Shown: one piece after another, positions 1 through 64,000 of the stretch
Layout: each line of letters starts with the position of its first letter
Position numbering within the stretch: the stretch's first letter is position 1
Source of the DNA: Gammaproteobacteria bacterium TMED1
GTDB lineage: Bacteria; Pseudomonadota; Gammaproteobacteria; Pseudomonadales; Azotimanducaceae
Reading direction: 5' to 3'
Assembly (NCBI GenBank): GCA_002167855.2
Contig: NHBG02000020.1
Coordinates: forward strand, 86,947 to 150,946
DNA: 64,000 bases
The notes under the pieces: model-generated
Database searches by the model: none
What the model was told of the DNA's origin: nothing
What the model saw: only the letters and a program-made list of their open reading frames with translations
Position numbers and translations under genes: made by a program

Positions 1-2425
<2,425 letters not shown>

Positions 2426-3199
2426 TCACGCCGAGTGACGAAATTGAAAGTCCCTTATTTCTTGACGACAGTGCTCTATTGTTTGTGCCGTAATCACACT
2501 TCTAGACTCATCTTTAATTAGTCCACCAAGATCTGCTGCAATCGTCTTTGCGACTGCGAGCATTTTATCATAGACAGACTCCGGATCGACCAATTTGTGA
2601 ACATGCATGAACATGGTTACCCCAGTGATTTCCTCAGTCGCCAGCTTACTTATATCAAAGGTGCCCGGCTCTATTGCACTCGCCAGACTAAATTCAGGAA
2701 TTCCATCTTCACCGATTCGGTGAAAAATATTCATAGCACCATAAGTCATATCGAGATTTACCAAAACTTCGAGAAGCTGTTGCCCGTTGAAGAAACCAAC
2801 TGAAGAAAATACGTTTATAACTATACTCTTTTCAACTTGAGCAGTATTTGCTAATTGGCGTTTATGCTCTAGACATGACGGTGTGTCCTTCTCGAATTGC
2901 CTGTAGATTTTATGGTCAATCGCCTTGGGCTTGACGGTTTCCCCTAGTTCAGAATGGTCTTCGTAAGATTTATGGGAACTCACTTTTTTAAAGCGAGCAC
3001 CACCATTAGGAAGTTCAGCCTTGAGCATACGAAGATCATCGATTGTAGTTCCATCTCCCACTTTTGAAAGAAAGCCCTTTTCTAACTGCATTTTAAGGTT
3101 TTTTCTACCTCTGAATGACCGCCAATAGCCATGTAATAGAATGGCAATGATCATCACTAGGCCCAGAATAAGTAACCACTCTCTTAAATCGTATTCCAT
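2426..3199 (-). CDS. zipA: Cell division protein ZipA
   Basis: N-terminal TM segment (LREWLLILGLVMIIAILLHGYWR) and C-terminal ZipA FtsZ-binding-like domain; located between smc and ligA as is usual in gammaproteobacteria. Confidence 0.88.
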   Translation of the reverse strand: MEYDLREWLLILGLVMIIAILLHGYWRSFRGRKNLKMQLEKGFLSKVGDGTTIDDLRMLKAELPNGGARFKKVSSHKSYEDHSELGETVKPKAIDHKIYRQFEKDTPSCLEHKRQLANTAQVEKSIVINVFSSVGFFNGQQLLEVLVNLDMTYGAMNIFHRIGEDGIPEFSLASAIEPGTFDISKLATEEITGVTMFMHVHKLVDPESVYDKMLAVAKTIAADLGGLIKDESRSVITAQTIEHCRQEIRDFQFRHSA

Positions 3200-3211
3200 G
3201 ATCCAATTGCC

Positions 3212-6200
3212 CTAAACAGCAGCCATGGCGACGGCCTCATCCATATTTACAGAAACTAAGCGGGAAACACCAGGCTCATGCATAGTAACCCCCATTAATT
3301 GCTCTCCCATCTCCATAGCGATCTTATTATGCGTTATATAAATGAACTGCACGGTGCGTGACATCTCTCTCACAAGCTCTGAGTAACGCCTAACGTTTAC
3401 ATCATCCAAAGGCGCATCTACCTCATCCAGCAAACAAAAAGGAGCCGGATTTAGCGCAAATATCGAAAAGATCATGGCGATAGCGGTAAGAGCTTTTTCA
3501 CCTCCAGAAAGCAGATGGATACTACTGTTCCGCTTACCAGGCGGTCGCGCCATTAAGCCCACACCGGTGTTCAGCAGATCATCTCCTGTCATCTCTAAGT
3601 ATGCATGCCCCCCACCAAATAATTTAGGGAATAATTGTTGTAACTTTTCATTAACTCGGTCAAAAGTTTCTTTGAACCGAGCCCGAGTCTCTAGGTCAAT
3701 CTTGCGAATTGCATTTTCCAGAGTTACCAGAGCTTCCTCTAAATCATCATTCTGAGAATCAAGATATTGTTTTCTTTCCAACTGCACTTTGAAATCATCT
3801 ATAGCCGCAAGATTGGGACTACCCAGCTTATGAATCCGATCATTCAAAAGAACGAGCTTTTCTTCCCAGTCCTGTTCGTTTGCCCCCTCTGGAAGATCTC
3901 CAAGCAATGTATCTAGGTCCATTTTATCAGCAGCTATCTGCTCCTGGATGGAAGTCCGACGAACTTCTAAGGTCTGATATTCGAGGCGAGCTTTCTCTAA
4001 CTCAATCCTATTCAATTCTAGAGATTCATCGATTTTTTGTCGTTCCCCCTCAGCTTCACGAAGTTTAAAGTCTATTGCCTCTGACTCCGAGCGAACTGAA
4101 GCAAGTTCCCTCTCTACCTCCAGTCGTTGTGCAAGATTTTCTTCAAGATCCTCTCTTAGATTTTTCTGCGGCATCTCACTATCTTTTATAGCCTCAGAGA
4201 GCTCCTCTCTCTTAGCCCCAAGTGCGATCTTTTGTTCTTTAAGGCGGACCATTCCACGCTGCGCTGAGGATATCTGGGTTTCTATAGACTCAACTTTAAG
4301 AGCTAATTCATGGGCAGAATCTCTATTAATTTCAGCTTCCCCTCGAGCCTCACCAAACCGGGTCTGAATTGTTTCTCGATCGGTGGTCAGCTGAAGTCTT
4401 AGTAATGCATCCTTCTCTATTCTATCGAGTGCAATTTGCAATGCGTTCTGGGCTTCAAGTAGCAAGTTTTTATCCGAACTCGCTTCTCTCTGACATGAAA
4501 CCATTTCCTGTTCCGCTCGAGCCAGATCCGTTTTTACCTGTTCTACTTGCTGTCGTTTAGCACCCAACTGGGCACGGGTCTCAGAGAGCGATTCCTGCTG
4601 CTTCGCTAATCTTACCCGTACTGATTCCCTATCAGTTTCAGACTGACTTAAAGCAATCAGATTTGAATCAAGCTCATTCGATCTATCTCTTACAGAGGCT
4701 GTGAGCTCACGCATCTCCACATTCAAGCGATCAAGTTCAGCTTGACGAAGAATCACACTACCCTCTTTATCAGATTCTCTATGCACTATGACCCAATTCT
4801 GACCAAGCCATATACCATTTTTTGTAATGATCGACTCACCTTCAGATAGCCTGTCACGAAAAGAAAGCGCTTCTTCTAACGACTCTGCTGTATAAACTCC
4901 ATGAAGTAAGTTTGAGACATTAATATTGCCACCTATACGGGAAGCCAATTGGTCTTTTGACGAATTTACTACCTCCAAGTCACTTGCAATTAATTTAAAA
5001 CTCCGTTCTGACGCATCAGTCAGTAACTCTTTTATGTCATCGAGATTTGACAAACAAAGCGCCTGCAAGCTTTCACCAAGAACCGTTTCCACAGCTTGAG
5101 CCCATTCATCTTCAACAGTAATTTGCTCGACTAATCTAGGACGCTCACTCAAACCATGCTTCATAAGCCATACTGACTCTGAGTCATCACTTTGACCTAA
5201 TGCAGCCTGTTGAAGTGCTTCAAGAGAGGCTCTTCGTCCAACCATTGACTGCAGGTCACTTCTCATATTGTCCAGCGCGTCCCCCTGACGCGCATTCTCC
5301 TCACGCTGGCTTTCTAAACGCTCCGATATATCCCCAAGTTCGGACTCAAGACGTAGAATCTGCTCTTCCTGTGTACCAAGCATGATCTCCAAAGGATCTA
5401 TTTCCTGTTCATGGGCGGTTTGATGCATCCGGTCCACATCATCTCTCAAAGATTGAATACGTTCATTTTGTCTCTCAATAGATAACTCAAGGTGGGCGAT
5501 TCGAGACTGCTGTACTTCACTTTCCTGTCGAGCTTCAGCAGCACTCTGGTTAAAAGCATCCCACGAGTCTTGCCAATCCTCCAAGTCTCGTTGTGCTGAG
5601 GCTAGTTCCTTACTTGAAAGTTTCTCTAGATCAAGAGCTTGACTGTGTTTCGGGCGGGTTTCCTTCAACTCAAAAGAGAGCTCATCCACAATCCTTAAAT
5701 CCCCTACCAAGTCTAGATCGACCTTATCAAAATCCTGAATAACTTTTTCCATGTTGACATGTAGCTGCCCTAAACGCTCAGTCTGGTATTTAATGCCATC
5801 CTCTAAACGAGCGATTTCAGTTCCGAAAGCGTAATATTTTTTCTGTATTTCATCTCTTGAATCCTCTAGCTCCAAGAGTTCATCTCGAAGCGTTTCAAGC
5901 TTTTTATCTAACCTACGTTGATCGGCGACAGCACTTTCTTTTAACGTCACGAGACGACTTATACCAGTATTCACTATCTGGGCTTCTTCTCCTATAGAAG
6001 ACCACTTTAAAACGTGAAGCTGCGCTCTAGTCTTCCTCTCCTCTTGGCGATGTTCCTTGTAACGTTTTGCCGCCCTCGCTTGCTTTTCTAAATAATGAAG
6101 ATTGCGATCAAGCTCTTGTCGTAGATCAGTCAACCTATCAAGATTATCCCGAGTATGGCTGATCCTGCGTTCGGTTTCCTTCCTGCGTTCTTTGTACTTA

Positions 6201-6712
6201 GAGATACCCGCCGCCTCTTCCAGATAGACTCTTAGATCTTCTGGCTTCGCTTCGATTAACTGACTGATCATCCCCTGTTCAATAATCGAGTAACTTCTTG
6301 GTCCTAGACCAGTGCCAAGAAAAATATCGGTAATGTCCTTCCGTCGGCATTTAACACCGTTAAGGAAATAATTTGATTGACCGTCACGGGAAACTTGTCT
6401 TTTTATAGAAATTTCGCTGTAACTAGAATACTGGCCAGCCATACGGCCCTTCGCATTATCAAATTGCAGCTCAATGCTAGCTTGACCGACAGGTTTACGC
6501 GCAGTTGAACCATTAAAGATTACGTCAGCCATGGACTCACCGCGAAGCGTCTTGGCTGATGACTCACCCATCACCCATCGAACCGCATCAATGATATTTG
6601 ATTTTCCACAACCATTTGGGCCAACAACGGCACAGAGATTACTAGGAAATGGAACTGTTGTAGGATCCACAAAAGATTTGAAACCTGCGAGCTTGATTGC
6701 GTGCAACCGCAT
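3212..6712 (-). CDS. smc: Chromosome segregation protein SMC
   Basis: 1166 aa; Walker A GPNGCGKSNIIDAVRWVMGE, long coiled coils, hinge, LLSGGEKALTAIAMIFSIF signature and LLDEVDAPLDD Walker B. Confidence 0.97.
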   Translation of the reverse strand: MRLHAIKLAGFKSFVDPTTVPFPSNLCAVVGPNGCGKSNIIDAVRWVMGESSAKTLRGESMADVIFNGSTARKPVGQASIELQFDNAKGRMAGQYSSYSEISIKRQVSRDGQSNYFLNGVKCRRKDITDIFLGTGLGPRSYSIIEQGMISQLIEAKPEDLRVYLEEAAGISKYKERRKETERRISHTRDNLDRLTDLRQELDRNLHYLEKQARAAKRYKEHRQEERKTRAQLHVLKWSSIGEEAQIVNTGISRLVTLKESAVADQRRLDKKLETLRDELLELEDSRDEIQKKYYAFGTEIARLEDGIKYQTERLGQLHVNMEKVIQDFDKVDLDLVGDLRIVDELSFELKETRPKHSQALDLEKLSSKELASAQRDLEDWQDSWDAFNQSAAEARQESEVQQSRIAHLELSIERQNERIQSLRDDVDRMHQTAHEQEIDPLEIMLGTQEEQILRLESELGDISERLESQREENARQGDALDNMRSDLQSMVGRRASLEALQQAALGQSDDSESVWLMKHGLSERPRLVEQITVEDEWAQAVETVLGESLQALCLSNLDDIKELLTDASERSFKLIASDLEVVNSSKDQLASRIGGNINVSNLLHGVYTAESLEEALSFRDRLSEGESIITKNGIWLGQNWVIVHRESDKEGSVILRQAELDRLNVEMRELTASVRDRSNELDSNLIALSQSETDRESVRVRLAKQQESLSETRAQLGAKRQQVEQVKTDLARAEQEMVSCQREASSDKNLLLEAQNALQIALDRIEKDALLRLQLTTDRETIQTRFGEARGEAEINRDSAHELALKVESIETQISSAQRGMVRLKEQKIALGAKREELSEAIKDSEMPQKNLREDLEENLAQRLEVERELASVRSESEAIDFKLREAEGERQKIDESLELNRIELEKARLEYQTLEVRRTSIQEQIAADKMDLDTLLGDLPEGANEQDWEEKLVLLNDRIHKLGSPNLAAIDDFKVQLERKQYLDSQNDDLEEALVTLENAIRKIDLETRARFKETFDRVNEKLQQLFPKLFGGGHAYLEMTGDDLLNTGVGLMARPPGKRNSSIHLLSGGEKALTAIAMIFSIFALNPAPFCLLDEVDAPLDDVNVRRYSELVREMSRTVQFIYITHNKIAMEMGEQLMGVTMHEPGVSRLVSVNMDEAVAMAAV

Positions 6713-6844
6713 TTACTTTTTCGCTACCTCACTACTTTTCGACCGAAAACCAGTACCAAGTCAAGTGATTCTATTATACATTGCGTGTGTAAATAAAATA
6801 AAAATGTAATTTTTATATGCAATTTTTCTTGAACTGACCCCGGA

Positions 6845-7870
6845 ATGGAAATTAGCTCTAGTCTGATTATTATTGGTATTCTTTTCTCAATGAGCTGTCT
6901 TTCATGGCGACTAGGTAAGCCACGTCTTGATCCCAAGTCACCAATATCTAATGTACCCATAAATCTATCGCTATTAGATCTTGAAGTTTGGCTTAAAAAT
7001 GTGGAATCCGAGGTCCCTTGTCTTATGCCCTCTGTAGAAGCGCATATCGGCTGGGCAAATGCCTCTAAGCCCAAGCGTACAAAGGTCTGCTTCCTTTACA
7101 TTCACGGTTTTTCGGCCACACCAAAAGAAACCTCACCATTAACAGAAGAGCTAGCGAAACACTTCTCCTGCAATTATATACTTGGTCGCCTTGCTGGACA
7201 TGGAGTTAAGGATGATATCAATGCAAGCGCAGAGGACTGGCTGCAAAGCATCGTAGACTACTGGCATATCGCTCAGCAACTTGGAGATAAGGTTATTATC
7301 ATAGGTACTTCCACTGGAGCTACTCTCTCAGTATGGCTCGCTAGTCAAGGGTTCACCAAAAATAAGCTTTATGCAGCAATTTTTTTGGCCCCTAACTTTA
7401 GACCACGTCATCATCTTGATACTCCATTTTTTTCTATTTCATCAATATTAACCTGGCCTTGGTCTAACTATTGGATGCCTCTTCTAATTGGGAGGCGTCG
7501 CGAACTTAGTCTACAAAATGAGCTCGAGCGAAGATTTTCTTCTCATGGATACTCTGTACGTGCTCTGATAGAAATGCAGAAAGTAGTAGACTGGGCTCGC
7601 ACTGTAAAATATTCGCGATTCAATATCCCGCTTTGTACCATGTATATGAAAAATGATCCTACTATTGACTCCTACGCTGCCGTCAAGGTTCATGAGGCTT
7701 GGGGCTCAGACCAAAAAGAACTCATTCCAGTAACTTTGAATGAAGAATCAATAGAGCACGTTTTCGTTGGCGATATGATGGCACCCAACCGCACAGATTG
7801 GTGCGTACAACGTTTGGAACTATTCCTTAAGGAACTGGATAAGTCATTATGGACAAAGAGATTAAGGTAG
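6845..7870 (+). CDS. Alpha/beta hydrolase
   Basis: 341 aa; FLYIHGFSATPKE, nucleophile elbow-like IGTSTGAT, C-terminal His (ESIEHVFVGD). Confidence 0.75.
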   Translation: MEISSSLIIIGILFSMSCLSWRLGKPRLDPKSPISNVPINLSLLDLEVWLKNVESEVPCLMPSVEAHIGWANASKPKRTKVCFLYIHGFSATPKETSPLTEELAKHFSCNYILGRLAGHGVKDDINASAEDWLQSIVDYWHIAQQLGDKVIIIGTSTGATLSVWLASQGFTKNKLYAAIFLAPNFRPRHHLDTPFFSISSILTWPWSNYWMPLLIGRRRELSLQNELERRFSSHGYSVRALIEMQKVVDWARTVKYSRFNIPLCTMYMKNDPTIDSYAAVKVHEAWGSDQKELIPVTLNEESIEHVFVGDMMAPNRTDWCVQRLELFLKELDKSLWTKRLR

Positions 7871-7882
7871 AGTTCGAAGCTG

Positions 7883-8453
7883 TAAATCAAAAAATTTGCA
7901 CAGGAAAAAATCTATCTGGTCAGCGGTCTTGCATAAGGACAATCGACAGCTTTTAGCTATCTTTCAGAGCAAGGTGCAGCTGTCATCGATCCTGTGTACT
8001 CAGTGCCTTACATATGATGGAGGAACTCCATAGTATTACTAGGTAAACAAGACTTTTGGCGAAGACTTGGCCAAGTAAGTTGATTCAACAGATAGGAGAC
8101 TTCTTGGAAAGAAAGTATTCGCTAGCAAACGACAACTTAAAAAACTCACTGATATAGTTTGTCCTGAAATTCATCGACTAGCGCAGCAACGAATCAGTGC
8201 TTGTGATGATAAAGAGATTATAGGTTTCGAGGCAACCGTTCTAGTAGAAGTGGGCTGACAAGATCTTGGACATGAAACTTGGGTCATTGTTGTGGAAAAG
8301 GAAGTCGCGATAAGCCGACGTATTTAGAGGGATGAGCTCGCGAGAGAAGCTATGCTTAATCGCCTCGATGCACAACTCTCCAATGAAGAAAGACTGAAGT
8401 ACTCCGATGTTATTTTATCCAACAATGAGCGCGCAGATTTGTTTTTGGAGTAA
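7883..8453 (+). pseudogene. Decayed dephospho-CoA kinase (CoaE / COASY C-terminal-like)
   Basis: Conceptual fragments: KIYLVSGLA*GQSTAFSYLSEQGAAVIDPVY ... GTP*YY*VNKTFGEDLAK*VDSTDRRLLGKKVFASKRQLKKLTDIVCPEIHRLAQQRI...ATVLVEVG*QDLGHETWVIVVEKEVAISRRI*RDELAREAMLNRLDAQLSNEERLKYSDVILSNN. CoaE/COASY-like motifs in order, interrupted by several stops and at least one frameshift. Left boundary approximate. Confidence 0.75.
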
Positions 8454-8723
8454 CTTGACGCCTCATGACATGGACTAATGGACTAATGGAATAGCTTTTG
8501 ACGATTATTTCAACCCAACCAAGGAGCCAACAGAAAGATCGTCATAAACGCGATGACCACTAAACAGAGTAAATTACTAAAACGCTTTTCCATAATAAAA
8601 AGTACGATGGACACAAACAAATGGTATCTAGGAAATTAGTGATAGGAAAGAATCATTAAGTAATATCGATATAACATTTGGTAATTACCAAGCAGTACAT
8701 CTCGAAAAGAATTTCGAACAAAT

Positions 8724-9329
8724 TTATGTTCCAAGTGAGAGGTAACGCGTGACATCTGCGGGTCGATCTACGTCCCAAATCAACGGCATCAACGACCAAT
8801 GCAGACCAGCTTGGTTAAAGCGACTACAGGTCTCTGAGCAAATATGATCAGAACCCCATGCTAGATTTTCGAAGTAATTGGGATGTGATGTATGTAACCC
8901 AATCAGCCCATATCCCCCGTCCTCAGCCGGTCCAATTACTGCGTCATAATGGAGAAGCCTCGCCATAGCCCTATCAAGGTAATATCTATCAATCGTAGGA
9001 CAATCTGTTCCAATAAGAACTGCGCTTCTCTTCTTGGCTAATACTTTGTTGAATGCATTATGCATTCGCTCGCCTAAGTTTCTTCCTTCTTGAACAACTA
9101 GCCTAAGCTCATTAAATGAAGCAAAAAACTCATGGGACATATCTGGCCAACAAAAAAGTATTACCTCACCAAGATTAGCTTCTAAAGCCTCACCTATAAT
9201 TCTCTTTGATAAGGCTATATGTAATGCACAAGCCCTGTCCTTTCCGAAAGCGGGTATAAGCCTTGTTTTAACAGTGCCAGGCACTGGCGCCTTACAGAAA
9301 ATTAGAATAGATGTATCTTTATATTTCAT
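8724..9329 (-). CDS. rSAM/selenodomain-associated transferase 1 (TIGR04282-like, DUF2064)
   Basis: MKYKDTSILIFCKAPVPGTVKTRLIPAFGKDRA... AVLIGTDCPTI ... GPAEDGGYGLIGL. ORF track extends to 9479, but the ATG at 9327-9329 overlaps the upstream TAA and gives a typical TAATG junction. Confidence 0.85.
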   Translation of the reverse strand: MKYKDTSILIFCKAPVPGTVKTRLIPAFGKDRACALHIALSKRIIGEALEANLGEVILFCWPDMSHEFFASFNELRLVVQEGRNLGERMHNAFNKVLAKKRSAVLIGTDCPTIDRYYLDRAMARLLHYDAVIGPAEDGGYGLIGLHTSHPNYFENLAWGSDHICSETCSRFNQAGLHWSLMPLIWDVDRPADVTRYLSLGT

Positions 9330-9994
9330 TACTGGTGCGGATTGTACTGTTTCGCCAAACTCCACGGAGAGACCCCAAAAAAGTAAAGAACCCGCAACCA
9401 CCACATCAGCAGAATTGTTCTCAATATGCCATTCTGTCGCCAACGTCGACTTGAGGTTATTACCTTGCTCGCAGAACAATGGGGCCTAGAAAACTTCCTT
9501 AGCCGCTTGCTCAACTCTAGATCCTCCATCAATGGAATATTTGCGAAGCCTCCAATCTCGTTAAACAGCGAGCGCTTAACAAACATCCCTTGGTCTCCTG
9601 TACAAATACCGGTAAATCGAGACCGCAAATTCATCATCCTTGCAATAACATTAAATATAATGGAACAATCATCAAAACCAACATCAAAACGTCCCCAAAC
9701 CCTATTTAGATTGCTCATATTCTCTAAAACTACATCCCAATCTTGGGGTAAGATCGTATCGGCGTGCAAAAACAGTAACTGGTCCCCCTCAGCACGTTCT
9801 GCGCCAGCATTCATCTGCGAAGCACGACCCTTAGTCCAGGAGAGTATGGTCACATCATATTGACGAGCAATACCAATAGTTGAATCCTCGCTGCCCCCAT
9901 CTACAACGATTACGTCATAACCAACTAACGATTGGAGTATTTTTTCAATACGATGTGCTTCATTTAGAACAGGAATTACAATAGTGACATCCAC
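9329..9994 (-). CDS. Family 2 glycosyltransferase, rSAM/selenodomain-associated transferase 2 (TIGR04283-like)
   Basis: MDVTIVIPVLNEAHRIEKIL...VIVVDGGSEDST...GRASQMNAGAERAEGDQLLFLHADTILP...GDQGMFVKRSLFNEIGGF...MEDLELSKRLR. Confidence 0.88.
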   Translation of the reverse strand: MDVTIVIPVLNEAHRIEKILQSLVGYDVIVVDGGSEDSTIGIARQYDVTILSWTKGRASQMNAGAERAEGDQLLFLHADTILPQDWDVVLENMSNLNRVWGRFDVGFDDCSIIFNVIARMMNLRSRFTGICTGDQGMFVKRSLFNEIGGFANIPLMEDLELSKRLRKFSRPHCSASKVITSSRRWRQNGILRTILLMWWLRVLYFFGVSPWSLAKQYNPHQ

Positions 9995-10006
9995 AACTAA
10001 CGAAAA

Positions 10007-10969
10007 CTAGCTCAGAGCACCACTACAGCTGCTTCCCTGACCTGCTGTGCAACCATAGCAGTGCTCACCAGTAGCTATATCCACACCAGCCAAATCAATC
10101 TTCAGTAACTCACTCAAATGGGTCCTAGGCTTATCACTCACGATGAGAGGCATTAACAGCATCTGGTTAAAATCGCAGTCATAAACATAGCCCTGGTAAT
10201 CTACACTTATCAAAGAACGACACATAACAGTCTCAAGATTTTCTTGGGAAAAAGATCCCCGCAGTAAATTCATATACTCAACATAATCACCTTTCGCCAG
10301 CAGACGCGCTCCAAAACGACTAATAGGCATATTCGCTAAAACATAAAGCTCGTTAAAGGCGATACCATGCTCCGCCCATAAGATTCGCCTATAATCCCGT
10401 TTTAATTCTTCTTGCGGGGGCGGAAGCACCGGAGCATCAGGATTATAAACAAGGTTAAGCAGTAAGCCTGAGTCTGGGTTCCCGTAACCCAGTGCATTCA
10501 GTTTTTTTAAACCTGCGATACTGTCACGATACACTCCATTGCCGCGCTGCCGGTCGACATTCTGCTCTGAATGACATGGCATCGACGCAATGACAATAAC
10601 CTCATGCTTTGCGAGAAACTCTGCCAAATACTCGTAACCTTTCTCCTCTAGGATAGTGGGATTACAGCGATCCATGACCCGCACCCCCATTTTCGAAGCT
10701 GCCTCAACAAGATAGCAAAAGTACGGGTTCATTTCCGGAGAACCACCCGTCAAGTCCAACGTATCGATTTCTTTTATCGATAAATAATCTAGAACCACGT
10801 TGATAGTCTCACGATCCATCAACTCAGTGCGCGTGGGTCCTGCATTGACATGACAGTGTGTACAACTAAGGTTACAAAGATACCCCAAGTTAACCTGAAG
10901 AGTCTGAAGCACATCCCTCCGAATAGCTGGAAAATCTGTTTGCAGCAAAAGTGGTCTGGTATCCTGCAT
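10007..10969 (-). CDS. arsS: Arsenosugar biosynthesis-type radical SAM protein ArsS (rSAM/Cys-rich, TIGR04167-like)
   Basis: 320 aa; radical SAM CNLSCTHC motif, LDLTGGSPEMNPYF, C-terminal HCYGCTAGQGSSCSGALS Cys-rich tail. Confidence 0.85.
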   Translation of the reverse strand: MQDTRPLLLQTDFPAIRRDVLQTLQVNLGYLCNLSCTHCHVNAGPTRTELMDRETINVVLDYLSIKEIDTLDLTGGSPEMNPYFCYLVEAASKMGVRVMDRCNPTILEEKGYEYLAEFLAKHEVIVIASMPCHSEQNVDRQRGNGVYRDSIAGLKKLNALGYGNPDSGLLLNLVYNPDAPVLPPPQEELKRDYRRILWAEHGIAFNELYVLANMPISRFGARLLAKGDYVEYMNLLRGSFSQENLETVMCRSLISVDYQGYVYDCDFNQMLLMPLIVSDKPRTHLSELLKIDLAGVDIATGEHCYGCTAGQGSSCSGALS

Positions 10970-11057
10970 AAAGTAACTTACATCTGGGTGTTTTCCTGAG
11001 TTTACAACAGATTGTTATACTGAAGGTATATCTCAGGTTTTGATATGATTGGGTTAC

Positions 11058-11134
11058 GCCCTGGTAGCTCAGCAGGATAGAGCATCCGCCTCCTAAGCGG
11101 AGGGTCGCAGGTTCGAATCCTGCTCAGGGCGCCA
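11058..11134 (+). tRNA. tRNA-Arg (anticodon CCT)
   Basis: gccctggtagctcagcaggatagagcatccgcctcctaagcggagggtcgcaggttcgaatcctgctcagggcgcca: acceptor GCCCTGG/TCAGGGC, anticodon stem TCCGC/GCGGA with loop CTCCTAA, T-arm GCAGG-TTCGAAT-CCTGC, encoded CCA. Confidence 0.96.
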
Positions 11135-11209
11135 CTAAATAGGAGAGAACTGGGCTGAAACTTTAAATAGAGTTAAGGTAATAGGGGTCGAAGAGAGAGG
11201 GTTTTAGCT

Positions 11210-11860
11210 ATGTCCAAATTCGAGAAATGGGAGTTTGGCTGTTTACGGTGGTGTGAATTTGCTTCTCAATTAGGCGTGGCGCTGATTACTGATGCAAAGC
11301 TCGACCTCAGTGAATATTCTTGGGGTTTCAGTGAAGAGTATACTCACATACCGGAACGGCTCTTGGGCAACAGAGATATAGCTGGCTATCACCTAATGAT
11401 AGTAGATGGAAAAGTTTCAGGTGGGCCATTTATCCCGGAAGATTGTTTGAGGCTTCCAGGTTTTCACGTTGCAGTCGACTGGGCCCTTATTGCGCACTCT
11501 TCCTACCTACCGTTTAATACCATAGGTAGCCAAGAACGAGGGAGGGCGCAGGTAAAACTCCGTCGTGAACTTAAGGAAATCGGGATAGGTAACGGCAAGT
11601 GGTCCCTTGAGTCATCGCTTAAGGGAACCGGAGATCCACCTAGATGTCCAGCATGCGGATCACAGAAACATGATCGCAAGGAGTGTCCTGTTTGGCCACC
11701 AGGTATAGGCGAGGCCCTTGGAAATAATCCTGATCATAGATGGCGATTAAAGCGCTCTCCAGAGCTTGACGATTACCCAGAAACTAATTGGGGTGTCCCT
11801 ATATTCTCTGATATGACAGTAAAGCAACAGGCAGCCTTTAAAAGTTTACTAGGACACTAG
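11210..11860 (+). CDS. Hypothetical protein with CX2CX4HX4C zinc-knuckle-like motif
   Basis: 216 aa ORF; contains CPACGSQKHDRKEC. No family recognised for the rest. Confidence 0.7.
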   Translation: MSKFEKWEFGCLRWCEFASQLGVALITDAKLDLSEYSWGFSEEYTHIPERLLGNRDIAGYHLMIVDGKVSGGPFIPEDCLRLPGFHVAVDWALIAHSSYLPFNTIGSQERGRAQVKLRRELKEIGIGNGKWSLESSLKGTGDPPRCPACGSQKHDRKECPVWPPGIGEALGNNPDHRWRLKRSPELDDYPETNWGVPIFSDMTVKQQAAFKSLLGH

Positions 11861-11898
11861 ATCCAGCCAGAGATACTATAATTACCAACGATAATAAG

Positions 11899-14076
11899 CT
11901 ATTTACTATATAGTTTCTTCGCCTGTCTTCTGCGGGCATGAAGGATTGGCTCTGTATAACCATTTGGTTGCTCCCTTCCCCTTAGGACCAAATCGCAGGC
12001 TGCCTGAAATGCAACACTATTCTCAAAATTAGGCGACATATTACGGTAAAGATCATCACCGGCATTCTGGCTATCAACGACCGCAGCCATTTTTTTCAAT
12101 ATTTCAAGAACCTCATTCTCTGAACAGATCCCATGGCGCAACCAATTACATATGTGCTGAGATGATATACGCAGCGTCGCTCGGTCCTCCATTAATCCTA
12201 CGTCATTGATATCAGGCACTTTTGAACAACCAACTCCTTGATCGATCCACCGAACCACATAGCCAAGAATTCCTTGGGCATTGTTCTCAAGTTCTCTGGC
12301 TACCTCCTCACTAGAAAGATTTTCTCCCGATAAGACCGGAATGGTTAATAACTCACTCAACGCTGCTCGGGAACGAGCTCGAAGTTTTTCTTGCTGACTA
12401 GGGACGCTCACCATATGGTAATGCATCGCATGCAAGGTTGCCGCTGTTGGCGATGGCACCCAAGCGGTGTTTGCTCCCGATTCAGCATGTCCCAATTTCT
12501 GCTCCATCATCTGGGACATCTCATCAGGCATCGGCCACATGCCTTTGCCTATCTGTGCTCGACCCGAGAAACCAGCCTCGAGCCCTACGTCAACGTTCCA
12601 ATCCTCATATGCATTGATCCAGACTTGTTGCTTCATCACTGTCTTTTTGACCATTGGACCCATTTCCATACTAGTATGAATTTCATCACCAGTACGATCC
12701 AAGAACCCAGTGTTAATAAAAATAACACGACTTTTGGCCCTTCGGATACACTCCTTCAAATTCAGCGTTGTTCGCCTTTCTTCATCCATAATCCCAACTT
12801 TAAGAGTACACATTGGTAGTCCTAGGGCTTTTTCTACACGAGCAAAAAGATCTACCGTAAACTCCACTTCATCTGGACCGTGCATCTTTGGCTTGACGAT
12901 ATACACGCTCCCTTTTCGAGAATTTGTAATATCTCCATTACTTTTCAGATCGTGAATCGCTGCCAAACTAGTGATCATTGCATCCAGGATACCCTCCGGG
13001 ATTTCGCTACCATCCTCAAGGAGAACCGCATCATTAGTCATAAGATGACCCACATTGCGAACTAGAAGAAGACTGCGGCCATGTAGGGTAATGGAACCAC
13101 CATCGGGCGATTTATAAATTCTATCTGGGTTAAGCGTACGTCGAATAACCGAACCTTCTTTTTCAAACTCCTCTGCAAGATCTCCCTTCATCAAGCCAAG
13201 CCAATTGCGATACACCAATGTCTTATCTTCCGCATCTACCGCTGCTACTGAATCCTCGCAGTCTTGGATAGTAGTAAGAGCGGACTCGAGAACTATATCT
13301 TTAACACCTGCTTTATGAATCTGTCCCACGACATCAGTACGATCTATCTGAATCTCGATATGCAGTCCGTTATGAACCATTAAAATACTGGTAGGATCAG
13401 TGGCCTCTCCCAGATACCCTAAAAACTGTGATTCATCCTCTAGTTTTGTTGACTGTCCCGATTCCAATTCACAGACCAAACCACGCCCCTTGATAGTGTA
13501 CCGAGAAACATCCTCATGCTTCACTCCAAGAAGAGGTATTTTTGCGTTAAGGAATTCTGTTGCATAGGCGATCACCTTGTCTCCGCGGACTGGGTTATAA
13601 CTGTTGCCTTTTTCAGCTCCTGGGGTCTCAGGGATTACATCAGTACCGTATAGAGCATCGTAGAGACTTCCCCATCTCGCATTGGCAGCATTTAAGGCAT
13701 ATCGTGCATTCATTACCGGAACAACCAGTTGTGGCCCGGCCATTAGAGCTACTTCTTCATCGACATTTTCAGTGGTGATCTCGAAATCCTCGCCTTCTGG
13801 CTCCAAATAACCTATCTCACTCAGAAATGTTTTGTACGCTTCCGGATCATGAGTTATGCCACGACTTGATTGATGCCACTTATCAATTTGCTCTTGAAAT
13901 TCGTCACGTTGCTTCAGCAAAGCTTTATTACGGGGCACCAACTCCTTACAAATCGTCGCCAACTCCTCCCAAAATACGGTTGGGTCAATATCAGTTCCAG
14001 GAATAATCTCGTCAGAAACAAGATCATACAGTTCTTTGGCGATGCGAAGCCCACCATTAGTTTTGCGTTCTGACAT
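11899..14076 (-). CDS. glcB: Malate synthase G
   Basis: 725 aa; [75 protein letters not shown]. Confidence 0.96.
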
Positions 14077-14265
14077 TTTTTGACGCCCTTCTTAGCTAAA
14101 GTAATTAGTTCTAATGCTACGCGAAATTATCTTTGCTTTCACTTGGTTCAGGATAAACGATAAAATTTAGTAAGCATAAATATCTACCTGGTAGGTAAAG
14201 AAGATGAATAGCGCGGGTAAACTAAGTTAATTAAAAGGTAACGGCCAACGGTCTTAGTATGATCG

Positions 14266-15051
14266 ATGTCTCTGACCGATAATACATCTAGTGAGCAACA
14301 GATTAGTGAGGTAAAAATGAAAGAAAAAGAATTTGATATACAAACCCCTGATGGATTAATGACAACTTTCGTGACAGTTCCTGAAGTAAATGGACCTCAC
14401 CCTATAATACTTTTTTTAATGGATGCTCCTGGAAAGCGAGAGGAACTGCACGATATGGCAAGACGCTTTGCTACAGGAGGCTACTACGTGATGCTTCCGA
14501 ATCTGTACTATAGGACCTCAAAAGATTTTGTCAGTGATTTTACCGAGGAATCCAGAGTCACTCAGCGACAACATATGGCAGCACTAAACAACCAAATGGT
14601 CATCGGAGATTGCAAAACTTTGATTCAATACTCTTTAGAAGATAAAGACGCTAGCGATGGACCGATTGGGTGCGTAGGATACTGCATGAGCGGTCCTTTC
14701 GCATTCGCTGCAGCATCGCAACTATCAACTCGGATTAGGGCCTCAGCATCGATTCATGGTGTCAACCTGTGTAACGATTCAAAGGACTCTCCGCACCTCA
14801 ACGCCCATAAAATTAAAGGCGAGATGTATTTCGCATGTGCGGAATACGATGACCATATTGAAAATACTGAGATTAAAGCGCTAGAGGATCACCTTAACAA
14901 GACTGATATTAAGTACCAGATTGAGTGGTACCCGGGATCTAAGCATGGCTTTGTTTTCCCTCAACGGTTGGGTATTTACGACAAAGAGTCCGCAGAAAGA
15001 CACTGGGAAAGAATGTTCGCACTGTTCAGCCGCAACCTCAGGACAGTTTAG
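14266..15051 (+). CDS. Dienelactone hydrolase family protein
   Basis: IILFLMDAPGKREELHDMARRFATGGYYVMLPNLYY...GCVGYCMSGPFAF...GSKHGFVFP; Cys nucleophile in GYCMSG. Start may be a downstream Met (MKEKEFD). Confidence 0.85.
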   Translation: MSLTDNTSSEQQISEVKMKEKEFDIQTPDGLMTTFVTVPEVNGPHPIILFLMDAPGKREELHDMARRFATGGYYVMLPNLYYRTSKDFVSDFTEESRVTQRQHMAALNNQMVIGDCKTLIQYSLEDKDASDGPIGCVGYCMSGPFAFAAASQLSTRIRASASIHGVNLCNDSKDSPHLNAHKIKGEMYFACAEYDDHIENTEIKALEDHLNKTDIKYQIEWYPGSKHGFVFPQRLGIYDKESAERHWERMFALFSRNLRTV

Positions 15052-16112
15052 GCTAGAACTGCAACGCTTTTGGTTTGAGCAAATATTTTCATACCAGGTT
15101 TCAACTTCAGATTGTCAGCAGACCTGCGGGTAATCCTTGCCAAAATTGCCGTGTCTCCAGCCTTTACTTTTACCATAACCTCTGGAGTGTTTTCCCCAAA
15201 GACCTGATCGACCGTAGTAGAAAAAATATTTAGGATACTTGTATCTGTTTGGTGTGCTAATGTCAGACTGACATCCCTTGCGGGAATTCTAAGTCGTACA
15301 TCCCTACCCACTTCTAATTTTTTTCCCGGAACGAGTACTCGACCAAAAGATGATTCTAATATTGTGAGTTGATATTTTGAATCGTAATCTCTTACTTTTG
15401 CTCTTATGATTGATTCTGCCTCAGCACCCTGTGCCAGCGGGAGCTCGACTCGCGTTAACACGTCTGCTATCGGACCAGAAGAAATAATTTTCCCATCATC
15501 CATTAACAAGAGATGGTCCGCCAACCGGGCGATCTCATCTCGATCATGACTCACATAAATAATTGGCATACGTAGATCACGATTGAGCACCTCAATATAG
15601 GGAATAATCTCTAACTTCCGATCTAGATCCAATGAAGCTAGGGGCTCATCCATCAAGAGCAAACGGGGGCTGGCCAGAATCGCCCGTGCAATAGCAACCC
15701 TTTGCTGTTCTCCGCCCGATAAAGTGGCCGGATATTGATCCATTAGGCCACTGATCCCCAACAAATCGATAATTGTGCCCATCGATAACCCATGACCTTT
15801 TGGGACTCTGGATAGTCCATAATTAAGGTTGTTCTTTACAGTCAGATGAGTAAATAAGTTGGATTTCTGAAAAATATAACCAACCATACGTTTATGAGTT
15901 GGTATAAAAGTAGCTGTATCTTGCCAAATCTGATCACCAATTCTTAGATGACCTTTGGGAAAATGATCCAAACCTGCAATCGCACGCAATAACGTTGTTT
16001 TTCCGCATCCCGAGGGCCCAAACAATCCTGTTATACCACTTTCTGGAATTGCTATATCAACTCCTAGGCTAAATCTGCCTCGATAAATGTCAAAACGTGC
16101 AGAAATACTCAT
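15048..16112 (-). CDS. modC: Molybdate ABC transporter ATP-binding protein
   Basis: GPSGCGKTTLLRAIAGL, LSGGEQQRVAIARAIL, LLMDEPLASLD, C-terminal TOBE/mop-like domain. Confidence 0.92.
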   Translation of the reverse strand: MSISARFDIYRGRFSLGVDIAIPESGITGLFGPSGCGKTTLLRAIAGLDHFPKGHLRIGDQIWQDTATFIPTHKRMVGYIFQKSNLFTHLTVKNNLNYGLSRVPKGHGLSMGTIIDLLGISGLMDQYPATLSGGEQQRVAIARAILASPRLLLMDEPLASLDLDRKLEIIPYIEVLNRDLRMPIIYVSHDRDEIARLADHLLLMDDGKIISSGPIADVLTRVELPLAQGAEAESIIRAKVRDYDSKYQLTILESSFGRVLVPGKKLEVGRDVRLRIPARDVSLTLAHQTDTSILNIFSTTVDQVFGENTPEVMVKVKAGDTAILARITRRSADNLKLKPGMKIFAQTKSVAVLA

Positions 16113-16789
16113 GACGCCACCACTTTAAAACCGCGATTACGATATACCAGAGTTAAAATCAGAAATGATAGAAGTAATAAAACGCCAGAGAGTAAATGCG
16201 CTTTGTTGTAATCCAGCATCTCAACATGATCATAGATAGCAATCGAGACCACTTGTGTCTCCCCTGGTATATTGCCACCAATCATAAGCACCACACCAAA
16301 TTCACCCAGAGTATGGGCAAAACCAAGGACTGATGCAGTCACAAAAGCCGGCCTAGCCAGCGGGACTGCAACTGTAAAGAATCGATCTAATGGTGAAGCC
16401 CCTAAAACTGAAGCGGCTTCTAATCGAGAAACTCCGACATTTCGGAAACCATCCTGTAACGGCTGGACCACAAATGGCATGGAATAAAGTACCGATCCTA
16501 TAACAAGTCCTGGAAAGGTAAAAGCTAGAGAACCTATACCTACTGATGAGCTCAAGGTCCCAATAGGACCTGAAGGACTGAGTCCAATCAGAAGATAAAA
16601 TCCCAATACAGTTGGTGGAAGGACAAGTGGCAAAGCCACTATAGCCTCAATCAAAAATTTAAAGCGCCACTTGCTTCTGGACAACCACCAAGCAAATGGT
16701 GTCCCGAACAAAAGTAGAATTAGGGTGCTTATAAAAGCCAGTTTTACAGTCACAAATAATGCTACGATATCAGCTTCTGTAAACATCAT
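16109..16789 (-). CDS. modB: Molybdate ABC transporter permease
   Basis: ALPLVLPPTVLGFYLL, ARPAFVTASVLGFAHTLGEFGVVLMIGGNIPGETQVVSIAIYD; 4-nt overlaps with both modA and modC. Confidence 0.93.
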   Translation of the reverse strand: MMFTEADIVALFVTVKLAFISTLILLLFGTPFAWWLSRSKWRFKFLIEAIVALPLVLPPTVLGFYLLIGLSPSGPIGTLSSSVGIGSLAFTFPGLVIGSVLYSMPFVVQPLQDGFRNVGVSRLEAASVLGASPLDRFFTVAVPLARPAFVTASVLGFAHTLGEFGVVLMIGGNIPGETQVVSIAIYDHVEMLDYNKAHLLSGVLLLLSFLILTLVYRNRGFKVVAS

Positions 16790-17517
16790 GGGGTTAGGTA
16801 TCCATGGTTTTTAATAATGGCTTTCCCCTCACTAGACTGAAGAAACGTCATAAACATTCTCGCTGCTAGCTTTTCCTGTAACAACACGGCCTGCTGTTGT
16901 ATTGCGGAGTAATGACTATCGGGCACTAAATAATAGGTCCCTTCTCGATTTATAGCTTGAGCTTTCGCAACTAACCCTAACTGTGCACTCTCAGTAGCAA
17001 CAAAATGGAAAGCTTGACTAATATTTTCGCCCCGTACTAGCTGTTTCTGAATATTATCCCACAACCCCAAATAGCTGAGGTATTCCATCGCGGCACGACC
17101 GTAAGGAGCTAATTTTTCGTTAGCAATAGCGAAATGACGAAACTCCATCTCTCTCAGTGCTATATCCACATCAATAGATTTTTTTGGGCTCCATAAGACA
17201 AGCTGACCAACAGCATATGTAAACCGTGTACCTGGTACAGAGAGTAATTCCGTTTCTAATTTTAGTGGCCGCACCAAGTCAGCTGCGAGAAAAATATCAT
17301 AAGGAGCACCATTAACTATTTGTGCATATAGCTTACCCGTTGAGGCATAGCTCATTATTACCTCGTGGCCAGTTGTTTGAGTGAATACCCTGCTGAGAGG
17401 AACAGATACTATTGAAAAATTACTTGCGACTGCGATCCTAACTTCTTCTGCCCAAACGTATGGAGTAACCAATAGAAAGCATGAACTGAGAAGTAAAACT
17501 CTCATATCTTTATACAA
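16786..17517 (-). CDS. modA: Molybdate ABC transporter substrate-binding protein
   Basis: Signal peptide then EVRIAVASNFSIV...YASTGKLYAQIVNGAPYDIFLAADLVRP...IANEKLAPYGRAAMEYL. Confidence 0.92.
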   Translation of the reverse strand: MYKDMRVLLLSSCFLLVTPYVWAEEVRIAVASNFSIVSVPLSRVFTQTTGHEVIMSYASTGKLYAQIVNGAPYDIFLAADLVRPLKLETELLSVPGTRFTYAVGQLVLWSPKKSIDVDIALREMEFRHFAIANEKLAPYGRAAMEYLSYLGLWDNIQKQLVRGENISQAFHFVATESAQLGLVAKAQAINREGTYYLVPDSHYSAIQQQAVLLQEKLAARMFMTFLQSSEGKAIIKNHGYLTP

Positions 17518-17618
17518 ACTTGACTGCCTTATAAAAAACTCTAGAAAAGCGGCTTGGGAACTTTAACGTACTTATACCAATACTAATCTGATTCAAAATC
17601 ATAATCATTGTAGAAATA

Positions 17619-18821
17619 TCACGCCACGCTTAGCGGATCATAGTTATAAATCCAATGCATCCTATCTCTTAATATAATCGGAGCCAACTTATTACGCAGT
17701 TTCGCAAGCAGCCCAGACATATGGAAAATGTTTGCGTTCTGACGTGATATAAATTGTATTCTCGTAGTGCGCTTTTTTCTCAACGACTCATAGAGTTTTA
17801 GTCCTATCTCAAGTTCTTCACAACGTTCCAGACAATCAGCGATGACAGCAGCATCTTCAATGGCCATCGCTGCACCCTGCGCCAAGAAGGGTAAAGTTGG
17901 ATGACAGGCATCTCCCAGTAAAGCGACCCTACCACCACTCCAACTCGTTAGTGGATACCGGTCAAATAAGCCCCACTTATAGCAAGCCAAGGGGTTAGTA
18001 TGCTCAATTAACGTAATAATATCCTCATGCCAGTTCTCAAAATCCCTCAGAAATTCTTTGTGCTCACCTATCGCGGTCCATTCCTCCGTACCCCACTTTT
18101 TATTCTCAACAATACCGACACAGTTTAAATATTTCCCGTGTTTTATAGGGTAGTGCACAAAATGCTTTTTTGGGCCCCACCACAATTTCGCAACCGGCGT
18201 TATGAACTCAGATGGTAACTTTTCTACAGGTATAGTAGCGCGCCATGCATAATTTCCAGTAAAACGTGGTTTTCTCTCTCCGAACAGTAACTGCTTTATT
18301 CTAGAGTGAATCCCATCAGCACCAAGCAAAACATCTCCCGAAATCTCTATATCGTCACCTGAAACCGAAACACCAGTTGAATACTGGACGAATTTAACAA
18401 CCCTCGTATTACGTCGTAACTCAATAAGTGGTTCCTCTATAACCTTTTCTAACAATAGTCTTATTAGGTCATCACGGCCTATATGGTAATAGGGGAATCC
18501 AGTGAGTTGACGAAGTGTCCCCAAGGGGGACGAGGCAATCAGTTCCGATGATTTCCAGTCCCTAATTTCTGCTGCCTCAGGCTGACACCCGTTGAGACTA
18601 AGACCATCTTCTAAACCTAGGTGATATAGAACCCTAGAACAGTTGGGACTGAGCTGAATACCAGCTCCGGAGTCATCAACATCACTCTGCTCGAGGATCG
18701 TTACTGAGTGTCCCTTACCAGCAAGACAGAGCGCAGAAGTTAAGCCCCCGATTCCCGCTCCAACAATAAGCACTTTTAAATTTCGCATGGGGTTATGTCT
18801 AAAAATGACTAGTAGAAGCAT
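17619..18821 (-). CDS. FAD-dependent monooxygenase (salicylate hydroxylase-like)
   Basis: VLIVGAGIGGLTSALCLAGKGHSVTILEQ, LLGADGIHSRIKQLLFG, GRVALLGDACHPTLPFLAQGAAMAIEDA. Likely start MRNLKVLIVG at 18788. Confidence 0.88.
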   Translation of the reverse strand: MLLLVIFRHNPMRNLKVLIVGAGIGGLTSALCLAGKGHSVTILEQSDVDDSGAGIQLSPNCSRVLYHLGLEDGLSLNGCQPEAAEIRDWKSSELIASSPLGTLRQLTGFPYYHIGRDDLIRLLLEKVIEEPLIELRRNTRVVKFVQYSTGVSVSGDDIEISGDVLLGADGIHSRIKQLLFGERKPRFTGNYAWRATIPVEKLPSEFITPVAKLWWGPKKHFVHYPIKHGKYLNCVGIVENKKWGTEEWTAIGEHKEFLRDFENWHEDIITLIEHTNPLACYKWGLFDRYPLTSWSGGRVALLGDACHPTLPFLAQGAAMAIEDAAVIADCLERCEELEIGLKLYESLRKKRTTRIQFISRQNANIFHMSGLLAKLRNKLAPIILRDRMHWIYNYDPLSVA

Positions 18822-18934
18822 AGTTCAAGAAGGAGTACAGTTAAAATGTTAAATAAGTATAAGAGTGCTTATTTGTAAAAAAGTAGTTTAGTACTCGTAT
18901 CCCTACCTAATTATGTCATAGAATATTGACAGTT

Positions 18935-19031
18935 CCTTGGGGGTGGTCAACACCTGAGATGCTACACGAGCAGATTTCCCTGTAGTAAACCCCAGAACCT
19001 GATCCGGTTAATGCCGGCGTAGGAAAAGGAT
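18935..19031 (+). promoter_or_regulatory. TPP (thiamine pyrophosphate) riboswitch
   Basis: ccttgggggtggtcaacaCCTGAGAtgCTACAcgagcagatttcccTGTAGtaaaccccagAACCTGATCCGGTTAATGCCGGCGTAGGaaaagg: CTGAGA box, variable stem CTACA/TGTAG and the highly conserved AACCTGAT..GGTTAAT..C.GCGTAGG core. Confidence 0.95.
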
Positions 19032-19090
19032 GTAAGTGCCATCTACCACCTCGTCACATACCGGGTCTTTTCTAACAGTTGGAGAGACTC

Positions 19091-21184
19091 ATGAAAATAT
19101 TGCTAGTAGTCCTGCTCGTAATGAGCATCCCGAAAACCCTTGGTGAAACCATTGACGAAATAGTGGTAACAGCAGTCTTACGCGATACCGAACTTTCAAA
19201 ATTGCCAGCAAGTATTACGGTATTAACAGAAGAAGATATCCAATCTATACAAATACAGCATTTCGATCAGCTGTTAGGTATAGCACCTAACGTTAATTTC
19301 GCATCAGGTGCATCCAGAGGCCGTTTTGTTCAAATACGCGGTATCGGAGAAAGAAGTCAGTTTAAAGATCCTCTTGATACATCAGTTGGATTAATTATCG
19401 ATGGAGTAGATTTTAGCGGGATAGGTCTTGCTGGAACTTTATTCGATATTCGACAAATTGAAATACTTAGGGGGCCTCAAGGAACAGCGTTTGGGTCAAA
19501 TGCTTTAGGGGGTCTAATACTGCTTGAGTCAAATCCACCTTCAGATGAGTTTGAAAGTATGTTGTCCTTTGGTACGGGGACTTACAGTAACGCAGATTTT
19601 GGGGCTGTAATCAGTGGGCCTATTTCGCAAACCCTAAGCGGAAGGTTAGCTTTTCAACGATTTACAAGTAATGGTTTTATCAAGAATAACTTTCTGTCGA
19701 TAGATGATTCTAACAATTTCGATGAACAAATGCTCAAAGGGAAAATTCGCTGGCGTGCAACCGAAAAGACGCGGGTAGATGTTACGTTATCATCTTATGA
19801 TACCGATAATGGCTACGACGCTTTCTCTTTGGACAATACTCGATATACAGACTCGGACGAACCAGGGCACGATCGGCAGCAGTCTAATGCTCTTGCCTTC
19901 AACATCGTAAATGAATCAGACCTATTTACTTTCAACGTCAACCTTTTCCGCGAAGATACTGATCTTGAATATGGATTTGACTGGGACTGGTCCAATTTCG
20001 ATAAAAGCGGTGTTCGTGGTGGCGAAAATAATGAGAGGCAAAGGGATAGCTATGGCTTAGATATTCGAGTTTCTTCCAGAGGAAAAGCGGAACTTCCGAA
20101 TGATATAAACTGGGTATTGGGGATGTACTCGTATCGGAAGGACGTTGACCTTAATTATAATGACCACTGGGAGGACAGTTGGGGTTTATACCCTAGCGTT
20201 TTTTCGAGCGAATTCAGCACAAAGAGACTTTCTTTTTATAGTCAATTCAATTGGCTAGCGCGAGAACAACTTAGTCTCGCTGGTGGGGTCCGTTGGGAGA
20301 CCTACGATAATTCTTATCTTGATAGTGCCGGAGTGAATGCTACTCCAACAGACAGCTCTTGGGGTGGAAGACTCAGTATAGAATACGCTCTCGAAGATCT
20401 AATAATGTACGGCATGATTAGTCAAGGTTATAAAGCTGGGGGAATCAATGGGCAGGCTGCGGCTGGGATCGGGACAGGGACGAATTTGGAAATCGCCAGC
20501 TTCCTCAACCAACGACTCGAATTCCAATCAGAATCTTTGCTTAGCTACGAAGCAGGTGTACGCGCTCAACAGGAACGCCTGTCCTGGTCACTGTCTATAT
20601 TTCATATGGAAAGGAAGGCCATGCAGGCCAAAGCTTGGATCCTGTTTCCCCCTGCAGACTGGAAATCTTACCTCGATAATGTGGACAAGGGCACTAATAG
20701 CGGCCTGGAATTTGATCTAACTTTTCGGGCCACTGACAACCTTTCGCTTACCGCAAGTCTTGGTTTACTCGAAACAAAGCTTGGAAATCTTACCGTACAG
20801 GACATTGATACCTATCCTGCAACGCCAGTAGAGAAAACAAACCGAGAACAGGCACACGCACCTGGGTATCAGTACTCGGTTTCAGCGAGCTATCTATTTT
20901 CAGAGGCAGTATCTTTTAACTTGCAGCTAGAAGGTAAAGACAAGTTTTATTTCTCGAATGGGCATGATATTCAATCGGATTCTATGAATCTCGCTCATGC
21001 AACATTAAAATATCTGTTAGAACAATATGAGTTGTCCATATGGGGTCGAAACATACTTGATGAAACATATAAGACGAGAGGTTTCTACTTTGGAAATAAC
21101 CCCTTGAATGGATGGATAAATGAGCCCTATTATCAATTCGGGGAACCAAGAACTCTTGGTATTACGGCCCGAATTCATTTTTAG
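19091..21184 (+). CDS. TonB-dependent outer membrane receptor, probable thiamine (or precursor) receptor
   Basis: Signal peptide, plug domain (DEIVVTAVLRDTELSKLPASITVLTEEDIQS; RGPQGTAFGSNALGGLI), terminal ARIHF. ORF call starts at TTG 19079, but ATG at 19091 has an SD-like ggagag. Downstream of a TPP riboswitch. Confidence 0.9.
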   Translation: MKILLVVLLVMSIPKTLGETIDEIVVTAVLRDTELSKLPASITVLTEEDIQSIQIQHFDQLLGIAPNVNFASGASRGRFVQIRGIGERSQFKDPLDTSVGLIIDGVDFSGIGLAGTLFDIRQIEILRGPQGTAFGSNALGGLILLESNPPSDEFESMLSFGTGTYSNADFGAVISGPISQTLSGRLAFQRFTSNGFIKNNFLSIDDSNNFDEQMLKGKIRWRATEKTRVDVTLSSYDTDNGYDAFSLDNTRYTDSDEPGHDRQQSNALAFNIVNESDLFTFNVNLFREDTDLEYGFDWDWSNFDKSGVRGGENNERQRDSYGLDIRVSSRGKAELPNDINWVLGMYSYRKDVDLNYNDHWEDSWGLYPSVFSSEFSTKRLSFYSQFNWLAREQLSLAGGVRWETYDNSYLDSAGVNATPTDSSWGGRLSIEYALEDLIMYGMISQGYKAGGINGQAAAGIGTGTNLEIASFLNQRLEFQSESLLSYEAGVRAQQERLSWSLSIFHMERKAMQAKAWILFPPADWKSYLDNVDKGTNSGLEFDLTFRATDNLSLTASLGLLETKLGNLTVQDIDTYPATPVEKTNREQAHAPGYQYSVSASYLFSEAVSFNLQLEGKDKFYFSNGHDIQSDSMNLAHATLKYLLEQYELSIWGRNILDETYKTRGFYFGNNPLNGWINEPYYQFGEPRTLGITARIHF

Positions 21185-21193
21185 GAAGCTGCA

Positions 21194-21802
21194 GTGTTTG
21201 AACCGTTAGTCAGTCAGTTCCAATCAAGTTCTTTAATGGAACTGACTGCGGTCCTCTTCGCCTTAGCGTACCTCACTCTGGTAGTGAAAGAAAATATTCT
21301 TTGTTGGTACGCAGCGCTTATATCTACAATAATATTTTTAGTAATTTTCTGGCGCGTACAGCTATACATGGAGTCTGGACTCCAAATTTATTATATAGCG
21401 ATGGCGATCTATGGCTGGTACCAGTGGTCCCGAGGCGGGACCCAGCGTCATGGGATCACAATTACGACTTGGTCAATAAAGACTCACGCTTTGGCAGTTT
21501 TTGGAGTTTTACTAGCCACTTTGGCCTCAGGGCTTCTTCTTATCAAAACCAGTAACGCATATTTTCCTTTCCTAGATTCCTTTACGACCTGGGCGAGTAT
21601 CGTCACGACATTTATGGTTGCAAAAAAAATACTCGAAAATTGGATTTATTGGTTTGTTATAGACGGGATATCTATCTTTATATATTTAGATAGAGAACTA
21701 TATTTTACTGCTTTTTTGTTCGCGATATATTTAGTAATTGTAGTAATTGGATTTTTAAGTTGGCTGAAGGAGTACCGAAGCAAGGAGAGAAGGCCCGGAT
21801 AG
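21194..21802 (+). CDS. pnuT: PnuC-family transporter (probable thiamine transporter PnuT)
   Basis: 202 aa polytopic; LCWYAALISTIIFLVIFWRVQLYMESGLQIYYIAMAIYGWYQW, ENWIYWFVIDGISIFIYL; GTG start 9 nt after the receptor stop, in the riboswitch operon. Confidence 0.85.
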   Translation: MFEPLVSQFQSSSLMELTAVLFALAYLTLVVKENILCWYAALISTIIFLVIFWRVQLYMESGLQIYYIAMAIYGWYQWSRGGTQRHGITITTWSIKTHALAVFGVLLATLASGLLLIKTSNAYFPFLDSFTTWASIVTTFMVAKKILENWIYWFVIDGISIFIYLDRELYFTAFLFAIYLVIVVIGFLSWLKEYRSKERRPG

Positions 21803-21953
21803 AAGTTACATAACCCACCAAAAAATGAAGTATTTGAAGATAAAACTTTCGCGGAAAGCCGAGGATCAGATCATCAAAAAATGAGTCCCATGGGACTACA
21901 TTTCTATCCCCCAGATTGGTGCCTAGTCAAAGCACTTGTGACAGCCTTTGTCG

Positions 21954-22298
21954 TCAAACGTTTTTGTTCAAATCACTACTATATTCAATATTAACGGGGT
22001 ACTTTTCGCGATTCTTTTCGATCTTTTTTAGAGCAGCCTCTACAGGTTCAATATCTAAACGATCTGCAAGTAATACTAGATAATTCAAAACATCGCCGAT
22101 CTCATCTCGTATAGCAGACATCTCTTCACCACTAAGAGACTCACTTTCAACTTCTGTTGACCACTGTAATAATTCCAGTATTTCAGAGACCTCTACAGAA
22201 AGCGCCATCGCGAGGTTCTTGGGGGAATGAAACTGCTCCCAGCCGCGCTCTCGTACGAAGTCGCGCTGCTTGAGTTTCAATTCCTCCAAACGTTCCAT
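21954..22298 (-). CDS. MazG-like nucleotide pyrophosphohydrolase (dCTPase-like)
   Basis: KNLAMALSVEVSEILELLQW...IRDEIGDVLNYLVLLADRLDI: EVxE/ExxD metal-binding pattern. Confidence 0.88.
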   Translation of the reverse strand: MERLEELKLKQRDFVRERGWEQFHSPKNLAMALSVEVSEILELLQWSTEVESESLSGEEMSAIRDEIGDVLNYLVLLADRLDIEPVEAALKKIEKNREKYPVNIEYSSDLNKNV

Positions 22299-22306
22299 GG
22301 ATATCT

Positions 22307-23185
22307 TTATCGCTTATACCAATCTGAATCTTTATATGGTCCATCACGCCAGGAAAGAGCTTCCTTTAGACCTCCTTCTCGCATACGGTCCTGGAAACCG
22401 TAAGAAAATTCAGTGAACTGCCCTGCTGCGTCAAGGTCAGTGCTGCTGCGTACTGAAGAGTAAATACCCATGTTCTCATAGAAGCGATTCATATTTACTT
22501 TCAGGATACCCAAATGATCAGCAGAGGCGATAGCGATACGATCTGCAAACGCAATTGTCCGCTCTTCTAACTCATCCATGGGCCACGCATAATTAATCAT
22601 TCCAATTTCTTCCGCTTCAGTACCTGAAACACTCTCCCCAGTGTAGTAGAGCTCTTTAGCCTTCCGCATCCCAAATACAAGTGGCCATATGACGCCAGTC
22701 CGACTCGTACCTAACCCCCGACACCCCGGGTGCCCTAACTGTGCATCATCCGCTGCCACAACGAGATCTGCCATCATCGCAAGTTCACAACCACCCGCCA
22801 AAGCATAACCATGGATCTGGGTGATAGTTACCTTGGACATGTTCCAAAAATACATGTGAATATCGGTAATCTGTTGCATCCCAGTACGAATACCCATAAC
22901 AAGTCTTCGTCCTTGTTCATCCTGTCTCTTATGGTTGCGCACGACTGCGTCTGCGCCTCCCTGAGCTGGAGTCAAGTCATATCCAGCACTAAAGGTGCGT
23001 CCAGAACCTCGCAGGATAATTACCCGAACGGTATGGTCGGCTTCCATATCATGTAAGGCCTCGCTCAACTCATAAAGAAGTTCTTGGCTCAAGGCGTTCA
23101 TTTTCTCTGGTCTATTCAACGTAATTCTACCGACACGATCGTCCGTGCCAACTCTATCAGTCTCGATAAACTGGAAACTGGTCAT
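22307..23185 (-). CDS. Enoyl-CoA hydratase/isomerase family protein
   Basis: GRITLNRPEKMNALSQELL, GSGRTFSAGYDL, IHGYALAGGCELAMMADLVVAAD, GMRKAKELYYTGE. Confidence 0.9.
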   Translation of the reverse strand: MTSFQFIETDRVGTDDRVGRITLNRPEKMNALSQELLYELSEALHDMEADHTVRVIILRGSGRTFSAGYDLTPAQGGADAVVRNHKRQDEQGRRLVMGIRTGMQQITDIHMYFWNMSKVTITQIHGYALAGGCELAMMADLVVAADDAQLGHPGCRGLGTSRTGVIWPLVFGMRKAKELYYTGESVSGTEAEEIGMINYAWPMDELEERTIAFADRIAIASADHLGILKVNMNRFYENMGIYSSVRSSTDLDAAGQFTEFSYGFQDRMREGGLKEALSWRDGPYKDSDWYKR

Positions 23186-23277
23186 TTTTCTCTCCTCTTT
23201 ACAAAGCTAGGTTTAAGCGAACCAACAGGATAAACCATTGATAAAAAAAGGGGGAAAAGTTTTTACCCTTTAAATCA

Positions 23278-24285
23278 TTAGAGATTTATCCCGTCTAACC
23301 TCAAGAGGTTAGCATTAGAAAGGTCTTGCCAAAGAGAATCGGGTATATCTGCATCAAGAAAGTCTAGATTAGACCTCAGTTCCTCCATCCTCCAAACTCC
23401 AGGAACAATCGATACAACGGCTGGATGTTTTAGTGGAAACTGCAGAGCGGCCGCTCTCAAATCAACTCCATGTGCATCGCACACCCTCCGAATTTTCTGT
23501 GCTTTCTCCCACCGCAAATCGTCTACCGGCTTGTAGTCATAGGTCGCATTACCTCGTTGGACACTCGCCAGCATACCTGAGTTGTAGGGACCACCTATGA
23601 TGATGGAAACATTGTTATCAATACATCGAGGAAGCAAGTCATCGAGGGGTGCTTGTTCGAGTAAAGTAAATCTGCCCGCGAGAAGAAAACAATCCACATC
23701 AAAGTTATTCATTACCTCGTTACAAACCTCCGACTCATTTACGCCAAGCCCAATCGCTTTAATAACTCCTTCGCTTCGCAGATCACACAAAGCCGGCAGT
23801 ATGCCCTGCTGCGCTTTTTTTAATATCTCTGGCTGACCGTCGCCATGGGTCCATTTATCAATATCATGGCATAACAGTAAATCAACGTGATCAATACCCA
23901 ACCTACTAATACTTGCCTCAAGAGAGGTTTTCGCACCTTCGTATGAATAGTCATATATGATCGATAAAGCCTCATCATCATGCATCATCTGATCCCGCTG
24001 TCCCTCGTCTTTTGGCACCAACAGCCGCCCCACCTTAGTAGAGATTGCAAAGCTATCCCGAGAGATGGTATTTAAAAATTTCCCGATGCGCTTCTCAGAG
24101 AGGCCATGCCCATAAAGGGGCGCGGTATCAAAATATCTGATACCCGACTCATAGGCCACCCTAAGAATTTCCATCGCTTGATCTTCAGAAGCCCTTTTAC
24201 CAACACCTCCCAAAGGTGCTCCGCCAAAACCCATCTCTGTCAGCGAAATACTACTTTCACCAAGTTTGTTCGTATTAAAAACCAT
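23278..24285 (-). CDS. Aldo/keto reductase
   Basis: GFGGAPLGGVGKR, GIRYFDTAPLYGHGLSEKRIGKFL, STKVGRLL, DHVDLLLCHDID. Confidence 0.9.
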   Translation of the reverse strand: MVFNTNKLGESSISLTEMGFGGAPLGGVGKRASEDQAMEILRVAYESGIRYFDTAPLYGHGLSEKRIGKFLNTISRDSFAISTKVGRLLVPKDEGQRDQMMHDDEALSIIYDYSYEGAKTSLEASISRLGIDHVDLLLCHDIDKWTHGDGQPEILKKAQQGILPALCDLRSEGVIKAIGLGVNESEVCNEVMNNFDVDCFLLAGRFTLLEQAPLDDLLPRCIDNNVSIIIGGPYNSGMLASVQRGNATYDYKPVDDLRWEKAQKIRRVCDAHGVDLRAAALQFPLKHPAVVSIVPGVWRMEELRSNLDFLDADIPDSLWQDLSNANLLRLDGINL

Positions 24286-24672
24286 ACCGCTCCTCCCAAA
24301 GCTAATATTACCCTAAATTTTCAACCAACAAGATCTCCTGGCTTTACCGGAACTTAAAATAGAAGATTCAAATTAATCAAAAATTTGGCAGGGCCTACAA
24401 CCTTAAAAACACTGAAGCCTTTTGTACGCCGCCGGCAATAGAGACTGATAGCCGCTGCCGTAAACCTGGCCCCTGAATACGGCCACCAGCACTGGCTAGA
24501 CTAGCAAGCCGTATGTGGGACCAGGGCTACCTTGGGGAAATGTCAGGTGTGGCTGCACTGACACTACTAGCACTGGTTTTTACGCTCATGAATTAAGACT
24601 GGATTTTGGGATACACAATACAGTGCAAAATCAACCAAACCCATGTAAGTTGCTACAGTTAATGACAGGACT

Positions 24673-25728
24673 TTGAATGTAATGACTGAACAAAAGCCCG
24701 AGGGCTATGATGTAGCGAATGTAGAGACGTGGGTTAAGGACCAGGTCTCGTCTCTCAGACCTCCGTTTATTTGGACCCAGTTACCAGGAGGACACTCCAA
24801 TCTCACTTACCAGATCGAGGATACCGATGGGACCATAGCGGTTATCCGTCGGCCTCCGCGAGGTAAACTGTTGCCCAAGGCACATGATATGTCGAGGGAA
24901 TGGTCAATCATATCAGCCTTGTTTGGTACCGACGTTCCTGTTCCAGAACCTATCGCATTTTGTGAGGACATTACTGTTACGGGAGCTTGGTTTTATATTA
25001 TGGGATTCGTCCAAGGAAGCCCTTTATACAATGCTAATGACGTCCGCGATTTGGTTCCCGAAGCTAACCGAAAAGTACTAGCGAATTCATTTATTGACAA
25101 GTTAGCAGCGCTCCATAATCTTAATCCTGATGAGATCGGGTTAGGCAACCTTGGCAGAAAAGAGGGGTATGTGGCTCGCCAGGTTAAGACATGGTATCAC
25201 TCGTGGACTTCTTCCTCTGAATCGGCACAGCTCGATGACTCCCGAGCACATGACTTGCGAAGGTTTTTCTTAGATAATCTGCCCGAACAGGATTTCGCTC
25301 GCGTCGTTCACGGAGATTATGGCTTCCACAATACGCTAGTGGGACCAGACAGTAGAATTGCTGCTATTGTAGATTGGGAAATCTCTACTCTGGGTGACCC
25401 TTTAGCTGACCTCGCATACGCTCTTATGTCATGGCAGCCTTCAGATGCCTCTTTACCAAAAAATCCCGATTCCATTACTGCGCAATCCGGATTCCCTCCC
25501 AGAGAATACCTAGCCGAACGCTATGAGAGCATTACAAACCAAGACCTCTCAAGGCTCAATTTCTACCTGGGGTTTAACCGCTGGAAGTCTGCGGCCATAG
25601 TCCACGGTGTTTATGCTCGCTACATGGAAGACCAAAAAAGTGCGGATGGTGTCGATCTAATAAAAATGAGGAGCGACATAATCAATAACCTTGAAGAATC
25701 GGAACGTATTATCAAAAGTTTACGCTGA
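24673..25728 (+). CDS. APH-fold phosphotransferase family protein (ACAD10/11-kinase-like, LvaA-like)
   Basis: FIWTQLPGGHSNLTYQI...VIRRPPRGKLLPKAHDMSREWSIISAL; ARVVHGDYGFHNTLVGPDSRIAAIVDWEISTLGDPLADLAYALMSW catalytic motifs. Confidence 0.88.
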   Translation: MNVMTEQKPEGYDVANVETWVKDQVSSLRPPFIWTQLPGGHSNLTYQIEDTDGTIAVIRRPPRGKLLPKAHDMSREWSIISALFGTDVPVPEPIAFCEDITVTGAWFYIMGFVQGSPLYNANDVRDLVPEANRKVLANSFIDKLAALHNLNPDEIGLGNLGRKEGYVARQVKTWYHSWTSSSESAQLDDSRAHDLRRFFLDNLPEQDFARVVHGDYGFHNTLVGPDSRIAAIVDWEISTLGDPLADLAYALMSWQPSDASLPKNPDSITAQSGFPPREYLAERYESITNQDLSRLNFYLGFNRWKSAAIVHGVYARYMEDQKSADGVDLIKMRSDIINNLEESERIIKSLR

Positions 25729-25737
25729 ATGGATGTC

Positions 25738-26427
25738 CTAATGTATTTCAGCCATCCTTCTATATGCATCTCTAATCTTATCTACATTAAATCCTGCTTT
25801 TCTGCTTTCCTCGATAAGAATCGCCTCTTGGGCTGCGATATGCTTCGCCTCCTTAATGATGCTTTCCTCCAACCCTTCTGGGATCACGCAGGCGCCATGC
25901 ATGTCTGCGTGGATTAAGTCACTATCCTCAACCTCCATCCCATGCACATTAACGGGACTACCCCAATCCACAACATGTACCCAAGCATGAGAGGGATTCA
26001 CCATCCCCGCCAACATCTGGAAGTTCTCTGCTGAGGCGTTAATATCTCGAACACTCCCGTTAGTTACAAGACCAATACACCCTAGTCCATAGTGAACATT
26101 GGTGTTGACCTCGCCCCAAAATGCCCCGTACCCAGGCATATCGTCGACATCGTCGATTACAACAATACTTGGTACGGGGCCACCTTCACTAATATAGCTG
26201 TAGTACCCCATGGCATCGCCAGATTTTATTGGCTTATGTTGTGATCTTATTCGGGCTGTTCTTGCATAACCAACGATGGGTGGTAATTTTGGATGGGCGC
26301 AAAAAAAAGGTCTTGTGCTGAAGCCTCTATTTCGGCGTTCAGGAACCACGACTTCAACAGCATTGCATATTGTTGGCGTATCAAGATTACCTAACTCGCT
26401 CAAGATTTCAGCTGATATCATAGCCAT
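25738..26427 (-). CDS. RraA family protein
   Basis: LDTPTICNAVEV, GYARTARI, GDAMGYYSYI, IGLVTNGSVRDIN, GACVIPEGLE. Confidence 0.8.
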   Translation of the reverse strand: MAMISAEILSELGNLDTPTICNAVEVVVPERRNRGFSTRPFFCAHPKLPPIVGYARTARIRSQHKPIKSGDAMGYYSYISEGGPVPSIVVIDDVDDMPGYGAFWGEVNTNVHYGLGCIGLVTNGSVRDINASAENFQMLAGMVNPSHAWVHVVDWGSPVNVHGMEVEDSDLIHADMHGACVIPEGLEESIIKEAKHIAAQEAILIEESRKAGFNVDKIRDAYRRMAEIH

Positions 26428-26561
26428 AACGATCTCCAGGAAAATAGCTCAAAAAAGAGATTATCCAGTCATCACCCTAATACAATCAAGCCCTCTTGCA
26501 CCTTTACTCAGGAACACTTATTGTCAGCCAACTTGTTTACTAGATTCAATTAGGAGTAGTA

Positions 26562-27341
26562 ATGCCAGAATTCTGTATTGTTGAAAAAGCGGATCATATT
26601 ATGACCGTACGTATTAATCGCCCGGAACGTCTGAATGCTTTGCATCCCCCAGGTAATGCTGAACTTGGTGAAGTCTTTAACGATTTCGATGCTGATGATG
26701 ATATGTGGGTAGCAATTATCACAGGTGAGGGTAGAGGCTTTAGTGCTGGAAACGATCTACGATATCAGGCTGAAGGCGGAGAGCGAGTGCCGATGCCGAT
26801 GGGGTTCGGAGGTCTATCCTCACGTTTCGATATGATAAAACCAGTTATCGCAGCCGTTAATGGTGTTGCGATGGGTGGCGGCTTTGAAATTGCATTGGCA
26901 TGCGATCTTATAATTGCCTCTGATAAAGCGGTATTCGCACTACCAGAACCCAAAGTTGGTTTAGCGGCTCTTGCCGGGGGAATGAACCGTCTACCAAGAG
27001 AGATTGGACCAAAAAGGGCGCTAGGTATGATGCTTACCGGCCGACATGTCCCTGCAGAAGAAGGTTATCAGCTTGGGTTTGTGACCGAAGTCGTGCCTCA
27101 TGACAACTTGATGGAGCGCACTAGAGAATGGGCAGATATGATCACTGCTTGTGCGCCCTTATCTATTCGCGCGAGTAAAGACGTAGCTTATAAAAGCTTG
27201 TCTATGGCATCTTTGCAGGATTCTATGGAGTACCAGTATGATTCCATCGAGGCGATGACTAACGGGGAGGACTTCATTGAAGGCCCCCTAGCCTTCTCCG
27301 AAAAACGCGCCCCCAACTGGACGGGAAAACCTCGTAAATAA
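26562..27341 (+). CDS. Enoyl-CoA hydratase
   Basis: VRINRPERLNALHPPGNAEL, GEGRGFSAGNDLRYQ, VNGVAMGGGFEIALACDLIIASD, FALPEPKVGLAALAGGMNRLPR. Confidence 0.92.
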   Translation: MPEFCIVEKADHIMTVRINRPERLNALHPPGNAELGEVFNDFDADDDMWVAIITGEGRGFSAGNDLRYQAEGGERVPMPMGFGGLSSRFDMIKPVIAAVNGVAMGGGFEIALACDLIIASDKAVFALPEPKVGLAALAGGMNRLPREIGPKRALGMMLTGRHVPAEEGYQLGFVTEVVPHDNLMERTREWADMITACAPLSIRASKDVAYKSLSMASLQDSMEYQYDSIEAMTNGEDFIEGPLAFSEKRAPNWTGKPRK

Positions 27342-27372
27342 TGGCTCGGTACTAAGCGGGATGTTATTTCGG

Positions 27373-27407
27373 TGGGCCGCCATGTATCAAGTTGATTAGG
27401 CGGCCCA
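27373..27407 (+). terminator. Putative terminator hairpin after the enoyl-CoA hydratase gene
   Basis: TGGGCCGCC (27373-27381) / GGCGGCCCA (27399-27407), 9-bp perfect stem, followed by tattt. Confidence 0.55.
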
Positions 27408-27540
27408 TATTTATCTCCTAGTTGCTATGGGAGAGTCCCCCGCAAGCTAAAAATAGTCCTAGATCGGCCTGATTCTGCCCTTGTTCTAAGGCTTAATGCT
27501 AAGAGGAATGTCTATCCGCGTTCCTTCCTAACAACTTCTA

Positions 27541-27562
27541 GAAAAAGGCCTAGCTTAGGCCT
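27541..27562 (-). terminator. Intrinsic terminator for the acyl-CoA dehydrogenase gene
   Basis: On minus strand AGGCCTA-AGC-TAGGCCT followed by TTTTC; lies just 3' of the CDS ending at 27584. Confidence 0.65.
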
Positions 27563-27583
27563 CTTTCTAGAAGGATAACTTGC

Positions 27584-28831
27584 TTACCAGAGGTCGTATT
27601 TCTGAACTTCATTTCGTCCCACGACCATATGATGGACTTCATCCGGGCCATCAGCCAGACGCAAAGTACGTTGGCCCGCATACATCTGCGCAAGTGGAGT
27701 CCACTTGGAGATACCAGTAGCACCATGCATCTGGATTGCCTGATCGATGATGCGACAGGTGATCTCAGGCACCATGGCTTTTACGGCACTGACGTAAACT
27801 CTAGCTTCCTTGTTACCAAGCACATCCATCGCCTTAGCTGCTCGAAGGACCATTAATTTACAAGCATCAATATCAATCCTCGCTCTTGAAACGACTTCAA
27901 GATTCTTACCTAGTTTGACGATAGGCTTTCCGAAAGCCACCCTAGAGCCTGCTCGTTTCACCATCAATTCCAAAGCTCTCTCAGCTTGACCGATTGATCG
28001 CATACAGTGATGGATTCGCCCAGGACCCAAACGAACCTGAGAGATTTCAAAACCCCGTCCCTCACCCAGGAGCACATTTTCCTTAGGTACACGAACATTA
28101 TCGAATTTGATATGCATATGGCCATGAGGTGCATCATCATTGTTGAAGACGTGCATAGGTCCTAAGATATCCACTCCTGGAGTGTCTTTAGGCACCAAAA
28201 TTTGAGACTGTTGACGACTCGGTGCTGCATCAGGACTTGTCTTTACCATAGTTATCATAATTTTACATCTTGGATCCCCAGCACCTGAGATATAATATTT
28301 TTCTCCGTTGATTACCCAATCGTCACCGTCAAGAACCGCACTAGTACTGATATTCTTTGCATCGGATGACGGAAGTCCCGGCTCGGTCATAGCGTAAGCA
28401 GATCGAATTTCGCCATTCAATAAAGGTTTCAACCACTTTTCCTTTTGTTCAGGAGTCCCTACCCTTTCCAGCACCTCCATATTACCAGTGTCAGGGGCGC
28501 TGCAATTAAGCGTTTCTGACGAAAGCGGGAATCGACCGAGCTCAGCCGCTATATAGGCATAATCCAAATTTTTTAAACCTTCACCCGTCTCCGCATCCGG
28601 CAGAAAGAAATTCCACAAACCACTGTCTTTTGCTTTTTGTTTAGCACCTTCTAGCAACTCTAGCTGCCTCGGATGCCATGACCAACGATCTTCTTTTTCA
28701 TCATTCAAGGCATGAAATTCTTCTGAGATTGGTTCAACATTTTCTTTAATATGCTTTTTTACTGCATCCAACAGCGGTTGGGCGGCTGGATCCATAACTA
28801 AGTTGTTCAGATCATCTGCCAAATCTGGCAT
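27584..28831 (-). CDS. Acyl-CoA dehydrogenase (ACAD10/11-like)
   Basis: 415 aa; SGLWNFFLPD, YAMTEPGLPSSDAKNISTSAVLDGDDWVINGEKYYISGAGD, GPGRIHHCMRSIGQAERALELMVKRAGSRVAFGKPI, QMHGATGISKWTPLAQMYA. Confidence 0.93.
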   Translation of the reverse strand: MPDLADDLNNLVMDPAAQPLLDAVKKHIKENVEPISEEFHALNDEKEDRWSWHPRQLELLEGAKQKAKDSGLWNFFLPDAETGEGLKNLDYAYIAAELGRFPLSSETLNCSAPDTGNMEVLERVGTPEQKEKWLKPLLNGEIRSAYAMTEPGLPSSDAKNISTSAVLDGDDWVINGEKYYISGAGDPRCKIMITMVKTSPDAAPSRQQSQILVPKDTPGVDILGPMHVFNNDDAPHGHMHIKFDNVRVPKENVLLGEGRGFEISQVRLGPGRIHHCMRSIGQAERALELMVKRAGSRVAFGKPIVKLGKNLEVVSRARIDIDACKLMVLRAAKAMDVLGNKEARVYVSAVKAMVPEITCRIIDQAIQMHGATGISKWTPLAQMYAGQRTLRLADGPDEVHHMVVGRNEVQKYDLW

Positions 28832-30026
28832 AGGTTTCCTCCTAGGATTTACTTACTAATATTGCCGACTTAATGCTCAGCAGCACTGACTACCACGTCC
28901 ATTTTTATTACTAAAAGACAGGACATCTTCATTAAAGCGAACCAAACATTCACGACTGACTTTTAAACTTCGTTATATTTTAGCACATCAGTGAAAAAGG
29001 TCATCGTAAACCAGAGGTTGCAGCCTTTTTAAATTGAGGATTAAAAAATCATTTTTTTGTGCAAAAATAGTACATAAATCTATCATTTAGATGTATTTTT
29101 AAACTTTTTAACCCACATTTTATTTATTTTAGTCGAAATAAATACTTATTTTACTTTATATGAGATATTTATTGATTTATTTCTAATTATTCCTATATAT
29201 ACGAGGAAAAATATCTTTATTCCCATATTTTACCGATTTTAAAGCTATAAAAGGTATTATAGATGTAATATAAAGCTTTTTTAGTATCAAAATAATATAA
29301 AAGTGGTTTTTTGTAGAAAATATCCATTAATCAGACGCACTAAACTACCGATAGCTTTCCCATTAATTTAGGCTTATTTTGATTCTCTTAAGGGGAACCT
29401 TATCAATGCTCTGTAATGGGAAGTTCTGACGCATTTCCTCTGCGTCTATCAAACATCCAGTATGTCTAGAGACCATTGATAAACCTAATACAAAGATTAA
29501 GAAAAATAGATATATGTCTTCTCGAATGTGGAGCTTTTTTATTCTTAAATGCTTTACTGCGCACCGACTGCATTACAACACCCAAACTTACCTCACACGA
29601 AGGTAAGCAAGCGGACCGACGAATTTTAGGGGTCAAAAGCAAAAGATTTAATCGTCGAATGAGCTTTTACGTGTTCTCCGTAGAGGGTGATGACTCAAGT
29701 TATGAGAATTTAATCGTATCATCAGTTTGGGACCTCCGTTCCGTTTTACCGAATCAACCTATTTTTAAAAAAGGGCTTTGACCTCTTTCAACGGCAACAG
29801 CTTGCTTAGATCTCAGCGAGTGACGTCCAGTAGTATTCCGAGGTCTGACTTGGCCTTAATGAGGTAAACAGCGTACGACCAAGTGTCTGAGCCAAGTCCA
29901 TTGACTTTCCCGAACGATACTTCAGTGCAATTACGGATCTTGTTCAATGTTTCGGTGCGCCAATGGGGCAATCGCTGGTGCAGCAGGGAGGAACTCCCGG
30001 CTACCCAACTCTATTTTACATCTTGC

Positions 30027-30899
30027 TCAATCGAAGGCATTTTGACCATCAATGTGCGGTCTCATTGTGGCCATCGCTCGAGACTCGATTTGACGAATTC
30101 GTTCCATGGAAACGTTGTACTTTTCAGCCAATTCCTTTAGGCCGAGCCTGACATCCGTTAGCCATCGGTGAACTACAATATCCCTCGAACGATCGTCCAG
30201 AGAAGCGAGCGCTTTCTCCAGCCCTCTAATTCGCATTTCCGTTAGCTCTGACGAGGCCACTAGCGATGCCGGGTCTCCTTCTTCGCCACTTGTGAGGTAA
30301 CTTGACGGACCCGCGATCGTCTCTTCTTGGTCAGAGTCAAGAGGTTCGAAACTCTCATCGTGAGCTGAAAGCCGCTGCTCCATTTCGAGGACATCATGAG
30401 GTTTCACGCCCAAATTGTGCGCTACCAAGTTGACTTCTTCACCATTGAGCCATCCCAGCCTTTTCTTTGCCTTCCGAAGGTTAAAAAATAATTTTCGTTG
30501 CGCCTTGGTGGTGGCGACTTTGACAATTTTCCAGTTCTTAAGAATGTACTCGTGGATCTCAGCTTTTATCCAATGCACTGCAAAAGAGACTAGTCGCACG
30601 TCGTGATCTAAACTGAAGCGTTTAACGGACTTCATTAAACCCAAGTTCCCTTGTTGAACAAGATCCTCTATTGGCAAGCCGTACCCTGAGTAGCCGCGAG
30701 CGATATATACTACATAATGTAGGTGGGCCATCACTATCTCGCGTACGGCCTCCAAATCATTGTGGTCTCTATATCGTTTAAAAAGTGAGATCTCTCTTTC
30801 TTTCGACAACTTGGGGATACTCTTCAAGGAGTCGATGTAGGCAGGCATAGTACCAGTAGAGACTGCTGGTAGCTGGCTTGAAAAAGGCTTCGCGGTCAT
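30027..30899 (-). CDS. rpoH: RNA polymerase sigma-32 (heat shock) factor RpoH
   Basis: 290 aa; YIARGYSGYGLPIEDLVQQGNLGLMKSVKRF, LVSFAVHWIKAEIHEYILKNWKIVKVATTKAQRKLFFNLRKAKKRLGW (QRKLFFNLR RpoH box), region 4 LKELAEKYNVSMERIRQIE. Confidence 0.9.
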   Translation of the reverse strand: MTAKPFSSQLPAVSTGTMPAYIDSLKSIPKLSKEREISLFKRYRDHNDLEAVREIVMAHLHYVVYIARGYSGYGLPIEDLVQQGNLGLMKSVKRFSLDHDVRLVSFAVHWIKAEIHEYILKNWKIVKVATTKAQRKLFFNLRKAKKRLGWLNGEEVNLVAHNLGVKPHDVLEMEQRLSAHDESFEPLDSDQEETIAGPSSYLTSGEEGDPASLVASSELTEMRIRGLEKALASLDDRSRDIVVHRWLTDVRLGLKELAEKYNVSMERIRQIESRAMATMRPHIDGQNAFD

Positions 30900-31087
30900 T
30901 TTTTAATTTTTTTCCTCAATGATAAGTCATTATGTGCAAATAAATACGCGTGCTTCGACCGTACAGTTTACATGATTGGGTCTAAAATTGCGTTTTCAAG
31001 AAAGTTTCTCACCCTGCTCTAATAAAACCTAAATTAGACCAACCAGGGATCTGCTAATATTAATCCTCCAAAACTGAAAAAGCACCA

Positions 31088-31579
31088 ATGCGCATAGACG
31101 ATGTCGACTGGGAATCTTGGGAACCCGAGCAAGTAGCAACTTTACTATTTGTGGTAAAAGATACCGAAGTTCTATTAATTCACAAAAAACGTGGTCTGGG
31201 TGCAGGCAAAATCAATGGTCCGGGGGGAAAGCTTGAGCGGGGAGAAACACCGAAACAGTGTGCAATTCGGGAAACAACGGAAGAACTTTGTATCACACCC
31301 ATTTATGTGAGAGCAGCAGGGCTGCTATTGTTCCACTCAGAAGATACGCCGCGTTTACAAGGTTGCGTTTTTGTTGCTTCGGATTACATCGGTACTCCAC
31401 AAGAAACGGCAGAAGCAAAGCCAATCTGGTTTAACAAGGAAGACGTCCCTTACGACCAAATGTGGGAAGACGATCGCTATTGGCTTCCAGCAGTTTTGTC
31501 TGGCAAGGGTGTAGAAGGCAGATTTATTTTTATTCAAGAAAATCTTATCGATTACGAAGTGAGCATTTACTCTTTGTAG
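31088..31579 (+). CDS. NUDIX hydrolase (8-oxo-dGTP diphosphatase / MTH1-like)
   Basis: Nudix box GPGGKLERGETPKQCAIRETTEELCI; KRGLGAGKINGPGGK and WFNKEDVPYDQMWEDDRYWLP resemble MTH1. Confidence 0.85.
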   Translation: MRIDDVDWESWEPEQVATLLFVVKDTEVLLIHKKRGLGAGKINGPGGKLERGETPKQCAIRETTEELCITPIYVRAAGLLLFHSEDTPRLQGCVFVASDYIGTPQETAEAKPIWFNKEDVPYDQMWEDDRYWLPAVLSGKGVEGRFIFIQENLIDYEVSIYSL

Positions 31580-31630
31580 AATCCAACCGCAGGCTCCCCA
31601 TCCTAGCTTATGTCATGCAAACTCTTTAAA

Positions 31631-33346
31631 TCAAATATCTCCTAACTTCTGAAAAGCTAAGTCAGTGGTGAAGAAAATCTCTCCTTTCATCCGCCGATAA
31701 AAATCGGTTCCCATAAGTTTATCCATCACTGGACCTTTGACCTCTGCCAAATGGAGCTTAACGCCCACTTCCTCCAGATTCTCCGATAATGCCTCAATCA
31801 TTTCTAAACCGCTCGTATCAATAAAGTTTGTCGCCGTACATATTATAAGGACATCCCTGACATCAGGCCTATCCGCAACTTCGTTTAGAAAAAATGCTTC
31901 GATATAGCGAGCATTTACAAAGTACAAGCTTTCATCAATCCTAGCCGCTAACAGAGACGAAGAGGTTGTAACTTCATACCTCAAAACATTACGAAAATGC
32001 TCAGATTCGCCCACTCTTCCAACAACCGCAATATGTGGACGGCTGCTACTCCGGATCAGTAAAACAAATGAGATAACAATACCAGTAAGGATACCGGACT
32101 CGACACCAAATATAAGAACAGCAAAGAATGTAAAAGAAAATGTGACAGCATCGGAATAGTTAAAGGCAAAAATCTTTCTAATTGCCGAGAAGTCAATTAA
32201 TTGTAGTGCCGAAAACACAATAATTGCAGACAAGACTGCTTTTGGTAAGAAGTAAAATGTTGATGCGAAAAAACATAATGTTAAAACAAGAAACATGGCA
32301 GTGATTATTGATGCGATTGGGGTTCGTGCGCCAGAAGTAAAATTAACAGCCGTGCGAGAAAAACTGCCAGCGACTGGAAAGCCACCCCAGACAGAGGCAC
32401 CAATATTCGTGAATCCTAGTCCCACAAGTTCGCGATTCGGCGAAATCTTTTCTCTCCTCTTGCTCGCCATAGCAGACCCGATAGAAATACTTTCCATAAA
32501 TACCACCATGGCGATCAATAACGCCGATGGAAGAAGCTCCCTAACCTCAGCTAGAGAAAATGAAACTAGAGAAATAACGGGAAGCCCTGCAGGTACCGAC
32601 CCTACAACGGGCACCCCAGATAATTCATCCAATTTATAAAGACTTGTTACAGTGATACCACCGATGATCATATACATCGGGGCAGACTTTGATAAAACTG
32701 ACAACCACGCTTTGGAAAAACCAAAGGATAAAAAAAGTGTTCCTAGGCCTGAGCGGCAAAAAATGAGCACCATGAAGGAAAAAAGAGAAATTATGAGCAC
32801 TACCGTATTGACGTTGTGAGCTCCCAAATAGGAAAACACTCCAAACACTGTAGTGCTAGCAGAACTCGAGAGCCCGACTAATGGTGGCAGCTGATTGACG
32901 ACGATAACAATTGCTGCAGCAGTTATAAACCCAGTGACCACTGCGTGACTAAGAAAGCTGATGATATTCCCAAAATTAACCAATCGCAGTATCAGAAGTA
33001 AGATACCAGTAATAAATCCAAGCTTTACAGTTATTTGGATATATTCTTCGCTGCCTGGTACCGCAAAAGACGATGCAACTTCTAGGGTCATCATCGCAAT
33101 AATTGCGGTGGGACCAACAGCGAGCGTCCTTGAACTCCCGATGAGAGAATAAATGATCAATGAAGCAAGGGAAGCATAAAGCCCCGCCTGAGGAGGAAGT
33201 CCTGCAAGAAATGCATAGGCAATCACTTGAGGAACCGTTATGAAAAGGACAACGACACCTGCCACGAAATCAGCACGAAAATCATCAAGACAGTAACCAT
33301 CAGTCCAATAAAGAATTGGGATAAAAGAACTTAGCTTTTTATTCAT
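31631..33346 (-). CDS. SulP family inorganic anion transporter with C-terminal STAS domain
   Basis: GVVVLFITVPQVIAYAFLAGLPPQAGLYASL, GFTNIGASVWGGFPVAGSFSRTAVNFTSGARTP, STAS region VLIICTATNFIDTSGLEMIEAL. Confidence 0.92.
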   Translation of the reverse strand: MNKKLSSFIPILYWTDGYCLDDFRADFVAGVVVLFITVPQVIAYAFLAGLPPQAGLYASLASLIIYSLIGSSRTLAVGPTAIIAMMTLEVASSFAVPGSEEYIQITVKLGFITGILLLILRLVNFGNIISFLSHAVVTGFITAAAIVIVVNQLPPLVGLSSSASTTVFGVFSYLGAHNVNTVVLIISLFSFMVLIFCRSGLGTLFLSFGFSKAWLSVLSKSAPMYMIIGGITVTSLYKLDELSGVPVVGSVPAGLPVISLVSFSLAEVRELLPSALLIAMVVFMESISIGSAMASKRREKISPNRELVGLGFTNIGASVWGGFPVAGSFSRTAVNFTSGARTPIASIITAMFLVLTLCFFASTFYFLPKAVLSAIIVFSALQLIDFSAIRKIFAFNYSDAVTFSFTFFAVLIFGVESGILTGIVISFVLLIRSSSRPHIAVVGRVGESEHFRNVLRYEVTTSSSLLAARIDESLYFVNARYIEAFFLNEVADRPDVRDVLIICTATNFIDTSGLEMIEALSENLEEVGVKLHLAEVKGPVMDKLMGTDFYRRMKGEIFFTTDLAFQKLGDI

Positions 33347-33599
33347 GAGACCTTACTAGTGATTACTTACCCTTAGCATACAGGCTTTAACGATAGACTT
33401 GCATTGAGAGACATGAAATGCAACGTCAGGACTTACCACATCAAGTAACCCCGTACCGTTTTTTTAAGAAAATATTTTTTATGCCCCTGCCGATACGTCA
33501 CTTTCGGCATGTAGATTTCGATCAGGCCTTGTTATACAAAAGCCAAAAACGTTTCAATCACCACTGATAAAAGACCTATCTGGAGTACGATTCAATGTC

Positions 33600-34052
33600 T
33601 CATTGGCAAGCGTGCTCAGGCGATCTCGCTACCATCAAAGTTACCTCTTGAGTCATAATCACTTCTCCAGTATCTCGAGCCAAGGTATCTGAAAGCACGA
33701 TAATTCCGCGATCCAGCTTCGATTTTGATGGTTTAGCCTCCACACAAACAGTGTTATAAATGAGCAAATCATTGGCTCGTGCCGGCTTTAGTAATTTGAT
33801 TCGATCTTTCCCTAGCATTGCCATAACTTGGATTCTGTCCGAGTGGTCATTAAAAAGCTTGGTGCAAATTGCAAAAATATGAAGCGAAGATGCAACTAAT
33901 TCACCATACACTGAACTCTTAGCAGCCTCTTGATCGGTATGAAATGACTGGGGATCCCAAACTTTTGCAAATTCAATAACCTCTGGAGCAGTCAGCTGCC
34001 AACTGCCGACCTCACTGCAGTAACCAACTGGAATATGTTCAAAAAAAAGCAT
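33600..34052 (-). CDS. MaoC-like acyl dehydratase family protein (hotdog fold)
   Basis: MLFFEHIPVGYCSEVGSWQLTAPEVIEFAKVWDPQSFHTDQEAAKSSVYGELVASSLHIFAICTKL. Start adjusted from 34106 to the Met preceding the conserved N-terminus. Confidence 0.75.
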   Translation of the reverse strand: MLFFEHIPVGYCSEVGSWQLTAPEVIEFAKVWDPQSFHTDQEAAKSSVYGELVASSLHIFAICTKLFNDHSDRIQVMAMLGKDRIKLLKPARANDLLIYNTVCVEAKPSKSKLDRGIIVLSDTLARDTGEVIMTQEVTLMVARSPEHACQ

Positions 34053-34606
34053 TAGCACTCCAAAAATTAGACAAGAGCAATGTTGCACATTATTCGTTGA
34101 TTGCAAACGTTCAACTCAATTATCATAAGGGACTGCGCTTTCCTAGAGATAGAATGGAGCTAGGAAATAGTATTCAGGTTAGCAACGTTCAGCTATATTT
34201 CCTTTGTTAATCAAAAAGTCTTTCTGAAACAAACTAACATCGAATTTCATACGATCCAAGAACTTTACAAAATCGATAAGCCCTGCACTCAGTTTAAAAC
34301 TCTAACAAAACTTAAAATCTGATACGTGGGAAACAACTCCCCCTTTTATAGTTTGATGAAGGCTTTTATAATTAGGTAGCGATGTTTAAATATTGCCTCT
34401 CTCTAAAAAGTGGGTGGGCATCAGTACTCTATCCGGCTCAACCTTTAACATCTCGTGATATTGAGCCTTAAACCATGGCAAGCGTGAACAAAGTTTGACA
34501 GGAATTTAATAGACATCGAATCTAGCCTCGCATCACATTTCAATTGCGGGCTATCTTAGAGATAGGAGAACATTTTTGAACGTACCTTTCATAAAAACAT
34601 ACTGAG

Positions 34607-36505
34607 TTGCCAAGAGAAACCTTTTGGGGGGGGAAGAAAGTAGTGAACTTATCAGGAAGGCTAGTTGCAACATTTATGGCATTTTGGATGGCAGCATCCG
34701 CTTTTGGTGTCGGAGAGCCCTTAGAAAATGAAATAGAGTGGATCGAAGAAATTGAAGTTAGGGCAAAAAAAGTTGCTCTTGACAGCCCTGCGGGCACCTA
34801 TGCCTCCACCGTAACACTTTTGCGGTTTGACCCATCCATTGAGCTTCAAGTCCGGGGTCTAGCGGAAGGGCAAGCTGACGTGACAACTCGAGGTAGTCTG
34901 TTTGAAAATGTTGGTTTCAAAATCGGTCCTTTGAACATACTAGATCCTCAGACAGGCCACTACGCTGCAGATATTCCGATCGATCCACGTTTATTATCTC
35001 AGCCGAAAGTGCAATTAGGACTGGAAAATACCCTTGGGGGATTTAACTCGAATATCGCAACCATCGCTTACAGCATACCTAAAGTCAAAAATGGTGGTTC
35101 CGCAAGAGCTGGTATTGGTAGTGATAACTTGCGCAACGAGATCCTAAATATTGCATTCACAAATCCAGGCATGGGAAGTCGAAATTTAGCCTTCCAGGGA
35201 TCTGCAGCATTCTCTCAGGGAGACGGCAGCGTCCCATATGGAGACCATTCTTTCGAACGTTTTAATCTTCAATTTCAGAGAGCAACAATCGATAGTCAGT
35301 CCGATATTATTATAGCCTATCAGGAAAAATTTTTTGGTTGGCCGGGAGCGTACACTGGCATTGCTACGCTTTCCGAAACTGACCATACAGAGACGGTATT
35401 GATCCTAGCGAATCATCGTCTTCAGACGGAGAATGCATGGCTCGAGGTGGGAGGGTACGTTCGAATATTAGATGACAACTATGATTTCGACAGAACGACA
35501 AAAGAGTCTGGTACAACTGGGTCTTTTGATCACAAAACACGAGTTTATGGAATTGGTGTAAATGGGTCAATTTATCGCGGAGATTGGGATTGGGACTATG
35601 CCTTGCAGGTTACGTCTGATGAATTGGTTAGGTCCACCGACTTGACTGAGGGAAGATTTAACTCTCGCGACTATCTTTCCCTAGGCCTCTTTCCCTCACT
35701 CGTCATTTTAGATACCAATGAGCACAAAATAATCTTTTCTACCGGAGCATCCGTTGATTTATCGAACCGAGACGATACTGCAGTTTCTCCTGCACTTGGA
35801 ATAGCATTTGTTCAAGCGACGAATACAGGCTCACGATACCTAAAATTTGAGTATGCCCGCAGCTCTCAGCTTCCTGGTTACACTGTACTAAACTCAAGAC
35901 CAACAGGGATGTTCGGGGGTAATGCGATGCTGGGTCGTGAACGCGCAGATCAAGCATCAATAGACCTTGGATATCAGTCGAATAGTAGTACCGCCGATTT
36001 ATCTTTTTTCTATCGACGCGACCGGAACCTAGTAGATTGGACCTTCTCAGGAGACGCACCATTTTCAAGACAGGCCAATGATGTAGACATCAATGTGCGC
36101 GGAGCTCAGGTTCTCCTTGGGTACTCTTGGAGCGAAATGGACATTACAGCAGGATATACCTTTTTGGATAAGGACTCGAATTATGGTGATGCTTCAGTGG
36201 ACGCAAGCTTTTACGCGTTAAATTTTGCTCGTCATCGCGCAACCATCGCTGTTCGGTATAGGTTAACAGACCAAATCGAGTTTCGTTTGGATAATGAATT
36301 CCGGCTCCAAGAAGAAAACCCCCTGCGAGCAACCTCAGCAAGATCCTACCTTGCGTCAGCGTCAATAATCTTGGTTCCTAATGCTATACATGGTTTAACA
36401 ATTTCTGCCTCCGCAGAAAATATATTGGATGAAGATTTTCAGCAGTTCCCTGGCACGCCTGCTTCGGGTCGCCAAGTAAGCCTTAATCTACAATATGATT
36501 GGTAG
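34607..36505 (+). CDS. TonB-dependent receptor
   Basis: Signal-like N-terminus, IEWIEEIEVRAKK TonB-box-like segment, plug (VTTRGSLFENVGFKIG) and beta-barrel repeats to terminal LNLQYDW. Alternative GTG start at 34643. Confidence 0.8.
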   Translation: MPRETFWGGKKVVNLSGRLVATFMAFWMAASAFGVGEPLENEIEWIEEIEVRAKKVALDSPAGTYASTVTLLRFDPSIELQVRGLAEGQADVTTRGSLFENVGFKIGPLNILDPQTGHYAADIPIDPRLLSQPKVQLGLENTLGGFNSNIATIAYSIPKVKNGGSARAGIGSDNLRNEILNIAFTNPGMGSRNLAFQGSAAFSQGDGSVPYGDHSFERFNLQFQRATIDSQSDIIIAYQEKFFGWPGAYTGIATLSETDHTETVLILANHRLQTENAWLEVGGYVRILDDNYDFDRTTKESGTTGSFDHKTRVYGIGVNGSIYRGDWDWDYALQVTSDELVRSTDLTEGRFNSRDYLSLGLFPSLVILDTNEHKIIFSTGASVDLSNRDDTAVSPALGIAFVQATNTGSRYLKFEYARSSQLPGYTVLNSRPTGMFGGNAMLGRERADQASIDLGYQSNSSTADLSFFYRRDRNLVDWTFSGDAPFSRQANDVDINVRGAQVLLGYSWSEMDITAGYTFLDKDSNYGDASVDASFYALNFARHRATIAVRYRLTDQIEFRLDNEFRLQEENPLRATSARSYLASASIILVPNAIHGLTISASAENILDEDFQQFPGTPASGRQVSLNLQYDW

Positions 36506-36587
36506 AAATTTGAGGACAATTAGACCCCGCAGGATTGCAAAGTTACCATCAGTATTACACTAGTCAGAACAGATCTATCCGATACCA

Positions 36588-37538
36588 TCAATATATAACA
36601 ATTAGATAGGTTACATAACTCGTCAATAACGCAACGCCGGTAAACCGCCCCATTGTTGCTTTAGTCCATACAAATAACGATAGTAGGACAGCGCACCCTA
36701 GCATTACCCAGACATCGAATACAATGAATTGCGGATTTACAGGTATGTCTGTGAGTAAAGCCGTAAATCCCAATATCGCCAATATATTAAACAGGTTGCT
36801 CCCAATCACATTACCGATTATAACTTCTGAACTTCTGTGAAATGCAGCCACTACTGTAGTACTAAGTTCAGGCAAAGACGTACCTAGAGCAATAAGACTT
36901 AAGCCAATAACTGCTTCGGAAACCCCCCAACTCCTAGCAAGACCTGCTGCACCATCAACAACAAGGTTAGCTCCGAGAGGAAGCATGACAATGCCTAATA
37001 CCACTAACAGGAATATGCCAGCAGTACTGGAGGGCAGCCCGAACTCTTTCTTCATCTCTTCTTCAGGATCCTCAAGACCAGGCATTACGGCCGCCCCCCG
37101 CATAGTCAAAATAAGAAAAACCGCCAAAATAATAAGCAGAAATATGCCTTCAAATTTAGTTATTGGCTCAAATATCAGCATTAGGATTAATAAAAAAGAC
37201 ATCACTACCATCAGACTTGTCTGTCTTACTAGACCATTTTGAGCACACGATATAGGATATATTAGCGCTGGTACTCCCATGACTAACAAAACATTCGCAA
37301 TATTACTGCCAACGACATTACCAACTGCAATCCCGGGATGCCCTGACAAGGCAGAGTAGCCTGAAACCATTAGTTCTGGTGCAGAGGTTCCCATCGCGAC
37401 TATCGTCATGCCAACAATTACGGGCGATAAGTTTTTTTCACGAGCCAACCCAAGGGAGCCTCGGACCAAAAGCTCTCCGCCCACAAGGAGATAAACAAAA
37501 CCACCAATTAGCTTAATGAAATCAATGAAATCAAGCAT
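36588..37538 (-). CDS. Calcium/sodium antiporter (CaCA family, YrbG-like)
   Basis: Two alpha repeats: GMTIVAMGTSAPELMVSGYSAL...GNVVGSNIANVLLVMG and GLSLIALGTSLPELSTTVVAA...GNVIGSNLFNILAILG. Confidence 0.95.
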   Translation of the reverse strand: MLDFIDFIKLIGGFVYLLVGGELLVRGSLGLAREKNLSPVIVGMTIVAMGTSAPELMVSGYSALSGHPGIAVGNVVGSNIANVLLVMGVPALIYPISCAQNGLVRQTSLMVVMSFLLILMLIFEPITKFEGIFLLIILAVFLILTMRGAAVMPGLEDPEEEMKKEFGLPSSTAGIFLLVVLGIVMLPLGANLVVDGAAGLARSWGVSEAVIGLSLIALGTSLPELSTTVVAAFHRSSEVIIGNVIGSNLFNILAILGFTALLTDIPVNPQFIVFDVWVMLGCAVLLSLFVWTKATMGRFTGVALLTSYVTYLIVIY

Positions 37539-37965
37539 CTTTAGATCTTATGTTTTCATTTTCTAAATGTCTCACAAGGTCGTTAAGATTATCAGCAAGG
37601 TAGGCAATCTCATCATCACCACGAACATCAGCTCTTGCAGTTAGCTCGCCTTCTTTAATCTTCTTTACCAGTTCAACAAGCTTATGAAGACGCCGTGTCA
37701 GATGCCAACCGAGGAGCATTCCACTAGCGATAGCGAACGAAGATAACGCTAAAGCAATCTCTAATAATTCAGAGCTGGTTCCCCAAATTTCGTATACAGC
37801 CGCAACCTCAGCCTTTTGTGCCAGGAATTCGGGATCTAAATCCACGAAAATTACATACGCAAGGCTGCCAGCCACCATCAAAGTCACTAAAACCACGAAC
37901 ACTAGAGTCAATGCTATTTTTAATTTTAGATCCAAGTTACTGCACAAGATTGAACACGTTACCAT
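37531..37965 (-). CDS. HAMP-domain-only membrane protein
   Basis: 144 aa; two TM segments then HAMP-like WHLTRRLHKLVELVKKIKEGELTARADVRGDDEIAYLADNLNDLVRHLENE; no kinase or MCP output domain. Confidence 0.75.
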   Translation of the reverse strand: MVTCSILCSNLDLKLKIALTLVFVVLVTLMVAGSLAYVIFVDLDPEFLAQKAEVAAVYEIWGTSSELLEIALALSSFAIASGMLLGWHLTRRLHKLVELVKKIKEGELTARADVRGDDEIAYLADNLNDLVRHLENENIRSKDA

Positions 37966-38122
37966 CTTTGCATTTTGCCGGTGCTATGTGAAGTCGCGAA
38001 AATCTTTAAGGATAAAAAAGCGGTCTTTTAATCAGATGACTGGATGGCAGGACTCGGACTACTAATTGTTAACCGCTAATTGCAATTGTGTAGATCCAAT
38101 TTAAGAACCTATAGACAACCGA

Positions 38123-38141
38123 AATGAGAATTATTATCATT
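38123..38141. promoter_or_regulatory. Fur-box-like operator
   Basis: aaTGAGAAT-T-ATTATCAtt: 7-1-7 inverted repeat matching TGATAATnATTATCA at 13 of the 14 defined positions, in the intergenic region before the 38265 CDS. Confidence 0.75.
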
Positions 38142-38264
38142 TACTGGATTCGAGCCGATTATGATTTAAGGTACAACGCAGCCTCGGTTAGGGAAGTACC
38201 CAATTGTTAGAAAGATTGCATATGCGGCATAACCTTTTCTTTTAAATTCAGATGGAAGCAACTC

Positions 38265-39035
38265 ATGTTTCATTGGCAACATCCAATTCCAACACTTGTT
38301 TTATACTGCTTAATCTCTGTAAATCCCGTTTACGCTGATGGTCCTGTTGGCGAACATGTTAATGATCTTCAAGCTCATCTTGACGAATATGCACGCGAAA
38401 TTGTTTGGCTGCTCAATCAAGTAGAGGGGATTATCGAAAGATATGAAACTGCTGGAATTGAATCTGCAAAGCCCGAGACCATCCTGGATCATTGGGGAGC
38501 AGTGAAATTCCACTCCGCCATCGAGAGCAACTATGTCCCACTGTATGCTTCCATTTGGCAAAGTTTATTCGCTATGAGAACTGCCATAGAAAATAAACAG
38601 CCCGTTCTATTGGTTCGTAATGAATTAGGAACTCTTGAAGAAGTCTTATGGCAATCTCTAGGTGCTATAAAATTAGCTGCTCAGTATCAGGATCAGGGAT
38701 TACTTGAAGAAACTGCAACTGGAGAGGCGGTTACCACCTCAACAACTCTTATTGAAATAAAGCAACGACTGGATCGAGTGCTCGCAAAATTTGCTGAGAG
38801 GCTATTTGATGAGTCTCTAAAAATAGTACAGAAGACTTACCTCACTCGCTTTGAAGACATCGAGGGAATACTGACGGAGAAAGACGCTGAACTAGTTGAA
38901 GACCTAGAAATCGATTTCAACGTTCGTTTACCTGAAGCAATTAAAGACCGCGTTGCAGTAAATGAGCTTCGTACGGTAATCAGAGCGATGCAGTTTAAGT
39001 TGGATCAAGCTCGCAAATATTTAAAAAAGGGTTAG
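38265..39035 (+). CDS. Hypothetical exported protein, probably iron-regulated
   Basis: 256 aa with signal peptide (LVLYCLISVNPVYADGP) and helical, Glu/Asp-rich mature part; follows a Fur-box-like site. Confidence 0.7.
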   Translation: MFHWQHPIPTLVLYCLISVNPVYADGPVGEHVNDLQAHLDEYAREIVWLLNQVEGIIERYETAGIESAKPETILDHWGAVKFHSAIESNYVPLYASIWQSLFAMRTAIENKQPVLLVRNELGTLEEVLWQSLGAIKLAAQYQDQGLLEETATGEAVTTSTTLIEIKQRLDRVLAKFAERLFDESLKIVQKTYLTRFEDIEGILTEKDAELVEDLEIDFNVRLPEAIKDRVAVNELRTVIRAMQFKLDQARKYLKKG

Positions 39036-39392
39036 AAGGTGCCAACCAAAATTTGAAATGCGTCGGCGATATTTCGTTTAACCACTGAGCTCCATGATTT
39101 TATTTGGCTCAGTGTTGGGTGTTGGGTATTCTGTTTTCTGATGCAATCCTGCCGATAGAGGATCTGCCAATTCTCGCGGGAGAATTAACAATTTATTTAG
39201 GTCATGATGAAGGTGGCCTTTATGAAAATGTACTAAGTGCAATAGAATCTTTTCAAGGCATCGATGCGTACTGAAAGCCTTTTTATCTAAGTAGGTACAA
39301 TTCAATCAAAGCTTTGTCACAAATATAAAAATTTGTATGCGTTAATCAAAATCGGAGCATAATAACGGCGGCTTTGATTATGTTACCTAACT

Positions 39393-40391
39393 ATGGACCC
39401 ATTCACTCAGGGGGCAATAGGTGCAGCCCTATCCCAATCATTTGCACCAGCCGAGAAGGTAAAGAGCGCCACATTAGTCGGCGCCCTAAGCGGCATGGTG
39501 CCCGACCTTGATGTCTTAATTCGGTCCTCGACCGACCCGTTATTGTTTCTCGATTATCACCGGCAATTTACCCATGCATTGTTATTTGTTCCAATCGGCG
39601 CATTAGTCTGTTGTCTAGCTTTTTACCCTTTCGTGAGAAGCCTAACTTTTAAACAAACCTATTTTTTCTGTTTACTTGGTTACTTGACCCATGGGCTTCT
39701 CGATGCGTGTACGTCATATGGAACCATGCTCTTTTGGCCCCTTTCAGAAACTCGTATCGCCTGGAACAATATTTCCGTGATAGATCCATTGGTAACCATT
39801 CCATTAATCTTCTGCGTAATACTTGCGGCGAGGAAACGGAGACCTTTCTTTGCCCAACTGGGAATAGTCTGGATGCTAAGTTACCTCGTAATCGGATTTG
39901 TACAGAAAGAGCGTGCTGAGATACTGGGAAAGCAATTAGCTTTTGATCGTGGGCATATTCTTATCAATCTTGAAGCTAAACCTAGCTTTGGAAATCTCGT
40001 GCTATGGAAGATCATCTATGAAACAGAAAACAACTATTTCGTTGATGCTGCACGATTGGGAATTAAGGCATATTTAATACCAGGGAAATCATTAGAAAAA
40101 CTTAACCTCAAAAAACATTTCCCGAAACTTAATCGAGAAAGCCAGCAAGCGAAGGATATCGATAGATTTCGCAAGTTCTCAATGGGTTACCTGGCTCTCG
40201 ATCCCAATCACATAAATAGAATTATAGATTCTCGGTACTCTATGATACCGAATGAAATTGAACCAATTTGGTCCATTGAATTAGCACCGTCTCCAACACC
40301 CAATGCAAGCCAACACGTTAGCTTCATTACAAACCGATCAAATTCCCAACAAAAACTAAGGCAGTTGATTACCATGATCAAAGGAGACTAA
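39393..40391 (+). CDS. Membrane-bound metal-dependent hydrolase (YdjM / DUF457 family)
   Basis: MDPFTQGAIGAALSQSF...GALSGMVPDLDVLI...DYHRQFTHALLFVPIGAL...GYLTHGLLDACTSYGTMLFWPLSETRIAWNNISVIDPL. Confidence 0.9.
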   Translation: MDPFTQGAIGAALSQSFAPAEKVKSATLVGALSGMVPDLDVLIRSSTDPLLFLDYHRQFTHALLFVPIGALVCCLAFYPFVRSLTFKQTYFFCLLGYLTHGLLDACTSYGTMLFWPLSETRIAWNNISVIDPLVTIPLIFCVILAARKRRPFFAQLGIVWMLSYLVIGFVQKERAEILGKQLAFDRGHILINLEAKPSFGNLVLWKIIYETENNYFVDAARLGIKAYLIPGKSLEKLNLKKHFPKLNRESQQAKDIDRFRKFSMGYLALDPNHINRIIDSRYSMIPNEIEPIWSIELAPSPTPNASQHVSFITNRSNSQQKLRQLITMIKGD

Positions 40392-40455
40392 GGATTTTCA
40401 TAGAGTGAAAAAGGTTCCCTCGATTCCAACTGGGAAACAAAATGATTCCAAACGT

Positions 40456-41394
40456 TTAGATGAGGAAACTGATACTTCTGTCGATAAACCAATAAGCAGA
40501 AACAACTCCAATACAATAACTGGCTAATGCTCTACCAAAATTTTGGAACCAGGCCCAATTTCGGAGATAATTGAGGACGAGAAGTATAATTAGGGCAAAA
40601 ATCACTTGGCCAATCTCGACTCCAATGTTGAAAAAAATGAGCCCCACGACCACCTCAGTTTGTGGCAACCCAATTTCGCTAAGTACTGCCGCAAAGCCTA
40701 GGCCGTGAAGCAATCCAAAAGAGCTTGACACGATAATTGGGTGCCGCCATGTAAGATTATCCCTTGGTCCACGCGCTATCTCTGCTGCTAAAAATAAAAC
40801 ACTTAAGGCTATCACTGCCTCTATTGGTGGAACAGGTAGTCTGACAACGTCAAGTGCAGCTAGTGCAAGAGTGATCGAATGCGCTAAAGTGAAGCCAGTG
40901 ATAGTTACTAATATTCTGCGTATGTCTCGAGCAATCAAAATCAGGCAAAGAACAAAAAGTAAGTGATCAAAACCTATCCAAATATGTTCTGTTCCCAACC
41001 AGGCATATTGAGCGGAAATGCTTAGCACCTCTTCTCGGTTCGGCACTTTCCACTCATAATCACCGCCTGATAACGTCAAAGTATATTTTTCACCACTGAG
41101 AAATACCATTTTGATGACGGTTGAATTATTTACACCAGAGCTTGGATAGGAAAACGAAATGCGCGAACCTGCAAGATCCTCGGCACACCTATAAATAACC
41201 TTTGCCCTCGGCTCTAGCTGACAAAATTGTGGCAATTGAATAGAAGGCATGTTCGAAGCTAAGGTCTGTGGTGGCGCTTCCACACGCACGGTATATCGGT
41301 AGGATCCTATTTCATTCAGCTCAACATATAGAGGCCGGAAATCATCCGCTAGAACCGAGTTACCGATTAAAAGCCATAAAAGAAAACTGATCAT
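40456..41394 (-). CDS. HupE/UreJ family protein
   Basis: YAWLGTEHIWIGFDHLLFVLCLILIARDIRRILVTITGFTLAHSITLALAAL...IEAVIALSVLFLAAEIA...SFGLLHGLGFAAVLSEIGLP. Confidence 0.9.
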   Translation of the reverse strand: MISFLLWLLIGNSVLADDFRPLYVELNEIGSYRYTVRVEAPPQTLASNMPSIQLPQFCQLEPRAKVIYRCAEDLAGSRISFSYPSSGVNNSTVIKMVFLSGEKYTLTLSGGDYEWKVPNREEVLSISAQYAWLGTEHIWIGFDHLLFVLCLILIARDIRRILVTITGFTLAHSITLALAALDVVRLPVPPIEAVIALSVLFLAAEIARGPRDNLTWRHPIIVSSSFGLLHGLGFAAVLSEIGLPQTEVVVGLIFFNIGVEIGQVIFALIILLVLNYLRNWAWFQNFGRALASYCIGVVSAYWFIDRSISFLI

Positions 41395-42272
41395 AAGTCG
41401 GTATTGGGCTCTCGAATTTTTATCCGATACCGTTCCTTCAACTCTCCATATAATCGATCGAGTTCGACTCTAACCTTTATCTGGGAAACATCATCGATCA
41501 GCCTAGCTTTTACCTGATCAAAATGAGGCAAGTATCCTTCATTTTTACTAGTGACTAGAATGAGGTGCAACCCATATTCCGATTTGAAAGGACCGCGCCA
41601 AAGTGTCTCTTCTTGCTCGAGAGCAAATATATTCGAAGCAAAAGAAGAGCCAAAGTGCGATGCAATTTCCCTTTCATTTTTGTTCACATAGTTTCGATGA
41701 TACAAGAAGTGGTCACCTCGCGAGGACGCAAGATGAAAAGGTAAGCGAATATTATTGAGCGCGGCCAACTCAGCTTTTGCTAAATCGTTGATGGCATCTG
41801 CATGAAGGTCTCGGGAGAAGAAAACATGAGTAAAGGTAACCTTAGCCGGAACCGCGTAGCGATTCCTATTTTGGTCGAAATAATTCCCCAACTCCTCTTC
41901 TGTAAGCTCAAGCGTCTCATATATAAAACCCTGGTTAATATATTCTAGCTGAGCTATCAAACGACGCCTCGCTAAATAACTATTTTGATCAAGCCCTAGC
42001 GAGATAGCCTCGCGATACATTACCTCTTCACGTATATAGTCCTCAGATAACTTGTCTCTGAGATCTGTATCGAGCGATCCTAGATACTTTGCTGCAGACA
42101 CCCGATCGAGACGAGGGTCACGAGATAGTATTAGTCCTAGTAGTTCATCATCGCCCACTTGTATGACAGTATCATCGAACTCCTTTGGAGACAGAAACTC
42201 GAAGATGACAAATAAGAGACCCCCAATAATCAGAAAATGTAGTAGCGGCTCTTTCAAAAGTTTTTTAAACAA
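41391..42272 (-). CDS. Peptidylprolyl cis-trans isomerase (parvulin-type) domain protein
   Basis: N-terminal TM, SurA-like helical region, PPIase-like C-terminus (WRGPFKSEYGLHLILVTSKNEGYLPHFDQVKARLIDD); 4-nt overlap with the HupE/UreJ gene. Confidence 0.8.
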   Translation of the reverse strand: MFKKLLKEPLLHFLIIGGLLFVIFEFLSPKEFDDTVIQVGDDELLGLILSRDPRLDRVSAAKYLGSLDTDLRDKLSEDYIREEVMYREAISLGLDQNSYLARRRLIAQLEYINQGFIYETLELTEEELGNYFDQNRNRYAVPAKVTFTHVFFSRDLHADAINDLAKAELAALNNIRLPFHLASSRGDHFLYHRNYVNKNEREIASHFGSSFASNIFALEQEETLWRGPFKSEYGLHLILVTSKNEGYLPHFDQVKARLIDDVSQIKVRVELDRLYGELKERYRIKIREPNTDL

Positions 42273-42320
42273 CTGGATCTCCAGATCTAGCGAATAACCC
42301 CGTGGGATTTGTTATAGCAG

Positions 42321-44327
42321 CTACTTCTTGAAGGCGTTGGGATCTAAATTTTTTGAAAGCACGGCCAGTATTTGACCATTACTGACTTGATCACCTTCAA
42401 CGACAAACATTTGTTCTATAAAACCACTATGCGGTGACTCAATCCGATGTTCCATCTTCATTCCTTCCAATATAATTAGTAATTGTCCTTCTATAACCGA
42501 TTCTCCTTTGCTAACGTAAGTCGCTACAACATTTCCTGGCATTGGTGCAGAAAGTCCACCCCCTACGTCTGTGGCAGACGGATCAGGAAATCTCGGCTCC
42601 TCATATAATTCAATTTGGCCCATTGGACCATGAACGAACCAAAGATTGTCTTCTACCAAAACAGTAAATGGAACTAAACGACCCTGTATCTCAAGAGCGA
42701 TCTCTCTGCCATCCCTATGCTTAATTGCAACGGACAAATCACGATTATCGATAGAAACGCTGTAACTTCCATCACGTTGCGATTGGTAATCTAGAACAAA
42801 CATCTCCCCCTGAAAAAGATACACTACCGTCTCTGGGGGCATTTCCGAATTTCGCCATCCACTGGGCAAACTAGAAAGTACCTTTGCTTTCGCTCTACGA
42901 TCCCCCTGTGCAACCATCGCCGCCGCAATAGATGCCTCAACAACATCCGAGCGAGATGGGGACCAATTTCTCGGTGGGTCAAACCGTTCTATGAAATCAG
43001 TCGTGGTATCACCATCGAGAAACGCTTGCGTTCGCAATACTTCGACTAGGAAATCGCGGTTTGAGGTTATACCCTTTATTCTGGTCGTCTCCAGCACTCG
43101 AGCAAGTCGCAAAGCTGCCTCTTCACGCGTCGGCGCATGGACAATTACTTTCGCCAGCATCGGGTCAAATTCAATACCAATGGTGCTTCCAGTCTCTACT
43201 CCGGTATCATAGCGGGCATCAGCCAAACTTGATCGCTCAAACAATAAGAGCCTTCCAGATGTTGGCAAAAAGTCTTGCTTGGGATCTTCCGCATAAACCC
43301 TTGCCTCAATTGCGTGCCCATCAATCGTTATATCATTTTGCTTGAAACCTAACCTCTGACCCTGAGCTATGCGGATTTGCTCTCGCACAAGATCAATCCC
43401 TGTAATTTCTTCGGTAACCGGGTGTTCAACCTGCAGACGAGTATTCATCTCGAGAAACCAAAAATCTTTCCCATCAACCAGGAATTCAACAGTCCCCGCA
43501 GAGTAGTAATCGATTGCCTTCGCTGCCGCCACTGCGGCGTCACCCATCTTTTGCCTTAGTTCTTCGGTTACAACAGAGGACGGAGCTTCCTCAATAATTT
43601 TTTGATGACGCCTTTGAATGGAACATTCCCGTTCAAAGCAATGAACAAGATTTCCATGGTGATCCCCAAACACTTGTATCTCTATATGTCGGGAAGAAGC
43701 TAGCCACCTTTCAAGGAAGATTCTATCGTCACCGAAGGCTGTAGCAGCTTCTCTCCGCGCACTCTCAACCGCTTCGAGTAATTCTGTCTCCGTTAACACA
43801 ATACGCATACCCTTCCCGCCGCCGCCCGCTGATGCTTTCACGAGAAGTGGATAACCAATATCCAAAGCCAGCTTAACAATATCGGCTCCTTTAGCGATCT
43901 CAATAGAAGGTAGGGTAGGAACTCCGGCCTTGATCATAAGACTTTTAGAAGATAGCTTATCCCCCATCTGGGCGATAGCATTGACGGAGGGACCCACCCA
44001 AATTATCCCTGCTTCAATCACCGATGCCGCAAAAGTCTTATTTTCTGACAGAAAACCATAGCCAGGGTGAATCGCATCCACACCGGTTCTCTTGGCCGCT
44101 ACCAAGACCTTATTTTGGTTTAGGTAGGTCTCAAGAGACGTTTCCCCATCAAGAGAGACAGCTTGATCAGCTTCGCTGACAAACGGTTCATTAACATCTC
44201 CATCGGCATAGACCGCGACCGTACTTATTCCCATATTGTGTGCCGAACGCATTATTCTGCGAGCGATCTCCCCGCGATTTACAATCAACATTTTTTTGAT
44301 ACGATGAACCATAGCTACATTCGCCAA
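42321..44327 (-). CDS. Acyl-CoA carboxylase alpha subunit (biotin carboxylase + BCCP)
   Basis: MLIVNRGEIARRIMRSAHNMG, KASAGGGGKGMRIV, FLEMNTRLQVEHPVTE, biotinyl site EGMKMEHRI. Likely start at 44312 or the following Met. Confidence 0.93.
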   Translation of the reverse strand: MANVAMVHRIKKMLIVNRGEIARRIMRSAHNMGISTVAVYADGDVNEPFVSEADQAVSLDGETSLETYLNQNKVLVAAKRTGVDAIHPGYGFLSENKTFAASVIEAGIIWVGPSVNAIAQMGDKLSSKSLMIKAGVPTLPSIEIAKGADIVKLALDIGYPLLVKASAGGGGKGMRIVLTETELLEAVESARREAATAFGDDRIFLERWLASSRHIEIQVFGDHHGNLVHCFERECSIQRRHQKIIEEAPSSVVTEELRQKMGDAAVAAAKAIDYYSAGTVEFLVDGKDFWFLEMNTRLQVEHPVTEEITGIDLVREQIRIAQGQRLGFKQNDITIDGHAIEARVYAEDPKQDFLPTSGRLLLFERSSLADARYDTGVETGSTIGIEFDPMLAKVIVHAPTREEAALRLARVLETTRIKGITSNRDFLVEVLRTQAFLDGDTTTDFIERFDPPRNWSPSRSDVVEASIAAAMVAQGDRRAKAKVLSSLPSGWRNSEMPPETVVYLFQGEMFVLDYQSQRDGSYSVSIDNRDLSVAIKHRDGREIALEIQGRLVPFTVLVEDNLWFVHGPMGQIELYEEPRFPDPSATDVGGGLSAPMPGNVVATYVSKGESVIEGQLLIILEGMKMEHRIESPHSGFIEQMFVVEGDQVSNGQILAVLSKNLDPNAFKK

Positions 44328-45991
44328 ACGCCAAAGCCCTTGGCTCCCTCGATTTTGTTAGAATGCACGGCAGATAATGAGATCGAAAGATGGGCTCGCG
44401 TATCTCGGGGGTCGATCAATCCATCGTCCGAAATCGCTGCTGTTGCTAACAGTGCTAGTGAGGCTTCTTCTAAGGTAGACTCCACTGCTGCAACGCGCTT
44501 CTTGTCTGCCTCCTCATCAAAAGTCTCGCCACGTCTTTCCGCAGCCTGACGTCCCACGATTGTCATTACCCCTGCTTGTTGTCTAGGACCCATAACAGCG
44601 ATTTTTGCTGTTGGCCATATAAAAGTGAATCGGGTGCCATAAGCCCGCCCGCTCATTCCGTAGTTTCCTGCACCGTATGAGGCAGCCGGTATTACGGAAA
44701 AGTGTGGCACCGTAGAATTTGCAACAGCATTTATCATCTTCGAACCATTCTTGGTAATCCCTCCTCGTTCAAAGTCAGTTCCAACTATATAACCCGTGAT
44801 GTTATGTAGAAATAGCAAAGGAGTATCGATCTGATTACAGAGCTGTATAAACTGTGTCGCTTTCTCTGCAGCCTCCGACATAAGAGGCCCATTGTTTCCA
44901 AGGATTCCGATTGGATAACCGTCTATCGAAGCCCAACCAGTAACTAAGGTAGGTCCATAGCGTGGTTTGAATTCTTCAAATCTAGAGCCGTCCACGATCC
45001 TAGCAATGACCTCACGCATATCAAAAGGCTTTGTGAGATCGCGATTCACAATACCAAGTAGTTCCTCCATATCATAGACTGGCGGATCTGCAGGAAGACT
45101 GGGGCCAGGACCCCATTTGCGCCAATTAAGATGCCCAATCACCTCTCGACAAATGCGAATGCCATCATGCTCATCTTCGGCAAGATAATCTCCTAGCCCA
45201 GACACTTGAGTATGCATCTCCGCTCCACCTAAATCTTCTGCATTCGCGTCTTCGCCAGTTGCCATTTTGACCAGAGGCGGACTGCCGAGGAAAACCTTAG
45301 ATTGTTTCTTAATAAAAATGTTGTAATCGCTCATCCCGGGCTGATACGCCCCGCCCGCTGCAGATGCACCAAAAACAACAGACACAGTAGGGATACGCAT
45401 CTGCGATAGCTCAGTAATTTCGTAGAAAAGCCTTCCCGACTCTGCAAAATGGCTCGTCGCGGCTGCTGTTTTAATTCTTTTCTCTCGCGAGTCACTCTTA
45501 CTGGAACCAACACTTTTGCTACCCCCATCACTCCCACTGCGACCTCTCAAATCAGCTCCAGCAGACTCTACGAATTGCACGTAGGGTAATCGATTGGTTC
45601 TCGCAATCTCGATGCCTCGCATCAACTTTTTACTGTTCCACGCGTTAAACGCGCCCGCCCGAACAGAGGGATCGTGGCCCAAAATTACACATTCTGTGTC
45701 AGCGATAACACCAATACCCACGATAAATCCTGAACCAGTTTTTACATGAGAGTTATAAGCGGCCAGGGGGCTAACCTCGAGGAATGGCGAATCCCTATCT
45801 AGCACCAGCGAGATTCGCTGACGGAGCGGTAACTTATTACGAGATCGCAGTCGATCCATAGCTTCTTTGCCACCGCCCTGTGCCGCTTCGCTATGAAGAT
45901 TTGCTATGAAAGCTAATTCTTTAAGCATTTCCTCCCGGTTAGATAGATATTCGTCAGATCGAACATCCAGTTTTGACTTGATCATCTGCAT
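44315..45991 (-). CDS. Acyl-CoA carboxylase carboxyltransferase subunit (MccB/PccB-like)
   Basis: FGASAAGGAYQPGMSDYNIFI, LGGAEMHTQVSGLGDYLAEDEHDG, FLHNITGYIVGTDFERGGITKNGSKMINAVANSTVPHFSVI. Confidence 0.93.
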   Translation of the reverse strand: MQMIKSKLDVRSDEYLSNREEMLKELAFIANLHSEAAQGGGKEAMDRLRSRNKLPLRQRISLVLDRDSPFLEVSPLAAYNSHVKTGSGFIVGIGVIADTECVILGHDPSVRAGAFNAWNSKKLMRGIEIARTNRLPYVQFVESAGADLRGRSGSDGGSKSVGSSKSDSREKRIKTAAATSHFAESGRLFYEITELSQMRIPTVSVVFGASAAGGAYQPGMSDYNIFIKKQSKVFLGSPPLVKMATGEDANAEDLGGAEMHTQVSGLGDYLAEDEHDGIRICREVIGHLNWRKWGPGPSLPADPPVYDMEELLGIVNRDLTKPFDMREVIARIVDGSRFEEFKPRYGPTLVTGWASIDGYPIGILGNNGPLMSEAAEKATQFIQLCNQIDTPLLFLHNITGYIVGTDFERGGITKNGSKMINAVANSTVPHFSVIPAASYGAGNYGMSGRAYGTRFTFIWPTAKIAVMGPRQQAGVMTIVGRQAAERRGETFDEEADKKRVAAVESTLEEASLALLATAAISDDGLIDPRDTRAHLSISLSAVHSNKIEGAKGFGVWRM

Positions 45992-46101
45992 TCGTTTTTC
46001 TTCACCATTTTCTTGACCTTTATCTTACTCAAAACATGCTATCGCCGTATTCGGTTAGAAACAAATCTCAAGCAAAACTTTCGAAATAGCACATTGTTTC
46101 G

Positions 46102-46755
46102 CTAAAGGAATGTCGCCCAGTTTTCAAAAGGTTCTCTTTCCGTTACCAGTTGGTTCACAGCGGCTTTTTCGTTGGCATATCCGATCGCACAGCCACAAAA
46201 TAGCATCAAATCAGGAGTTGGTTTAATGAAACTGGCCACAGCAGAAGGTTTGTTCGCCCATGACTCCTGAGCACAGGTGTCGAGCCCCTCTTGCTTGGCC
46301 AAGAGCATAAAATTTTGAAGGAACATACCCAAATCAGACCACTGTGGCCGACCCATAATACGGTCTACATAAACAAAAATCGCTGCGGGCGCGCCAAAAA
46401 ACGTAAAGTTACGTTCTAGGTGCGCATATCTCGCTGCCTTATCATCACGCGCAATGCCCAAAAGAGCATACATATCCTCTCCACACTTGAACCGAGAAGA
46501 ACGATAAGGTTCTTTTAAATTTGGTGGATAGATCGAGTACTCAGGTGTTTCCAACTCCAAACACGCTTCGAAATGGCCCAGAAAACTCTTCATCGAACTC
46601 CCATTCAGAATGAATACTCTCCAGGGTTGAAGGTTACCCCCACTAGGGGCTCGGCAGGCCTGACTCAACAACTTCGAAATCATCTCATTAGATACCGGCT
46701 CGGTCAGAAAACTCCGAATTGAACGCCTTGAGGCAATTGCTTCAGAAACATCCAT
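46102..46755 (-). CDS. Nitroreductase family protein
   Basis: MDVSEAIASRRSIRSFLTEPVSNEMISKLLSQACRAPSGGNLQPWRVFIL; C-terminal FCGCAIGYANEKAAVNQL. Confidence 0.92.
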   Translation of the reverse strand: MDVSEAIASRRSIRSFLTEPVSNEMISKLLSQACRAPSGGNLQPWRVFILNGSSMKSFLGHFEACLELETPEYSIYPPNLKEPYRSSRFKCGEDMYALLGIARDDKAARYAHLERNFTFFGAPAAIFVYVDRIMGRPQWSDLGMFLQNFMLLAKQEGLDTCAQESWANKPSAVASFIKPTPDLMLFCGCAIGYANEKAAVNQLVTEREPFENWATFL

Positions 46756-46858
46756 AGCTAGTCATCTTTGATTTACCGAAAGAAGTTATTCATAAACAAC
46801 ATAATATCTAGAGTCACAAATATGGCTATCAAAGGCTAAGGCCAAACTATCATTATGG

Positions 46859-47683
46859 TTACTTAACAAGATGAGCGCGATCTCTTGTAACATCATCGCT
46901 ACGCTCCATATGCATCATCCCTCGAATAACCATCAACTCACCGGTCACATGGGAGGCAGCTTCCGACGCGAGAAAAACGCACGCATCTGCCACATGATGT
47001 GGCTCGTTGGGCATCAGTAGCGGCGGCACACGAGTACCATCTTTACGAATATTTGGCGGAACATGTCCCGCTTTCCGAATCCCTGGCGTCGCAGTAAAAC
47101 CTGGAGCCACGCAGTTCACGTTGATAGGATGATTTTCTCGCGCGTATATTAAGGCTAGTGTCTTTGTAAAATTAATCATACCCGCCTTAGCAGCTGCATA
47201 AGCTGGTAAAGCAGGGTTAAGGTTTATTCCTGCCGTCGAGGAAATATTAATTATCTTCCCCCCTGTACCCTGCTCAACCATAATTTTCCCCGCGGCTACA
47301 TCGCACAAGAACGCGCTATCTAGGTTAAGCTTTATCTGTCGTTGCCATTCCGATAAGGAAGCTTTATCCAAATCGAAACCTCCTGCCCCACCGGAATTAG
47401 CAACCATAATATCCAAGCGACCAAACTTCTCTAACGTTTTATCCATTAAACGATCTATCTGGTCTGGCTCTGTCACATCAGTCGAGATTGCGAGCGAGTC
47501 ACGCCCAAGCCCTCGAATTTCTTGAGCAACGCGATCTAACCTCTCCTGCTGTCTAGCTGCGACGACCACATGCGCACCAGCCCTAGCATAGGCTTTACTG
47601 ATTTCCTCACCGATACCACTACCACCGCCAGTAACAATTGCAACCTTATCTTTTAGGCTAAAAGCCTCTAACTCGAATGTCAT
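46859..47683 (-). CDS. SDR family oxidoreductase
   Basis: KVAIVTGGGSGIGEEISKAYARAG, ANSGGAG, YAAAKAGMINFTK. Start adjusted from 47716 to MTFELEAFSLKDK. Confidence 0.92.
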   Translation of the reverse strand: MTFELEAFSLKDKVAIVTGGGSGIGEEISKAYARAGAHVVVAARQQERLDRVAQEIRGLGRDSLAISTDVTEPDQIDRLMDKTLEKFGRLDIMVANSGGAGGFDLDKASLSEWQRQIKLNLDSAFLCDVAAGKIMVEQGTGGKIINISSTAGINLNPALPAYAAAKAGMINFTKTLALIYARENHPINVNCVAPGFTATPGIRKAGHVPPNIRKDGTRVPPLLMPNEPHHVADACVFLASEAASHVTGELMVIRGMMHMERSDDVTRDRAHLVK

Positions 47684-47694
47684 ACTGAGACTCC

Positions 47695-48486
47695 TTACGC
47701 GTAAGCTGAGGCCCATTCAGAGCCACGCACAACTAGATTTTCACCGGTCATAATGTCAGACCCGGATGACGCAAAAAACACCACGGCATTAGCAATATTC
47801 TGAGGCTTACCCGGTAAAGCTAAAGAATTTACTTCTGCTGATTGTAATTGTTGACGCCTTTTGTGCTCCTCGTCAGGCATACCAGGAATCCCTTGCTCCG
47901 GAACCTCAACACTGCCTGGCGATACGCAATTCACATTTATATTGTGGACAGACCAACTTATCGCGAGCGACCGGGTCAAGTTAATCACAGCTGCTTTTGA
48001 CGCCGCAAAGTGAGCAGCATTTTCCTCACCCTTTATACCTGATGAAGAACCAATATTTACAATCTTACCACCCTTCTGTTTCATCATCTCCTTGGCAGCC
48101 GCAACACTGCAAAGAAACGTCCCATTTAGGTTAAGCGACATACACTTACACCATTCTTGGTAAGACAGGTCTTCTGGATTCCCAAATGAGATTTCCCCGG
48201 CATTATTTACCAATATGTCGATGCTGCCAAAAACGTCTAAAGCTTGAAGAATAAGCCGATCGACTTGAGAGGGATCAGTTACATCTGCCACAACAGAAAC
48301 CGCATCACGGCCCATATCTTTAATCGCCTCAACCACTTTATCCAAGCTGTTTCGATTCCTGCCAACCACCACTACGCGCGCTCCGGCTTTCGCTAGGGTC
48401 AGAGCAATAGAGCTTCCGATACCATGGGACGTCCCACCTCCGCCAGTGACAATCGCAACCTTGTTTACTAGTTCAAACTGATACAT
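47695..48486 (-). CDS. SDR family oxidoreductase
   Basis: KVAIVTGGGGTSHGIGSSIALTLAKAG, LVNNAGEISFG, HFAASKAAVINLTR. Confidence 0.92.
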   Translation of the reverse strand: MYQFELVNKVAIVTGGGGTSHGIGSSIALTLAKAGARVVVVGRNRNSLDKVVEAIKDMGRDAVSVVADVTDPSQVDRLILQALDVFGSIDILVNNAGEISFGNPEDLSYQEWCKCMSLNLNGTFLCSVAAAKEMMKQKGGKIVNIGSSSGIKGEENAAHFAASKAAVINLTRSLAISWSVHNINVNCVSPGSVEVPEQGIPGMPDEEHKRRQQLQSAEVNSLALPGKPQNIANAVVFFASSGSDIMTGENLVVRGSEWASAYA

Positions 48487-48515
48487 TCAACCTCCAGAAA
48501 TACCCAATTATTCAT

Positions 48516-50210
48516 TCAACTGCGCAGCAACCGACCAGGCGTCGCCCCCGAATACTGATTTTTTGTTAATAAAATCTCGCCATTTACGATCACATTTTTT
48601 ATCCCCATGGCCGTCTGCTTTATTCTTAAGGCTCCTGCCGGCAGATCGCGAACAACTTCTGGCATACTCGGCCCTATAGTGTCGGGGTCAAAAACAAGCA
48701 AATCAGCAATCAGGCCTTCCCGAACCAACCCTCTATCGTGTAGACCCCAGATCGTGGAAGGATTGTAGGTAACCTCCCTCACAGCTTGCTCCAAAGTTAT
48801 TGCCTGCTTCTCTCGAAACCAATAGCTCATTAGGTGAGTTTGCAACGAGCTATCCATAATTTGGGACACATGAGCCCCAGAATCAGAAAAAGTCACCACA
48901 GATCTGGGATGCTTAATTAATTTAATGACCTCATCCATATCTTCGTTAGCAAGCGGAGAACGAAAGAAAAGTTTAAAGTCTCTCTCAAGTGCCATGTCAA
49001 TCATCAACTCTACTGGGTGGACACCACGCTCCTTGGCAATTTGAGCCATTGAAGGTTTGTCGTATTGCATATCTGTCATCGCATAAATAAGGTCCCATCT
49101 GGGAGGACGGGGCTCAGCGCCAACAACTTTTGGTCCTTGGTAAGGCTGACTAGCAACCTCTACAAGTTTTGCCTTTACGCCAGGATTCCGCAATTTAACC
49201 TTTTGCTCCTCCAAACTAAGTGCACGAAAGTCGCGCCAGTATTCCCAATTATCGAATGGTGTATTGCTCTCGAAGGAGAGCATTGTGTCCAGACCGCGTG
49301 TGTGTACCTGTGCGACCATACGGCCACCCGCTTTGGCTGTTTCATCGAGCAACTCCGTATAAGAGCGCCACAACTCGGGCGCGGCCCTATTACTGAACAG
49401 ACCCCAGGTCTGCGTTACGCCTGTTTCCACAGCCAGGTCGCGCAATCTACGCTGATAATCGAGTAGCTTCTCTGGATCCCTCGGGCTAGGCCCCTCTCCC
49501 GCAATTTCAAAAACACCTTTACCCAGCTTACCCAGCTCTCCGACTAGGGCACGAAGTTCATCCCAAGTCGCTAGTCGACTGGCAACAGGCTTATCATCGG
49601 CTGTCGTGTGATGAATGGTTCGAGAACTCGAGAAACCTCTTGCTCCAGCACTTACACCCTCTTTTACGAGGGCTCGCATCTTACGAATATCATCGTCGGT
49701 TGCCTCATCTGAAAAAGCCCTTTCACCCATGACGTAAGTACGAATCGCCGAATGACCGATGTAACCACCATAGTTGATACCCTTCGGCAAGGTCTCTAAC
49801 GTGTTTAAGTACTCTGGGAAAGTCTCCCAAGTCCAATCAATACCAGTCAACATAGCGTCTCGGGATAAGTCTTCGGCTCTCTCTAAGTTGCGAAATACCA
49901 AATCCGCATCTGCTTTTGCGCAAGGGGCAAGGGTAAATCCGCAATTTCCCATGATTACGCTTGTTACGCCGTGGTAGCAGGAACAGGATCCAATTGGGTC
50001 CCAGAAAATCTGCGCATCCATGTGGGTGTGACCATCCACGAATCCTGGCGTTACGACATGCCCCTCGGCATCGATCGTATGAGTTGCACGTTCAGACAAA
50101 CGACCAATTGCGACTATTCTGCCCTCTGTAATACCGACGTCCGAACGGAACGGCACACCGCCCGAACCATCGACAACAGTGCCGTTCTTGATCAAAAGAT
50201 CAAAACTCAT
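48516..50210 (-). CDS. N-acyl-D-amino-acid deacylase-like amidohydrolase
   Basis: MSFDLLIKNGTVVDGSGGVPFRSDVGITEGRIVAIG, GFVDGHTHMDAQIFWDP, VTFSDSGAHVSQIMD, GLIADLLVFDPDTI. Confidence 0.9.
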   Translation of the reverse strand: MSFDLLIKNGTVVDGSGGVPFRSDVGITEGRIVAIGRLSERATHTIDAEGHVVTPGFVDGHTHMDAQIFWDPIGSCSCYHGVTSVIMGNCGFTLAPCAKADADLVFRNLERAEDLSRDAMLTGIDWTWETFPEYLNTLETLPKGINYGGYIGHSAIRTYVMGERAFSDEATDDDIRKMRALVKEGVSAGARGFSSSRTIHHTTADDKPVASRLATWDELRALVGELGKLGKGVFEIAGEGPSPRDPEKLLDYQRRLRDLAVETGVTQTWGLFSNRAAPELWRSYTELLDETAKAGGRMVAQVHTRGLDTMLSFESNTPFDNWEYWRDFRALSLEEQKVKLRNPGVKAKLVEVASQPYQGPKVVGAEPRPPRWDLIYAMTDMQYDKPSMAQIAKERGVHPVELMIDMALERDFKLFFRSPLANEDMDEVIKLIKHPRSVVTFSDSGAHVSQIMDSSLQTHLMSYWFREKQAITLEQAVREVTYNPSTIWGLHDRGLVREGLIADLLVFDPDTIGPSMPEVVRDLPAGALRIKQTAMGIKNVIVNGEILLTKNQYSGATPGRLLRS

Positions 50211-50270
50211 AATCTGTGTTCCCCCAGGTGATCAGACTAATTTACTATCTTTAAAAAACGCTTCAGAATA

Positions 50271-53003
50271 TTACTGTTTCTCAAAGTCGCCTGCTATCAC
50301 TATTGACAAGCTATCTAGAGCAATGTGTCGAACCATAGCTTCCCTTATATCAGCGGGCTCGAGTTGATCAAGCCTATTCAAAAGCGCTTTCGTCCAAAAC
50401 ATATCCCTTTCAAGAAAAAGGCGATTGCTTAAGTATCCTGCCAATGTTCTGTCGTCAGATAAAAGGTTTTTTTGATACTCCATAAAACCCTTCTTTGCCT
50501 CTTCCACTTCGCTCTCGGAGAAACCCTTTTCCAGTACTCTCTCAATTTCTTCGAGGAAAGCAACTTCGAGCAATTCAGCATTTTCCGGAGCATAAATAGC
50601 ATAGCCACCAAATTGGGCTAACGTATATATGGGGTCAGCAGAAAACTGAGAACCGACACTATAACTAAGGCCATCCTCTTGACGAATACGCTCCGCCAAC
50701 CTGGAACTTAGAAAACCACCCCCAAGCATAAAATTGCCAAGTAACAGAGCCGCAAAATCCTCATGGTCGTCCCTCATGGGAATATTTGAGCCAGCCAGAA
50801 AAAAAGCGTTTGCTTTGTCCGGAGTATTGATTGTTATTTTCTTCTGAGCCACATCAAAGTATTTTCTTTCTATCTGTTGAAACGAAGACTTGGAGTCCCA
50901 GTCACTAAATAGTTCCTCGATTAGGGGCAAGGTCTCTTCTGGATCGAAATCACCGATTATGGCCATATGTCCATTAGATGCCCCGAAAAATTTTCGATGA
51001 AAACGAGCAAGCTCTTCCAACTCAACTTCCCGGATCATGGCCATTGCTTCCTCAATTGTTGGAGTGTATGCGGGGTGACCATTCGGATAAGGAGATAAAT
51101 GTCGCTCCAGGGAGTTACTAGCCAGAGTCCCTGGATCCGATTTTTGTCCTTCCAGAGACGCAACAACCTGCTCTTTGAGCTCATCAAACTGTTCTTTATC
51201 AAAGCGGGGTTCTTTAAGGACCTCTGTTGCTAAACGAAGAACCTCTGGCAAATTTCCCCTAGTCGTAAGCATGCTGCCGGAAGCCGAAGAAACATTCCCA
51301 TTCAACCCTCCACTTACCTTGAGCCGGGTAAACTCATCGGTCAGTTCTTGTCGAGAAAGGCGTTTAGTCCCTTTCATCAACATACCACCGACCAACTCGC
51401 CAACACTTGCTTTTTCGGTGAGGTCGCTTTCATTCCCAAAACGTAATCGCAAGGATATGTTTACATTCTCTCCACGAGTTTTCTTGGGCAGCATGGCTAA
51501 CTTGAAGCCATTCCCGAGAGTCACTCTGACAATGCTTTTTTCGATGTTATCTGGGGTGGGGTCGAAGGATTCTCCTGCTGCAACCACTTCTCTACCCTCG
51601 TAACCTTCTACCAAATTCACTATGTTGGGGACACTAGGAATTGTGGCCCTATCCGGCTGCTCAGTAGGGATAAAAAACCCAACCGTGCTATTCTGCGGCT
51701 TGAGATAATTGGAGGCAACCCGATTCACATCAGCCTCAGTTACTTTTTCCAAGCCATCTCGGTATAAAAAGAGTAAGCGCCAATCTCCCATAGCAACCCA
51801 CCAACTCAGCTGCAAAGCTGTGCTTCTTGAATCATTGAACATAAGCTCAAGCGAATTAAGATAGTAAGCCTTAGCTCTCTCAACCTCCTCCTCAGTGATC
51901 AACGATTCACCGCGAGCCACATCATAAATTGTTGCTTGCATCACATCCCAGACCTGATCCAAGTCGCGATCTTTTCTAACTTCCGCAAAAACCAAGCTCA
52001 GTCCCGCCTCACGTAATTGAGGAGCGGAAGCCCCGACACTAGCCGCGAGGCCTGTCTCGACAAGCGCACGATGCAATCTACCAGACGGGGGCGCAGACAA
52101 TGCGTGATTCATAATATCCACCGCAGGAAAATCCTCATGAGAGCCGGGAGGAACATGGTAGCTAGCCATAACAAATTGAGTGTCTCCCTTTCGCCTAAGC
52201 GTAACTGTCCTTTCACCATCCTGAGGGGGGTCCGTCGTGTAGGTAGGGTAAATTGCATTATTGCCGGTACGATCAGGGGCTGGGATAGCACCAAATTCAG
52301 TAATGATAAATTCTTTCGCAAGCGCTTCATCAAACTTACCAGCAATTACAAGCACGGCATTATCTGGTTGATAGTATTTTTTATAAAACTGTTTTAGGCG
52401 CTCAATGGGTACATTCTCCACATCGGATCGAGCTCCAATAATAGATTGACCATAGTTATGCCAGAGGTAAGCGGCAGACTGAACACGCTCCCGTAAAATA
52501 CGCCATGGATTATTTTCACCGGATTCCATTTCATTGCGGACTACTGTCATCTCGGACTGGAGATCATCTGCCGAAATAAAACTGTTAATCATTCGATCAG
52601 CTTCCAGCCTGATCGCCCACTCTAAGTTATCTTCCGATGATGGAAATGTTTCATGATAATTAGTTCTGTCGTAAGACGTTCCACCATTCGCTCTCGCTCC
52701 TCTCTCTGTGAGTTCTTTTGGTATGTCTGGATGAGTCGGCGTACCCTTAAACACGAGATGTTCCAGCAAATGTGCCATGCCGGTCTCACCATAGCCTTCA
52801 TGGCGGGATCCAACCAAGTAGGTTATGTTCACCGTGATTGTTGGACTACTGTTATCTGGGAACAATAATACTCTGAGGCCGTTATCGAGCTCGTATTCCG
52901 TAATCCCTTCGATGCTCGCGATCTCGGTTAGTTTAGTGTCCGCAATAGCCATCGCTGAGGGAAACAGCGCAACCAGCCAACAACTCAAAATAAAAATTCG
53001 CAT
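50271..53003 (-). CDS. M16 family zinc metallopeptidase, tandem domains
   Basis: 910 aa with signal peptide; HLLEHLVFKGTP (HXXEH) in the first domain, second M16 domain lacking HXXEH. Confidence 0.93.
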   Translation of the reverse strand: MRIFILSCWLVALFPSAMAIADTKLTEIASIEGITEYELDNGLRVLLFPDNSSPTITVNITYLVGSRHEGYGETGMAHLLEHLVFKGTPTHPDIPKELTERGARANGGTSYDRTNYHETFPSSEDNLEWAIRLEADRMINSFISADDLQSEMTVVRNEMESGENNPWRILRERVQSAAYLWHNYGQSIIGARSDVENVPIERLKQFYKKYYQPDNAVLVIAGKFDEALAKEFIITEFGAIPAPDRTGNNAIYPTYTTDPPQDGERTVTLRRKGDTQFVMASYHVPPGSHEDFPAVDIMNHALSAPPSGRLHRALVETGLAASVGASAPQLREAGLSLVFAEVRKDRDLDQVWDVMQATIYDVARGESLITEEEVERAKAYYLNSLELMFNDSRSTALQLSWWVAMGDWRLLFLYRDGLEKVTEADVNRVASNYLKPQNSTVGFFIPTEQPDRATIPSVPNIVNLVEGYEGREVVAAGESFDPTPDNIEKSIVRVTLGNGFKLAMLPKKTRGENVNISLRLRFGNESDLTEKASVGELVGGMLMKGTKRLSRQELTDEFTRLKVSGGLNGNVSSASGSMLTTRGNLPEVLRLATEVLKEPRFDKEQFDELKEQVVASLEGQKSDPGTLASNSLERHLSPYPNGHPAYTPTIEEAMAMIREVELEELARFHRKFFGASNGHMAIIGDFDPEETLPLIEELFSDWDSKSSFQQIERKYFDVAQKKITINTPDKANAFFLAGSNIPMRDDHEDFAALLLGNFMLGGGFLSSRLAERIRQEDGLSYSVGSQFSADPIYTLAQFGGYAIYAPENAELLEVAFLEEIERVLEKGFSESEVEEAKKGFMEYQKNLLSDDRTLAGYLSNRLFLERDMFWTKALLNRLDQLEPADIREAMVRHIALDSLSIVIAGDFEKQ

Positions 53004-53166
53004 ACCTTTCTCTTTAAGAAAAAATCAACACTAGGGTTTACCAATGGTTCAGCCTAAGCTTACACGACATCCCGACTAATCTCTTTCAAATAAGTTCTGC
53101 TTGGCGAGCTGAATGAGGTAATATCCGTCCCTTGCAGATGCCAAAGAACATAAAATAGGAAAAAAA

Positions 53167-54096
53167 ATGAAATTTGGGAAGAAGGTGGATTGTGTATACT
53201 TTGGTATTCCTTCTGGTAGTCTGCAAGAACAGGTCTTGCGAATTTTGGAAAAGGCAGGCTATCCGCTACCAAGTACTCGTCAATACGAACTGACGACACC
53301 GTACGACAACGGGATCATTTTTAGAATACTAGATCGAAAAGAAATGCCAGAGAAAGTTTCCCAGGGTATCGTCGACTGCGGTATCACAGGGAAAGACTAC
53401 ATTTATGAAGCAGGTAAAGAAAATTGTGTGACAGTCATTCGGGACTTTATTTTTTCAAAAAGGACTAATCAACCTTCTAGAATCGTTTTAGCTTCCAGAC
53501 CAGAGAAGGGAATTGAAAACCCAGAAGATTGCAATGGTAAAGTGATCGCAACTGAATTACCCAACCTCACGCGAAGGCGAATGAAAGAATTATTTGGCGT
53601 TGAGGACATAGACATTCTTCGTTCTGAAGGGAAAACTGAAGCTAAAGTCATTATGGGTGAATCTGACGCGTTTACCGATATAACCGAAACAGGTGAAACC
53701 CTAAAGGCAAACGGGAATCATATTGTAGCTGAGATCTTTACATCTAACCCACAGCTGATCGCCAATGCGGACGCATTAAAGAATAAAGCATTTCGAAACA
53801 AAATCGAGGATATTGGAATTTGTATCGACGCAGTGCTTCAAGCGGAAAAGGAACCGGTGTATATGGTCTTCATGGATGTCCCAACCCGCGTCTGGAAAGA
53901 AGTAGAAAAGCTCTTACCTGCAGTGGTTTCACCAACTGTAAGTCCAGTTGTTGATAAAGACTGGTGTAGCGTTTCTGTTGTGATTCAAGAATCCCAGTTA
54001 AACGTGCTTGCACCCAAACTACTTCGAATGGGCGTAGATGGGATTGTGCCGGTTCCTGTACCCAAAGTTTTCACTCAGGATATGGTTGAATCATGA
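53167..54096 (+). CDS. hisG: ATP phosphoribosyltransferase, long form
   Basis: IPSGSLQEQVLRILEKAGY, DCGITGKDYIYE, KVIATELPNLTRRRMKELFG, ESDAFTDITETGETLKANG, plus C-terminal regulatory-like domain. Confidence 0.88.
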   Translation: MKFGKKVDCVYFGIPSGSLQEQVLRILEKAGYPLPSTRQYELTTPYDNGIIFRILDRKEMPEKVSQGIVDCGITGKDYIYEAGKENCVTVIRDFIFSKRTNQPSRIVLASRPEKGIENPEDCNGKVIATELPNLTRRRMKELFGVEDIDILRSEGKTEAKVIMGESDAFTDITETGETLKANGNHIVAEIFTSNPQLIANADALKNKAFRNKIEDIGICIDAVLQAEKEPVYMVFMDVPTRVWKEVEKLLPAVVSPTVSPVVDKDWCSVSVVIQESQLNVLAPKLLRMGVDGIVPVPVPKVFTQDMVES

Positions 54097-54120
54097 AGAT
54101 TGAACTGAGGAGAGAGTCTG

Positions 54121-54513
54121 TTGGATAAACACAGGATCGAAGAAGGCGCAGAACTTGCCCTTGATTTCCTGAAGCGTGGCGGTCTTCTTCCCTGCGTTGT
54201 TCAAAATGTAGCAGATGGCGATATTCTAATGCTCGCTTACGTCAATCAAGAGGCAGTGGACGCGACGATAGAAAAGGGAATGGCAACGTTCTGGTCCACT
54301 TCTCGCAATGAACTTTGGACTAAGGGTGAAACCTCAGGGGATTTTTTAAAGATAGTTGAGATATTAACAGACTGCGATCAAGATGCCCTTATTTACAAAG
54401 TTACTATGCAAGGCGATGGAGCCTGTCACACGAAGCATCCTGAGACAGGAAGGGCCAGAAAAAGCTGTTTTTATCGCCGCCTAGATCTTTCAACGAAGAC
54501 ACTATTCCACTAA
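54121..54513 (+). CDS. hisI: Phosphoribosyl-AMP cyclohydrolase
   Basis: LPCVVQNVADGDILMLAYVNQEAVDATIEKGMATFWSTSRNELWTKGETSGD, DCDQDALIYKV, GDGACHTKHPETGRARKSCFYR; TTG start with an upstream gaggagag. Confidence 0.92.
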   Translation: MDKHRIEEGAELALDFLKRGGLLPCVVQNVADGDILMLAYVNQEAVDATIEKGMATFWSTSRNELWTKGETSGDFLKIVEILTDCDQDALIYKVTMQGDGACHTKHPETGRARKSCFYRRLDLSTKTLFH

Positions 54514-54516
54514 GTA

Positions 54517-57500
54517 TTACCAAGTATCGATAAAAGGATATTTTTTTCCCTCGCGCGGCGCTACAGGGGGCACACGCTTCATACTCGCGGCTATCCAACT
54601 GCGTGTTTCAGCTGGATCAATAACATCGTCAATACCTCCCCCAGCGGCTGCATTCACTGCTTTCGCACTTTCGTAAGAACGTGCGACGCGATCGTCAAAT
54701 TCGTTTTTACGCTTCTCGGGATCTTCTATCGCGGCCAACTCATTTCGATACCCAAGTTTTACAGCGCCCTCAATATTCATGCCCGAGAATTCTGCTGTTG
54801 GCCAAGCGACTGTAAAAAAACCAACGAGAGCGCTTGCCCCACACATTGCCTGAACCCCAAGACCATAAGCCTTTCGAACAACGACGCCAAATAAAGGGAC
54901 CGTTAAATTGGCACCTGCATTAAACATTCTTGTGCAATGCCGAACCAACGCTGTTTTTTCAACATCAGGGCCAACCATCATGCCGGGGCAATCCATAAGG
55001 CTAAGTATTGGGATATCAAACGCATCACAAAGTTGAATAAACCTCGCGCCCTTATCTGCGCCGTCAGAGTCGATGGCTCCGGCCAAATGATGAGGATTAT
55101 TCGCAATGACTCCCATCGGCCTTCCCTCAACCCGGATAAATGCCGTAATCACTCCAATACCAAATTTTTCGCGAACCTCTAAAACGGAGTCCACATCAGC
55201 AATAGTTTTCACTATTTCCCTCATATCGTAGAGACGCAGGCGATTCTCCGGGATTACATGCCGAAGCGCGCGCTGATCATCAGCCTCCCACTTCTCAACA
55301 GCTCCTTGAAAGTATGAAAGGTATTTCTTGGCAACCTGGACAGCCTCTTCCTCATCTTTAACGAGGATATCTACCACACCGTTGGGGACCTGAAATGACA
55401 TCGGACCAACTTCCTCTGGCGTGTATATTCCCAGACCACCGCCCTCAATCATTGCGGGGCCACCCATGGCCACCGTCGATTTCTCGGTAGCGATGATGAC
55501 ATCACAACACGCCACCAAAGCGGTATTACCAGCAAATGTTCTGCCGTTTACTACGCAGACCAGCGGGACAAGTCCACTTAACTGGGAGAAAGTAGTGAAG
55601 GTATTTGTATCGAAAGCAACCGCCGGACCCCTTGAATCATCGCCCGGCCGTCCTCCTCCTCCTTCGCCAAATAGTACCAGAGGGATCCTAAAACGATGCG
55701 CCAGCTCAAACATTCGATCCTGTTTGTAATGGTTACGCTTCCCTTGCGTTCCCGCGAGGACTGTATAATCGTAGTGCACAACCATCGCTCTCGCGGCTTC
55801 TTCACCAAAGAGGTTTGCATTGATAGTCCCTGTGCCTGCAATCAAACCATCAGCAGGTGTTTGCTGTCGCAAAGTTTCGATATCATGTCGAGTATGCCTA
55901 GCAGCAACAATCAATGGCCAGTATTCTTTAAACGAACCCTCATCCATTAGCTCACTAATATTTTCACGCGGCATCCGAAAGCCTCGCGCATACCTTTTCT
56001 CAACCGCTACCTGACGATTTTCATCAAAAATATAGGAATGACGCTCAAGGCTCTCGTGCAGATCGGGTCGGATATAATCTAAGTCAATCTCCTCGACCGA
56101 GGTGGTTTCGTTGCTAGCCACTTCTGCTTCTTCGATAAAAACAAAAGCAAATCCATCGAGCACGATATCACCAGCTCCCATACTTATCTCACGAACAATC
56201 CCATCGGTATTAGATGCGATAACGTGTTCCATTTTCATTGCCTCAACAACAGCTAAGGCCTGCCCCTCATGGACCTCTTCACCAACCGAGACTGAGACGG
56301 AAACAATCGTTCCCTGGATAGGAGAACTCATACCGATCGTACCGTCTGGTCCTTTGGCTTCTTTATCTTGCGGTTCATCGGCATCTGTATTTTCATGAGC
56401 CTTTACTTTCGCATCATGGTCGAACAGAGCCAACGGATCACTCATATCAACACGCGCCCCAGCATATCCGTTAGTAGGATTATGAGATTCTGTATCGATT
56501 ATCGATGACCCTTCTACATAGCGTTTCGGGTTGTTAGACGATGAGGCGACAAGCTTTGACATATGCTGTTCTACCCAACGTGTATGGACCTGGCTTTCGA
56601 CAAAATCGGAATGCGCGAGAATGTTTTGTACGAAGGCGATATTGTTCCCCACCCCCTCTATCCTAAACTCAGATAAAGCTCTCGCCGCACAATTAACAGC
56701 AGTTGCAAAATCGTCACCCTTGGAGTGAACGATCACCTTCGCCAACAAAGAATCAAAAGCAGTACTCGTTTTATAGCCCACATAACCGAACCCATCGGTG
56801 CGCACACCAGGCCCATTTGGAGCATCGTAGGCCGTTAATACCCCACTTGCTGGCCGCACAGCACCGTCCTCTCGAAATGTTTCCATGTTTATACGGGTTT
56901 GAATCGCGTACCCTCGGGGCGGATTCGGATCATCAAGACCCAAAGAAGGCAGTTTTTCTCCAGCCGCTAATCGGATTTGGCTTTGCACGATGTCAACACC
57001 AGTAACCTCCTCAGTCACTGTATGCTCAACCTGCAATCTCGCATTCGCCTCAATGAAAACGAACGAGTGATCGGTGTCATGAGCACTATCAACTAAGAAT
57101 TCGAATGTGCCGAGGCTAGAATATCCCACTTTCTTGGCAAAACGTACGGCGGCGCCTATAATTTCGTCTCGCAAAGTAACGTCCAGTCCAGGGGCTGGAG
57201 CAATCTCTATTACCTTCTGATTTCGTCGTTGAATACTGCATTCGCGTTCCCACAAATGTGCTATACCTCCATGCAGATCGCCCACGATCTGCACTTCCAC
57301 ATGCCTCGCGTGGCGAACGAATTCTTCGACATAAACATCCTCTATACCGAACGCTGATTTCGCCTCTCTCCGGCAACGCTCAAAGGTTGACTCAAGTTCA
57401 GACTCTTCAGTAACGGCGCTCGTACCCCTGCCACCACCGCCAGCAATGGCTTTTATTATCATTGAACCCCCACAGTCCTCGAAAAAAGCCTTTGCTTCTT

Positions 57501-57921
57501 CTAGAGATACTGCTTTATCTATCCCCTTCAACACGGGCACATCGGCGCTAAGAGCTGCCGATCTAGCGCGCGCTTTATCACCAAATAATTCTAAATGCTC
57601 AACGCTTGGTCCAATAAACGTAATTCCCTCTTCGTGACATCGACTTGCAAACTCGCTTTGTTCCGAGAGAAACCCGTATCCGGGATGTACTGCATCGCAG
57701 CCATTGGCTTTAGCGGCACTTATCATGGCTTCAATATCTAGATAGGCACGAGCGCCTTGTCCTTCTAGTTGGTGCGCGAAATCAGCCACTCGTGTATGCA
57801 GGCTTGCGCTATCATCCTGCGAATATACTGCGACACTGGGTATCCCCAAATCCGATGCAGCCCTCGCAATCCGAATTGCTATTTCACCGCGATTTGCAAT
57901 AAGCAATGACTCAAAGCCCAT
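54517..57921 (-). CDS. Single-chain acyl-CoA carboxylase (BC-BCCP-CT fusion)
   Basis: 1134 aa: N-terminal BC (LLIANRGEIAIRIARAASDLG, IEANARLQVEHTVTEE), central biotinyl EAMKMEHVIA, C-terminal carboxyltransferase (FGEGGGGRPGDDSRGPAVAF, LMDCPGMMVGPDVEKTALVRH). Confidence 0.93.
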   Translation of the reverse strand: MGFESLLIANRGEIAIRIARAASDLGIPSVAVYSQDDSASLHTRVADFAHQLEGQGARAYLDIEAMISAAKANGCDAVHPGYGFLSEQSEFASRCHEEGITFIGPSVEHLELFGDKARARSAALSADVPVLKGIDKAVSLEEAKAFFEDCGGSMIIKAIAGGGGRGTSAVTEESELESTFERCRREAKSAFGIEDVYVEEFVRHARHVEVQIVGDLHGGIAHLWERECSIQRRNQKVIEIAPAPGLDVTLRDEIIGAAVRFAKKVGYSSLGTFEFLVDSAHDTDHSFVFIEANARLQVEHTVTEEVTGVDIVQSQIRLAAGEKLPSLGLDDPNPPRGYAIQTRINMETFREDGAVRPASGVLTAYDAPNGPGVRTDGFGYVGYKTSTAFDSLLAKVIVHSKGDDFATAVNCAARALSEFRIEGVGNNIAFVQNILAHSDFVESQVHTRWVEQHMSKLVASSSNNPKRYVEGSSIIDTESHNPTNGYAGARVDMSDPLALFDHDAKVKAHENTDADEPQDKEAKGPDGTIGMSSPIQGTIVSVSVSVGEEVHEGQALAVVEAMKMEHVIASNTDGIVREISMGAGDIVLDGFAFVFIEEAEVASNETTSVEEIDLDYIRPDLHESLERHSYIFDENRQVAVEKRYARGFRMPRENISELMDEGSFKEYWPLIVAARHTRHDIETLRQQTPADGLIAGTGTINANLFGEEAARAMVVHYDYTVLAGTQGKRNHYKQDRMFELAHRFRIPLVLFGEGGGGRPGDDSRGPAVAFDTNTFTTFSQLSGLVPLVCVVNGRTFAGNTALVACCDVIIATEKSTVAMGGPAMIEGGGLGIYTPEEVGPMSFQVPNGVVDILVKDEEEAVQVAKKYLSYFQGAVEKWEADDQRALRHVIPENRLRLYDMREIVKTIADVDSVLEVREKFGIGVITAFIRVEGRPMGVIANNPHHLAGAIDSDGADKGARFIQLCDAFDIPILSLMDCPGMMVGPDVEKTALVRHCTRMFNAGANLTVPLFGVVVRKAYGLGVQAMCGASALVGFFTVAWPTAEFSGMNIEGAVKLGYRNELAAIEDPEKRKNEFDDRVARSYESAKAVNAAAGGGIDDVIDPAETRSWIAASMKRVPPVAPREGKKYPFIDTW

Positions 57922-57950
57922 GATGACTCCAAAGATTCATTTGTTTTAAA

Positions 57951-60449
57951 TTAACTTTCATAAACAGTACCAGTGATACCCTTGGCGACCAACGTTTGAT
58001 AATCCTTTTCAGTCAGATCTAATTCATTCATGAGCACTTCCTTGCTATGCTCACCTACACAGGGCGAAGGTCGTAACGGTGATCCTTCCGCAGCAGAGAA
58101 GCGCCACGGCCTGCCTGGCAGCCAAGTAGGCCCCGTTTCTGGGTGATCAATAAAAGAAAAAAACCCGCTTTCGACGAAGTTTGATTCTGGCTTCTCGAAA
58201 AGCTCGTAGAGTGTCCTCACCCGAGCCACACTAACCCCCAATCTACCCAATTCTCTCTCTGCGCTATCTGCATTCTGACTAGCACACCATTCTCCAAGAA
58301 TCGTATCTAAGGATACTTCATTTATCTTACGAGATTTCATTGTTGCGAACTTATCAGCGAATAATCGAGAATCGCCAATGTGCTTTATAAGACTAAGCCA
58401 AGCAGCTTCTGTTTCTGTCGCGATGACTAGCCACTGCCCATCAGCGGCATCATAGCAATTATGTGGCGCAATACGAGGATGGTGATTCCCTCCAGGTCGA
58501 GGAATCTTTCCTGTCACATCAAACTCGATAACCGCATCACCACAAACATGAGCAAGCGCCTCCATCATCGACAAATCAATTCTCTGTGCTTCCCCCGTCT
58601 GATCTCTGTGCGTCAAGGCGGCCATGATTGAAGCCACTAAAAAGTAGCCCGAAACTGGATCAGGGTAAAGTCCAGCCGTATTCATCCCCAAATCCCCCTC
58701 ATAACCATGTAGAGACGATAACCCCGACATCGGTTCGGTTGTAGCGCCATTGGCGGGATAATCCCAATAGGGACCAGACTGTCCGTAACCGGAAACAGAC
58801 GCCCAAATCACATCCGATTTAATTTCTTGCAGCTTCTCCATAGTGAAACCCCAAGATGGCATCACTGTAGGCCTAAAGTTATCCACCAGAATATCGAACT
58901 TGGGGATGAGTTTCCAAAGAAGCTCACGACCCACTTCCTGACCCAAATCAAGGGTTACTTCCCGCTTGTTCAAGTTAACGGAGTTATACTCACCCTGCGT
59001 ATTAAGTGGATGTTGCAGCCGATCGGAATCTAAAACACCGTCAGGCACAGACCCCGTCAAGCGCCTGAAAACATCAGGTCGCTTTATCGATCCGAGCTGC
59101 ACAACATCTGCGCCAAGCAAAGCCAAAAGTTCGGTTGAAAAAGTTCCTGACCATGCTTGACCAAAACTCAAAACCCTGACGCCTGACAAAGGACCTACTG
59201 AAAGTTCCTTCTCGCTTAGACTAGGTTCTTCCTTATTATAAAGCACCTGACCTTTTTTCATTGCTGTCTGACCATGATGCTCATCTATCTTCGGTGCTTG
59301 ACTATGGAGCTTCCATGGTGAGGGCTGGAGTTTTCCAGGGGCCCCAGGCGCGCGAACGGTTTTTCCGTCGACCTGGGTTTCAACAATGAAATCTCGTGCC
59401 AGCAACTGTTCATTACCAACCAAATCTTGAATATCCTGCATCACTCCGGTCAGACAACGAAGTCGCGCGAGTTTATGGAATGTCGGCCAACGGCTCACGG
59501 AGGGTAGACTTTCAGCAATTGCTCGTGTGACGAAACGAAGGTCTTTTGAGTGACGCCCAATATCGGGTACTAACTCAGAAATTTTCCCAATTTCGGGCAG
59601 TTTTAGTACTTCCATAGCCTGCGACCAATTACGGAAGTCGGCAATCCCAAAATTCATACGCCCGTCTGCCGCATCCCATAAAGGCCCAGCGCGCCCCCTC
59701 GGTCGAATCCCGCTTGAACCATTTGACTCACCAGCATTGGCATAAACCGACCTGACCCCCCATGGATGAACTGTAAGCATAAATGCCTCTAGCTCACTAA
59801 CATCGACAACCTCAGCAGAAGTCCCTGATTTTCGTCGACGCAATGCAGCCGCTCCGCAAATGTATCCTAATACTCCACCGATATATCCCGTTTGGTTTCG
59901 CGGCATCTGAAGAGGCGGCTCTCCTCGATAGCGATTAATAAAAGACCATCCAGTTCGCGCACTAATCGTTAAGTTGTTACCTGGCTTTCCTGAGAGCGGG
60001 CTTGCAAGGCCATGCGCAGTAATGCAGATGTGGATTGCATCATTTGACAGAGAGGGTAGTGTCCTCAATGGATTTGAGGTGGTTATCACAACGTCCGCAC
60101 CCGCAACAAAGTCGGCAAATTCTTCAGGCTCATCAACCACAACAGATTTCTTATTCCAGTTATTAAAAGCATGCATGACACTGCGATCAGGCCCGGGCTT
60201 ACCATCTAAAAATGGGGGCTCCCTTCTTAAAGAATGTCCTTCCCGGCTTTCCACAAGAATAACCTCAGCGCCAAAATCACCGAAAAGTCGTGCTGCGAAC
60301 GCGCCCGAGTGACGATCCGAAAGATCTAAGACCCTTAATCCTTCATAAGGTGCTTTCATAGAGGAAACTGATGTCGCTTGCTGTTGCTTTATTCCGTGCA
60401 TACTAGACGAACAAAAAGAGAGATTCCTCAGAACCATACAGAGGGCCAT
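57951..60449 (-). CDS. Tandem CaiB/BaiF (family III) CoA-transferase-like protein
   Basis: 832 aa with two CaiB-like halves: YEGLRVLDLSDRHSGAFAARLFGDFGAEVILVE and LSGVRVLSFGQAWSGTFSTELLALLGADVVQLG...LDLGQEVGRELLWKLIPKFDILVDNFRP. Start probably at MKAPYEGLRVLDL or nearby. Confidence 0.9.
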   Translation of the reverse strand: MALCMVLRNLSFCSSSMHGIKQQQATSVSSMKAPYEGLRVLDLSDRHSGAFAARLFGDFGAEVILVESREGHSLRREPPFLDGKPGPDRSVMHAFNNWNKKSVVVDEPEEFADFVAGADVVITTSNPLRTLPSLSNDAIHICITAHGLASPLSGKPGNNLTISARTGWSFINRYRGEPPLQMPRNQTGYIGGVLGYICGAAALRRRKSGTSAEVVDVSELEAFMLTVHPWGVRSVYANAGESNGSSGIRPRGRAGPLWDAADGRMNFGIADFRNWSQAMEVLKLPEIGKISELVPDIGRHSKDLRFVTRAIAESLPSVSRWPTFHKLARLRCLTGVMQDIQDLVGNEQLLARDFIVETQVDGKTVRAPGAPGKLQPSPWKLHSQAPKIDEHHGQTAMKKGQVLYNKEEPSLSEKELSVGPLSGVRVLSFGQAWSGTFSTELLALLGADVVQLGSIKRPDVFRRLTGSVPDGVLDSDRLQHPLNTQGEYNSVNLNKREVTLDLGQEVGRELLWKLIPKFDILVDNFRPTVMPSWGFTMEKLQEIKSDVIWASVSGYGQSGPYWDYPANGATTEPMSGLSSLHGYEGDLGMNTAGLYPDPVSGYFLVASIMAALTHRDQTGEAQRIDLSMMEALAHVCGDAVIEFDVTGKIPRPGGNHHPRIAPHNCYDAADGQWLVIATETEAAWLSLIKHIGDSRLFADKFATMKSRKINEVSLDTILGEWCASQNADSAERELGRLGVSVARVRTLYELFEKPESNFVESGFFSFIDHPETGPTWLPGRPWRFSAAEGSPLRPSPCVGEHSKEVLMNELDLTEKDYQTLVAKGITGTVYES

Positions 60450-60686
60450 TAGAAATCGAAAGGATACTCAATAATAGTTGCAAGCCAACGTCCCAAGTAT
60501 GCAACCGCGATAGTAAAGAGCCTAGGTCACAGATTACTACCAAAAATCATGGTATGGCTGCGAATCATTGTTAGTGAAAACTATAACTTACGCGAGCAAC
60601 GATGGAAGAAAGTTGACCTTCTCCAAGAACATGGCATGATGGAATAGGGAAACTTTATAAACTTTGCGTTTAGTGGGGAATTCAAT

Positions 60687-63614
60687 ATGAATAGATTTAT
60701 TCAGTCCGTGCCATTGGGATTGGCGCTAACCCTTACGGGAATCTCAGCTTTTGCAGACAATCATGAAAGCTCTGCGATAGAAGAAATCATCGTCACTGGG
60801 GAAAGGGGTGAGACATCATCACTTGACCGCTCGATGACAGTGACCGGCTTTAATGGAGTCATGATAGAAGAACTTGGCATTCAAAATGTTGATGACTTGG
60901 AAGTTCTGGTACCTGGTCTGCAAAAAGGCGTTCGAAGCTCTGCGGGTAAGAACGAAGACGGCCACTTAACAATGCGTGGGGTCAACAATGACCGTCGTAT
61001 TAACTTCTTCCAAGACTCTTCTGTGGGTGTCTACGTAGATGGCATCTTCAACCCAATGTCCTATGGACTTGATTCTGGGATGTTCGATATGGAACGTATC
61101 GAAGTCGCCCGTGGCCCACAGGGCACAACTGGTGGTAAAACAGCCATGTCTGGCACAGTAAACTTTGTCTCTAAAAAGCCAACTGATGTTTGGGATCTGA
61201 AGGCCAGTGCAGAATTTACTGATCAAGCGTCTCAAAAGATCGACCTCGCTTTTGGGGGACCTATTGGCGACACAGGATTTTCTTATCGAGTTGCAGTTAA
61301 CCGACTGACCAGCGATGGACTGATCAAGAATGTCGGAGCAGGGCCAGATGCGGGAGAAGATGACCGACTGCAGTATTCTCCCCAGCTACGATTTAAGAAT
61401 GATCGTTGGGATATTACCGCACGTTATAGAAGTCTTGAAGATAAAGGTGTACAGCGTGTATCTCTTGCGATAGGTGCACGTAATTCTGAGGAACAGTACC
61501 TACTCCTGCCAGATGGTTCACCTCGATGTGAAAGAGATCAGGCGACCAATGACTGTATTACAAATGCTGCTGGTAACATTGTGTATTTGGTAAATCCAAA
61601 CTTTGGCTTGGGTCAATCTCCTGCTATCGCCAACTGTCCTGGTTTCAATACTGATGGAACTCGGGACGCTGGTTTACCGGTGGTATGTGAAGGTGAGAAC
61701 TTGACGCTCGTAACTGAAGTCAACGCACCTTTGAAGCAGGATAATTTTCAGGACACAATCTCTCTCGAAGCGAAGTTTGCCTTGAATGATACTCATGACC
61801 TAATTTATTTATACGGTGACCGAGATACGGGAACAGATCAAAATACCGACGGTGACGGTACTAACCGACAGCCTGGTGGGGTTTGTTCAGCGATTCATCC
61901 TAGGGTCCTCAGTGGAGAACTCACGGAGGGTCAAACGCACCCACGATGTGCCCTTGACGGCGCTGGTAATGGTGTTTACAGCGATTCTATAACGAACTAT
62001 TTGCGGACTTCTGATCAGGAAAGTCATGAATTTAGGCTCGTTTCTAATAATGATGGACCTCTCAACTACACGCTTGGTTATACCTACCTTGCCGGTGACA
62101 GTCCTTATATTTACCGCGACATGTATAACGGTCCAAACACAGGCTCTGCTGGAAACAATAATGACACTTTCTACCAGGATACAACTGCTATTTGTTTGGC
62201 GGAGAAAGTCGGTGACGACGGTCTAACTGGTATGGCAAGAGGTATTGCTACCGGGACAGGTGTTTCAGGTTACAATACCGGCGGATGTTATGGAACGCCT
62301 ACCACAGCCTACTATAGCGACGTAACTAATGGTGGTGCACACATAGTTGGAAGTGGTGTAGCTGGAGCTTTCTACGGTAATGTCGAGTACGAGCAATCAG
62401 CCTTCTACGGTAATGCTGAATATGTGCTTAACGACCAGTGGATGCTATTTGCGGGACTTCGTTTCAATGAAGACCACAAAGAGCACCTGCAGAATGACTT
62501 TACGTCAGCAGGCCAGTCTACCAATGCTGATGGACAACTTTACAATACGGTTGCCGGTATATTCCGAAATAGTACTGTAAATGAAACATGTTGTGGTTAT
62601 GTAGGTATCAATAAAGATGCTGACGGTAATGCAATACCAGACGATCGAACTTTCAGAGACTCAAAGGTAGTTACCTGGAACGAACCAACATGGGCTTTTG
62701 GTGTTGAGTACGCACCAACAGATAGTTACATGTTGTACGGACGCATCTCCAGAGGTTATCGAGCCGGTGGATTCGCTGGTTTTGGTAATGCGCTTGGAGA
62801 AGCCATGGATCCAGAACTCATGGTTAACTATGAGGGTGGGATAAAAGGGCTATTCTTTGATAATGCCGTTCAAATCGAAGCTACCGCATATTTCCAAGAC
62901 TTTGAAACTTTTTGGATTCAGGACCGACGTTTGCGCACAGCGCAAGAGCTAGTGATTGATAATTCTAGTAATTCAGCATTTATCGGTGACACGTCAGCCA
63001 TCAGTGGTACTACGATTGCTGGATTTGAGGTTCAGGGCGCATGGCAGATTAACGATCGACTCGTTCTGCGTGGGTTCTATGAGTACATGACATCAAGCTT
63101 TGGTGATTTCGAAACTAACTATTGTTGTACACCAGAGGGCACCAACATGCCCACGCGGCTGGAGTCACTCAATGGTCCGGATGGAACTCCGATACTTGGT
63201 GCAGATGGAACGCCAGTTCAGTTCAATGTTTCTGGTCTGACAAACTTTAAGGGCAATAATTTGCGTAACCAGCCTCCGCACAAACTGTCAGCGACGTTAA
63301 AATATGACGTACCTGTCGACGCGAACTGGGGTTCAGTGGATGTTCTCACCATCTATAGCTGGCGTGATGAAATGGATCCTGACGAAGCGAACTTTGATAT
63401 TTATAAGATTCCCTCTTTAACGCGATGGGATATTCGTTCTAACTGGAGATCACCAACAGGATCTTTGTCAGCCTCTTTCTGGATAACAAACGTTCTAGAT
63501 AGAGTGCAGGTGCAGACTTACTCACCTCGTGATGGAAACGGTGTAACTGGCGCAGTGCAAGGAACTGTGACAGATCAACGTCGTATTGGGTTAACGGTTA
63601 ACTACCAGTTGTAA
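60687..63614 (+). CDS. TonB-dependent receptor
   Basis: 975 aa; signal peptide, AIEEIIVTGERG, plug RGPQGTTGGKTAMSGTVNFVSKKP, many barrel strands, terminal RRIGLTVNYQL. Confidence 0.93.
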   Translation: MNRFIQSVPLGLALTLTGISAFADNHESSAIEEIIVTGERGETSSLDRSMTVTGFNGVMIEELGIQNVDDLEVLVPGLQKGVRSSAGKNEDGHLTMRGVNNDRRINFFQDSSVGVYVDGIFNPMSYGLDSGMFDMERIEVARGPQGTTGGKTAMSGTVNFVSKKPTDVWDLKASAEFTDQASQKIDLAFGGPIGDTGFSYRVAVNRLTSDGLIKNVGAGPDAGEDDRLQYSPQLRFKNDRWDITARYRSLEDKGVQRVSLAIGARNSEEQYLLLPDGSPRCERDQATNDCITNAAGNIVYLVNPNFGLGQSPAIANCPGFNTDGTRDAGLPVVCEGENLTLVTEVNAPLKQDNFQDTISLEAKFALNDTHDLIYLYGDRDTGTDQNTDGDGTNRQPGGVCSAIHPRVLSGELTEGQTHPRCALDGAGNGVYSDSITNYLRTSDQESHEFRLVSNNDGPLNYTLGYTYLAGDSPYIYRDMYNGPNTGSAGNNNDTFYQDTTAICLAEKVGDDGLTGMARGIATGTGVSGYNTGGCYGTPTTAYYSDVTNGGAHIVGSGVAGAFYGNVEYEQSAFYGNAEYVLNDQWMLFAGLRFNEDHKEHLQNDFTSAGQSTNADGQLYNTVAGIFRNSTVNETCCGYVGINKDADGNAIPDDRTFRDSKVVTWNEPTWAFGVEYAPTDSYMLYGRISRGYRAGGFAGFGNALGEAMDPELMVNYEGGIKGLFFDNAVQIEATAYFQDFETFWIQDRRLRTAQELVIDNSSNSAFIGDTSAISGTTIAGFEVQGAWQINDRLVLRGFYEYMTSSFGDFETNYCCTPEGTNMPTRLESLNGPDGTPILGADGTPVQFNVSGLTNFKGNNLRNQPPHKLSATLKYDVPVDANWGSVDVLTIYSWRDEMDPDEANFDIYKIPSLTRWDIRSNWRSPTGSLSASFWITNVLDRVQVQTYSPRDGNGVTGAVQGTVTDQRRIGLTVNYQL
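60709..60757 (+). repeat. Signal-peptide repeat, copy 1
   Basis: tgccattgggattggcgctaacccttacgggaatctcagcttttgcaga, identical over 49 nt to 63918-63966. Confidence 0.95.
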
Positions 63615-63653
63615 GTAAATGATGGGTTTCCAAACCGAGGCCCAGAGAAAGAG

Positions 63654-63681
63654 AAAACCCCCCAAATTTGGGGGGTTTTTT
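63654..63681 (+). terminator. Intrinsic terminator after the TonB-dependent receptor
   Basis: aaaaccccccaaatttggggggtttttt: a 26-nt perfect palindrome (63654-63679) ending in a run of six T. Confidence 0.88.
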
Positions 63682-63892
63682 ATTCCACCAGCCTAAAACT
63701 GGTTGACTTTGCGACGCACTATTAAAAAGTGCTTATCCATAAACTACTGATATTGCTATGTTTTTTTCAGGATTATATGGGTTGTAAAGCTAAAGTAAAG
63801 ATTCCTTAAAAAAAAGTTGAACTTATCGCCAATAATGGCATCATGACCACCGGTGAGCGAATTTTCGCTCTTCAAACTATGGGGAAATACGG

Positions 63893-64000
63893 ATGTTAAA
63901 GACATTTACTCAGTGCATGCCATTGGGATTGGCGCTAACCCTTACGGGAATCTCAGCTTTTGCAGATGATCATGACGAAAATGCAGCGATTGAAGAAATC
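63893..64000 (+). CDS. Start of a second TonB-dependent receptor (partial, right edge)
   Basis: MLKTFTQCMPLGLALTLTGISAFADDHDENAAIEEI; leader nearly identical to that of the 60687 receptor. Truncated by the window. Confidence 0.8.
   Translation, partial: MLKTFTQCMPLGLALTLTGISAFADDHDENAAIEEI
63918..63966 (+). repeat. Signal-peptide repeat, copy 2
   Basis: Identical 49-nt sequence to 60709-60757. Confidence 0.95.

Follow-up and report, generated by a model that had tools for sequence, protein, structure and literature searches.

What does a bacterium import through a TonB-dependent receptor and a PnuC-family transporter that are placed together behind a TPP riboswitch: thiamine itself, one of its precursors, a phosphorylated form of the vitamin, or nicotinamide riboside? 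We addressed this question for a stretch of 64,000 nucleotides (the window) from Gammaproteobacteria bacterium TMED1, in which the sequence-only reading had placed such an operon at 18935–21802. This span was correct to within a few bases, the aptamer starting at 18929. The analysis indicates that the locus is very probably an operon with which a marine gamma-proteobacterium, auxotrophic for thiamine, scavenges this vitamin.

The window was searched with Rfam models by cmscan, which gave a match to the TPP riboswitch (THI element, RF00059) at 18929–19042 on the forward strand with 66.8 bits (E 6.3e-11), above the gathering score of 54.3 bits. The match spans model positions 1–105, the full length of the model, and bears out the clear aptamer that had been claimed in front of the receptor. 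A search of the whole genome (2.16 Mb, 96.5% complete) found no other TPP match. By its covariance-model score, the leader at 18929–19042 is a TPP riboswitch, predicted to bind TPP and alter expression.

The gene behind the aptamer encodes a TonB-dependent receptor (19091–21184, +), as had been proposed, with Pfam matches to the Plug domain (PF07715, 1.1e-16) and the barrel (PF00593, 2.4e-23). The mechanically called reading frame begins earlier, at a TTG at 19079; however, the ATG at 19091 is preceded by GGAGAG and is thus most likely the true start. Read from the sequence, the N terminus resembles a signal peptide, and the stretch DEIVVTA resembles a TonB box. Orthologues with 76–59% identity lie under the same riboswitch in four related loci (L032–L035). 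Judged only by context, namely the riboswitch and the adjacent PnuT in relatives, the protein would be a thiamine receptor of the OMthi/omr1 type.

The receptor gene ends at 21184, and 9 nt separate its stop from the GTG start of the second gene at 21194, which encodes an inner-membrane transporter of 202 residues with seven predicted helices (21194–21802, +). Residues 13–192 matched PF04973 at 3.3e-49, placing the protein in the PnuC/PnuT family. The gene upstream of the operon, encoding a flavin monooxygenase, is on the opposite strand, and the MazG-like gene downstream is convergent, so the operon holds two genes. Further upstream, at 15048–17517 on the reverse strand, three genes with overlapping ends encode an ABC ATPase, a permease and a substrate-binding protein; the last matches ModA (TIGR01256), so this block looks like a molybdate ABC transporter.

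The best NCBIfam name for the transporter was PnuC, and no NCBIfam PnuT model matched it. A search of the PDB with the single sequence gave no match, but a profile from an alignment of 19 relatives matched the nicotinamide riboside transporter 4qtn at 4.6e-15. An AlphaFold model (pLDDT 80.5) likewise had 4qtn as its sole good structural match (TMq 0.69). In the transporter tree, the protein fell in a mostly riboswitch-linked clade (support 99/97) with members from Shewanella, SAR86 and Microbulbifer, and 0.3–0.8 changes per site separate it from the closest of them. It thus groups with TPP-regulated PnuC homologues, and E. coli PnuC lies outside the clade on a very long branch, which makes the position of the root unsure. 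The profile search and the tree uphold the earlier reading of a PnuT-like transporter as largely right, and by context the protein is probably PnuT.

The arrangement recurs widely. Using the transporter as the query, we collected 80 related loci from named genomes, several of the loci being cut by contig ends. The receptor lies upstream of the transporter in 67 of the 80 and the aptamer is present in 66, a recurrence of the riboswitch–receptor–transporter order that is far from chance. The sequence-only reading was right that the operon in the window includes no thiamine kinase or pyrophosphokinase, yet 60 of the 80 loci carry an APH/ThiK-like kinase directly downstream of pnuT, and 44 have receptor, aptamer and kinase together. 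Nine genomes were inspected within the family to which the window belongs: eight have a TPP riboswitch followed by a reading frame of receptor size, and in the ninth (G012) the frames are unclear. One congener (G002) had no PnuT match because its contig ends about 2.2 kb past the riboswitch. In locus L060, a TPP aptamer pattern (5429–5473) lies directly before pnuT (6001) with no receptor in between. Most loci from other genera of the family (L016–L031) have a second PnuC-family protein, about 30% identical, with an APH-family kinase nearby on the opposite strand; the TPP riboswitch of each such genome is on another contig than this protein.

How the riboswitch might act was examined by folding the leader. 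The minimum free energy (MFE) prediction contains a hairpin over the ribosome-binding site, GGGTCTTTTC/GGAGAGACTC (19063–19090, +), referred to in the following as the SD hairpin. Its arms, GGGUCUUUUC (19063–19072) and GGAGAGACUC (19081–19090), cover the ribosome-binding site in the predicted fold, and its end abuts the ATG. An equivalent hairpin was present in the predicted MFE structures of five related leaders (L032, L033, L034, L035 and L036). Analysis of complementary stretches in the leader gave ACCGGGTC (19060–19067, +), which overlaps the 5′ arm of the hairpin, as the complement of the aptamer segment GATCCGGT (19001–19008, +). With eight pairs, seven of them Watson–Crick, the latter is a candidate anti-sequestor partner. 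The corresponding aptamer segment was the best complement in 24 of 29 related leaders and was overlapped in two more, and the base flanking the core covaries (T with A or G, A with T, C with G). On average, 6.9 Watson–Crick pairs formed in the best complementary stretch, versus 5.1 in shuffled leaders. The leader in the window is unremarkable when taken by itself, its complement being within the range of the shuffles (5 of 40 reach the same).

No terminator-like hairpin was listed between the aptamer and the ATG. This, together with the conservation of the SD hairpin, led us to reject transcription termination as the mechanism, and the covarying aptamer complement further favors translational control. 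Most likely, the riboswitch acts on translation through two mutually exclusive pairings, GAUCCGGU with ACCGGGUC in one state and the SD hairpin in the other. Folding with the anti-sequestor pairing forced did not yield a complete model of the ON state, since the SD region was still mostly paired in the predicted ensemble. The ON state is therefore poorly modeled, and although the alternative pairings are computed, the switch to translational control that they suggest is likely rather than proven. When TPP is scarce, the mRNA of the receptor–pnuT operon would be translated. When it is plentiful, TPP would bind the aptamer and lock GATCCGGT within it, leaving GGGUCUUUUC free to pair with GGAGAGACUC, so that the ribosome-binding site would be hidden and translation turned off.

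The ligand had been left open between thiamine, HMP and other precursors, with a check of the genome for thiC, thiE and thiamine kinase suggested. This check found neither ThiC nor ThiE in the genome itself or in six congeners, and no recognised thiamine kinase. Thiamine pyrophosphokinase (TPK) was absent from all 38 genomes searched. These absences come from profile searches of genomes that are 91–99% complete, and they agree across seven genomes. Taking the lack of both ThiC and ThiE as the mark of a thiamine auxotroph, the organism and its six congeners are auxotrophs. The genome does have ThiL, encoded beside nusB as is usual. Import of thiamine phosphates by a ThiB-type ABC system was considered and rejected, the only ThiB match in the genome being a partial one of 24 bits against a cut-off of 317. 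Among 38 relatives, thiC occurs in 10 and a PnuT of this clade (at least 44% identity) in 13, with zero overlap (Fisher p 0.008, not corrected for kinship).

Taken together, the likely route begins with the TonB-dependent receptor, which would move scarce thiamine over the outer membrane, powered by TonB. PnuT would pass it through the inner membrane by facilitated diffusion, and phosphorylation inside the cell, with ThiL as the last step, would trap it as TPP. The enzyme that makes thiamine monophosphate was not found in the genome, which has no recognised thiamine kinase or TPK, leaving the trapping step without a known enzyme.

We searched for this enzyme with a profile built from 28 of the kinases that lie in related operons. 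Four residues (H, D, N and D) are invariant among these, arranged as in APH kinases, and their NCBIfam matches include ThiK, below its cut-off, and also GntI. The profile does find clear kinases in relatives, among them some outside the operon (G038, 5.8e-45; G010, 4.6e-33), but its best match in the genome of the window was 5.7e-6 and those in the six congeners were no better than 3.6e-11. The model of ThiK itself reached at best 3.5e-11 in the genus. No kinase adjoins pnuT in the window or in the congeners, and these loci thus fall short of the complete riboswitch–TBDR–PnuT–kinase operon. An APH-family phosphotransferase of 351 residues is encoded 2.9 kb downstream of pnuT (24673–25728, +), and a close relative (L032) has an APH-like reading frame at a similar distance downstream (9383–10444). 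As a candidate for the missing kinase, the gene in the window was rejected: its relatives by profile are other APH phosphotransferases, not ThiK, and it scored 23.7 bits against the operon-kinase profile. Six SAR86 loci (L080, L082, L092, L095, L097 and L103) also have receptor and pnuT with no kinase next to pnuT; their genomes contain weaker APH matches to the operon-kinase profile, the best at 1.3e-17.

In one genome (G014), the PnuT branches with those of this genus and the kinase is kept in the operon, which makes loss of the operon kinase in the genus the likely history. The genus appears to have no recognised source of thiamine monophosphate, yet it keeps ThiL. Since ThiL needs this substrate, either an unrecognised kinase or import of the monophosphate would be called for. 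Our tentative explanation, to which we give slightly less than even chances, is that the genus lost its ThiK-like kinase and either uses a non-orthologous, unrecognised thiamine kinase or imports thiamine monophosphate for ThiL.

Import of a precursor, HMP or hydroxyethylthiazole (HET), for thiamine synthesis would fit the general observation that TPP riboswitches control precursor transporters too in other bacteria. However, ThiE, which joins the two halves of the molecule, is missing from this genome and the six congeners (an archaeal-type ThiN was outside the search), as is ThiC. Lacking these and TPK, the cell could use neither HMP nor HET, which makes precursor import very improbable and narrows the ligand to intact thiamine or its phosphate esters, one of which is likely what the operon transports. 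About equally improbable is a plain PnuC for nicotinamide riboside that came under a TPP riboswitch by chance. In favor of this, no other PnuC-family protein was found in the genome, and the transporter has PnuC as its best named family and shares PF04973 and the fold with 4qtn and E. coli PnuC. In contrast, its identity to 4qtn is about 20% by structural alignment, E. coli PnuC is far outside its clade (on the long branch), and that clade is missing from every relative bearing thiC. TPP control, and the receptors and ThiK-like kinases that co-occur in dozens of relatives, are at odds with such a chance placement; regulation, neighbors and clade all point to thiamine.

Less improbable than these two, but still unlikely, is that the operon imports thiamine mono- or diphosphate instead of free thiamine, in which case ThiL alone, or nothing, would be needed inside the cell. 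Monophosphate import would explain a genus that has ThiL without ThiE, TPK, ThiB or an operon-type kinase. However, the PnuC-family proteins characterised so far carry unphosphorylated compounds that are then trapped by phosphorylation. In its clade, the transporter normally comes together with a kinase, and the protein in the window is separated from its nearest relatives there by only the short distances given above. Free thiamine is the preferred ligand.

Operons of this type are already known, and only the kinase gap is unusual. The OMthi-pnuT-tnr3 operon of Bacteroides likewise has a TPP riboswitch, a TonB-dependent receptor and PnuT, but it includes tnr3, and Bacteroides often has thiamine synthesis as well (PMC5613172); here, both kinase and synthesis are missing. 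Thiamine transport in E. coli has been reported for the PnuT of Bacteroides, and in a synthesis mutant the loss of OMthi or pnuT raised the thiamine requirement (PMC5613172). Also similar are the gamma-proteobacterial riboswitch–TBDR–PnuT–APH kinase operons of SAR86, Porticoccaceae/SAR92, Microbulbifer and Shewanella (L037–L111). They resemble the window in gene order, riboswitch, homologous receptor and transporter and, where examined, the kind of SD hairpin, but most have an APH/ThiK-like kinase directly after pnuT, unlike the genus of the window. In marine surveys, a putative outer-membrane thiamine receptor of unclear specificity is counted as omr1 and reported as a B1 uptake gene of gamma-proteobacteria, a main one among those that the Cellvibrionales express (PMC12442306). 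By context, the receptor in the window is a candidate omr1. In other marine groups, ThiL and omr1 without synthesis genes have been read as salvage (PMC12236431).

The locus would explain how a marine bacterium that is unable to make B1 acquires it, the likely currency being the intact vitamin and not its precursors. With the kinase missing, B1 salvage has a well-defined gap that can be searched, and this gap may be filled by an unrecognised enzyme or by import of the phosphorylated vitamin.
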